Under the pieces are notes generated by a model. The model was not told the origin of the DNA. It saw only the letters and a list, made by a program, of their open reading frames with translations, and ran no database searches. A stretch of 41,300 nt of DNA from Halovenus rubra (GTDB lineage Archaea > Halobacteriota > Halobacteria > Halobacteriales > Haloarculaceae): the NCBI RefSeq assembly GCF_026586665.1, contig NZ_JAODIY010000044.1, positions 1 through 41,300 of the forward strand. The letters are read 5' to 3'. This document shows positions 1 through 41,300 of this stretch, piece by piece (positions within the stretch are counted from its first letter, which is position 1; each line of letters opens with the position of its first letter). The translations under genes were made by a program, and so were the position numbers.

Positions 1-122
1 TAAGGCGGCCATAGCGGTGAGGTTCCACCCGTACCCATCCCGAACACGGAAGTTAAGCTCACCAGCGTTCCGCTGAGTACTGGAGTACGAGAGTCTCTGG
101 GAAAGACGGTTCGCCGCCTCTA
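1..122 (+). rRNA. rrf: 5S ribosomal RNA
   Basis: The sequence has the archaeal 5S core: CCCGTACCCATCCCGAACAC in loop B/C, then GGAAGTTAAGC, CTGGAGTACG and CTCTGGGAAA. The 5' GGCGGCCA pairs with the 3' GGTTCGCCGCC to close helix I. The length of about 122 nt is normal. The first base or two may lie just outside the window, so the gene is complete or nearly so. It is the last gene of an rRNA operon whose 16S and 23S genes lie to the left. No distal tRNA-Cys follows, although one is common in haloarchaea; a terminator comes next. Confidence 0.97.
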
Positions 123-137
123 TTCATCCTATCATTA

Positions 138-173
138 CCCTCATCCAGCAACAGCGCTGGATGGGGGTTTTTT
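138..173 (+). terminator. Intrinsic terminator of the rRNA operon
   Basis: CATCCAGC (142-149) pairs with GCTGGATG (156-163). The stem is extended by CCCT/GGGG (138-141 with 164-167) and is followed by six T (168-173). A GC-rich hairpin plus a T-run directly behind 5S fits transcription termination. Confidence 0.8.
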
Positions 174-243
174 GCATATGTACAGCGTGAGTATATTGTA
201 CGGTTACAGTCTCGACACCGTTCTTTAACACCAACGTCGGTTG

Positions 244-1194
244 CTATCCAGAGCCATCAACACAGCGCTGGGCCGCGAGTAGGGCACCAGTTAGCACGAT
301 ATCAGTCTCACACGCTGCGAGCCCCAGCTGTGGCAGTTCACCGAACACATACTTCGGGAGGCGGTCTCGAACTGGCTCAAGGACTGCTTTCGGATGATTC
401 CGGGCGACTGCACCGCCGACTGCGATGGATGCGGGGGCATAAGCCTGTATGAGGTTCGCGATGCCAATTGTATTCCAGCGTGCGACCCGCTCGACGACAA
501 GCGTCGCGAGTGCGTCCGAACCTGCTTGCTGGAACACATCTTTTGCGGTGCACGCGTCGTTGAGTGTGAGGGCAGTGTCGATCGATTCAGTTCGGGATAG
601 CAAGGCCGCATACCGCGGAATATTCGCTCCGCCACAGTAGGCCTCCCAGTGTCCATTACGGCCACAGCCACAGGCCATTGTCCCCGCTGGGTCAACAGTC
701 ATATGTCCAATCTCACCCACGTTCCCGCCGGTTCCGTGTATCAAGTGCCCATCAATGACGATGCCAGCGCCGATACCGGTTGACAGCGTGAGATAGAGCA
801 TATTCTCAGGCACCACCTCAGCGATATGTCGCTCCGCAATAACACCACAGACTGCGTCATTGTGGAGAACGACTGCCTCAGTATCGAGTTTCTCTGCCAG
901 TGGCTTGACGAGCTGGATATTTTCACCAGAAATGTTTGCCGGTCCGGTAACAGTCCCGGCCACTCGGTTGAGGGGGCCGACCGACCCGATGCCTGCCGCT
1001 GTAATCATCTCTGGTCTGACCCCACTCTCCTCACACACTCTTTTGACGCTGTCAAGAACCGCATTGGTAACTGTTTGGCCGTCTTTGGCCTGTGGCGTCG
1101 GGACGACGTGGGTAGCAAGTCGGTCAGTATCGTCAGCTGCAATTGCTGTTTTAATTGTTGTCCCGCCGACATCAATGCCGACAAAATAAGCCAT
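244..1194 (-). CDS. ROK-family sugar kinase (probable glucokinase)
   Basis: A 316-residue protein of the ROK family (repressor/ORF/kinase), whose archaeal members phosphorylate glucose or a related hexose with ATP. The N-terminal phosphate-binding loop GIDVGGTTIK lies at residues 6-15. The ROK zinc motif follows GHMTVDP and has the form CGCGRNGHWEAYCGG, with three Cys and His. A second glycine-rich phosphate motif (LSTGIGAGIV) lies near the centre. I chose the ATG at 1194 because the protein then opens with the conserved strand; an in-frame extension to 1317 would overlap Rio1. The Rio1 stop (1196-1198) is one base before this ATG, so the two genes are probably cotranscribed and translationally coupled. 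Substrate is inferred from the family only. Confidence 0.88.
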   Translation of the reverse strand: MAYFVGIDVGGTTIKTAIAADDTDRLATHVVPTPQAKDGQTVTNAVLDSVKRVCEESGVRPEMITAAGIGSVGPLNRVAGTVTGPANISGENIQLVKPLAEKLDTEAVVLHNDAVCGVIAERHIAEVVPENMLYLTLSTGIGAGIVIDGHLIHGTGGNVGEIGHMTVDPAGTMACGCGRNGHWEAYCGGANIPRYAALLSRTESIDTALTLNDACTAKDVFQQAGSDALATLVVERVARWNTIGIANLIQAYAPASIAVGGAVARNHPKAVLEPVRDRLPKYVFGELPQLGLAACETDIVLTGALLAAQRCVDGSG

Positions 1195-1195
1195 G

Positions 1196-2053
1196 TTACG
1201 TTGCGGGGTCAGCGTTTTCTTTGATGTACGCACGAAGCCGTTCACCGCTGGTTTCGATACCTTGGCTCTCAAAGAAGCGTGCGACATTTTTGCAGTCGCG
1301 GTTAAGAAAGTCGTCACTGTTTGGATGGTGGATTGTCACTGCTTGTCCAACGTCAATAACGTATAGCTGTGACTCTTGGACGACAATATTGAACTCCGAG
1401 AGGTCGCCGTGGATGATACCAGCGTCGTAGAGGCGGGTCATATACTCTCGAATCACTTCGTAGGCAGTCTCGGGATTTTCGATATGGACTTCGGTAAGCC
1501 GTTTAGCCCGGCCTTCCACGGTCCCCAGATACTCCATGATGAGAACGTTCCGCTCGACGGCAACTGGTTCTGGAACGCGGACACCGGCTGCGAGTGCACG
1601 ATCGAGATTCGAGAACTCTTTTCGGACCCACGCCATCACGATCGCTTTCTTGTCGTTGGCAACCTTCTCGAAACGTGGGTCGCCTTCGAGGTAGACTCCC
1701 ATCTCGCGGAAATCGGACGCATTGATGCGGTAAATCTTTACTGCAACTTCGTTCTCTCCCGAAAGAGCGCTGTAGACGTTCGCTTCTTTCCCTGTCGAGA
1801 TTGGGCCACCAAACGCGTCGATGTGTCCGTCCTGAACCAATTTGTACAGCGCGCCGTAGGTCGCCTCGTCAAAGACAGAATCTTCCACCTTAAACTGGTC
1901 TGCATCTTTGATCCGGTCGCGGAACTGGCTGAACTTCCGGTCACGCTTGCGTGCGATACGGTCGGCTTCTGTGTCGGCGTAGTCGATTTCTTCCCACTCG
2001 TCGCCCGGTGTCTCTGTTCCGTCCGTATCGAGCAGGCCGTACTCCTGGTCCAT
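1196..2053 (-). CDS. rio1: Rio1-family serine/threonine protein kinase
   Basis: A 285-residue RIO kinase, an atypical protein kinase for which maturation of the small ribosomal subunit is the established archaeal and eukaryotic role. An acidic N-terminus (about 1-60) precedes the kinase fold. The ATP loop is STGKEANVY (86-94), the catalytic lysine K106 sits in AVKIYR, the catalytic loop is HGDLSEFN (D217, N222), and the metal-binding Asp is D234 in VIDVGQ. STGKEANVY and the DVGQ ending favour Rio1 over Rio2. A TATA-like TTTTAAT lies 25-31 nt upstream of the ATG, fitting a leaderless transcript. The downstream ROK kinase starts one base after the stop. Confidence 0.95.
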   Translation of the reverse strand: MDQEYGLLDTDGTETPGDEWEEIDYADTEADRIARKRDRKFSQFRDRIKDADQFKVEDSVFDEATYGALYKLVQDGHIDAFGGPISTGKEANVYSALSGENEVAVKIYRINASDFREMGVYLEGDPRFEKVANDKKAIVMAWVRKEFSNLDRALAAGVRVPEPVAVERNVLIMEYLGTVEGRAKRLTEVHIENPETAYEVIREYMTRLYDAGIIHGDLSEFNIVVQESQLYVIDVGQAVTIHHPNSDDFLNRDCKNVARFFESQGIETSGERLRAYIKENADPAT

Positions 2054-2077
2054 CTATCACTGGTTAGCAGGGCGAGG

Positions 2078-2084
2078 ATTAAAA
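2078..2084 (-). promoter_or_regulatory. TATA box of rio1
   Basis: On the minus strand, TTTTAAT is centred about 28 nt upstream of the rio1 ATG. This is the spacing expected for a leaderless haloarchaeal transcript. Confidence 0.5.
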
Positions 2085-2163
2085 GGATAGGCTCTACGAG
2101 ATACCCGAAAGACTACACGCTTTGGCTTACAGCAACGTGACCTGCGGGACGGAAGAACTGCGA

Positions 2164-2451
2164 TTACTCTTGAATGTGGCCTTCATCACGGAGCTGGTCG
2201 GCTTCCTGTTTCTCGTAGCGCCACGTGATATCAGCCTTCTCGTCTTGCCAATCCCATGGCTCGACGAGTACAACGTCGTCTTCGCGTATCCAGATACGCT
2301 TTTGCATCTTCCCGGGAATGCGTGCCGTCCGTTCGACGCCATCCATACACCGTACCTTGACTCGATTCGCCCCGAGCATGTTCGTCACGACTGCAAATAC
2401 TTCATCATCGTCTGGCATCCGAAGGTTCTTCCGTCCCTCGTTGTCGCTCAT
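2164..2451 (-). CDS. eif1A: Translation initiation factor aIF1A
   Basis: A 95-residue OB-fold initiation factor that binds the ribosomal A-site region and promotes start selection. The start at 2451 gives [13 protein letters not shown], the usual haloarchaeal N-terminus; an upstream in-frame ATG at 2490 would cross the promoter. The OB-fold core includes [17 protein letters not shown], the basic segment [13 protein letters not shown] and the motif [11 protein letters not shown]. It ends in an acidic tail as in other haloarchaeal copies. It reads in the same direction as rio1 with a gap of about 110 bases, and is divergent from the small membrane protein at 2548. Confidence 0.96.
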
Positions 2452-2475
2452 ATTTGGCATTTGGTGATGGGTCCT

Positions 2476-2524
2476 GTTTAATTCTTCCACTTTTCGATGC
2501 GCGGTCGGAACGGCGACGTTTATA
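2476..2524. promoter_or_regulatory. Divergent promoter region, eif1A and small membrane protein
   Basis: On the minus strand GAATTAAAC (about 2476-2484) lies 25-32 nt before the eif1A ATG at 2451. On the plus strand TTTATA (2519-2524) lies 24-29 nt before the ATG at 2548. Both spacings fit leaderless transcripts. Confidence 0.5.
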
Positions 2525-2547
2525 CTGCCGGACGCTCACATGCCAAT

Positions 2548-2736
2548 ATGCTCAAAAACCTCGGCATCGTCGGCATTTTCGGTCTCGTCCTGATGCTTGC
2601 CGGCGTTGGAGTTGCAGCGTCTGTGAACCTCCTCCTTGGTGGCGCATTCGCACTGATTATCGCTGGCCTTGGTCTCATCGTCTATGGGATGGTCACGAAC
2701 CTCCTCAAGTCGATGGGGATGGGCCAAATGATGTAG
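2548..2736 (+). CDS. Small two-helix membrane protein of unknown function
   Basis: A 62-residue hydrophobic protein. Two membrane helices are visible: residues 5-25 (GIVGIFGLVLMLAGVGVAAS) and 28-48 (LLLGGAFALIIAGLGLIVYG). A short Met-rich tail follows. I chose the ATG at 2548 because it begins the protein just before helix 1 and lies about 27 nt from a TATA-like TTTATA; the longer in-frame start at 2497 would precede that box. Small proteins of this layout are widespread in haloarchaea as uncharacterised DUFs. No function can be read from the sequence. Confidence 0.7.
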   Translation: MLKNLGIVGIFGLVLMLAGVGVAASVNLLLGGAFALIIAGLGLIVYGMVTNLLKSMGMGQMM

Positions 2737-2781
2737 GTCGAAACCGAACCTTTTTCATTCGTGACTTGTTTTTCGGCATAT

Positions 2782-4086
2782 ATGTCTCCACAGTCGTTTT
2801 CCCGTCGCCGTGTTTTGAAAAGCGGTGCTGGTATGGCGTCGGCTATCGCCCTCGCAGGCTGTCTCGAATCGTTTTCTGACGAGAAATCGACCACTTCGTT
2901 CGATGCTGTCCCGGCCGACGCCACGTTCATCACAAGGGTTGATATCAATCGTGCTCTCGATGATGAGTTGTTCCGTGACAGAATCAAGACTGTGACCGAA
3001 GCTGGTGGGCTAGTCGTTCCCGACTCGATGTCGGTTCAGGAGATGCTCAATGCCGTCGAGGCTAATATTGGTCTGGACCTCCGCGATGCTCAGGAGATCG
3101 TGGCGTTTGGAAACGAAACTGGGTTTGCTTTTATTATTGTGGCCGACTGGAGTGAAGCCGATATCACAGCGGCTGTCGAGGACGCCCGTGGCGAACTCAC
3201 GTCGACCACACATGCGTCCCAGTCTATCTACAAGAGTTCTCGCTTCGCGGTCGGCGTAGTGCCCGACGGACGATACGTGATAGGGAATCTGGGTCTTGTT
3301 CGTACATCTCTCGATGTCGCGGCCGGTAATGATAACGCACTCTCAGGCAACCTTGCGGAAGGTATGGAGGCGACACCGGATGGATATCTTCAGTTCGCGT
3401 TCGAACTATCGCCCGAGATGGTCCCTGAGCAGAGCGGACTGGACTCGTTTGTATTAGACGATATCATGTACGGCTACGGTGGACTCTACAGGTCCGGTGA
3501 CTCTCGTGGTGGCGAACTCATATTCGAAACGACTGGTACGGATAGTGCTTCCACCCTCGTGGACGACCTTACAGTTGGCCTACAGAATGCCCGTACAGCG
3601 GTTGCCGATGACCAAATCGACGAGATATTTGATGGTGACGTGACAGCCGTACTGGAGGCAACGACTGTCACACAGGACGCTGCGACAGTGACACTCAAAA
3701 CCGACGACGGGCGAGGGCTGCTGGCGAGTGTCCCTCCAACGGTACTTTTGACATACTTCCTTGAGCTTGGCTCTAGTTCTGGACCCGTCCCGCCAACCGC
3801 AAATCTCCAGCTCACCTATGACAAGAGCACTGAAAGCCTAACAATCACGCATGAAGCTGGCGATGCGATACCTGCGTCGGATATATTTGTTAGAGGTACT
3901 GGAGTCCCCACCGGCTCGTGGGCTGCCCTCGGCGGCGAGACGGATGACCGGAACAGCGAGGCGCTGGTCGTCGCTGGCTCGCAGCTGCAACTCACTGCTG
4001 AGAGTGACTTCGACGTGCGTGTCTTTTGGAACGCTGAGGCCTCTGATCCCGTTCTTCTGGGACAACGGGCCGGCCCGGACGCTTGA
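2782..4086 (+). CDS. Tat-exported lipoprotein of unknown function
   Basis: A 434-residue predicted secreted lipoprotein. Residues 7-13 (SRRRVLK) form a twin-arginine motif, a hydrophobic stretch follows, and LAGC near residue 27-30 is a lipobox, so the protein is probably exported folded by Tat and anchored by a lipidated Cys. The mature part is acidic and Thr/Ser-rich, with no catalytic motif that I recognise. The start at 2782 places the RR motif correctly; the upstream in-frame GTG at 2761 would add seven hydrophobic residues. It ends 18 bases before the convergent stop of the DUF460 gene. Confidence 0.75.
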   Translation: MSPQSFSRRRVLKSGAGMASAIALAGCLESFSDEKSTTSFDAVPADATFITRVDINRALDDELFRDRIKTVTEAGGLVVPDSMSVQEMLNAVEANIGLDLRDAQEIVAFGNETGFAFIIVADWSEADITAAVEDARGELTSTTHASQSIYKSSRFAVGVVPDGRYVIGNLGLVRTSLDVAAGNDNALSGNLAEGMEATPDGYLQFAFELSPEMVPEQSGLDSFVLDDIMYGYGGLYRSGDSRGGELIFETTGTDSASTLVDDLTVGLQNARTAVADDQIDEIFDGDVTAVLEATTVTQDAATVTLKTDDGRGLLASVPPTVLLTYFLELGSSSGPVPPTANLQLTYDKSTESLTITHEAGDAIPASDIFVRGTGVPTGSWAALGGETDDRNSEALVVAGSQLQLTAESDFDVRVFWNAEASDPVLLGQRAGPDA

Positions 4087-4104
4087 TTCACAGGTGTGTC
4101 CAAT

Positions 4105-6075
4105 TCACCCCGGCCGATCCGCTCTGTGTTCGCTGATAAGCCGGTCGACCATCTCGGCGCTTTGCTGTCGCTGCCGCTCCTCGGCGCGCTCCTGCCAGTC
4201 AATGATGGCGTCCTCGACCTCTGACTCGCGGGCAACGGCGAGTTCGTCAACTTCTTGAATGGTTACGAGATCTACGGGCGCGACAGGTATCTCGTGGTCG
4301 AACAACACTCTGTCGGCCATATCGGAGAGATCTCCGTTCCGAAGGACGATTTTCGGCTCGAATTCCGCCAACAAGTCCGCTGTCGAACGTCCCGCGCCGC
4401 TTGCATCCCGGAGCATGACAACGTCGTCCTCGGCAAGCCCAAACTGTTCGTGAGCGTTGTTTATCCCGTCTCGTGTGAACTGCTCGACGACCTTTACTGG
4501 GACAAGTCCCGCCTTCTTTTCGGCAACGTCGGCGAAATTTGAGTGGTCGAGCTTCCAGAGCGCTTTCAGCCGTTCGAGCTTGTTCTCAAGCGATTCGACT
4601 GTTTCGTATGCCTCGTCACGCTCGCGTTCAAGTCGCCGGCTTTCACGCTCTAGCCGGGTCACTTCGCGGCGCTCGCGTGCCTCTCGTCGCTCCTGTTTGC
4701 GTTCTGTTGAGAGTTCGTCTTCGAGTTCCTCAATTCGCTCGTCTTTTTCATTGACGGTCGTTTCGAGAGTTTCAACGTGGCGTTGCAGGCGCTCGACTTG
4801 TGTTTCGAGCTGTCGGATCCGGCGTTCCTCCTCGGTAAGTTCGCGCTCGACGTGCTCGCTTTCTTCTTGTTTTTCACCGTTATCGTCAGTGAGGTCCGCG
4901 AGTACTGTCTCGACCGATTCTTCATTGGCGACGACGCGGGCAACGACTGTCCCAAGGTCCTGTCTTGGTGGCACCTTGGCGGCGATGCGGTCGAACTGGT
5001 CGCTGTGGGCATCGAACGCCCCGAGTGCCGCGGCGGTCGCATCGCGCTCGTGGTCATTATCGTAGCCTGTCTCGCGGGTCCGGTGTTTTTTAGCATCGAT
5101 TGGGAGGTCACGGTTTGGCTTCCAGCCAGCGGCGTCGAAACTTCGGCGAACTTTCTCGACAGTCTCGGGCATAGGCGTCACGTCGGCAGCGACGATAATT
5201 GGCCGCCCACGCTCGATAATCCATTCGATTATGGCGGCCATATCAGCTGTGCGCGTGCTCAGCGTATCGAGTACTTCACCTTCGAGACCGACCGTGGCGG
5301 CGGCCGTTGTCGTTCCAGGGTCGATACCGACGATAATCGGGTCGCGCCGCTTTGCAAGCGGGCGAAACTCGATACCGTCTCGTCGAACGCGCTCGATTTC
5401 GACACGAATATCGCCTGACCGTTCTGCGGAGACAGGGATATTCTCGGGTCGGGCGTCGACAGTGAAAACAGCGTTCGAAAAGCCGCCATATTTCTCAGTC
5501 GCGTCTCGCTCGTAGTCCAGCGCAGCGTCGTCGAGTGTGGATTCAATCTCACGGGTACGTCGCCTAACCGAGCCATGGATACGCCGAGTGTAGCGGTCCT
5601 CGCTCCACCCTCCGCTTCCAGTCGACCGACCACGGGACACTTTCACCTCCGTCGTATCGGTAAATGCGGTGACCTCTTGGCCGACGTTTGCGGCAGCTAA
5701 GCGGGCAGCGGCTTCTGCTTCGGCCATTGGCTCTTTCGCGTACGGCACGCCATGGCGCGAGGCGACCCGCGAGAGTGGTTCTGGTTCCTCTGCACCGGTG
5801 ACTTGGACAAGCCGTGTTCCGTCAGGCAGAGAGCCAAGTAGGTGGACTAACGAACTTTTGTCCTCGGCAAGCTCGTACATGTTGTCAGTCGCCACCATTG
5901 CTGGGCGCTCGCTGTCGATGCGGCGGCGAAGCTTGCGGTAGCTAACCACGTCACGCTCGATGTGGTCTCCGTCGAACGTCACGACGGCATATGATGGTGC
6001 ATCACCTCTCACATCTCCGCTCTGGATGTCGACGCCGAAGATGACGGCGTCCAGTGCGGTCGTGCGGTTGCTCAC
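4105..6075 (-). CDS. DUF460/COG2433 protein, predicted RNase H-fold nuclease with coiled coil
   Basis: A 656-residue archaeal conserved protein. The N-terminal part (about 1-190) opens with IFGVDIQSG, and a second part (about 248-365) opens with IVGIDPGTTTAAATV; both look like RNase H/RuvC-YqgF strands. Further acidic residues lie in VAADVTPM and DNDHERDA. Residues about 395-515 are a long charged coiled coil rich in Glu and Arg. The C-terminal region (about 520-656) is the conserved DUF460 tail. It starts with GTG at 6075, giving MSNRTTALDAVIFG. The family is annotated as a predicted nuclease; no substrate is established here. Divergent from the metal ATPase. Confidence 0.85.
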   Translation of the reverse strand: MSNRTTALDAVIFGVDIQSGDVRGDAPSYAVVTFDGDHIERDVVSYRKLRRRIDSERPAMVATDNMYELAEDKSSLVHLLGSLPDGTRLVQVTGAEEPEPLSRVASRHGVPYAKEPMAEAEAAARLAAANVGQEVTAFTDTTEVKVSRGRSTGSGGWSEDRYTRRIHGSVRRRTREIESTLDDAALDYERDATEKYGGFSNAVFTVDARPENIPVSAERSGDIRVEIERVRRDGIEFRPLAKRRDPIIVGIDPGTTTAAATVGLEGEVLDTLSTRTADMAAIIEWIIERGRPIIVAADVTPMPETVEKVRRSFDAAGWKPNRDLPIDAKKHRTRETGYDNDHERDATAAALGAFDAHSDQFDRIAAKVPPRQDLGTVVARVVANEESVETVLADLTDDNGEKQEESEHVERELTEEERRIRQLETQVERLQRHVETLETTVNEKDERIEELEDELSTERKQERREARERREVTRLERESRRLERERDEAYETVESLENKLERLKALWKLDHSNFADVAEKKAGLVPVKVVEQFTRDGINNAHEQFGLAEDDVVMLRDASGAGRSTADLLAEFEPKIVLRNGDLSDMADRVLFDHEIPVAPVDLVTIQEVDELAVARESEVEDAIIDWQERAEERQRQQSAEMVDRLISEHRADRPG

Positions 6076-6144
6076 TACCGCTGAATTGGTACGCGATTCT
6101 CATTAACGCTACGGGGCAGTGGGTTTCTATGCTATGGCCGGGAG

Positions 6145-6154
6145 CGTTTTTATC
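6145..6154 (+). promoter_or_regulatory. Probable TATA box of the first metal ATPase
   Basis: GTTTTTATCC lies about 65-75 nt upstream of the ATG at 6221. This would give a 5' leader of roughly 40-50 nt. It is the only clear TATA-like stretch in this 145-base divergent gap. Confidence 0.35.
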
Positions 6155-6220
6155 CTCGACTGTGTAGCACAGGCATACTGTTTCACACCACTGTGGAACA
6201 CCCAACGGGAACGACTCTAG

Positions 6221-8659
6221 ATGACCGAACACACAACAGAGAACTGCCAGTTCTGTGGCCGACCAGTTGGTAAAGTATCCGTCGAGACAGCTGACAACAG
6301 CTACTGCTCGTCAGGTTGTCGAAATGCTGAGGAGGCACTCGACGAAACAGCTGACACGTTGGCTGCTTCTGAACCGAGCGCTTCTGACGTGACCGACAGC
6401 AACAGCGTCTTTTTTCACGTCGCTGGGATGCATTGTGTGACCTGTGAGACGTTCCTCGAAAATATAGCACGTGACCAGCAAGGCGTCTCCGACGCTAGTG
6501 CGAGCTACGTCTCCGAAAGTATCCGTCTCAGCTACAACTCCGACGAGACCGACCCCGAGACGCTCGCTGATATGCTTTCAGTCGCCGGCTACCGTGTTGC
6601 CGACCGCGAGCAGACGGGGCAAGAATCGGTAACAACGGAGTTATCTCGGGAGGGTGGGGCCGCGACACGGGACCTCGAAGACCTACTTGGATACCGGTAC
6701 GCTGCGGGCGTCCTTTTCGGGCTCTTTCTTATGTTTCCGTACGCTATTGTCTTCTACCCGTACCAGCTCTCGGGTCTGTTGGGGTGGTCATTACAGGGGT
6801 TCGAGGGTGGCACGGTTGAAAGCGGGCTGATTTTGCTGTTCCCACTGTTTGCGAGTGTCACGAGCGTCGTCGTCTTTTTTACTAGCCTTCCATTGCTTCG
6901 GGGTGCATACGTTAGCCTCCGGACACGCCAGCCAAACACTGACCTGCTGGGTGCGCTGATGCTCCTGACCGCCTACGTATACAGCATCGTCGCGTTGCTG
7001 CTTGGCCGATTGGATATGTACTTCGACCTGACGATCTTCGTTGGTGCAAGTGTTGTTGCCGCCAGCTTCTACGAGTCAGTTACCAAACAGCGTGCGATGG
7101 ACCACCTCACTGACTTGACACTCTCTCAGACCGAAACCGCGACACTCTATCGGGAGGGTGACACTGAACCGGTTGCCGTCGAGACGCTTTCTCCAACGGA
7201 CCAGATCCTCGTTGGCCAGGGTGAGCGGGTTCCGGTCGACGGTACCCTTGTCGAGGGTCCATGTACTGTCGACGAATCGGTTGTAACTGGTGAGTCACTG
7301 CCAGTCGTCAAGGAAGCCGGCGACCGGCTTGTCGGTGGCTCTATCGTGACCGACGGCGGGGCTGTTATCAGCGTTGCTGACCCACCGACGAGCAGCATCG
7401 ACCGACTGACGACGGCGGTTTGGCACCTCCAGAGCGTGACTCATGGTCTCCAACGAGGGGCTGACAGACTCGCTGCCCGGGTCCTCCCGGTGTTAGCTAG
7501 CGTGGCGGTCATGGCTGTTGCTGTCGCGGTGGCGCTTGGACACGGAGCAAAAACCGCAGTACTCTGGTCACTGTTGGTCGTCTTAGTTGGCTGTCCGTGG
7601 GGACTTGCGCTCTCGACGCCGTTGTCTGTCGCAGCAAACATTCAGGAAGCGATTGGGCGGGGTATCGTCGTCTTCGACGAGACGGTCTTCGAGCGCATCC
7701 GCGAAACTGATGTCGTCGTTTTCGATAAAACGGGGACGCTCACACGGGGCCGGATGACCGTCACGTCAGCCGATGCACCGACCGAGGACCTCGCTGCCGT
7801 CGCCGAACTCGAACGACGAGCAGCGCATCCGGCAGCCGACGCTATCACCGACGCGTTCGGGACCGCACAGACAGATGGTGGAACACAGGAAACACCGACG
7901 GATTCGTCGGCCAAGACGCTCACTGTAACTGACTTTGAGACACACGGCCTCGGTGTGTCTGGGACTATCGACAGCGACGAGTATCTCGTGGGCCACCCAG
8001 ACCTATTCAGAGAACGGGGCTGGACGCTTCCTCCCTCGACGAAGGCACAGGTTGTGTCGGCACAGGATGATGGAGCGCTTCCGGTTGTTGTCGGCCGCGA
8101 CGGCGAGGCACGCGGTGTTATCGTGCTAACTGACGAGCCACGAGAGGGGTGGGCAGAAATGCTCTCTCGACTCAGCGAGCGCGATATCGAGGTTATCGTG
8201 TTGACAGGCGATGATGAGACTGCGACACGGTTCTTTCGTTCCCATTCGGACGTAACACGCGTTTTTGCCGGAATTCCACCCGAAGGAAAGACTGAGACGG
8301 TGCGCCGCTTACAGGATGGGCAAACGGCCACGATGGTCGGTGACGGCACGAACGACGCGCCGGCACTCGCACAGGCCGACCTTGGCATCTCACTTGGCAG
8401 TGGGACAGCGCTTGCATCTGACGCTGCGGATGTCGCGATTGCCGACGACGACCTCGCTGGCGTCGAGACGACGTTCGACCTCGCCAGTGTGGCCGGAAAA
8501 CGTGTCAAACAGAACACTGCGCTCGGTTTACTCTACAATGTACTTGTCATCCCGGCGGCGCTGTTTGGGGTGCTGACGCCAGTTATTGCGATGGCGGCGG
8601 CGGTCCTAAGCGGCTCGCTTCTTGCAGTAAATGCTCATCGGACGGTACTCCAGGAGTAA
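6221..8659 (+). CDS. CcoI/CopA2-like P1B-type heavy-metal ATPase with a CPW motif
   Basis: An 812-residue P-type ATPase expected to move copper or a related metal out of the cytoplasm or towards an oxidase. An N-terminal cysteine cluster (CQFC and YCSSGC, about residues 9-32) resembles the metal-binding domain of CcoI/FixI ATPases. An HMA domain with GMHCVTC follows (about 69-75). The actuator TGES, phosphorylation site DKTGT (D502), HP motif (HPAAD) and hinge GDGTNDAP are all intact. The membrane metal-site motif reads C458-P459-W460 instead of CPC. The paralogue at 29506 has CPC. It is followed at 12 bases by the convergent glycosyltransferase. Metal specificity is uncertain because of the changed motif. 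Confidence 0.88.
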   Translation: MTEHTTENCQFCGRPVGKVSVETADNSYCSSGCRNAEEALDETADTLAASEPSASDVTDSNSVFFHVAGMHCVTCETFLENIARDQQGVSDASASYVSESIRLSYNSDETDPETLADMLSVAGYRVADREQTGQESVTTELSREGGAATRDLEDLLGYRYAAGVLFGLFLMFPYAIVFYPYQLSGLLGWSLQGFEGGTVESGLILLFPLFASVTSVVVFFTSLPLLRGAYVSLRTRQPNTDLLGALMLLTAYVYSIVALLLGRLDMYFDLTIFVGASVVAASFYESVTKQRAMDHLTDLTLSQTETATLYREGDTEPVAVETLSPTDQILVGQGERVPVDGTLVEGPCTVDESVVTGESLPVVKEAGDRLVGGSIVTDGGAVISVADPPTSSIDRLTTAVWHLQSVTHGLQRGADRLAARVLPVLASVAVMAVAVAVALGHGAKTAVLWSLLVVLVGCPWGLALSTPLSVAANIQEAIGRGIVVFDETVFERIRETDVVVFDKTGTLTRGRMTVTSADAPTEDLAAVAELERRAAHPAADAITDAFGTAQTDGGTQETPTDSSAKTLTVTDFETHGLGVSGTIDSDEYLVGHPDLFRERGWTLPPSTKAQVVSAQDDGALPVVVGRDGEARGVIVLTDEPREGWAEMLSRLSERDIEVIVLTGDDETATRFFRSHSDVTRVFAGIPPEGKTETVRRLQDGQTATMVGDGTNDAPALAQADLGISLGSGTALASDAADVAIADDDLAGVETTFDLASVAGKRVKQNTALGLLYNVLVIPAALFGVLTPVIAMAAAVLSGSLLAVNAHRTVLQE

Positions 8660-8671
8660 TTGCCCGCTGAT

Positions 8672-9433
8672 TCAGAACCGCCGGAACTGCTCTTCGAGAC
8701 AGACTGTAACAATCGACTTTGCGATAGCCAGTCCACCCTCGATGGGGTCGAGTTTGGAGTCCCCAGCGCGTTCGCCGTAGTTGATTGGCCGTTCCTGAAT
8801 GTTGTAGCCTCGCATCAGCGGTCGAATCAGCAACTCGGCGGAGAGGCCGGTATTTTCTGTCCAGTCGATTGACTCGATGACCTCACGTCGGTACGCACGC
8901 ATTCCTGTGGTCGTATCGTGGACACGCTCGCCCATCAGGACACTCGCGGTGAGCGCAAACAGGTGATTCCCGAGGCGGTTGAACGCTGGCATCGCCTCGG
9001 CTCCGTGATAGAGTCGGTCGCCGCTGACGACGTCGTACCCTTCGTTGATAGCGGCAAGGAACTCGGGGAGTTGCTCCATTGGATAGGTATCGTCACAGTC
9101 GGTGGTCACGACAACTGGCCGGTCGGGCGTCCGAATCGCTTCCTCAACTGCGACACCGTACCCCTGTGGCTCCTGTTCGATGACCCGAGCACCGTGCTCG
9201 CGGGCAATCTCTGCGGTCCGGTCTGATGAGCCGTCGACACAGACGACCTCAGCCTGTCCATCGGTTACCTCCTCGATATCTGTGATTACCGTTTTGATTG
9301 CTTCTTCCTCATTGTAGGTCCCCATTACGACGCTCATATCTTCGAAAGTAAACCGGTCGCTTTGTTTCTCGCTTACTGCCACCTCGTCGTTTCTATCTTC
9401 GTCACTACCGCTGAGACGCTCGTTTTGGCTCAT
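8672..9433 (-). CDS. DPM1-like family 2 glycosyltransferase
   Basis: A 253-residue GT-A glycosyltransferase similar to dolichol-phosphate mannosyl/glucosyl transferases, which charge a lipid carrier at the cytoplasmic membrane face. The N-terminal strand is SVVMGTYNEEEAI, the nucleotide-binding strand is VVCVDGSSDRTAE, and the metal-binding acidic motif is TTDCDDTYPMEQLP. GERAGDSKL near the end matches the conserved acceptor-side loop. There is no C-terminal membrane domain. I chose the ATG at 9433 because an upstream in-frame start at 9496 would read through the palindrome at 9467-9482. Its promoter region carries that iron-regulator-like palindrome, so iron control is possible. Confidence 0.85.
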   Translation of the reverse strand: MSQNERLSGSDEDRNDEVAVSEKQSDRFTFEDMSVVMGTYNEEEAIKTVITDIEEVTDGQAEVVCVDGSSDRTAEIAREHGARVIEQEPQGYGVAVEEAIRTPDRPVVVTTDCDDTYPMEQLPEFLAAINEGYDVVSGDRLYHGAEAMPAFNRLGNHLFALTASVLMGERVHDTTTGMRAYRREVIESIDWTENTGLSAELLIRPLMRGYNIQERPINYGERAGDSKLDPIEGGLAIAKSIVTVCLEEQFRRF

Positions 9434-9466
9434 TACGTAGCTGTCACAACTGCTGGGGTTTATGTT

Positions 9467-9482
9467 TTTAGGTTTGCCTAAA
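9467..9482. promoter_or_regulatory. DtxR/Idr-like palindromic operator, site 1
   Basis: TTTAGGTTTGCCTAAA is a perfect 6+6 inverted repeat with a 4-base centre. It begins 34 nt upstream of the glycosyltransferase ATG at 9433 and abuts an A/T-rich box at 9460-9470. The same arms recur at 13621 and 15391. DtxR-family metalloregulators of haloarchaea (SirR/Idr) bind palindromes of this kind; the assignment is inferred. Confidence 0.6.
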
Positions 9483-9640
9483 TAGAAAAGCCTCAAACTG
9501 TCCCAATCACAACTTCGTGGGTTTGTCTCCTTGGTTTTGGCTTATCTGATTGTCGGTCTGGCGATACCGGCTGCCCCAATTTCTGTCTGTCTCATCTCAA
9601 AACTACCATCTTTCCCACTCATCTCATGTGCCAAAATGAT

Positions 9641-9646
9641 TATTTA
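9641..9646 (+). promoter_or_regulatory. TATA box of the ABC transporter operon
   Basis: TATTTA lies 23-28 nt before the ATG at 9669, the expected distance for a leaderless transcript. The rest of the 9483-9668 gap shows no other feature. Confidence 0.45.
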
Positions 9647-9668
9647 CTCATAGCAAGCATAATTTGGT

Positions 9669-10580
9669 ATGGCTCCAATCGAGGTAGAGAACTTGACAAA
9701 AGAGTACGGGGGCGTTCTTGGGGTAGATACTGTTTCGTTCACCGTCGAGGATGGGGAAGTGTTTGGTTTTTTGGGGCCAAACGGAGCCGGGAAGACGACG
9801 ACGATTCGGGTACTGCTAGGGTGTATTGCGCCGACAACTGGGACGGCGACGGTCCTCGGCGCGGATGTCCACGATGAGGACGCTCTTGTCGAGGCCAAAC
9901 AGCGAATTGGCTATCTCCCGGCTACGCTCGGTTTTGATGAGGAGGTAACGGGTACGACGGTGCTGGACTACCACGAGTCGATAAAAGGTGGGCAGCGCCG
10001 CGACGAACTCCTCAATATGTTCACGCCGCCGGTCGACCGGCCAGTTCGTGAGTATTCTAGCGGAAACAAGCGCATGCTCGGTATTGTTCAAGCGTTCATG
10101 CACGACCCCGATTTGGTTATTATGGACGAGCCAACCTCCGGGCTTGACCCGCTCAAACAGGAGCGGTTCAATGAGTTCCTCAGGGCCGAGCGCGACCGAG
10201 GCAAGACGCTGTTTTTCTCATCGCACGTGTTGAGTGAGGTCCGACGTGTCTGTGACCGTATCGGGATTCTCCGTGACGGTAAGGTTGTCACGGTTGAAGA
10301 TGTGGATACCCTACTGAACAGGGGTGGCAAACAGGTACGAGTGCAGACAACAGACGCAGGTCGGGCCGCGCTCGCTGACCTCGACGACGTCATCGAGACA
10401 ACCCAGTTCCCCGATGGCATCCAGTTCATTTACACTGGCGAGTACAACACACTGCTCACTGAGTTGTCTCGATACGACGTCCAGGATGTCGATATCAGTG
10501 AGCCACCGCTGGAAGATATCTTTCTCCATTACTACGAGACAGATGCCAACGCACGCGAGGTGGCTGAAGCTGATGTTTGA
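9669..10580 (+). CDS. ABC transporter ATP-binding protein
   Basis: A 303-residue ABC ATPase of the multidrug/Na+ export class (CcmA/NatA type). Walker A is GPNGAGKTT (about 38-46), the signature is the degenerate YSSGNKRM, Walker B is LVIMDEPTSGLDP, and the H-loop is SSHVLSE. A C-terminal regulatory extension of about 80 residues (from roughly 220) is typical of the DrrA/NatA group. Its stop overlaps the permease start by 8 bases (ATGTTTGA), so the two are translationally coupled and form one exporter. The substrate cannot be told from sequence. It is not the missing ATPase of the ferric importer: its class and coupling point to its own permease. Confidence 0.9.
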   Translation: MAPIEVENLTKEYGGVLGVDTVSFTVEDGEVFGFLGPNGAGKTTTIRVLLGCIAPTTGTATVLGADVHDEDALVEAKQRIGYLPATLGFDEEVTGTTVLDYHESIKGGQRRDELLNMFTPPVDRPVREYSSGNKRMLGIVQAFMHDPDLVIMDEPTSGLDPLKQERFNEFLRAERDRGKTLFFSSHVLSEVRRVCDRIGILRDGKVVTVEDVDTLLNRGGKQVRVQTTDAGRAALADLDDVIETTQFPDGIQFIYTGEYNTLLTELSRYDVQDVDISEPPLEDIFLHYYETDANAREVAEADV

Positions 10581-11358
10581 AACCCTCCGATACGAGTCGC
10601 GTCGCCGAGTTCGTGGCACAGCAATCATGACAGCCGCAATTAGTCTGTATGCTGGATTTACTGTCTGGTACTTTTCGGCATTGGAAGGAGTCGATTACGA
10701 GCAGCTTGTCCAAGAGGCTCCAGCGACCGTAAAACAGGCCTTTGGGATTGAGTCGCTCACTACTATCGAGGGGTTTCTGAGCGCCCAAGTATTCAATTTC
10801 GTGTGGCTCCTCGGTCTCGGACTGTACTTTGCGTACGCAGCGGGAGCACTCATTGCGGACGATATCGAAAGCGAGCGGATGGATCTGTTGCTTTCGTTTC
10901 CAATCTCTCGAACACAGCTCCTCGCTGAAACGTTTGCCTCGCTACTGGTACCACTACTCGCCGTCAACATCGTCACAGGGGGCGTTATTTACCTGCTTGT
11001 TGGGGCAATCGGACAGACAATCGCTCCGGCCCACCTTGTGGTGGCCCACGTATTCTCACTCCCGTATCTTCTCGTCTGTGCAGCAATTGGTGTCGTCGCG
11101 TCAGTACTTGCTGAGCGGGCCGCCATCGCTAAGCGAGCAGCCGTTGGCATCGTCTTTGCTCTCTATCTGGTCGAATCGGTTGTCGGGAGTAACACAGCGT
11201 TTGAGTGGGTACAGTATATCAGCCCGACACACTACTACAAACCGACACAGATTCTCGTCCACGGTTCGTTTAATGTGACTGACCCGCTCGTGTTGCTCGT
11301 CACGTTTGTCGTCCTTTTGGCTCTGGGTCAGTTTCTGTTCCAGCGGCGAGATATCTAG
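10573..11358 (+). CDS. ABC-2/NosY-type transporter permease
   Basis: A 261-residue membrane protein with about six helices. A short cytoplasmic N-terminus (FETLRYESRRRVRG) precedes helix 1. The segment ALIADDIESERMDLLLSFPISR is the conserved cytoplasmic loop of COG1277-type permeases, followed by paired helices to the end (LGQFLFQRRDI). The start at 10573 gives the classic amphipathic N-terminus and an 8-base overlap with the ATPase. It would form the channel of an exporter with the preceding ATPase. It stops 25 bases before the convergent end of the GMC oxidoreductase. Confidence 0.88.
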   Translation: MFETLRYESRRRVRGTAIMTAAISLYAGFTVWYFSALEGVDYEQLVQEAPATVKQAFGIESLTTIEGFLSAQVFNFVWLLGLGLYFAYAAGALIADDIESERMDLLLSFPISRTQLLAETFASLLVPLLAVNIVTGGVIYLLVGAIGQTIAPAHLVVAHVFSLPYLLVCAAIGVVASVLAERAAIAKRAAVGIVFALYLVESVVGSNTAFEWVQYISPTHYYKPTQILVHGSFNVTDPLVLLVTFVVLLALGQFLFQRRDI

Positions 11359-11383
11359 CGAGTCGTCTACTGTTGGCTCTCGG

Positions 11384-12973
11384 TTAGAGCGCCTCGGCAA
11401 GTGAGTCAGCCGCTCGCACCGCGAGTGCGGCGATAGTTAGGGTCGGATTCATCGCACCGCCGGTGGGAAAGACACTGCTGCCAACAAGCCAACAGTTCGC
11501 GAGGTCATGTGTCTGCAGGGTTGGGTCGACAACGCTCTCTGCTGGGTTGGTTCCCATCCGCGTCGTACCCATGTGGTGGTAGGCTGGACCAGTCGAGTCT
11601 GGGCCGGCTTGCCACGTAATTTCTGCACCGAGCTCTCTGAGTATCCGTTCTTGAACCTCGTTTGCCCGCTCGATGGTTTGCAGCGCCCGCTCGCCGACGT
11701 TCCAGTGCACGTCAGGTACCGGGTTGCCGTGGCTGTCAGTCTGCTCGCGGTCCAGTCCGATGTAGCTGTCCTCGCGGGGGAGTTGCTCGACAAGTCCACC
11801 CACCGCAACGTGGTTGCCGTACTCCTCGCCCAAGCGTCCCAGCAGGTCGTCACCCCAGTCGTCGCCCGACAACGCCAGCTCAACCGGCGAAGGGCCAGCG
11901 TAGTTGAAAAACTCTAGCTTGAACGGCCCCACATCCTCGTCGGCATCGTCGTAAAACTGGTGTGACCCGCTCGTGAGAAAGCCGACGTGGTTCTGTCTGG
12001 TTGGCTCGTCGAGGACACCGCCGGTCCCTGCAAAGAGGTGGTCCATGAAGTATTTTCCAACTAGACCGCTCGAATTCGCCAGCCCGTTGGGGTACTGTTC
12101 TGATTCCGAAAGCAAGAGCAGGCGCGGTGTCTCGACACCACCACAGGCGACGACGAACATCTCTGCTTTCTGCCGGTGACGCTCTCCCTCGGGCGTCACG
12201 TAGACGGCTGCCTCCACGCTCTCGGACCCGTGGTCCAGCCGCTGGACTGGCGCGCGGTCGATAACAGTCGCGCCGTGGGACTCGGCACGCTCGATATGGA
12301 CCGTGGCGTCGTATTTGGCGCCTGAAGGACAGACCGGTTGGCAGGTCCCATAGGCAACACACTCGCTGCGTCCGTCGTAGGGTTCGGAGTTGCGGGCGTT
12401 TGGAACCGAATGCATGTCGATACCTAGCTCCGCGCAGGCCTCAGCGAACAGACTGTCGCTGTAGGAGGGTTCGAATGGAGCCATCGGGAACGGTCCCTCG
12501 CGTGGCGGTGCATAGGGGTTGTCCATCCCGCCGGCAACACCCAACTCCTGTTCAGCCTCGGCGTAGTAAGGCTGTAGGTCCTCGTACTCAATTGGCCAAT
12601 CGACGCCAGCCCCCCGCTCGCTTGCGGACGCGAAATCGTCTTGATGCAGGCGCATCACCATCCCTTGCCAGTGAAGCGTCGACCCACCGATACCCTTGAC
12701 ACGAGCGTGATTCAGGGGATAGAACCACTCGCCACTGGCGGTGTGGGCATCGCGCTTGGGGTCACCGTCCCACACAGCCGGTCGGTCGTACGCCGGCCGG
12801 AGTGCCCGCTCTTGTCGTTTGAGTCGGTCCTCGGGGTTAAACCGTGGGCCGGCATCGAGGACGACCACCTTATATCCTTGCTCGGCCAATCGCGCGGCCA
12901 CAAGCGCACCCGCTGGTCCAGCACCCACGACACAGACATCCACGTTCTCGCTGGGCTGGCGACGCCGACTCAC
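11384..12973 (-). CDS. GMC-family FAD-dependent oxidoreductase (gluconate/sorbitol dehydrogenase-like large subunit)
   Basis: A 529-residue flavoprotein that oxidises an alcohol or sugar and passes electrons onward. The N-terminal FAD fold is VCVVGAGPAGALVA. A Cys-rich segment (CVAYGTCQPVCPSGAK) is typical of membrane-linked gluconate-dehydrogenase-type GMC enzymes. The active-site region YHHMGTTRMG and the C-terminal GGAMNPTLTIAALA motif are intact. I placed the start at GTG 12973, which follows GAGGTG (a ribosome-binding match) and leaves the upstream gene free; a reading back to 13180 would overlap that gene. It follows the small subunit at 25 bases and probably works with it. No cytochrome subunit is nearby. 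Substrate unknown. Confidence 0.82.
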   Translation of the reverse strand: MSRRRQPSENVDVCVVGAGPAGALVAARLAEQGYKVVVLDAGPRFNPEDRLKRQERALRPAYDRPAVWDGDPKRDAHTASGEWFYPLNHARVKGIGGSTLHWQGMVMRLHQDDFASASERGAGVDWPIEYEDLQPYYAEAEQELGVAGGMDNPYAPPREGPFPMAPFEPSYSDSLFAEACAELGIDMHSVPNARNSEPYDGRSECVAYGTCQPVCPSGAKYDATVHIERAESHGATVIDRAPVQRLDHGSESVEAAVYVTPEGERHRQKAEMFVVACGGVETPRLLLLSESEQYPNGLANSSGLVGKYFMDHLFAGTGGVLDEPTRQNHVGFLTSGSHQFYDDADEDVGPFKLEFFNYAGPSPVELALSGDDWGDDLLGRLGEEYGNHVAVGGLVEQLPREDSYIGLDREQTDSHGNPVPDVHWNVGERALQTIERANEVQERILRELGAEITWQAGPDSTGPAYHHMGTTRMGTNPAESVVDPTLQTHDLANCWLVGSSVFPTGGAMNPTLTIAALAVRAADSLAEAL

Positions 12974-12998
12974 CACCGGGCACCTCGCATGTCCCTTA

Positions 12999-13613
12999 TC
13001 ATCTCGACGGCCCCCGTTGGTAGGTATCCGTCCCACCGGGGTGTCCCTGTGGATTCTCGATACCAACCAGTTCTCCGCCCGTCGGTGAACTGTACAGTGC
13101 CAACAGGAGTTCGTTAACAACGTAGAACCGAACCCGGGCTGATACTGTTCCGTCAGGGTCCTCATCGGCTTCATCCACACCGAGTTCTCGTAACAGGCTG
13201 TCGCGGGTTTCTGGCGCTAGTGACTCGAAGCTACTGTCGTACCACTCGTCGGCGACAGTCTGCAGTTCCGTGACCGCATCCCGCATCGCAGTTCCGCGCT
13301 CCTCGCGGTCGAGGCGTGCCGCGATGAACGAGCGAACGAACGTCTCGATGCCTGACAATGTGGTGGGGTAGACAACCTCTGCAACGGCGACGTAGGTCTG
13401 GACTGTGGACTCAACTTCCATTCTCCTCTTATTTTCTTTGCCGCCCTCGTCGTCGGAACCCCCTTGAGGAGCACGAGCGCCACATCCGGCTGTCGCACTC
13501 ATCCCGAGCGCTGACAGTGCGGCCAGTGCGTCACGTCTCGACAGCGAGGACTCTGACCTCGACAGCGAGGACTCTGACCTCGGCTGTGAGGAGTCAGACT
13601 GGGACTGTTCCAT
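12999..13613 (-). CDS. Gluconate 2-dehydrogenase subunit 3-like Tat protein
   Basis: A 204-residue partner subunit of GMC dehydrogenases. A Ser/Arg-rich N-terminus carries two identical SESSLSR units from a 21-bp DNA repeat, and the second runs into a Tat motif (SRRDALAAL). A hydrophobic stretch ends in TAGC, a possible lipobox. The mature part (FVRSFIAARL to FYVVNELLLALYSSPTGGELVG) matches the subunit 3 pattern, whose family role is export and anchoring of the flavoprotein. It is divergent from the ferric permease, with one TATA box about 29 nt from both start codons and an iron-regulator-like palindrome between. Confidence 0.78.
   Translation of the reverse strand: MEQSQSDSSQPRSESSLSRSESSLSRRDALAALSALGMSATAGCGARAPQGGSDDEGGKENKRRMEVESTVQTYVAVAEVVYPTTLSGIETFVRSFIAARLDREERGTAMRDAVTELQTVADEWYDSSFESLAPETRDSLLRELGVDEADEDPDGTVSARVRFYVVNELLLALYSSPTGGELVGIENPQGHPGGTDTYQRGPSR
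13537..13578. repeat. Two tandem copies of a 21-bp coding repeat
   Basis: CTCGACAGCGAGGACTCTGAC occurs at 13537-13557 and again, identically, at 13558-13578; a decayed third copy may follow. It encodes the repeated SESSLSR in front of the Tat motif of the small dehydrogenase subunit. The identity suggests recent slippage or duplication. Confidence 0.85.
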
Positions 13614-13620
13614 GACCGAG

Positions 13621-13636
13621 CCTAGGCAAACCTAAA
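13621..13636. promoter_or_regulatory. DtxR/Idr-like palindromic operator, site 2
   Basis: CCTAGGCAAACCTAAA matches sites 1 and 3 except for two bases in its left arm. It lies between the dehydrogenase small-subunit ATG (13613) and the shared TATA box (13639-13645), so a bound repressor could block both divergent promoters. Confidence 0.6.
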
Positions 13637-13637
13637 C

Positions 13638-13645
13638 CTTATAAT
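13638..13645. promoter_or_regulatory. Symmetric TATA box shared by divergent genes
   Basis: CTTATAAT contains the self-complementary TTATAA. Its centre is about 29 nt from the ATG at 13613 (minus) and about 29 nt from the ATG at 13671 (plus), so one box could serve both leaderless transcripts. Confidence 0.5.
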
Positions 13646-13670
13646 CGTTGGAGCGACTTCGTTTTACTAG

Positions 13671-15284
13671 ATGCGAGGTCCTCTGACGGTACTTCGCGGG
13701 ACATCAGCACGCTTTTTGCCGTCCGATATGCCGATTGGGTTAACGTTGCTTTGCGGGGCGATAGCAGCCACCATGGTGTTTCCGGTTTCGTGGCTCTTAA
13801 TCAGGGCCAGGGATGTCAACCAATCCCGGGCCGTTGACCTCATTGTTCAACAGGAGACGCTCGATATTCTAATCAATAGCCTACTGTTGATGAGCGCTGT
13901 CACGGCGTTTTCAATTGTGCTTGGCGTCCCGCTGGCGTATCTCACAACTCGGACGAATCTCCCATTCCGTCGGTTCTGGACAATCGTGGTTGCCTTGCCA
14001 CTCGTTATTCCCAGTTATATCGGCGCATTCACGTTTGTGTCTGCGTTTGGGCCTCGCGGTGAGTTTCAGGAACTACTCGCACCGCTTGGCGTCGAAGAGA
14101 TACCCGAAATCTACGGGCTCGGCGGGGCGACGCTCGTTATTACGCTATACACGTACCCATACGTCTATCTAACTGCCCGCTCGGCGTTGTTGACGCTCGA
14201 TACATCACTCATCGAAGCGGCTCGCACGCTCAATCACTCACGCTGGGAAGCCATTCGCCGTGTTACGCTCCCTCACATTCGCTCGGCAACTGCTGCCGGT
14301 GGATTGCTTGTTGCTCTGTATGCTGTCTCCGATTTTGGAACGCCCGCAATCATGCGCCTTCCCGTGTTTACCCGCCAAATTTATGTTGAAAACAAATCCT
14401 TTGGACAGGATTACGCAGCGTTGCTCGCATTGCATCTCTTAGCTATTGTGCTGGTGGTGTTGGCGATTGAACGACGGGTTCGCTCCGACGAGAATCTCGA
14501 TGGCGACACAAGCAACCCTGCGCCGCCAGTTGACCTGGGTCGGTGGCGCTGGCCGGCGCTTGCCCTTCCGATATCTGTCACCGGCCTTGCACTCGTCGTC
14601 CCGGTCTGGATTCTATCACTCTGGGTTGTCCGAGCCGACAGCAATACCGGGCGCTCGGAGTTGGCCTTCGAATGGACGTACGCCCTCAATTCTGTTCAGG
14701 TTGCGACTGCTGCTGCCGTCCTCGCGGCGGTTGCGGCACTGCCTATTGCCTATTTTGTCACCCGTCACGATTCGTGGCTCGCAGAGTTGTTCGAGCGGAG
14801 TACCTACATCGGCTTTGCCGTTCCGGGCATCGTCCTTGCTTACGCGCTTGTTTACTTCGGCACAGACCTGGCCCCCGCTATTTACCAGACACTCCCGTTG
14901 CTCATCTTCGCTTACGTTGTCCGGTTCATGTCTCAGGCAGTCGGTATCATCCGTTCCGGTACTGGACAGGTTGACCCCACGCTTGTTGAGGCCGCACGAA
15001 CGCTCGGTGAGTCCTCGTTTGGCGCCTTCCGACGGATAACATTCCCGCTTATCCGCTCAAGTGTCGTTGCTGGGATGGCCCTCGTTTTCCTGACGACGAT
15101 GAAAGAGTTGCCGGTCACGCTTGTGCTCCGCCCGACCGGCTTCGAAACAATTGTGACGCAAGTTTGGCGCGCACAAAAGGCCGTTGTCTACCAGTACGCC
15201 GCCATCCCCGCGCTTCTGTTAATTGTTATCTCTGGCTTCTCGATGATAATCCTCCTCTCCCAGGACGGACAGGAAGGGTTGTAA
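13671..15284 (+). CDS. Ferric iron ABC transporter permease (FbpB-like)
   Basis: A 537-residue membrane protein made of two fused permease halves, as in FbpB/SfuB ferric importers. About twelve helices are visible. Each half has an EAA loop that contacts the ATPase: EAARTLNHSRWEAIRRVTLP in the first and EAARTLGESSFGAFRRITFP in the second. The ATG at 13671 lies 26-32 nt after TTATAAT, with the site 2 palindrome just upstream, so iron-repressed expression is likely. The matching binding protein is at 16609, separated by a glycosyltransferase gene. No FbpC ATPase lies in the window. Confidence 0.92.
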   Translation: MRGPLTVLRGTSARFLPSDMPIGLTLLCGAIAATMVFPVSWLLIRARDVNQSRAVDLIVQQETLDILINSLLLMSAVTAFSIVLGVPLAYLTTRTNLPFRRFWTIVVALPLVIPSYIGAFTFVSAFGPRGEFQELLAPLGVEEIPEIYGLGGATLVITLYTYPYVYLTARSALLTLDTSLIEAARTLNHSRWEAIRRVTLPHIRSATAAGGLLVALYAVSDFGTPAIMRLPVFTRQIYVENKSFGQDYAALLALHLLAIVLVVLAIERRVRSDENLDGDTSNPAPPVDLGRWRWPALALPISVTGLALVVPVWILSLWVVRADSNTGRSELAFEWTYALNSVQVATAAAVLAAVAALPIAYFVTRHDSWLAELFERSTYIGFAVPGIVLAYALVYFGTDLAPAIYQTLPLLIFAYVVRFMSQAVGIIRSGTGQVDPTLVEAARTLGESSFGAFRRITFPLIRSSVVAGMALVFLTTMKELPVTLVLRPTGFETIVTQVWRAQKAVVYQYAAIPALLLIVISGFSMIILLSQDGQEGL

Positions 15285-15390
15285 CAATCACTCAAACTAC
15301 ATTTCCACTCACCGGTCAAACACGCCTGCCCGGGAGCTGACCGCTCTGCAGGCGATTGACAAGTGTTAGAAGAACCTAAATCAACACTCT

Positions 15391-15406
15391 TTTAGGCAAT
15401 CCTAAA
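15391..15406. promoter_or_regulatory. DtxR/Idr-like palindromic operator, site 3
   Basis: TTTAGGCAATCCTAAA is a perfect 6+6 inverted repeat. A further half site (ACCTAAA, about 15374-15380) precedes it. It occupies the expected TATA position for the start at 15424, where a bound repressor would directly exclude the transcription factors. Confidence 0.62.
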
Positions 15407-15423
15407 AAATGGTAAATAGCACG

Positions 15424-16593
15424 ATGAGCGAAGACATTTGCGTCATTGTCCCGACGATACGGGAGTACGAGTGCATTCGTGCGTACGTTGAAAACGCCCG
15501 AAAACACGAGTTCGACCTGTCGCGGCTGCATTTTGTCCTCGTGACGGAGGACTTCTGTGAGACCGACGAGATGGAGACGATACTTAACGAGGAAGGCGTC
15601 TCCGGGGAAGTTTACGATGGGAGCCGCAGAGAGGAGTTCTACGAACAACACGGCATTGGGGAGTACAGCCACATCGTTCCGGCGGCAAGCCACGCAGAAA
15701 CAAGCTTTGGGCTGATATATATGTGGGCACATCCCCGGTTCGAGTACGGGGTCTTCATCGACGACGACACACTGCCACACGAGGCCGACGACTTCTTCGG
15801 TCGACACCTCCAGAACCTTGCCTACGAGGGGGAAATCGAGTCCGTCTCCTCAGACGAACAGTGGGTCAATGTCCTCTACCAGCAAGCCGATGAACACGGG
15901 CTCTATCCGCGCGGGTACCCTTACGCGGCGATGGACGAGCACGTCGAGACAGCGATCACCCAGGTCGACGACATAGTCGCTTCTCAGGGACTGTGGACGA
16001 ATGTGCCAGACTTGGATGCGGTTCGTATCCTGATGGATGGTGATCTTGAAGGGCAAGCACAGACCCGGACCAGCCGCGAGGACTTCACCGGTGACTTTGT
16101 GGCTGCTCCCGACCAGTACCTGACGGTCTGTTCGATGAACCTTGCGTTCCGCCGTGAAGTTATTCCGGCCTTTTACCAGCTTCCGATGGACGACAACGAG
16201 TGGGATGTCGGCCGGTTCGACGATATCTGGAGCGGTGTTTTCCTCAAGCGGGCCTGTGACGTGCTCGGCAAGCAAATTTACAACGGCTACCCGCTCTGTG
16301 AGCACAACAAAGCTCCGCGCTCGACGTTCGACGACCTCACCAACGAGGTTGCGGGGCTCGAACTCAACGAGCACCTCTGGGAGCTCATCGACGATGCAGG
16401 TTCCCACGCAACCACCTACGCCGGCGTCTTCGAAGCGATGGCACACGAACTTGCCGCTGGCGACTTCTCGTCGTACAACAACGGTGCGTTCTTCAATCAC
16501 GTCGGCGAACACATGCTCGACTGGCTTGATTGCCTTGACCAACTTGACGGGCTGGACCACGGTGAGCCCGTCGCGACGACTGCAGACGACTAA
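15424..16593 (+). CDS. RGP-like glycosyltransferase (annotated in haloarchaea as alpha-1,4-glucan-protein synthase)
   Basis: A 389-residue protein resembling the reversibly glycosylated polypeptide family (GT75-like; UDP-sugar mutases or self-glycosylating enzymes in plants). It opens with EDICVIVPTIREYECI, and FIDDDTLPHEADDFF supplies the metal-binding DDD motif. DVGRFDDIWSGVFLKR is a second conserved acidic region. I chose the ATG at 15424 because the first in-frame ATG (15409) lies three bases after the palindrome and would add five non-conserved residues. It leads an apparent operon with the ferric-binding protein (15-base gap) and the membrane glycosyltransferase (2-base gap). Its role in an iron-linked operon is not known to me. 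Confidence 0.78.
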   Translation: MSEDICVIVPTIREYECIRAYVENARKHEFDLSRLHFVLVTEDFCETDEMETILNEEGVSGEVYDGSRREEFYEQHGIGEYSHIVPAASHAETSFGLIYMWAHPRFEYGVFIDDDTLPHEADDFFGRHLQNLAYEGEIESVSSDEQWVNVLYQQADEHGLYPRGYPYAAMDEHVETAITQVDDIVASQGLWTNVPDLDAVRILMDGDLEGQAQTRTSREDFTGDFVAAPDQYLTVCSMNLAFRREVIPAFYQLPMDDNEWDVGRFDDIWSGVFLKRACDVLGKQIYNGYPLCEHNKAPRSTFDDLTNEVAGLELNEHLWELIDDAGSHATTYAGVFEAMAHELAAGDFSSYNNGAFFNHVGEHMLDWLDCLDQLDGLDHGEPVATTADD

Positions 16594-16608
16594 ACTGAGG
16601 ACAATACG

Positions 16609-17793
16609 ATGACATCACAAAACCCTGACGACGGACACGACAGACGGCGGTTCATTGCAGGACTCACTGCACTTGGCGCCACCAGTCTTGCAGGATGTAC
16701 AGACCTTCTGGGCGATGACAGCAACGACGAGAACAACGACAGCGAAGAAAGCAGTGACGGAGAAGACAACAGCAACGGCAGTGACGGGACTGACAGCGAT
16801 ATCGGACAGATTGGGTCAGGCCGTGCCGGCCGTGATGCACCCGGCGGGATGTCAATGGAAGAACTGCCAGACCTCTCCGGTGAGTTGACTGTCTACTCTG
16901 GCCGCGGTGAGTTCCTTGTTGGCCCGCTTGTCAACTACATCGAGAACCTCTACGACGACTTCGAGTTGACGCCTCGCTATGCTGATTCGACGGACCACGT
17001 CAACGCCATTCTTAACGAGGGCCAGGGCACACCGGCGGATGTCTTCTACTCCGTCAACTCCGGCTCTCTCGGTGCATTGGCCGATGAGGGCCGCACTCAG
17101 GCGCTCCCGAGTGAGGTCGTCGATATGGTTCCTGACGAGTTCCACACAGAGCAGTGGACTGGCACCTCTGGCCGAGCACGAACGGTTCCGTACAACACGG
17201 ATGCTTACGCTGAGGAGGACCTACCCGACAGCATCATGGCCTACCCCGACTTTGAGGGAGACCTCGGCTGGGCTCCCTCGTATGGCTCCTGTCAGGCCTT
17301 TGTAACTGCGATGCGTATTCTCGAAGGCGAAGAGGCAACCAGCGAATGGGTTGAAGGTATCATCGACGGTGGTGTCCAGACCTACCCCAACGAGTTTGCC
17401 GCCAGCCAGGCTGTCGCCGACGGCGAAATTGACGCCGCGTTCACAAACCACTACTACATTCAGCGTGTTCTCGACAGCAACCCCAACGCGTCAATCGCGA
17501 CATCGTTCACCAGCGGCGACGCCGGCTCGGTGTTCAACGTCGCTGGCGCGACGATTATCGACGCTGCAGATAACGCTGACCTTGCGGCAAAGTTCATCCG
17601 GCACCTCCTCTCGGCGGAAGCACAGGAGTTCTTCGCCGTCGAAACCTTCGAGTACCCGCTTAACCCCAACGTTGAGCCAGTTGGTGACCTGCCAACGACC
17701 GACGAACTTGACGTGCCCGAACTCGATCTTTCGGAGCTTTCAGACCTCGAAGCGACCGTCGACCTCCTTCGAGAGGCTGGCGCGAACGTCTAA
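16609..17793 (+). CDS. Ferric iron ABC transporter substrate-binding lipoprotein (FbpA-like)
   Basis: A 394-residue exported binding protein. The N-terminus has a Tat motif (DRRRFIAG, about 11-18) and a lipobox (LAGC), followed by an Asp/Ser/Asn-rich linker of about 60 residues, typical of haloarchaeal surface lipoproteins. The folded part opens with GELTVYSGRGEFLVGPL, as in FbpA/FutA. The paired tyrosines in NHYYIQR match the iron-ligand Tyr pair of that family. It would hand Fe3+ to the permease at 13671. It is preceded by the RGP-like gene and followed at 2 bases by the membrane glycosyltransferase. It probably shares the site 3 promoter. Confidence 0.92.
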   Translation: MTSQNPDDGHDRRRFIAGLTALGATSLAGCTDLLGDDSNDENNDSEESSDGEDNSNGSDGTDSDIGQIGSGRAGRDAPGGMSMEELPDLSGELTVYSGRGEFLVGPLVNYIENLYDDFELTPRYADSTDHVNAILNEGQGTPADVFYSVNSGSLGALADEGRTQALPSEVVDMVPDEFHTEQWTGTSGRARTVPYNTDAYAEEDLPDSIMAYPDFEGDLGWAPSYGSCQAFVTAMRILEGEEATSEWVEGIIDGGVQTYPNEFAASQAVADGEIDAAFTNHYYIQRVLDSNPNASIATSFTSGDAGSVFNVAGATIIDAADNADLAAKFIRHLLSAEAQEFFAVETFEYPLNPNVEPVGDLPTTDELDVPELDLSELSDLEATVDLLREAGANV

Positions 17794-17795
17794 CC

Positions 17796-19979
17796 GTGAC
17801 CGGCGGCGACAGCACACAGCGAAGTCGTGACCAACGCTCCGATTTGTTGGCACGCATCGGGTCGGTTCGCGACCGACTTCGCTCGCTGCCGCCAGAGACG
17901 GTTGCTGTGGCAGTAGTCGCGCTTGGAACGGGTGTCGCAGTGTTTGTTCTTGCCTCGACTGTTTTTGAGTACCACTCCAGTAACCACGACGAGGCAGTCT
18001 ATCTCCAGCAGGCGGCAATGTTGCTAGACGGGCAACTCAAGATGGCTGCTGGCGACCTCACCGATGCGTTTCACCCTTGGTTTTTCATCGAGGATGGCGG
18101 TCAGCTCTATCCAAAATACTCACCCGTGCCAGCGGCGATGTACGCCCTCTCGATGGCACTTTTTGATGAGCCACGGGTGACACTCGCGGTTGTCGCCGCT
18201 GCTAACACCGGGTTAGTCTACTTGCTCGGAACGGCTGTCGCCGACAGGCGCGTTGGGTTAGTCTCGTCTGTGTTGTTTGCTCTGTCGCCAATGGCGGTTC
18301 TTACTGGCGCAACCTTTCTGCCCTACGCCCCGACGACGCTGTTCAACCTCATCTTTGCGGTTGCCTACCTTCGTGGTGTTAAAACGGGCCGACTCCGATG
18401 GGGGGTTGCCGCCGGCACCGCTATCGGGATTGCGTTTTTTGCCCGGCCATACACGGCAGTCCTGTTCGCAGTTCCGTTTATACTTCATGCCGTCTACACT
18501 GCAGTTCGCGCGCTGTCTCGTGACGGTGTCCGACCGCTCCCTGCAGTCGTTGCCCGACAGGGGGCGACTGCGCTTTCGGGGCTCGTATTCGTCGGCGTTA
18601 CACTCGCCTACAACGCCCGGCTGACGGGTGACCCGATTCGGTTCCCGTACGAGGAGTTCGCCCCGCTCGATGGCCCCGGATTTGGCCGTCGCCGAATTCT
18701 CGGCCACTCTCTTGAGTATACCCCGGAGGTTGCACTCCGCGCGAACGGCTTTGCTGTTCGATATCTCACCACACGGTGGGTTGTTGCGGGCCTCCTCGGA
18801 ACGCTTCTTGCGGTGTGTGGAGCCGGACTCTTCGTGAGGACATGGCGTCGTCGCAACTCTGGAGCTGTAGCCAATCATCGTCTGTTCACCTCCCTTAGTG
18901 AGTTGAACCTCACTGCGGGGACGCTCCTTCTCGGAACGGTCCCCACAGTGGTACTGGGGAACGTGCCGTTCTGGGGGAATTACAACGCTCTTGGGACGCT
19001 TTCGGACCCGACCGACGGACTTGTCGCACAGTTCGGTCCGTTCTATCACTTCGACTTGCTCGTCCCGGTCGCGGTGTTTGCTGCGTTTGCTCTCGTGGCT
19101 GGCTGGCGGTTGCTTGGACCAGCTCTCGCCGCACGTGTCCCTGCGATTTCCCCGCAGCGGGCCGCTGTTGTCGGCATACTGGTAAGCCTGCTCGTCGTCA
19201 GCGGTGTCAGTGTCGCCCTCGTATCCACGCCACTGGACCGAAACGCCGGGCACGCCGAGAAGTACGATATCGCCTACGAACCAATCGAGTCGACGAACTT
19301 CGAGAATGACCTTGTCTTCGTCCCAACGCCGTACGGCGAATGGCAGAATCACCCGTTCCAGGTGTTCCGGAACGACCCCGGCTTTGATGGGCCTGTTGTC
19401 TACGCTCTTAACCGTGACCCTGCCGAGAACTTTGCCGTACTTGATGCGTACCCGGACCGTGAGTACCACCGCTATACGTACCGTGGCGAGTGGACACCCA
19501 ACCCCGACAACTATGTCCAGCCAAAACTCGAATCTCTCTCAGTGCGTCACGGTAAGACACTCGACGGTAAGACAACGGTTGGCGTTCCAGCGCGTGTCGA
19601 GTACGCTCACGTCAGGCTGACGACTGACGGCGACGGTGTCGCCCGGTACACCGTCGATGACCCGTCCGAATCAGTCGCTACCGCTTGGTCACTTACCGGA
19701 CAGGAAGCAACCCTCGCCGCGACTGGTGAGTCAGTGCCGGTCGATGAGACCGATACCGTGGTTGTAACTGTAACGCTCGTTCAGCCAGACGGCGCGACGC
19801 TCACCTACCGACAGGAAGCGACCGTCCGAACAATGGGCGACCGTGTCGAGGTAATCTGGCCACCCGAACGAATGGTCTGTCCACTGACGACTGATTGTGG
19901 GCTGGAAGGAACGTACCTAGCAGATGAGACGCAGTTCGATGGCGTCGGGTTCAAAGTAACGCTGGAAGCTCGCGAGTAA
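17796..19979 (+). CDS. GT-C (family 39-like) membrane glycosyltransferase
   Basis: A 727-residue polytopic membrane protein. After a cytoplasmic N-terminus, helix 1 (about 36-56) leads to the outward loop NHDEAVYLQQAAMLL, whose acidic DE fits the catalytic loop of GT-C enzymes that use lipid-linked sugars. About ten more helices follow to roughly residue 480, then a soluble beta-rich domain of about 240 residues. It starts at GTG 17796, two bases after the stop of the ferric-binding protein, so the three genes from 15424 form one likely operon. The acceptor is unknown; S-layer, archaellin or lipid glycosylation are possible. It ends 15 bases before the convergent signal peptidase. Confidence 0.78.
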   Translation: MTGGDSTQRSRDQRSDLLARIGSVRDRLRSLPPETVAVAVVALGTGVAVFVLASTVFEYHSSNHDEAVYLQQAAMLLDGQLKMAAGDLTDAFHPWFFIEDGGQLYPKYSPVPAAMYALSMALFDEPRVTLAVVAAANTGLVYLLGTAVADRRVGLVSSVLFALSPMAVLTGATFLPYAPTTLFNLIFAVAYLRGVKTGRLRWGVAAGTAIGIAFFARPYTAVLFAVPFILHAVYTAVRALSRDGVRPLPAVVARQGATALSGLVFVGVTLAYNARLTGDPIRFPYEEFAPLDGPGFGRRRILGHSLEYTPEVALRANGFAVRYLTTRWVVAGLLGTLLAVCGAGLFVRTWRRRNSGAVANHRLFTSLSELNLTAGTLLLGTVPTVVLGNVPFWGNYNALGTLSDPTDGLVAQFGPFYHFDLLVPVAVFAAFALVAGWRLLGPALAARVPAISPQRAAVVGILVSLLVVSGVSVALVSTPLDRNAGHAEKYDIAYEPIESTNFENDLVFVPTPYGEWQNHPFQVFRNDPGFDGPVVYALNRDPAENFAVLDAYPDREYHRYTYRGEWTPNPDNYVQPKLESLSVRHGKTLDGKTTVGVPARVEYAHVRLTTDGDGVARYTVDDPSESVATAWSLTGQEATLAATGESVPVDETDTVVVTVTLVQPDGATLTYRQEATVRTMGDRVEVIWPPERMVCPLTTDCGLEGTYLADETQFDGVGFKVTLEARE

Positions 19980-19994
19980 TCACAACCGCCCAAA

Positions 19995-20837
19995 TCACTG
20001 CGTCTGCAGTCGGAACCAGCCGAGATGCGGTATCCGGACTTCGGCAGTCCCAACAACCCACTCTGGCTTGACTGGATTCTCCGCCTGTATCGAGGCCTGG
20101 TCGTACCGGTTGTTGTTGTCCCCTTTCGTGATGAAGCCAGCGTTAGCGGCGACACACTTTTTATCGTCAGTATCGAGGCTGCCGAGATACTCGGGGTTTG
20201 CCTGTGCACACCAGTTGTCTCCCGCCCCAACCCAGAACATTGCTCGATGGATTATTGGTGTGGTATCTCCGTTGCCATCAGGAGTAAAAACGATAACATC
20301 ACCGCTATTTCCGTAACTGCTGTAGCCGGTCTCGTTTCCGACGGCGGCAGTTACAACCCCTGTTTCCTCATGTGCCTCGTCGGGATGGAAGCGGTCAGCG
20401 TCCATCAGGAAGACGAGGTCATCGATCTCCATATGTGGCTCCATGCTCCCGCTCTCGATTGCGACCATTGGCGGCCAGACCCCACTTATTGCAAAGAGGT
20501 ACGCACCAAGTAACAGCACCGCCAGCACGCTGGTGACGAGGTCTCGGGTGAATAACTTCCACGTCGCCCCCGACTCACCGTCTGCTGTTACAGACTGTTG
20601 TTCTCTCTGACCGATTGCGGGCGGTCGATGTTTGTCATCCTGTTTGTGCCACTCTGTGATATCCACGGAGTCATTTTGTGTCTCCTGTCTCTCTGTGGAC
20701 TCCGTGGCGGTGTGCTTGCGTTCGGGCCCGATATCGGCGGATTCGGTGGCGGAATCGTCTTGGTCTGCTGGTGACAGTCCCGTGTCTTCGTTTCTGGATG
20801 TGGGGTCGGACTCGCTGTCGTCACCGGGCGCTGTCAT
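19995..20837 (-). CDS. sec11: Signal peptidase I (Sec11-type)
   Basis: A 280-residue membrane protease that removes signal peptides from Sec-exported proteins. A long acidic N-terminal region (1-92) precedes one membrane helix (about 100-120). The catalytic serine is S131 in IESGSMEPHM, the histidine that replaces bacterial Lys is H197 in PIIHRAMF, and the acidic residue is D240 in TKGDNN. The His form is the archaeal/eukaryotic ER type. The 90-residue N-terminal extension is long compared with bacterial enzymes but common in haloarchaea. It is divergent from the PolD small subunit. Confidence 0.93.
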   Translation of the reverse strand: MTAPGDDSESDPTSRNEDTGLSPADQDDSATESADIGPERKHTATESTERQETQNDSVDITEWHKQDDKHRPPAIGQREQQSVTADGESGATWKLFTRDLVTSVLAVLLLGAYLFAISGVWPPMVAIESGSMEPHMEIDDLVFLMDADRFHPDEAHEETGVVTAAVGNETGYSSYGNSGDVIVFTPDGNGDTTPIIHRAMFWVGAGDNWCAQANPEYLGSLDTDDKKCVAANAGFITKGDNNNRYDQASIQAENPVKPEWVVGTAEVRIPHLGWFRLQTQ

Positions 20838-20994
20838 TTTCCTACTGTTCTGTGCTCTTGCGTTTGAATGTTCTGGAGTGTGTCCGCACGCGCAACGCCG
20901 ATGACTGTAACAACATCTGAGACTCTGTCCTTTTTATCACAGCCCAGACGTTGGCTTCGCTATCCTTTTGATGCCGTCGACCCAGTACTGAGAT

Positions 20995-22560
20995 GTGCCT
21001 CTCGAAGCGAGTACCCGCATCGTCCATGCGCTCGCCGAGCGTGGTTACAACGCTGACCGTGAAGCAGTCACGCTTCTAGCTGGCGCATCCGACCCACAGG
21101 CCGCCATCAACCGTGCAGTTGAAGCGGTCCCTGAGGGGACTGTTGTCGTGACTGCAGCCCATGTCAAAGAGTCCCTTGAAACGCCAGCAGACGAACGTGT
21201 ACACACACCAACTGGCCAGACCGACGCTGCACAAGATACGGACGAACAACACCCCTCTGTTTCATCTGGAAACGAGCCTGACAATTCGGATGATATGGCC
21301 GGTACTGTTCCAGTTGAAACGGAGGGGTCTTCTCGCGGCGCACGCTCGGCAACTCGCTCACCACCCGACCCCGAGTTAAGCGGAGATATCCAGAGTACCG
21401 GCACCGGCGAATACGGTGATTTCGTCTCGGTGTTCCGTGACCGCTACGAGAAACTCGCCGACCAGCTCCGTGGTCGCGTCAACCATCGGCCAACGGACGC
21501 AGTAGCTGAGATGTCCGGCAATAGCGACGCCGCCATCATCGGGATGGTCTCTGATATCCGGACAACTGCTAGCGGCCACTGGCTGGTCGAACTCGAAGAC
21601 ACGAACGGGACCTTTCCATGCTTGGTGATGAAAGACCGCGACTTTGCCGACGACGCACGGACATTGCTTCCTGACGAGGTCATCGCCGTCGAGGGAACGC
21701 TTGCCGACGACGCGGGTATCCTTTTTGTCGACTCCTTGTTTTTCCCTGAAGTACCGCGAACCTACACGCCTTCGACGGCTGACCGTGAGGTCGAGGCCGC
21801 GCTCGTCTCGGACGTCCACGTTGGTAGCGAAGAGTTTCGCGGCGATGCTTGGGACCGTTTTGCTGACTGGCTTCATACGGAGGAAGCTGAGTCTGTGGAG
21901 TACCTGCTTATCGCGGGCGACATGGTCGAAGGTGTTGGCGTCTACCCCGGCCAAGACGAGGAACTCGATATCGTAGATATCTACGACCAGTACGAAGCGT
22001 TCAACGAGTACCTCAAAGACGTACCCGGCGACATGGAAATCGTCATGATTCCGGGCAACCACGACGCCGTCCGGCTAGCTGAACCACAGCCGGCCTTCGA
22101 TGAGGAACTCCGTGATATCATGTCCGCCCACGACGCCCGAATCACAGCGAATCCATCGACAGTCACTGTCGAGGGCGTTTCGGTACTCATGTATCACGGC
22201 ACCTCCTTCGACGAAATCATCGCCGAGTTGCCCGACGAGTACGCCGGCTACGACAACCCCGAGGGAACGATGGCACAACTACTCCGCAAACGCCACGTTG
22301 CACCGAAGTACGGTGGAATGACCCGCATCGCACCCGAAGAGGAGGACCACCTCGTCATCGAGGAAGTCCCCGATATCGTCCACACCGGTCACATCCACAA
22401 ACTCGGCTACGGAACGTATCACAACGTGCTCACAATTAACTCCAGTTGCTGGCAGTCCCAGACAGATTTTCAAGAGAGTGTCAATCTTGAGCCTGATGTC
22501 GGCTACGCGCCGATTGTCAACCTCCAGACGCTCGACTTGACAATTCGGCAGTTCGTGTAA
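20995..22560 (+). CDS. dp1: DNA polymerase D small subunit (DP1), 3'-5' exonuclease
   Basis: A 521-residue small subunit of the archaeal replicative polymerase PolD. A short N-terminal helical domain (1-60) and a Ser/Thr/Asp-rich linker (about 60-140) precede an OB fold (about 180-250) and the calcineurin-like phosphoesterase domain. The metal ligands are all present: D273 and H275 (DVHVG), D309 (GDMVEG), N355-H356-D357 (GNHD), and H463, H466 and H468 (HTGHIH). The proofreading nuclease is therefore probably active. It starts at GTG 20995. A TATA-like TTTTTATC lies roughly 60 nt upstream. The large subunit is not in the window, as usual for haloarchaea. Confidence 0.95.
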   Translation: MPLEASTRIVHALAERGYNADREAVTLLAGASDPQAAINRAVEAVPEGTVVVTAAHVKESLETPADERVHTPTGQTDAAQDTDEQHPSVSSGNEPDNSDDMAGTVPVETEGSSRGARSATRSPPDPELSGDIQSTGTGEYGDFVSVFRDRYEKLADQLRGRVNHRPTDAVAEMSGNSDAAIIGMVSDIRTTASGHWLVELEDTNGTFPCLVMKDRDFADDARTLLPDEVIAVEGTLADDAGILFVDSLFFPEVPRTYTPSTADREVEAALVSDVHVGSEEFRGDAWDRFADWLHTEEAESVEYLLIAGDMVEGVGVYPGQDEELDIVDIYDQYEAFNEYLKDVPGDMEIVMIPGNHDAVRLAEPQPAFDEELRDIMSAHDARITANPSTVTVEGVSVLMYHGTSFDEIIAELPDEYAGYDNPEGTMAQLLRKRHVAPKYGGMTRIAPEEEDHLVIEEVPDIVHTGHIHKLGYGTYHNVLTINSSCWQSQTDFQESVNLEPDVGYAPIVNLQTLDLTIRQFV

Positions 22561-22561
22561 C

Positions 22562-23851
22562 TCACTTAATTTGGAGTTTGAGGGTTTCATCGACCGACAG
22601 TGTTGGCCCTGCAGTAACGGACACTGGCGTTGGTGAGTGAAACTCCGTCTGCTGGCAGATGACGGCAACAGTTAGCTTGAGTACTCTATCAGCCATAGTT
22701 GCCCCCAGACAGTACCGGGGTCCGCCGCCGTACGGGATATACGCATATTCGGGTCTGTCCGGCGTACTACCGAGCCAGCGCTCTGGCCGGAACGTTGAGG
22801 GCTTCTCCCAGACTGTCGGGTCCCGATGGAGAATCCATGGTGGCACCACAATAGTCGCTCCTGCCGGTACCTGATACCCACCGACTGTTGTCTCAGTCGT
22901 TGGCTCCCGGAAAATAAGATACTGGGGCGGGTACAACCGAAGGCTCTCTTTGATGATTGCGTCTAACAGCGGTAATTCTGGCAGCTCCGATGGCGTTGGG
23001 GGGCGGTCGTCAACAACGGCATCGAGTTCGTTACCGAGAGCAGACTGCACGTCTCTGTGGTTCCCAAGTAGTCCAAGCGTACACGCTAGTGCAGTCGCCG
23101 TCGAGTCATAGCCAGCAAACAGCAGGGCAATTAACTCGTCTCTAATCTCTTCGGCTGCTAGACCGCTGGCGCGCATCAATCCTAGCAGCGACTCCGCCGG
23201 TGGTTCGTTCTGTTGTTCAACAATGGTGTCAAGTCGGTCGTGTAGCGTCGAAACTGCCCGCCGAAAGCGTATGTTTGTCGGCGTTGGGACCCACTCGGGA
23301 AGATACAGTGAGACCGACCGTACGTCGAGTCGCGACAGAATGTCTCCTGCTGCCTCATGGATTGGTGTCTGTTCGCCACGGAGGTCTAGCCCGAACAGCG
23401 CTTTTGCTAGCACTGCAAGTACGAGGCTTCGTGCCGCGTCGACAACCGGGACCGATGTCCCCGAGGTCCATCCGTCGACAACTTCGCGGGCATAGGTGGT
23501 CATAAGCGACCCAGCATCTGTTAGTCCGCGTGAACCGAACCCTTCCTGTAGTAGCTTCCGACGCTCGCTCCATTTTTCGCCTTCGAGAAGAACCAGACTA
23601 TTTCCCTGCAGTGTCCCGAGGCGGTCCCGGACAATATCGGCTTTCTTGTATCGGTCACTCTCTGCTGTGAGGACCTCCCGTACCGCGTCAGGGGACGTGA
23701 TTAAAGACAGCTGTTGATTTGCAATCCGTACACGAACGAGCGATTCGTCGGTTTGTCCCCACTGTTGTAGTGAGGTAAGCGGCGACCGCAAGACGTGTAG
23801 TGTGTGTCCAATGACCGGCTGTCTGCCTGGGGCTGTTGGGGGATTATTCAT
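22562..23851 (-). CDS. Cytochrome P450
   Basis: A 429-residue P450 monooxygenase. The I-helix oxygen motif is LLFAGYDSTA, the K-helix is KESLRL, the PERF-like motif is FRPERW, and the heme loop YGGGPRYCLG places the axial cysteine at about residue 381. The loop has Tyr in place of the usual first Phe. I chose the ATG at 23851 (MNNPPTAPG); an upstream in-frame ATG at 23941 would add 30 Arg-rich residues. It follows the aldolase gene on the same strand by 99 bases. No ferredoxin or reductase partner is adjacent. Substrate unknown; haloarchaeal members are often linked to carotenoid or terpenoid chemistry, which is only a guess here. Confidence 0.92.
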   Translation of the reverse strand: MNNPPTAPGRQPVIGHTLHVLRSPLTSLQQWGQTDESLVRVRIANQQLSLITSPDAVREVLTAESDRYKKADIVRDRLGTLQGNSLVLLEGEKWSERRKLLQEGFGSRGLTDAGSLMTTYAREVVDGWTSGTSVPVVDAARSLVLAVLAKALFGLDLRGEQTPIHEAAGDILSRLDVRSVSLYLPEWVPTPTNIRFRRAVSTLHDRLDTIVEQQNEPPAESLLGLMRASGLAAEEIRDELIALLFAGYDSTATALACTLGLLGNHRDVQSALGNELDAVVDDRPPTPSELPELPLLDAIIKESLRLYPPQYLIFREPTTETTVGGYQVPAGATIVVPPWILHRDPTVWEKPSTFRPERWLGSTPDRPEYAYIPYGGGPRYCLGATMADRVLKLTVAVICQQTEFHSPTPVSVTAGPTLSVDETLKLQIK

Positions 23852-23950
23852 GCCTCGCCCTGGCCAGCCCGGGAGTGCTGTTGGGTTGGTTGCCTGCTGT
23901 CTGTGTTTGCGTCTCCGACGGTCGTGTCGGTCGGAGAACAAGTCCCCCGC

Positions 23951-24817
23951 TCACGTCTTACTCACCTCGGCAAGCAGGGATGCGAGGTGTTGTTTTGCGT
24001 GCTCGTCGGGTGGTTGCTGTGGCGAGCGGGGGTAGCCAGCAGGCGCACCACGCTGTCGCATCGCCCACTTCAGGCCCGGGATACCGTACATGGTAGTCAC
24101 TGCCGTGTTTATATCCACCAGCTCCGCGTTCAGGGACTGTGCTCGCTTTGGTGTGCTCTCGTACAGTTCGTGAATCTTGACACATTTGCGTGGGTAGAGG
24201 TTTGCAAGCGCGAGGACGCCACCACGCGCACCAGCCGACAGCGCCTGACTGAGGATATTTGCCGTCCCGATTAACAGGTCGAACGTACCGTCAGCGACGC
24301 GCTGTTGTGTCCTGATAAACGACCCCAGTGACCCGTTGGTGTCTTTCATCCCCGCAATGTTTGGGTGAGATGCCAGCTCCGCAACCGTTTTGGGCGTAAG
24401 CTGTACGTCGGTATAGCCTGGGACGGAGTAGAGATAGACCGGTATCTCGGCGCTGTCAGCGACCGCACGGTAGTACGACACGAGTGTATCGTGCCCGTGG
24501 TTGTAGTAAAAAGGCGTAACAACGAGTGCTGCATCTGCACCGGCATCGACTGCAGCGGCGGTCGAATCGAGTGTCTCCCGGAGACCGGGATGTCCGGTAC
24601 CTGCAAGCACCGGCACCGACGCTTCCTCAACAACCGTCTCGACCACACGCTTGCGTTCGGCAGCGGTCAACAGTTCTGCCTCACTGGTGGAGCCACAAGC
24701 TAAAAGAAAGTCGACGCCGCGGTTCTCGACCCAGCCGACGAGTTCTCGTAGCGCCGCGTAGTCGACATCCCCCTGCTCCGTACATGGCGTCACGAGCGGT
24801 GGCCCGATACCGTGCAT
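23951..24817 (-). CDS. DapA-family class I aldolase/synthase
   Basis: A 288-residue TIM-barrel lyase of the dihydrodipicolinate synthase / N-acetylneuraminate lyase / KDG aldolase superfamily. The Schiff-base lysine is K158 in IAGMKDTNG, and Y130 in YLYSVPGY matches the conserved tyrosine. The substrate loop normally written GTTGE reads CGSTSEAELL (41-50), with Ser where Gly is usual. No lysine-synthesis neighbours are present, so it may not make dihydrodipicolinate; a sugar-acid aldolase is equally likely. The P450 gene lies 99 bases downstream on the same strand. Confidence 0.82.
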   Translation of the reverse strand: MHGIGPPLVTPCTEQGDVDYAALRELVGWVENRGVDFLLACGSTSEAELLTAAERKRVVETVVEEASVPVLAGTGHPGLRETLDSTAAAVDAGADAALVVTPFYYNHGHDTLVSYYRAVADSAEIPVYLYSVPGYTDVQLTPKTVAELASHPNIAGMKDTNGSLGSFIRTQQRVADGTFDLLIGTANILSQALSAGARGGVLALANLYPRKCVKIHELYESTPKRAQSLNAELVDINTAVTTMYGIPGLKWAMRQRGAPAGYPRSPQQPPDEHAKQHLASLLAEVSKT

Positions 24818-24935
24818 AACTGAATCTTGCTCCCTGTAATCTTGAATTGTATGGGAAACTCATCTTTCACATCTCTTTTTGTCAGTTCGCCGCCGGTAAC
24901 ACAGAGTCTCTGTCTGACTACAGAAGGCAGGCTGA

Positions 24936-25382
24936 TTACCGTGAGAAGACGCTATCTGCTGTCGCCGCTCCGACAACGCTAAAAATCGACCCGATACTGA
25001 TTGCGTTGAACGTAATCCGTGCCAGCTCGGCAGTATCGCCGCCGGCGTTGACGAAGGTTGCCGGCGCGCCAAACAGCACCGCTAGAATGGTGACTGACCC
25101 GAATGAGACAGCCATCAAGGAGAGAAACCTAACTGGAATCCCCACAACTGTCTGCTCCTCGTCGGAATCACGTTTTGTATCTGCCTTGTACAGCGTTGCG
25201 TATCCAATTGCAAATACAACGGCAACGGTCGCAAATGCCTGCACCAGACGCATATTCTTTGCGAGGGCCCAGACCTCCTCGGTGACGACGAATGGTCCTG
25301 CAAGCAAAAAACCGCCGACGACCTGCTGTGCGGAATCAGCTAACCGAAACCGTCGGGGACGCCCGGGTCGTCGTAATCTCAT
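24936..25382 (-). CDS. DUF2391-like integral membrane protein
   Basis: A 148-residue membrane protein. An Arg-rich N-terminus (MRLRRPGRPRRFR) leads to SAQQVVGGFLLAGPFVVTEEVW, which resembles the DUF2391 motif. Further helices are visible at about 48-65, 85-110 and 120-142. The function is unknown. It lies 61 bases downstream of the APH-fold gene on the same strand. The 118 bases after it, before the aldolase gene, hold nothing that I recognise. Confidence 0.6.
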   Translation of the reverse strand: MRLRRPGRPRRFRLADSAQQVVGGFLLAGPFVVTEEVWALAKNMRLVQAFATVAVVFAIGYATLYKADTKRDSDEEQTVVGIPVRFLSLMAVSFGSVTILAVLFGAPATFVNAGGDTAELARITFNAISIGSIFSVVGAATADSVFSR

Positions 25383-25443
25383 GGTCTGCTGTTCTCTCCC
25401 GGGTATGAAATAGCTCCCGGGTACTCTGTTGCCCGGCGAAGAG

Positions 25444-26370
25444 CTACCTGAGAGTGTTGAGTGTATCGGTTATGTTAGAACGAAGACGCTGGGCAATTTC
25501 GTCGGTTTCGACGGGTGTATGCTGGTTCTGGACGTACAGCGACTCGAAAAAGTAGACCAAATGGAGCACCACGTACAACTGCTGTCGGTCAGCAAAGTCA
25601 TCCGAAAGTGAGCGAACTGACTCGTAGCCAGTCCGAAATGCTTCGACCGGCCCATCCGGTCCAAATGCCGGCATGACCGTCCGCCAGTAGTCGAACTCGC
25701 CGGGGGCCGCGATGGCGTGTTCGAAATCGACCAAACAGGCTACTTCGCCGTCCTGTACGGCAACGTGTTCCGGCGTCGCCCAGCCGTGACAGCAGACCGG
25801 TTCGCCCGCGCCGGCGAATACGTCGGGGTGGCCCTGCAGGAACCCGATTACGTCGTCCGCGATGTCGGCGTGGCCATACTGTTCGAGTGTCGGTCGGTAG
25901 TGACGAACGTAGTCGAGTGCTGCCGCGTGCCACTCTTGATGACCGGTCGTGGCGATACTGCCACAGTCGCTCTTGTCGTCTGGTAGTTGGAACTGACCGT
26001 ACCCATCGAGGTGGTGGGCCGTCTCTTCGTGGAGTTGTGCCATTCCACGGCCTGCCGCCGTCGCCCACCGTTCGTCAGGGTCGAACTCCCCCTCGGGTTC
26101 GGGTGCGTCCGGATGCCACGCGGCGACGTAGTAGTCCCTTCCGCAGTCGAAGACTGCTGGGACCGGAACTGTCGTCTTCTCGCCGACGAAGGCGGTCACC
26201 CGTCCCTCCATGCCCGCGCTCCCGGTCGGCCCGGTGTCAAGTTTGCAGACAGCTCGGTCCCCGTCGACGGTCACCTCGTACACTTCGTGGGGTGGCACGT
26301 CGTGAAGCTGAGCGACGACGCCGTAGCTGTCGAACTCTGCGTCGAGTCTGTCGCGAATCTCCTCTCTCAT
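25444..26370 (-). CDS. Aminoglycoside phosphotransferase-fold protein, catalytic Asp replaced
   Basis: A 308-residue protein of the APH/choline-kinase fold. The N-lobe has the lysine candidate K43 in AVCKLD. The catalytic loop, normally HGDxxxxN, reads HGWATPEHV, so the catalytic Asp is W197 and the Asn is lost. The metal-binding Asp survives as D215 in LVDFEHA. It may be a pseudokinase or use a different chemistry; the same change may be conserved in a haloarchaeal subfamily. It lies between nusG and the DUF2391-like gene, all on the minus strand. Natural substrate unknown; the family name does not imply antibiotic resistance. Confidence 0.75.
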   Translation of the reverse strand: MREEIRDRLDAEFDSYGVVAQLHDVPPHEVYEVTVDGDRAVCKLDTGPTGSAGMEGRVTAFVGEKTTVPVPAVFDCGRDYYVAAWHPDAPEPEGEFDPDERWATAAGRGMAQLHEETAHHLDGYGQFQLPDDKSDCGSIATTGHQEWHAAALDYVRHYRPTLEQYGHADIADDVIGFLQGHPDVFAGAGEPVCCHGWATPEHVAVQDGEVACLVDFEHAIAAPGEFDYWRTVMPAFGPDGPVEAFRTGYESVRSLSDDFADRQQLYVVLHLVYFFESLYVQNQHTPVETDEIAQRLRSNITDTLNTLR

Positions 26371-26491
26371 GTGTTGGGTGCCACGTGACGGCTGGCTACC
26401 GGTCGGAGGATGCTGTAGCTCCGACCGTCCAAACTGAGAACAGGCTGCTTTCAGTTGCTGCCCTTTTCGAGCTTTTCGGGTCTGTTCTTGC

Positions 26492-26929
26492 TTACCGCTC
26501 TTCGCTATCTAACACACGAATCTGGTCGCCGCGCACGGTGACGGGAATCGGGACTGTCGCCTCATAGAGTTCGACGGTCACCTGGTCTTTCCCTTCGTCG
26601 ATACGCTGGACCTGAGCCTTCTCACCTTTGAACGGACCGGCGATGAGTTCGACGATGTCGCCTTCGGCGATCCCCTCGACATCGGGTGTCGGCGAGAGGA
26701 AATGCTCGACTTCGGCCATCGAGGTCTGCCCAGGGACAATCCCATTTGCGTGTGGTATCTCATCGAGGATGCGCTCGAACACCGAGGAGTCCTCGGCTTC
26801 GACCATCACGTACGACGTGACCGAGTCGGGGGCCAGCGCCGCATGGATTTCCGGCTCTTCGCGGTTGATAATCATGTCTGCGACCGTCTGTTCTTGACTT
26901 GCAGTCGTTTTGACCGCGTAGATTCCCAT
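26492..26929 (-). CDS. spt5: Transcription elongation factor Spt5 (NusG family)
   Basis: A 145-residue elongation factor that binds the RNA polymerase clamp and increases processivity. The NGN domain spans about 1-85 (IYAVKTTASQEQTVADMI to GIVPGQTSMAEVEHFL). The KOW domain follows (GDIVELIAGPFKGEKAQVQ). The ATG at 26929 overlaps the SecE stop by one base (TAATG), the usual coupling of secE-nusG in archaea. A longer in-frame start would run through secE. Confidence 0.96.
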   Translation of the reverse strand: MGIYAVKTTASQEQTVADMIINREEPEIHAALAPDSVTSYVMVEAEDSSVFERILDEIPHANGIVPGQTSMAEVEHFLSPTPDVEGIAEGDIVELIAGPFKGEKAQVQRIDEGKDQVTVELYEATVPIPVTVRGDQIRVLDSEER

Positions 26930-27102
26930 TACGGACCACCCGGCACGAACGTCATGAACGCGAATATGACGAAGCCGATGAATCCGACCAGCATGATTCC
27001 CAGACCCGCAATCTTCGCGACCTGACTGAACTCTTCCCACGCAGGCGTACTTGCCAACTTGAGGACGCGGATGTACGAGCTGAGGTCTGTTGGCGTGTTC
27101 AT
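26929..27102 (-). CDS. secE: Preprotein translocase subunit SecE
   Basis: A 57-residue single-span subunit of the SecYEG translocon. An amphipathic N-terminal helix (SSYIRVLKLASTPAWEEFSQVAK) is followed by one membrane helix (about 33-52, GLGIMLVGFIGFVIFAFMTF). The start at 27102 gives the usual MNTPTDL N-terminus. It is cotranscribed with spt5 through the TAATG overlap. Confidence 0.95.
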   Translation of the reverse strand: MNTPTDLSSYIRVLKLASTPAWEEFSQVAKIAGLGIMLVGFIGFVIFAFMTFVPGGP

Positions 27103-27511
27103 GTCACGCTGTTTCAACTCCGTGCTTTTTTATCTATTGGTACGGGGTGGCCCAACTCCGAACACAAAGCCGTCCACAAAAACACTATCAGAGGTTTTCT
27201 GTCCGTTTCTGCTGTGTTCTCCGCTCTTAGCTGTCGTTTTGGCCGCTATCTACTCCGTATTAGTCGGGACAGACACCACGAATCCGAAAAAACAAAGCAA
27301 TTGAACGCCGCCACAATCCATTCCAAGCCGGCTATCTTGTCGTCTTGCGTTCTTTCGCTCTCGGACGGCGGTATCGTGGCCATGTATCTGGCTCACACTG
27401 ACGTCTCTAACAACCGGTTACTGTGATGGACTAGTCGTGTCTCGGTTTTTGGGCTATCATCTCTGATAATATCCACACAACGATTAATTACTCCGAAAAC
27501 GCTGTATTCGT
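27103..27511. other. 409-base divergent intergenic region between secE and the transducer gene
   Basis: A/T-rich TTTTTTATC (about 27126-27133) lies 24-31 nt before the secE ATG on the minus strand and may be its TATA box. ATTAATTA (27483-27490) lies 22-29 nt before the transducer ATG at 27512 and may be that gene's box. Between these I see no tRNA, repeat or convincing small gene. Confidence 0.5.
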
Positions 27512-29467
27512 ATGAGCGGGACAGACAACTCAGGTATCTTTTCATCGCTGTCCGAACGGGGGGCGACCGTTTACAGGGACTTTGTCCGATATGTCCCACG
27601 AGGGACGTCGATTCCCGAAGAGACGTGGCGGGCACGTCATCGTGGACTTCTCGTATTGTTGGTGGCACACCTTCCGTTTTTATTCCTGCTTGGCCTATTC
27701 GACGGGCACGACCCATACCTCACCGGAGCCACATTTGACGCCGAGCCTTTCGGCGTTGTCTTGTTCGAAGTTGCCAGCATCGGCGGGTTCGCACTGCTTG
27801 CAAGCATTTCCCGTCTTGACCGGCGCGTCCGGACATTTATTGCCGCGTTGGGCTTGATGACCGCTTCTGCGGCGCTGGTCCACTTCTCGGGTGGCTTTAT
27901 TGAAGCACACTTTCATTTCTTCGTGATGGTTGGCGTCATCGCCATCTACGAGGATTGGCTCCCGTATATTCTGGCAATTCTCTACGTCGCACTCCAGCAT
28001 GGCGCTGCCGGGATGTACTTCCCGGAGGCCGTCTACAACCACGCTGCCGCCATTGGCAACCCATGGCGCTGGGGGGTTATCCATGCGGTATTCATTCTTG
28101 GACTCGCCGGCGCAATCGTGATGCACTGGCGCTCTATCGAGCGCGCCCGTGAGAAGACCCAAGAGACTATCACGAATCTCCGAGAGAATCGTGCCGATAT
28201 GGAGGCCTTAGAGGAGGCCAAAGCTGAGGCCGAGCGAGCTAAAGCGACGGCCGAAAAAGCACAGCGAGAGGCTGAAACCCACAAGCAGGAGGCAGAGGAA
28301 CTGAACGAGGAGCTACTCGACCGTGCTGATGCTATCGGCGAAGCGATGGACGCTGTTGCAGGCGGGGACCTGACCGCAATGCCAGGCACAGATAGTGACA
28401 TCGAGGCAATCTCGGAGATCAATACCGCGTTCGGGCGGATGACACGAGAGCTTTCGGCGACTATCGAAGACCTCAGAACCTTCGTCGGAACTGTCGAGGA
28501 GACGACGGCGTCAATTCACGACGATGCAACAACCTTCGAGCGTGAACAAGAGGAAATGGCCACAGAGATTCGTGGATTCGCGGCCGAAATCCGAGAGCAG
28601 GCGAACGAACTTGAGTCTTCGACTGAAGAGCTAGGCGACCTCTCTGCGACAATTGAAGAGATTGCCGCCAATGCCGACCAGGTTGCTTCCGAGGCCAGTG
28701 CTGCCACAGACACGGCCACGACTGGTGATGAGACTGCTGGCAAAGCTGTCGCTGCAGTCGAAGAAATCGAAGACAGTATCGAAGAGCTATGGACGCTGGT
28801 CGAATCGCTCGACAGCAGGATGGACGATGTCGCAGAGAGCACCGGCCTCATCGATGAGATTGCCGAACAGACCAATATGCTCGCGCTGAACGCAAATATC
28901 GAGGCCGCACGCGCTGGTTCCGACGGTGAGGGTTTTGCGGTTGTGGCCGACGAAGTGAAGACCCTCGCTGACGAGACACAGGCACATTCTGGGGCAATCG
29001 AGCAGACGATAGCCCGAACTGTCGAGGATGTCGAACAGGTGCTTGCGGAGATGGAACGGACCCGAACGCGTACAGAAACCGGGAAAACGACGATTACTGC
29101 GGCCGGTGACCAATTTGTCGACCTCTCGGAGTCGGTTAGCTCTGTGGATGGCTCTATCGAAGGGATTGCCACGGCTACCGATGCTGCCGCCCGGACGACC
29201 GAGGATGTCGTTGATGCAGTTTCCCGTGTTGCGAATAGCTCTCGGACCATCGCCAAACAAAGCGAGGCGCTTGCCGACCGTGCCGAGACCAACGCCAGCA
29301 CCATGTCCGATATCCGCTCACGACTCGATACCCTCGCTGACCAGACGACGACGCTACAGGCCAGACTCGATACGTTCGATTGTGACACTACAGGGACCAA
29401 AACAGCCAATGGGCGTGACATGAATGGCCCCACCACTGATGGTAAAACAGGCCACGACACGAGCTGA
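27512..29467 (+). CDS. Membrane-bound methyl-accepting transducer (Htr), possibly aerotaxis
   Basis: A 651-residue chemotaxis-type transducer. The N-terminal third has about six helices (about 47-215). One carries a His-rich stretch, [18 protein letters not shown], and another contains LQHGAAG; similar His-containing membrane domains occur in HtrVIII-type aerotaxis transducers. A HAMP-like segment follows ([16 protein letters not shown], about 275-290). The signalling domain contains the conserved hairpin [18 protein letters not shown] and [16 protein letters not shown], which contacts CheA/CheW. Heme or oxygen sensing is inference. A metal ATPase gene follows after 38 bases and may be cotranscribed. 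Confidence 0.88.
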
Positions 29468-29505
29468 CTGCTAATGAATGAGCCATCTCCACCCGTACGG
29501 TTCGT

Positions 29506-31887
29506 ATGACTACCTGTCGTCTCTGTGACCTGCCGGTCTCCGATGCAGTCACTGACGACAGTGTTGAGGGGGTCTTTTGTTGCCGTGGGTGTCTCGAAGT
29601 CCAGCGAAGTCTGGGCGACGTTGCTGTGTCTGATACTCACACTGGTGAGAGCACTACCTCAATTCCGGAGGATGCTGCGACGACGTACTTCGTAATGGAG
29701 GGAATGCACTGTGCCACCTGCGAGGTGTACCTCGAATCGGTCGCAAACGACTGTGATGGTGTCTACAACGCAGAGGCGAGCTATGCAGCCGAGGCGATGA
29801 AACTGAGCTATGACCCTGATACTCTCTCCACGGAGACGCTTCGTGATACGCTTTCACGAACAGGGTACACCGCCAGTAGACGTGACGCTGACGGTACAGA
29901 CACTGAGACGGACACACTCGAAAACAGGCTGATTGTGGGGGCCGCCTTGGGGATGATGGCAATGTTGGCCTACGTGGTCTTTCTGTACCCGCGGTATTTC
30001 GGATACGAGCCGCTGGTTGCGCTTGAATCAGAGGACAGCGCACACATATACGGTCATCTGGCTGCGCTGTCGGCGATACTCTTGTTGTATACCGGTGCAC
30101 CGATTCTCCGCGGGGCGTACGTCAGCGTCCGGACACGCAGGCCAAACGTCGACTTGCTGGTGACGACTGCTGCACTCGCTGCCTACGCCTACAGTACAGG
30201 TCGTCTGCTTACTGGCCACGCTGACCTCTACTATGATGTGACTGTTGTGGTCGTGCTTGCGGTCACTGCCGGAACTTACTATGAGGGACGTATTCGGTCG
30301 CGGATGAATGGCTTGCTCACTGACCTCACTCCACTCCAGTCCGAGACTGCGATTAGAGAAAATGGCGAGGTTATCTCAGTCGATGCAGTCGAGACCGGCG
30401 ACCGGCTTCTCGTCAGGGCGGGCGAGCGGGTCCCCGTCGATGGGGTCGTCCGAGACGGTTCTGGGGCTGTCGACGAAGCCCTCGTCACTGGCGAATCACT
30501 TCCCGAAAACAAAGCTCCCGGTGATACGGTCATCGGCGGAACGGTCGTTACCGATACACCGCTACTCATCGAAGCGACTGGAACCGATAGCAGGCTTGAC
30601 CGCATCGTCGACTCGCTCTGGGAGGTCCAGACTGCGCGGTCTGGCGCACAGCGGTTTGCTGACAGGCTCGCAACTGTGTTTGTCCCGCTGGTGTTTTTTC
30701 TTGCGGTGGGTGCCAGTGTGTTGGGTCTCTTTGCTGGTGAGTCGGTCCAAACTGCGTTGCTCACGAGTCTTACACTTCTCATCGTCTCCTGTCCGTGTGC
30801 ACTCGGTCTTGCGACGCCGCTCGCTGTTGCCTCCGGTCTCCGCTCTGCCGCCGAGCGTGGCGTCGTCATCACCACACCTGCACTGTTTGAACACGTTGGC
30901 TCCGTCGATACCGTTGTCTTCGATAAAACCGGAACTGTAACCAACGGCGAGATGGCCGTCAGCGACGTGTTTACGACCGACGAAACAACCGAGAACAGAC
31001 TACTCGCGCGAGCCGCCGCAGTCGAACAGTATACGGCTCATCCAATCGCACGAGCGGTGACGGAAGCAGCACCCGGCGTCCGTTCCGACGGGGGGACCAC
31101 CGTGCCCACAGACACGGCGGCGACCGACCCAGCGTCACCCGCTGGGGACACGAAGTTGGCCGACAGTGTTGGGTCGGTCGTTCGGCACTCTCGAGGTGTC
31201 TCGGCGACAGTTGATGGTATGTCTGTTCTCGTGGGCCACCCCGACTTGTTCACCGAGAAGGGGTGGGAGATAGATGATGCCCTCGCAGACCGGACAGAGA
31301 GTATCACGACGGAGGGGAACGTACCGGTGATTGTCGGATGGGACGGTTGCGCCCGAGGTGTCATCGCAGTCGGTGACGAGGCCCGCGATGAGTGGGCAGC
31401 AGTTGCTACAGAACTAGGTGACCGGACTGTCATTCTTACCGGAGACGAGGGACCTGCCACACAGCGACTCGCAGAGCATCCCGCCGTCGACCGGGTGTTC
31501 GCCGGCATCAGACCCGATGGCAAAGCTGAGACTATTCGTCGGCTGGCAGCGACCGGGACAGTTGCGATGGTCGGTGACGGTAGTAACGATGCACCTGCGC
31601 TCGCTGCCGCCGATGTTGGTATTGCTCTCGAAGATGGGACGAAACTCGCAGTCGACGCTGCCGATGCGGTCGTTCTCAATGATGACCTCGGACGACTCCC
31701 TACTGTGTTCGATGTCGCTGTAGCCACGCGCCGGCGGATTCGCGAAAACCTCGTCTGGGCGTTTGTCTACAATGGTATTGCAATACCACTCGCACTCTTT
31801 GGCTTCCTGAACCCGCTGTTTGCCGCGTTGGCAATGGCAACTAGTAGCGTCCTTGTCGTCGCCAACTCGGCCCGGACGGCCGGCTAA
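29506..31887 (+). CDS. CcoI/CopA2-like copper-translocating P1B-type ATPase
   Basis: A 793-residue copper-type P-type ATPase. It has the same layout as the protein at 6221: an N-terminal Cys cluster (CRLC, then FCCRGC), an HMA domain with GMHCATC, the actuator TGES, the membrane motif C429-P430-C431, phosphorylation site DKTGT (D473), HP motif (HPIAR) and GDGSNDAP. All key residues are canonical. The N-terminal cluster points to the CcoI/FixI group, which supplies copper to respiratory oxidases, rather than to detoxifying CopA. It follows the transducer gene at 38 bases and stops 17 bases before the convergent ftsZ1. Confidence 0.92.
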   Translation: MTTCRLCDLPVSDAVTDDSVEGVFCCRGCLEVQRSLGDVAVSDTHTGESTTSIPEDAATTYFVMEGMHCATCEVYLESVANDCDGVYNAEASYAAEAMKLSYDPDTLSTETLRDTLSRTGYTASRRDADGTDTETDTLENRLIVGAALGMMAMLAYVVFLYPRYFGYEPLVALESEDSAHIYGHLAALSAILLLYTGAPILRGAYVSVRTRRPNVDLLVTTAALAAYAYSTGRLLTGHADLYYDVTVVVVLAVTAGTYYEGRIRSRMNGLLTDLTPLQSETAIRENGEVISVDAVETGDRLLVRAGERVPVDGVVRDGSGAVDEALVTGESLPENKAPGDTVIGGTVVTDTPLLIEATGTDSRLDRIVDSLWEVQTARSGAQRFADRLATVFVPLVFFLAVGASVLGLFAGESVQTALLTSLTLLIVSCPCALGLATPLAVASGLRSAAERGVVITTPALFEHVGSVDTVVFDKTGTVTNGEMAVSDVFTTDETTENRLLARAAAVEQYTAHPIARAVTEAAPGVRSDGGTTVPTDTAATDPASPAGDTKLADSVGSVVRHSRGVSATVDGMSVLVGHPDLFTEKGWEIDDALADRTESITTEGNVPVIVGWDGCARGVIAVGDEARDEWAAVATELGDRTVILTGDEGPATQRLAEHPAVDRVFAGIRPDGKAETIRRLAATGTVAMVGDGSNDAPALAAADVGIALEDGTKLAVDAADAVVLNDDLGRLPTVFDVAVATRRRIRENLVWAFVYNGIAIPLALFGFLNPLFAALAMATSSVLVVANSARTAG

Positions 31888-31904
31888 CCTCCGAAAAGAG
31901 TGTG

Positions 31905-33056
31905 TTACTCGACGTAGTCGATATCGTCGCCAATCTGCTGGGCAGCGCGTTCTTGCTCGGCTTCGCTTTTGCCGTATATCTGTGGACTCTCGACGCCGGT
32001 AACGACAATCATGGTCTCCATCTTGCCTTCGAACTCTTGATTGACCGATGCACCCCAGATGATGCGAGCGTCCGGGTCGATACGGTCGTAAATCTCTTCG
32101 ACGACGCCTTCTGCCTCTTCGATGCTCATGTCGGTGCCACCGACAACGTTGACAAGCGCGGAGTTCGCGCCGTCGAACTCGACATCGAGGAGTGGGGACC
32201 GCAGGGCCGAGCGAATCGAATCCTGGGCTTTGTTCTCGCTGTCGGACTCGCCCAGTCCAATCATAGCGACACCGCCGTTTTCCATAATTGTTCGAACGTC
32301 GGCGAAGTCAACGTTGACCAGGCCGGGTTTAGTAATCAGTTCGGTCATACCCTTGACCGAGCGCATCAAAACACGGTCACAGATTTTGAAGGCGTCCTGC
32401 AGCGGCATCGAGGGCGCATAATCGAGAAGGCGGTCGTTTGGCACGACAATCACTGTATCAGAGACTGAACGGAGACGTTCGAGACCGGCGTCGGCGTTGG
32501 CCCGCCGGCGCTCACCCTCAGCAGTGAATGGGATTGTAACAATAGATATCGTAAGAGCGCCAGAATCCTGTGCGGCCTGTGCGACGACCGGGGCAGCACC
32601 GGTACCGGTCCCGCCGCCGAGACCTGCCGTAACAAACACCATATCCGAGCCGTCGATAGACTGCTGAATATCTTCGATGTTTTCTTGGGCCGCCTCCTCG
32701 CCGATTTTCGGAACTGAACCGGCTCCACGGCCGCCGGTCCGTTTCTTGCCGATGAGGATTTTTGTGTCCGCGTCTACTTCGTCGGCAAGGTGTTGGGCGT
32801 CGGTGTTTGCGGCGACCAATTTTGCACCGTGAATACCTTCTTCCATCATCCGGGTTACAGTGTTGCCCCCAGCACCACCACACCCGACAACGGTAATTTT
32901 CGTTTCGAGATCTTGAACGACCTCTGCGAGCTCCTCGTCGCTCATTGTCCCCGACGTAGATGGCTCCTCTGTCGGCGTGCTTTCCGTTGGTTCCTCGCTC
33001 ACTTCGTCTCGTTCTTCCTCCGCTTCGTCGATTGCGTCATCGATGATGGAGTCCAT
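31905..33056 (-). CDS. ftsZ1: Cell division protein FtsZ1
   Basis: A 383-residue tubulin-family GTPase that forms the division ring. An acidic N-terminal tail (1-50) precedes the GTPase fold. Nucleotide loops are GCGGAGGNT (about 58-66) and the tubulin signature GGGTGTG (about 147-153). NADAGLERL matches the T7-side conserved segment. The [14 protein letters not shown]-terminus is typical of haloarchaeal FtsZ1 rather than FtsZ2. In many haloarchaea ftsZ1 is near secE-spt5; here the transducer and copper ATPase lie between them. The 147 bases between it and dtdA are A/T-rich near the start (TATTTAAAT). Confidence 0.96.
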
Positions 33057-33203
33057 AATTTAAATAGCCATAGCAGGCCGAGTACTAATTACTTTTCCCT
33101 CTCGTCTGACGTTTGTATGACGCTCTTCTCCGGAATTTCCGGTGGAAACCGACTGTGGGTATAGATTACGATGTGTTTATAGCTCCACACGAAGCGAAGG
33201 GGT

Positions 33204-34580
33204 TCATTCAGAGAGCGAGAACCGCGTGGTCTTTTCCTCGTGGACAGCCGCGGGCGGGATTGTTTCACCGTCGACTTCGACAGGCTCGCCAGCAGCGAGT
33301 CGACCAAACGCTGGTCCCTGGGGGACGCCCAAGGTCTGTGCCTTCTCACTGTTGAATACCTCCTGTCGAGCAATGACTGTCTCCTTGTCGCGTTCGATGC
33401 TGTCGTATTTTTCTGAAAGCACCGCAAGTAGAGTCTCAATGACGACTGCACGCTCGGTTTCCGGAGGGAGGACGACTGTTCCGGTCGGACGAGTCCCTCC
33501 TTGGTCGGTTCCAAACGCGAGTGCAGCTTCCGCGACCGCGTTGGAGGCTGCTTCTCTGTTGATGCCCCGAGCTTCGTCCAACAGTGCTGTCGGAAGGTCG
33601 ACGACGTGATACTCCTCTGGAATGTGATTTCGGGCCGGCTTACCAAAGCGGAGGCCGTCATCGATGGATCCGATATCTGCTTCCATGGCACGGACAAATC
33701 CGAGGGGAACGCCGTCGGTCTCTCGGACCCAGGTTTCGCTTACGGCACGGTAGCCAAGCGACTCCACCACCTCCGTGAGTTCGGCACGGTCACCCTCGAC
33801 GAGTGCGTAGTTGCTGTTAGTCGCTTCGAAGGCCTGCTCGATGACCGTTTCCGTTGCCGGGTTCTCAAGTGTGTCGAGCCCCCAATCGGCAAGAACGTGG
33901 CCGACTGCCCAGTCAGTTTCTGCCATCACACGCCTAAACCGTGGTGCGTAGTGGCCGCCGCCGATGCCGACGAGTTGTCGACACCGTCCCCGCTGGTCGC
34001 TCGTGCTCCAACTGCCGTTTTCAGGGCGGCAATACGCCGTACTCTCTCGCAGAGCCAAGATTGCCTGCCCAACGGCTCGGGCAGCTTCGGGGTCCTCCCA
34101 CTGCTCTTTGGCGCTGCCGACCTCGACGAACATCGAGGGTGCGCCCACAACCGACGGACCATGATGGGTCGCCTCGATGCCGACCTCGTATCCCCCAGGC
34201 GAGTACGCATCGAGTGCATCGAAGACGGTCCGGAGCGCGTTGGGGCAAGCAGTTGCGAGGTCGTTGTCCGTGCCCCCGTGTTCAGCCGGGCCGACGTTGC
34301 CGGTATGGTGAGCTGTCAGCAATGGACCGGTCTGGCCGGAGTGACGGGAGGCAAACACCAGGAAGTCGGGGTCATCGAATGCATCGGCTGGCCGGACGAG
34401 GTCGAGATGGAGGGCGTCGAACTCCCGCAACTGCGCGCCGTCAGTTTCGTAGACAGTTCCTCCGCCCGCGGCGTCGCAACGAGTGCCGTCATCGAAGGTG
34501 TCCCAGTCCGCGAGCTCACGGAGGTGCTCGCCGATATGGACCGAGGCGCTGTCGGCCCGAGAGACGATAATACCGAGCAT
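33204..34580 (-). CDS. dtdA: D-aminoacyl-tRNA deacylase (archaeal DtdA/GEK1 type)
   Basis: A 458-residue enzyme that hydrolyses D-aminoacyl-tRNA and keeps D-amino acids out of translation. Family signatures include FLVFASRHSGQTG, LLTAHHTGNVGPAEHGG, ATHHGPSVVGAPSMFVEVGS and GIGGGHYAPRF, with the His residues expected for zinc. A strong ribosome-binding site, GAGGAGGA, lies just before the ATG at 34580. The usual archaeal DtdA is about 270-300 residues; haloarchaeal copies carry a C-terminal extension of about 170, present here from about residue 275. Confidence 0.93.
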   Translation of the reverse strand: MLGIIVSRADSASVHIGEHLRELADWDTFDDGTRCDAAGGGTVYETDGAQLREFDALHLDLVRPADAFDDPDFLVFASRHSGQTGPLLTAHHTGNVGPAEHGGTDNDLATACPNALRTVFDALDAYSPGGYEVGIEATHHGPSVVGAPSMFVEVGSAKEQWEDPEAARAVGQAILALRESTAYCRPENGSWSTSDQRGRCRQLVGIGGGHYAPRFRRVMAETDWAVGHVLADWGLDTLENPATETVIEQAFEATNSNYALVEGDRAELTEVVESLGYRAVSETWVRETDGVPLGFVRAMEADIGSIDDGLRFGKPARNHIPEEYHVVDLPTALLDEARGINREAASNAVAEAALAFGTDQGGTRPTGTVVLPPETERAVVIETLLAVLSEKYDSIERDKETVIARQEVFNSEKAQTLGVPQGPAFGRLAAGEPVEVDGETIPPAAVHEEKTTRFSLSE

Positions 34581-34727
34581 GTCTCCTCCTCACGGAAGCG
34601 GCGGCAAAACGGTTGTTATCCGTGTCCTCTCTCATACGGGGGTCTGATACTCGCACAGTACCACTGAGTCTGTTTACTGCCGTTTTTATTGATCGTCAGG
34701 TCGTCTGAACTGAGACGTGATCAAATA

Positions 34728-35092
34728 CTAGTCTGACCTATTTATACGGGTGATCCCGTGAAGATCTGTTCGGGCCGTCGTGATGTGGACAGTGTCACTA
34801 ACTTCACAGGACTGGATTAAACGACCGTACTCATCATTTCCACTGAATTCAATTGAAACGGTATCGCCGCTGAGAGCGAGTGGGAATGTTGTATTCTTAT
34901 TGACACTAGTTGAAGAAATCTCTCCCACGTACGAATGTGATTTCCAATGCCTAGGATTTTCTTCGTTAGGCTCGATTCTCCCTTCTTTCTCACCCACGAT
35001 TTCGGCACTAGTAATAACAAATGGAACAATTTCTAATTCGACTTCCTTACCGATGTAATCGAGTGACGCATGTTTGTCATAATCGAAGACAC
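34728..35092 (-). pseudogene. 5'-truncated gene of unknown function next to the IS6 element
   Basis: The reading frame is open from the left end of the IS element (about 35092) to the stop at 34728, but has no ATG near its beginning. Read from the IS side it gives CCVFDYDKHASLDYIGKEV, then EVELEIVPFVITSAEIVGEK, ending in DLHGITRINRSD. A GTG at 34997 could start a shorter protein of 89 residues, but the frame upstream looks coding. I do not recognise the family. The sequence is AT-richer than dtdA. The promoter on the far side of the IS (about 35973-35984) could once have served such a gene. Confidence 0.5.
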
Positions 35093-35093
35093 A

Positions 35094-35108
35094 ACACTGT
35101 CTAGTTTA
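35094..35108. repeat. IS6 terminal inverted repeat, left
   Basis: ACACTGTCTAGTTTA matches the right terminus (ACACAGTCTAGTTAA when reversed) at 13 of 15 positions. Confidence 0.7.
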
Positions 35109-35550
35109 GAACCTCGTCAGCTGGCGTTCGATCATCGAGGGATTGGTGCGGTCTGAGGCGGTTGTAGTAATGCGCAAATATTGCAATCCATTGGCGAACG
35201 CTCCGCCGACTGCCCACCCACGAAGTATGAAAACGGTCGAGCCGCATTTTGAGTGTGTGAAACCATTTTTCGATGAGGTTTCGGTCGGTATAGTCAACCC
35301 GACCGTTCAATCTTAATCGTACAAGGGCAGTCCGATAGCCGAACTGATCGACGAGAAACGTCGCATTCGAGAGATCGTGTTTTTCCTGCAGTCCAGACAG
35401 GAACGCAGCCGCCGGATCCGTGCCATGGCGTCCGAACAACGCCACGTCCAAGATGAGTTTTGTGTCGATGTCTATTGCAGCGTACAACCAAGACCACTCG
35501 CCGTTGATTTTGACAGCGGTTTCGTCAACTGCGACCCGCGACGGCTGCGC

Positions 35551-35606
35551 CGTCCTCAGAAATCGGATATTTCTGATGGGCTGCGGGAGAGCAAAGCTCT
35601 CCCGAA
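35551..35606 (-). mobile_element. 56-bp double-hairpin insertion A (PATE/MITE-like)
   Basis: Hairpin 1 is CAGAAAT/ATTTCTG (35557-35563 with 35569-35575). Hairpin 2 is CGGGAGAGC/GCTCTCCCG (35584-35592 with 35596-35604, loop AAA). On the minus strand the element follows GACG in the target and itself ends in GGACG. It shares length, ends and two-hairpin layout with insertion B but not its stem sequences. The pattern fits a small palindromic element moved by an IS200/IS605-type transposase. Confidence 0.65.
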
Positions 35607-35759
35607 CGTCGGCGGGTCAGGAACGCTGTCAGACAGCCGATATACCCACTGCCAGACCGCTTGGTGAGAGCGTTCAACGCCTAATTCCGCGAGAACCGTT
35701 GTTGTCTCTCTGAGTGAACAACCGGGCGCATGAAGCCGGACGGCGAACGCCCTGATGGG

Positions 35760-35816
35760 CGTCCCCAGAAGCCACGGGCTTCTGGTGTGCGAACGAGACG
35801 CGAAGCGTCTCGTCAA
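35760..35816 (-). mobile_element. 57-bp double-hairpin insertion B (PATE/MITE-like)
   Basis: Hairpin 1 is CCAGAAGCC/GGCTTCTGG (35765-35773 with 35777-35785, loop ACG). Hairpin 2 is ACGAGACGC/GCGTCTCGT (35793-35801 with 35805-35813, loop GAA). On the minus strand it follows GACG and ends in GGACG, as insertion A does. Both begin CGTCC on the plus strand and continue into a CAGAA stem. It is in frame and adds 19 codons. Confidence 0.65.
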
Positions 35817-35934
35817 CGTCGCCGTCCGTTCACGCTCCCAAGTTTCTTCTAGATCCGCCGCAAAGCACTCACTGAGTAGGTCTACGAGCATCTGAACCAA
35901 CCAACTCAATGACCTGCTCACTTCTCAAACTGAC

Positions 35935-35949
35935 TTAACTAGACTGTGT
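35935..35949. repeat. IS6 terminal inverted repeat, right
   Basis: TTAACTAGACTGTGT is the imperfect inverse of the left terminus at 35094-35108. Confidence 0.7.
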
Positions 35950-36010
35950 CATGATATCTTCTCTTTTATCAGTTATATATAAATAAAGAAGAGTGATTTA
36001 AACAACAATA
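35950..36010 (-). promoter_or_regulatory. A/T-rich promoter cut by the IS6 element
   Basis: On the minus strand a TATA-like TTTATATATAA (about 35973-35984) is followed about 25 nt later by ATG (35952-35950), and the IS begins directly after that ATG. This looks like a leaderless promoter whose gene was displaced by the IS and which now reads into the element. Confidence 0.45.
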
Positions 36011-36529
36011 TTATTTCGATTCAAGGGTGTCTTTGGCTTGGGAGAGATTTCCCTCCAGCAATTTGATGTTTCTTGAGTCAGTGAGATTAGGATTGGCAGA
36101 AACAATCCGTTTATACAGTTCTTTGCTTGCACGAATTATTTCAGTAATATAGGCTTCCGTCGATATTGTCACACTATCTGTTGTTGGCAATCGCTCCTCT
36201 TGATCGTCAATACCATCATATGTTAGAACATTTGCTATAGATACCTCTGTTTCGTTCAACGGCTCAATCACAAAATACGACGGTCCATTCTGATTTGTGA
36301 TGACTGCTTTTTCAGTATTCACTACATCAGAAATACTCTCTAAAAGACTATTGAGCAGATATGTGACCCAGTTTTTCGGAACTCGATTATCACTACCGTA
36401 TATATAGCTGTCTTGAGCCAGTATTCTCATTCCTACGTATGGGTCACTCTCACCATCCTCTACTTGTGTCGTGAACTCATCCCCATACTGGATTTCGATT
36501 AGCATTTCTTTGTCTATTTTGAAATTCAT
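36011..36529 (-). CDS. Immunity-like protein, family A copy 1
   Basis: A 172-residue soluble protein with no named domain that I recognise. It is a paralogue of the proteins at 39091 and 39676: shared features are a YIYG/VYGG turn near residue 44, a helix LLNSLLESIS (LLDSVSAM in copy 3), a GPSYF/GPTWL strand, IEPLNETEVSIA and a C-terminal helix ending KRIVSANPNL. Its ATG overlaps the stop of the upstream toxin fragment as ATGA, the usual layout of a toxin and its cognate immunity gene. The immunity role is inferred from this context. Codon use is AT-richer than in the core genes. Confidence 0.7.
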   Translation of the reverse strand: MNFKIDKEMLIEIQYGDEFTTQVEDGESDPYVGMRILAQDSYIYGSDNRVPKNWVTYLLNSLLESISDVVNTEKAVITNQNGPSYFVIEPLNETEVSIANVLTYDGIDDQEERLPTTDSVTISTEAYITEIIRASKELYKRIVSANPNLTDSRNIKLLEGNLSQAKDTLESK

Positions 36530-36774
36530 TCAATCCACCCATATTCAGAATGCCATTTGGAAACACTAGGCCCTTTTTCAGGGATAGCAGTTTTGATAGA
36601 CCCATCCCCATCTGTGATAACCCTCATTTGAGTGATGCCTATCTCAGTGTAACCTTGGTTTGTTGGCCTCAGCATGTATTCGTGCCTGCCTCCAGATCCT
36701 GATGAATATTTGCCCTTTTTTATTGAGTCATAAATCAGGTCCTTAACCTCTGGAATTATATCCTGTCTGTCAAG
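36526..36774 (-). pseudogene. Orphan toxin C-terminal domain, BECR-like ribonuclease fold
   Basis: An open frame of 82 codons with no start codon near its beginning. It opens LDRQDIIPEVKDLIYDSIKK directly after the stop of the upstream immunity-like gene. It then has a Gly/Ser-rich turn before GGRHEYMLRP, followed by ITQMRVITDGDGSIKTAIP. The order helix, GR-x-EY strand, RVI-x-DGxIxTAxP strand fits the BECR superfamily (RelE, BrnT, DUF4258 and related tip toxins), which act as ribonucleases. Its TGA overlaps the ATG of the next gene. Loss of the N-terminus makes it a silent cassette or remnant. The fold assignment is by eye. Confidence 0.6.
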
Positions 36775-37314
36775 TTACGCCCTTTGATGTATTGTCCTCC
36801 CGGGAAAAATGAGGCGGAATATAAATCGAGTAGATAGTTCGGATCCTTCCTCAGCGGCCCACGCGTATACCGGGCTTGGCCCACCAAATGGACTTGGCTC
36901 TCCATGCTGTTCCACACGCTCAAATAGCTCAAGAGCTTGGCCGTACGCATCGTCAGCTCCTTCGATGTCAGCAATCATCCTGAAATCCCCAATGTATTCG
37001 TATCCAAGCCCCGTCCATCCGTCATGTTTGACTTGCCGTTCGGGAAGCCGTCCATTCAGTACATCCTCAATCATCAGGACTGCCTGCTCGCTTCGATTGA
37101 TACAACGCTTTTCTGCCTCAGCTAGCCGATAGCAAACGGCTGCGTATCGGAGTTCATCAACTGCTACCCAGAAGTGCCACTTGTCAAACGCCTTGGCAGA
37201 AAGAGCATAGTATGCTGTACGCGTATACCAGTCACCGGCCTGCTCTGACGCGGCGTCTGACCTAGCTTGCTCCGCTTTGGCCCTTATTTCTCGGCGATGG
37301 CTGGGTTCGTACAT
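36775..37314 (-). CDS. Immunity-like protein, family B copy 2, C-terminally truncated
   Basis: A 179-residue all-helical protein, paralogous to the 221-residue protein at 37380: both share YYALSAKAF/YYGLSRACF, ELRYAAVCYR/KLRLAAVCYR, INRSEQAVLMIEDV, WTGLGYEYIGDFRMIA and PVYAWA. The repeating helices resemble TPR-like repeats. After STRFIFRLI the homology stops and the protein ends FPGRTIHQRA, about 45 residues earlier than its paralogue, exactly where the orphan toxin domain begins. I infer that a toxin-immunity cassette replaced its 3' end. It may still be translated from the ATG at 37314. Confidence 0.6.
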   Translation of the reverse strand: MYEPSHRREIRAKAEQARSDAASEQAGDWYTRTAYYALSAKAFDKWHFWVAVDELRYAAVCYRLAEAEKRCINRSEQAVLMIEDVLNGRLPERQVKHDGWTGLGYEYIGDFRMIADIEGADDAYGQALELFERVEQHGEPSPFGGPSPVYAWAAEEGSELSTRFIFRLIFPGRTIHQRA

Positions 37315-37379
37315 TGGTAATAATCACATTCTGTCTTTCTTTCCTCTTCTACAATTCGTGTACGTATTTACTATTGCAG

Positions 37380-38045
37380 TCACTCAGATTCGTCTGGTGG
37401 AGCCAGTACATCGTCACTCCATTCGAGCGTTTCAGATTTATCCAATAAAGATAGTAATTCAGCTATATATTCATGTCGATATTCTATTCGATATGTGAGT
37501 GACAGACTTCGAAGTGCTGTAAAGGAATCCGAATCTATTTTCCAACCTACAGCGTCAATAAGATACAGCAGAAAATTGGTCGAGAAGTGGAATCCATCTT
37601 CACCAGCCCAAGCGTAGACCGGATCTGGTGCGCCGGCCTGTTCTACACGCTTATACAATTTCATTGCAGTTTGGTAGGCCTCGTTGGCGTCTTTTCGATT
37701 CGCAATCATACGAAAATCGCCAATATATTCGTGGGCAAGACCAGTCCAAGCATCACGTTTGGTCTTATTTTCAGGGAGGTGATTATCAATTACCTCGTTT
37801 ATCATTAATTCAGACTGTTGACTACGATTCGTACACCTAGAGTCCTCTCCCGACATTCTGTAACATACTGCGGCGAGACGAAGTTTATCAATGCCAATCC
37901 AAAGACCTCGGTGATGAAAACAAGCTCTTGAGAGTCCATAATATCCAACACGACTATAATAATCTGCTGCTGAAACTAATTCTCCTGATTGGCGATATTC
38001 ATCTGCCTTATCTAATAATTCAGAATAGTCGTCGTGCTCTTTCAT
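37380..38045 (-). CDS. Immunity-like protein, family B copy 1
   Basis: A 221-residue predicted all-helical protein. I chose the ATG at 38045 (MKEHDDYSELL), two bases after the stop of the upstream toxin-like frame; a TTG at 38054 would overlap it. Helix pairs such as SAADYYSRVGYYGLSRACF, KLRLAAVCYRMSG and MINEVIDNHLPE suggest a TPR-like array. The close spacing to the toxin fragment makes it the likely cognate antidote. It is the complete version of the family whose truncated copy lies at 36775. No enzyme motif is seen. Confidence 0.65.
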   Translation of the reverse strand: MKEHDDYSELLDKADEYRQSGELVSAADYYSRVGYYGLSRACFHHRGLWIGIDKLRLAAVCYRMSGEDSRCTNRSQQSELMINEVIDNHLPENKTKRDAWTGLAHEYIGDFRMIANRKDANEAYQTAMKLYKRVEQAGAPDPVYAWAGEDGFHFSTNFLLYLIDAVGWKIDSDSFTALRSLSLTYRIEYRHEYIAELLSLLDKSETLEWSDDVLAPPDESE

Positions 38046-38047
38046 GG

Positions 38048-39090
38048 TTAACAATCGTATTCAGTATGTCCTCGTTCTTCAAGTTCCTCTTCAGCATCTT
38101 GTCCACTATCGAAGCTTTTCTCTCCATCTTTAAGTAGCGATGTCCTCACTCCCCACGGAGCAAACGGGTAATCTGGGCTAGTCCGTACAATGTGCCAAAC
38201 TCCGTTCGAGGCTTGGCTAATGTAGTACCGAAGCGTTCCGTCAGTCCAGACTTTGCCATTGAACGGGTTTTTGAGTGCGTCTCTGATATCATTTTTATCG
38301 ATGCCTTGCTTGTATGGATGGTCGTTTTCAGATTGTTCTGGGATATACACCTTTTGTCCACAGGTATCTTCAACCGTCTCGCCAGAAGACGCGGTAGCTA
38401 TGGTCCCGCCAATAATTTCGAGGATGGTCTCCTCGCCGTCGGTAACACTGTCACCGATGATATACTGCACTTCGCCATCCTTGGTGACGACCCTGTCTGG
38501 ATTGTCGAGAATGCTCTCGATTTCTGCAACCGTCAGCCCAGTCGTCGCCTCGATGTACTCCAGACCAAACCCACGGGTGTACTCTGTCCCATCGACAGTG
38601 GTTGTTTCGTAGACTGCACCTGCGGGAAGAGTAATCTCCTCGCCGTTCACCTCGTACTTCGCTTCGATGCTGGAGGCAGGGATCTCGTAGGAGATTTCCT
38701 CCCTGACAACCTCGTCCTCTATTTCCGCTTCCAGTGCTGCAACGGAACCAAATAGTAACCCACCTGCCAGGATTCCACCTAGTGTCGAGACAGGATCCGG
38801 TGATGTTGAACCGAGTGTTCCACCAATCTTCGAACCCTCTGCTGCGGCACTTGCGAAGGCACCGGCATAGACAGTCAGATCCGCCGAATCACCCGTGACA
38901 TCATACTCGATGCGGGTAAATCCGCCGTGTTCGCCTACTGCTTCGGCGATTATAATATCGGGTTCGTCGTTAGGTAGTACTACGTTATAGGTAATGTCAC
39001 TTGGAGAGTCTTCCGCTTTCAGGGTTTTGTTCTCTCACGTATCGGTATCGAAGAATGGAATCCAGTTCCTCTCTATGAATATGTTCTATT
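38048..39090 (-). pseudogene. Toxin remnant: hydrophobic pre-toxin segment plus two BECR-like domains
   Basis: The frame is open from 39034 to the stop at 38048 (about 328 codons), with an in-frame TGA at 39035-39037 and coding-like sequence (RNWIPFFDTDT) just before it. The first start codon is a GTG at 38650, inside the protein. Order: beta-rich ITYNVVLPNDEPDIIIAEAV; Ala-rich AGAFASAAAEG; glycine-rich hydrophobic TLGGILAGGLLFGSVAALEA, a possible membrane segment; then two similar units, AEIESILDNPDRVV-TKDGEVQYII and NDIRDALKNPFNGKVWTDG-LRYYI. The last unit ends WHIVRTSPDYPFAPWG plus an acidic tail. Probably a decayed polymorphic toxin; the immunity-like gene follows after two bases. Confidence 0.6.
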
Positions 39091-39594
39091 TTAATTACGA
39101 ATATCTGATATTCTATTGTCGATCTCTTTGATTACATCATGCTCTTCTAGCTCGGGATTTAGCTCAGTGACTGTTTGATAGAAGTTAGCTCCCATCTCAG
39201 TAACCGCATCTTCCCACAGTTCTCTCGTGGTGATATACGACCGTGCGACACCGAGTCGCTCTTCGGGATTTTTTGCTTCTTTTAAGGTGTGGCAGGCTGC
39301 AATTTCAACAGCAGTGGTATTTTCTGGACCGACTGAGAGAAAGGATGGTCCCTGATCGAAATGAACCACACTACGGGAATCTGATTTGAGAGCGGTCACC
39401 GATTCAAGAAGGTCAATCATGACAATACATGCATCACCAGTCACTGTAGCTCGTGAACCGCCGTAAACATCTTCACCACCAATGGTGAGTGAAATACTTA
39501 TCCATCGCTGAGGGGCGCCCTGTTTGACCCAGTCTTGATATTTCTGATCGAAATGGAATTTAATCGTAACCGATGAATGATGGTTCCTTTTCAT
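39091..39594 (-). CDS. Immunity-like protein, family A copy 2
   Basis: A 167-residue soluble protein of the same family as 36011 and 39676. It shares EDVYGG (EYIYGG in copy 3), MIDLLESVTALK, VHFDQGPSFLSVGPENTTAVEIAA and the ending TELNPELEEHDVIKEIDNRI. Copies 2 and 3 are closer to each other than to copy 1. The ATG at 39594 overlaps as ATGA with the stop of a 34-codon coding-like tail (39591-39695), which may be what remains of its partner toxin. Function is inferred from context only. Confidence 0.65.
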   Translation of the reverse strand: MKRNHHSSVTIKFHFDQKYQDWVKQGAPQRWISISLTIGGEDVYGGSRATVTGDACIVMIDLLESVTALKSDSRSVVHFDQGPSFLSVGPENTTAVEIAACHTLKEAKNPEERLGVARSYITTRELWEDAVTEMGANFYQTVTELNPELEEHDVIKEIDNRISDIRN

Positions 39595-39695
39595 GTTGTG
39601 TCTTCGAATTCTCCATCACCAGCATTCAACTCTGGGTGATCTATGGCCGAGATTACGCGCTTGAATGAGAGTCGATTACTCCTCGGAAAAGGAAT
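39591..39695 (-). pseudogene. Possible toxin C-terminal tail remnant
   Basis: A 34-codon open frame with no start codon. It ends FKRVISAIDHPELNAGDGEF followed by EDTT and a TGA that overlaps the next ATG as ATGA. The first 20 bases overlap the end of the upstream immunity-like gene. The composition looks haloarchaeal and coding. The same coupling occurs at the orphan toxin domain at 36526. Confidence 0.35.
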
Positions 39696-40170
39696 CTATT
39701 CGATCTCGGATATCAGCAATCACCTCCTGATCTTGTAGGTCGGGATTCACGTCAACAACAGTCTCATGGAATTCACGCGCAGTTCTGAGGACCTCACTTT
39801 CCCACGCTTCTTTTGAAACAACTGCATCATCATCAATCTCTAACCTTTCAGACGAGTCCATCGCGCCCTTGTAGGTTCGACAAGCAGCTATCCTGACGGC
39901 TGTTTGATCCACAGGATCTATCGTCAACCACGTCGGGCCGTACTCCAACTCAATAATAGACCTCTCGCCAGTTTTCATTGCACTGACCGAGTCAAGCAGA
40001 TTCAGAACAAACCCACATGCAAATCCAGTAACGTAGCTGTCTGGACCGCCATAGATGTACTCTTCCCCGACTCTGATACGAATGTCAATCCAGCTATCTG
40101 GTTCTTCATTTTTGATTAATTGTTCCCGATAGCTTCCATCAGATCTGAATTTAATTTTTGTTGGAGCCAT
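39676..40170 (-). CDS. Immunity-like protein, family A copy 3
   Basis: A 164-residue acidic soluble protein. Family features: EEYIYGGPDSYVTG, VLNLLDSVSAMK, IELEYGPTWLTIDPVDQTAV, RIAACRTYKGA and DVNPDLQDQEVIADIRDRI. The paralogue at 39091 ends at the equivalent position, so the stop at 39676 is probably natural. Its ATG lies four bases after the stop of the reading frame that extends the upstream gene (see 40175), so the two are coupled. Immunity role inferred from context. Confidence 0.65.
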   Translation of the reverse strand: MAPTKIKFRSDGSYREQLIKNEEPDSWIDIRIRVGEEYIYGGPDSYVTGFACGFVLNLLDSVSAMKTGERSIIELEYGPTWLTIDPVDQTAVRIAACRTYKGAMDSSERLEIDDDAVVSKEAWESEVLRTAREFHETVVDVNPDLQDQEVIADIRDRIDSFSEE

Positions 40171-40174
40171 TTAT

Positions 40175-40926
40175 TTACTTACTTATCCATGTGAACTCGC
40201 TTCCATTTCTCTCTAAAAGTGAGCTTATATCTTCACCGGGCTTTGCATTGAGTATCCCTATTTTGAGAGTGCTAATTTGGCGCGCAATTCTTCCTTCAAT
40301 GACGGTGTAAAACTGAGAGGATTGGCTGTGGCTACCAGGATATGCCCCCCATCGGGGAGACGTTCATTGAACCAAAACAGGTCTGTCTCGATAATACTTT
40401 GATCTAGTCTCTCTACCAGTGTTGGTGGTAACAACAGCAACCAGTACACATCAGTCAATTGTCCTTCCAGCAGTTGATGCACGTGAGATGTATCATCTAT
40501 AGAAATACTAGAAAATGCAACAGGTTGGTCTAGTACATTATATATCGTGGTTGCAATCTGAATAATTGTGTTTGTAACGTCTTCAGCGTCTTGACGGTAA
40601 TGAACCGGATCAACACAGAATGAAAACCCACTCAGATCGTTGAACCGTTCCCAGGTTGCGTAGAGACTGAGACTGAAATCAATGTTATCTACCCAGAATG
40701 TAATACTGCCTCGTCGATGTTCCGACAGATCCTGGAGGACGTTTTTCTTCGGGTGCCGCTGCGAGGTATAATCATTGAGTGGACCATTATAGAGTAGCCC
40801 ATTTGTCTCTCCATCATGTGATGTTTCCCATCCCTGTTGGATACCGGACTCGACCAACTCTTCTATAGTCGATAACGAACAGTCCGCTGTTTTTGGGTAT
40901 TTGATACGATATGGTTCGTCTGCCAT
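40175..40926 (-). pseudogene. Unknown gene of the array, apparently frameshifted near its 3' end
   Basis: An open frame of 222 residues runs from the ATG at 40926 to a stop at 40258 (…AKLALSK). A one-base change in the AAAA run at about 40260 would continue it as IGILNAKPGEDISSLLERNG and then SEFTWISK, ending at 40175, for an intact protein of about 250 residues. The middle (SITFWVDNIDFSLSLYATWE, ISGFSF-type strands) has an alpha/beta immunity-like look, but I recognise no domain. AATATAAAGG lies 25-30 nt upstream, so this gene heads its own leaderless transcript. It may also be intact and simply end at 40258. Confidence 0.5.
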
Positions 40927-40948
40927 TGTTCTATCGAGGTGAGTATGC

Positions 40949-40957
40949 CTTTATATT
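40949..40957 (-). promoter_or_regulatory. TATA box at the head of the array
   Basis: On the minus strand AATATAAAG lies about 25-30 nt before the ATG at 40926. It is the clearest promoter in the array and could drive the genes down to 39091. Confidence 0.5.
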
Positions 40958-41300
40958 ATTTCTCGGGAGTATCTGATATCTCTACTTGATGACTCGCTCT
41001 GGATCACTCACTTCACCTGTTTCAATACCTGGTTTATGTCTGTATTTATCGCACTTGTTGGTATTCAAATATTTACCTCCGCCCAAGCATAGATATAATT
41101 CATTCTACAGAGAGTCATTCAAAAATAATATCGTTCATTCCGCGCTCTCTCAGTGTTTGCTTCGATGTAGTCTCGGAGCTAAACGAAGTCCACATTCGGT
41201 ACTTCCCGAACGAGTCGGGAGAGTGCCGTCTGAACGCCGCGAAATAGTCACATTCTGTATGATTTGAGGGTTAGTCTCCGTTGCTACCGCTGCGGAGACC
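40958..41300. other. Gene-poor right edge with two inverted repeats
   Basis: I see no complete gene. An imperfect hairpin lies at 41197-41227 (core TCCCGA/TCGGGA), and GTCTCCG/CGGAGAC forms another at 41274-41299. A plus-strand frame ending at the TAG near 41257 reads FDVVSELNEVHIRYFPNE and then SGECRLNAAK; it could be the end of a transposase or other gene, but I cannot name it. Confidence 0.35.

Follow-up and report, generated by a model that had tools for sequence, protein, structure and literature searches.

The window, a stretch of 41,300 nucleotides of Halovenus rubra DNA, contains a degenerate IS6-family insertion sequence on the minus strand (35095-35954), which is bounded by the imperfect inverted repeats of approximately 15 bp CACTGTCTAGTTTAG and CTTAACTAGACTGTG and carries two short inserts, here called e1 and e2. 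The two ORFs flanking e1 are both recognized by the NCBIfam profile NF033587 (transpos_IS6), over profile positions 9-58 and 86-201. The N-terminal part of the transposase (profile 9-58, E 2.1e-11) is encoded by a 121-aa ORF (35556-35921, minus strand), which reads through e2 in frame and has its stop codon inside e1. The catalytic part is encoded by an ORF of 128 aa, the longest with an ATG, GTG, or TTG start (35101-35487, minus strand; rve_3, E 1.6e-7; transpos_IS6, E 7.8e-25). Elsewhere in the window, two neighboring minus-strand ORFs of 179 and 224 aa (36775-38054) look like mutual paralogs and lie in a stretch of low G+C content (46%).

Element e1 (35553-35608, plus strand; TCCTCAGAAATCGGATATTTCTGATGGGCTGCGGGAGAGCAAAGCTCTCCCGAACG) is 56 bp long, has a spacer of the GGGCTGC type, and shifts the frame of the transposase. 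It follows the target dinucleotide CG (35551-35552, plus strand), which is present in empty IS6 copies, and reads CG/TCC TCAGAAATC GGA TATTTCTGA TGGGCTGC GGGAGAGC AAA GCTCTCCC GAACG/, slashes marking the boundaries. On the plus strand, hairpin 1, TCAGAAATC-GGA-TATTTCTGA (35556-35576), forms eight of nine pairs, the one adjoining the loop being a C:T mismatch, and is followed by the spacer TGGGCTGC (35577-35584), hairpin 2, GGGAGAGC-AAA-GCTCTCCC (35585-35603), and the 3' tail GAACG (35604-35608). Element e2 (35762-35818, plus strand; TCCCCAGAAGCCACGGGCTTCTGGTGTGCGAACGAGACGCGAAGCGTCTCGTCAACG) is 57 bp long, has a spacer of the GTGCGA type, and follows a target CG (35760-35761, plus strand) placed by the empty sites and the target consensus. 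Its order is CG/TCC CCAGAAGCC ACG GGCTTCTGG TGTGCGA ACGAGACGC GAA GCGTCTCGT CAACG/, with hairpin 1, CCAGAAGCC-ACG-GGCTTCTGG, at 35765-35785, the spacer TGTGCGA at 35786-35792, hairpin 2, ACGAGACGC-GAA-GCGTCTCGT, at 35793-35813, and the tail CAACG at 35814-35818, all on the plus strand. The hairpins were assigned from the sequence and folding, the spacers from the sequence, and the tails from the sequence and the end consensus. Folded as single-stranded DNA, e1 and e2 each form two adjacent hairpins (z = -5.0 to -5.6 on either strand, none of 200 shuffles being as good).

The earlier note on this DNA had described two inserts of 56-57 bp in one transposase gene, the removal of which restores its reading, and had called for empty sites in other IS6 copies. 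Both inserts lie where it placed them, and empty sites are present for both. When the flanks of each insert are joined, they align gap-free to uninterrupted IS6 copies (locus L223; 84% identity for e1, 90% for e2), so that the segments are insertions and not normal IS6 sequence, and taking them out does restore the gene. Two further statements held in part. The common layout is real, both inserts reading TCC-hairpin-spacer-hairpin-AACG after CG, but the spacers differ by one base (7 versus 8 nt) and the stems by one pair; and only e1 breaks the reading frame, e2 being open, in frame, and without a stop codon.

Both inserts belong to a very widespread and apparently undescribed haloarchaeal family of tiny mobile elements. 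The plan of the whole element is 5'-TCC-hairpin 1-spacer (6-8 nt)-hairpin 2-NAACG-3', located after CG, with a length of about 50-60 bp, and the plan shared by e1 and e2 is far beyond chance. No description of such a two-hairpin element was found in the openly readable article texts searched. The covariance model R2 was built from nine copies including e2 but not e1; it matches the training member e2 with E 2e-23 (35760-35820) and e1 with E 2e-10 (35551-35610). These two, together with C48:183074 and C3:3344, are the four good R2 matches in the same genome. The copy G000:C3:3344-3400 (locus L039) occupies an IS6-type site that is also filled in loci L035, L148, and L204, and the copy G000:C48:183074-183134 (locus L037) lies in a different context.

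The dispersal in related genomes expected by the earlier note was observed. In 18 genomes of the genus, short matches of a DNA search are limited to the insert segments, and about 100 R2 matches occur in the genus at E <= 0.01, including weaker related classes and some antisense matches. At E <= 1e-8, R2 has a match in 121 of 145 haloarchaeal genomes and in 50 of 51 genera. In a sample of 197 genomes of the phylum, 37 have a match, all of them within the haloarchaeal order, and none lies outside it. A pattern scan with CGTCCYCAGNNNNCNNNGNNNNCTGRTGNGC, which fixes the first hairpin and the rim only, found at least 118 stretches in 84,980 species, nearly all haloarchaeal, and among the matches listed nearly all continue with a second hairpin and then AACG, features that the pattern does not require. 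The few bacterial and viral matches are chance hits that lack the second half. Since the three matches in viral contigs are each without a second hairpin and the phage records contain no match to the pattern, viruses are not obvious carriers. In the plasmid collection, copies were found in 53 records, those organisms that are named being haloarchaea, and in 29 of the 30 records listed the match overlaps no annotated feature. Most copies come from searches imposing CGTC, and the invariance of the CG and of the 5' TC is therefore partly by construction; R2 matches obtained free of this constraint still mostly start with CGTC.

The hairpins are maintained by compensatory change, and the combination of conserved structure and variable stem sequence described in the earlier note is real. 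Among 142 distinct copies, 97.7% of the stem cells are standard pairs, two-sided changes occur at 17 of the 18 stem pairs, and the two-sided cells number 431, where shuffles give 92 +/- 18 and slid controls 24-54. These counts are inflated by the fitting of the alignment to the covariance model; even so, given so large an excess and the slid controls, there is little doubt that the conservation of pairing is real. The loops have three bases, and the loop-adjoining pair is almost always C-G. Loops of the form GNA or its complement TNC make up 59% of the element loops, compared with 42% among the remaining triloop hairpins of this DNA and 12% of random cNNNg; in view of the 42%, a preference specific to the elements was rejected. 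The vocabulary of the stems is limited, and within the GTGC subtype the types of hairpin 1 and hairpin 2 are not independent of each other (Fisher p = 0.001). At one site across genomes, the stem arms are 94% identical and the flanks 82%, which excludes fast stem change at a single site; the variation thus lies between lineages and sites and involves no fast process. Hairpin 2 directly follows all 191 hairpin-1 copies, intact, worn, or truncated, the 16 copies that failed the hairpin-2 test having worn or truncated second stems. An Rfam scan of the IS6 region gave no match at E up to 1.

The mobility of the family is well supported. Within the haloarchaeal DNA examined, the joined flanks were matched elsewhere for 138 of 196 copies, mostly without gaps, and under a stricter test an ungapped empty site was found for 75 of 139 class-A copies. 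Beyond the CG there is no duplication at the empty sites, in agreement with the proposal that these segments insert in the manner of palindromic elements, leaving the target unduplicated. Furthermore, identical elements (0 differences in 56 bp) are found at unrelated sites in different genomes. Since copies that share a site among genomes have often been inherited, copy counts do not equal event counts.

The target consensus over 49 independent sites is RNCG/YCG, where the CG was a condition of the search; the remaining preferences are A or G at -4 (42 sites), C or T at +1 (43), C at +2 (39), and G at +3 (31). A fixed tetranucleotide GACG, suggested before as the flank, does not survive this comparison: the invariant part is CG with a weak flanking preference, and the occurrence of GACG at both sites of the window is partly a coincidence. 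Read on the minus strand, the element is CGRCG/TTN-hairpin 2-spacer-hairpin 1-GGACG/, and its 3' end resembles the target. The minus-strand end GGACG given in the earlier note holds, and the target on that strand tends to CGRCG. Such a target-like 3' end would correspond to the logic of IS200/IS605 elements. Complementarity between the element ends is limited to CGT and ACG.

The right end of the element supplies a new CG, and hence units can stack. In one genome (G024; loci L286, L287, and L296), head-to-tail arrays contain 2-4 units, each 49-57 bp long and with differing stems, and each array junction reads AACG/TCC. Haloferax mediterranei pHME132 and H. larsenii have two units in tandem at the e2 site of the IS6 gene, the first of the e1 type and the second, immediately after it, of the e2 type. 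Elsewhere the same site contains an e1-type unit alone (L200, L225) or an e2-type unit alone (the window, L180), or is empty (L223, L010).

Copies prefer IS605/TnpB and IS6 sequences. Among 92 ORFs around the sites, 14 encode TnpB and five encode IS6 transposases; the other families listed are single cases or cross-hits of TnpB proteins, with one Pfam family occurring twice. One recurrent site, GATACAGCG/CC, lies at the foot of the palindrome at the left end of TnpA/TnpB elements, and another is the 3' end of tnpB, AATCAACG/CCTGTGGAGAC; further ones lie in the arms of IS605 terminal palindromes and at several positions of IS6 genes. The inserts listed for the tnpB 3' (C-terminal) site measure 57 or 60 bp, and nearly all of them are open in frame. 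A general in-frame rule is unsupported over all sites, although it holds at TnpB coding sites.

Other double hairpins were seen in the haloarchaeal DNA examined. The terminal palindrome CCTCGGGGT/TGACCCCGAGG of probable IS1341-type elements (L029, L033, L073, L074, L090, L091, L094-L097, and L106-L108) harbors a second class of about 50-54 bp, CGTACGGAAATC...GATTTCCGTGATGACGAGACGC...GCGTCTCGAACCA, with boundaries unlike those of the window family. A third class is an in-frame double hairpin in Y1 transposase genes between PK and YR (PKSGGTEGPADLAEQGSAQYR versus PKYR; TnpA ORFs of L244, L261, and L262), the gene being still open in L244 and L261. Finally, genome G112 (loci L267-L285) contains a dispersed repeat of roughly 200 bp with two different double hairpins at fixed places, at one of which the copies within the genome have unrelated stems.

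The closest relatives of the family described in the literature searched are the CGTC-tagged REPs of bacteria and the PATEs and small mobile repeats (SMRs) of Haloquadratum, but the family does not fully agree with the definition of any class. The CGTC-tagged REPs, known from five bacterial phyla and including RPE-4 and RPE-6 of Rickettsia and dRS3 of Neisseria, are single hairpins of 20-40 bp with loops of 4-5 nt, two A-T pairs at the start of the stem, and CCA as the tail, which mostly form head-head dimers with partners 1-100 bp apart and have no known transposase (Di Nocera et al. 2013, PMC3733652). Like them, the haloarchaeal elements are tiny paired palindromes with CGTC at one end beside an 8-9-bp stem, have variable stems, occur also inside genes, and lack a known transposase. 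In contrast, they are archaeal, their stems start with YCAG, the loops have 3 nt, the tail is AACG, and the spacer is 6-8 nt; the CG of the tag is already present in the empty site, and the two hairpins form an obligate unit, the second following the first in all 191 copies.

PATEs, the palindrome-associated transposable elements of Haloquadratum, are tied to IS605-type terminal sequences and have 20-50 bp of variable sequence outside the palindromes (PMC3119063). The family shares with them a non-coding content, palindromes near both ends, heterogeneity, the haloarchaeal hosts, and the lack of both target duplication and terminal inverted repeats; unlike in PATEs, only 3-5 nt separate the hairpins from the element ends, and the DNA examined yielded no IS605 parent that shares these ends. 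SMR-A elements, about 110 bp long, have prominent terminal inverted repeats, are usually >95% alike, and prefer IS605-type elements and PATEs, their mobilization having been called enigmatic (PMC3119063). The similarity to SMR-A is in insertion, without duplication, at the foot or in the arms of near-terminal IS605 palindromes, whereas the present elements have 50-60 bp, internal hairpins, and variable sequences. Identity with the SMR-A of about 110 bp is also unsupported by the Haloquadratum loci examined, which contain no near-identical repeat of that length. None of the published PATE or SMR classes matched. Nor are the elements ordinary MITEs, since they have neither the terminal inverted repeats of a known transposon nor a target duplication.

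With the ends of IS200/IS605 elements and the REP/RAYT system the family shares hairpin-marked ends and a target-like element 3' end, and with IS200/IS605-mobilized elements, insertion 3' of a short target, on a fixed strand and without duplication. It differs in that no cognate TnpA was found, no hairpin is bulged, and the stems vary far more than those of a single IS family. The IS200/IS605 system combines hairpin ends, a fixed target strand, the absence of duplication, and a target-like 3' end, and for this reason a Y1 enzyme acting in trans is the most likely mover. We consider it probable, with moderate confidence, that e1 and e2 are copies of a non-autonomous pan-haloarchaeal element of ~50-60 bp that inserts next to CG, and that a Y1 HUH transposase moves it in trans while it is folded as a single strand.

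In the proposed mechanism, a Y1 HUH transposase of the IS200/IS605 TnpA type, supplied in trans, would excise and join the element in its folded, single-stranded form. The enzyme would recognize the two hairpins and the conserved linkers and cut beside target-like ends (on the minus strand, CGRCG/ in the target and GGACG/ at the element 3' end). Recognition of shape and short tags would leave the stems free to drift as long as pairing is kept. An insert with a length that is a multiple of three would survive in open TnpB genes, and other lengths, as in e1, would break the host gene.

Several observations weigh against an IS200/IS605 TnpA, which the earlier note had proposed. No gene-bearing element with these ends exists among the 191 hairpin-1 copies of the haloarchaeal DNA examined, none was found near TnpA genes, and the TnpA-bearing elements inspected have other ends. 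The Y1 transposase (PF01797) is present in 90 of the 145 genomes of the order; by a hand count from listings, it occurs in 8 of the 20 listed element-free genomes and in about 78-82 of the 121 element-bearing ones, which makes the link between Y1 and the elements weak. Approximately one-third of the element-bearing genomes have no detectable Y1 transposase, and some (G085, G045, G035, and G019) combine many elements with its absence. The hairpins at the ends of IS608 and ISDra2 carry a bulge, whereas those of the window family are perfect, which also counts against a Y1 enzyme.

A broader proposal, which we regard as possible but doubtful, is a shape-defined class of mobile DNA across the archaeal order, consisting of two C-G-closed triloop hairpins with short linkers and moved by an enzyme that is not yet known, such that any sequence folding in this way could move and units would stack like cassettes. 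The CGTC-tagged REPs of bacteria would then be distant counterparts of this class.

The main rival of a Y1 transposase is site-specific recombination across the CG core by a tyrosine, serine, or IS110/IS1111-type DEDD recombinase, acting on folded DNA or on double-stranded circles. It would account for the CG at both junctions, the asymmetric target, the fixed orientation, and the head-to-tail arrays of different units. Integron attC sites recombine in folded form, and the kept shape with changing sequence is attC-like. However, the elements have no conserved inverted core-binding arms beyond the hairpins, target information outside the CG is weak, and no recombinase gene is tied to the copies; we consider this explanation unlikely.

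It appears even less likely that the elements are old IS200/IS605-type elements that lost their cores, so that the left and right end hairpins became fused as in terminal-only PATEs, and that they are moved, or merely carried, by parent enzymes. Terminal-only PATEs of 52 bp, which may be mobile, are known in Haloquadratum (PMC3119063), and the copies described here concentrate in IS605-type elements. But the described core deletions leave one palindrome and not two different ones, the 191 copies include no full-length element with these ends, and the boundaries are unlike those of the TnpA elements inspected.

Selected RNA structures, such as terminators, omega-RNA stems, or processing sites, inherited with the host elements without any transposition, are a very improbable explanation. 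Many copies do lie at few recurrent sites of TnpB elements, including the tnpB 3' end, which is the place of omega-RNA production, and the stems at one site are conserved. This explanation is contradicted by the exact empty sites and by identical elements at unrelated sites; the copies occupy 49-62 distinct sites in both orientations relative to genes, including IS6 genes and chromosomal spacers, and Rfam is silent at E up to 1. The last alternative, that the segments are ordinary internal sequence of the IS6 branch found in the window, could be suggested by inserts at the same two sites in six IS6 loci (L129, L158, L196, L200, L223, and L225), but is refuted by IS6 copies uninterrupted at both sites, by a site that holds an e1-type unit, an e2-type unit, or both, and by the location of most copies outside IS6.

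The spread of palindromic repeats that lack a dedicated transposase was left open in the work on the bacterial CGTC-tagged REPs (PMC3733652) and likewise in that on the Haloquadratum small mobile repeats (PMC3119063). The family described here makes this question testable, since it offers many copies, exact boundaries with empty sites, a target consensus, and culturable hosts, among them Haloferax mediterranei and Haloarcula. The many paired changes that it has accumulated in nature reveal the features that matter in the folded strand, and the genes of TnpB transposons tolerate repeated in-frame insertions of its hairpins.
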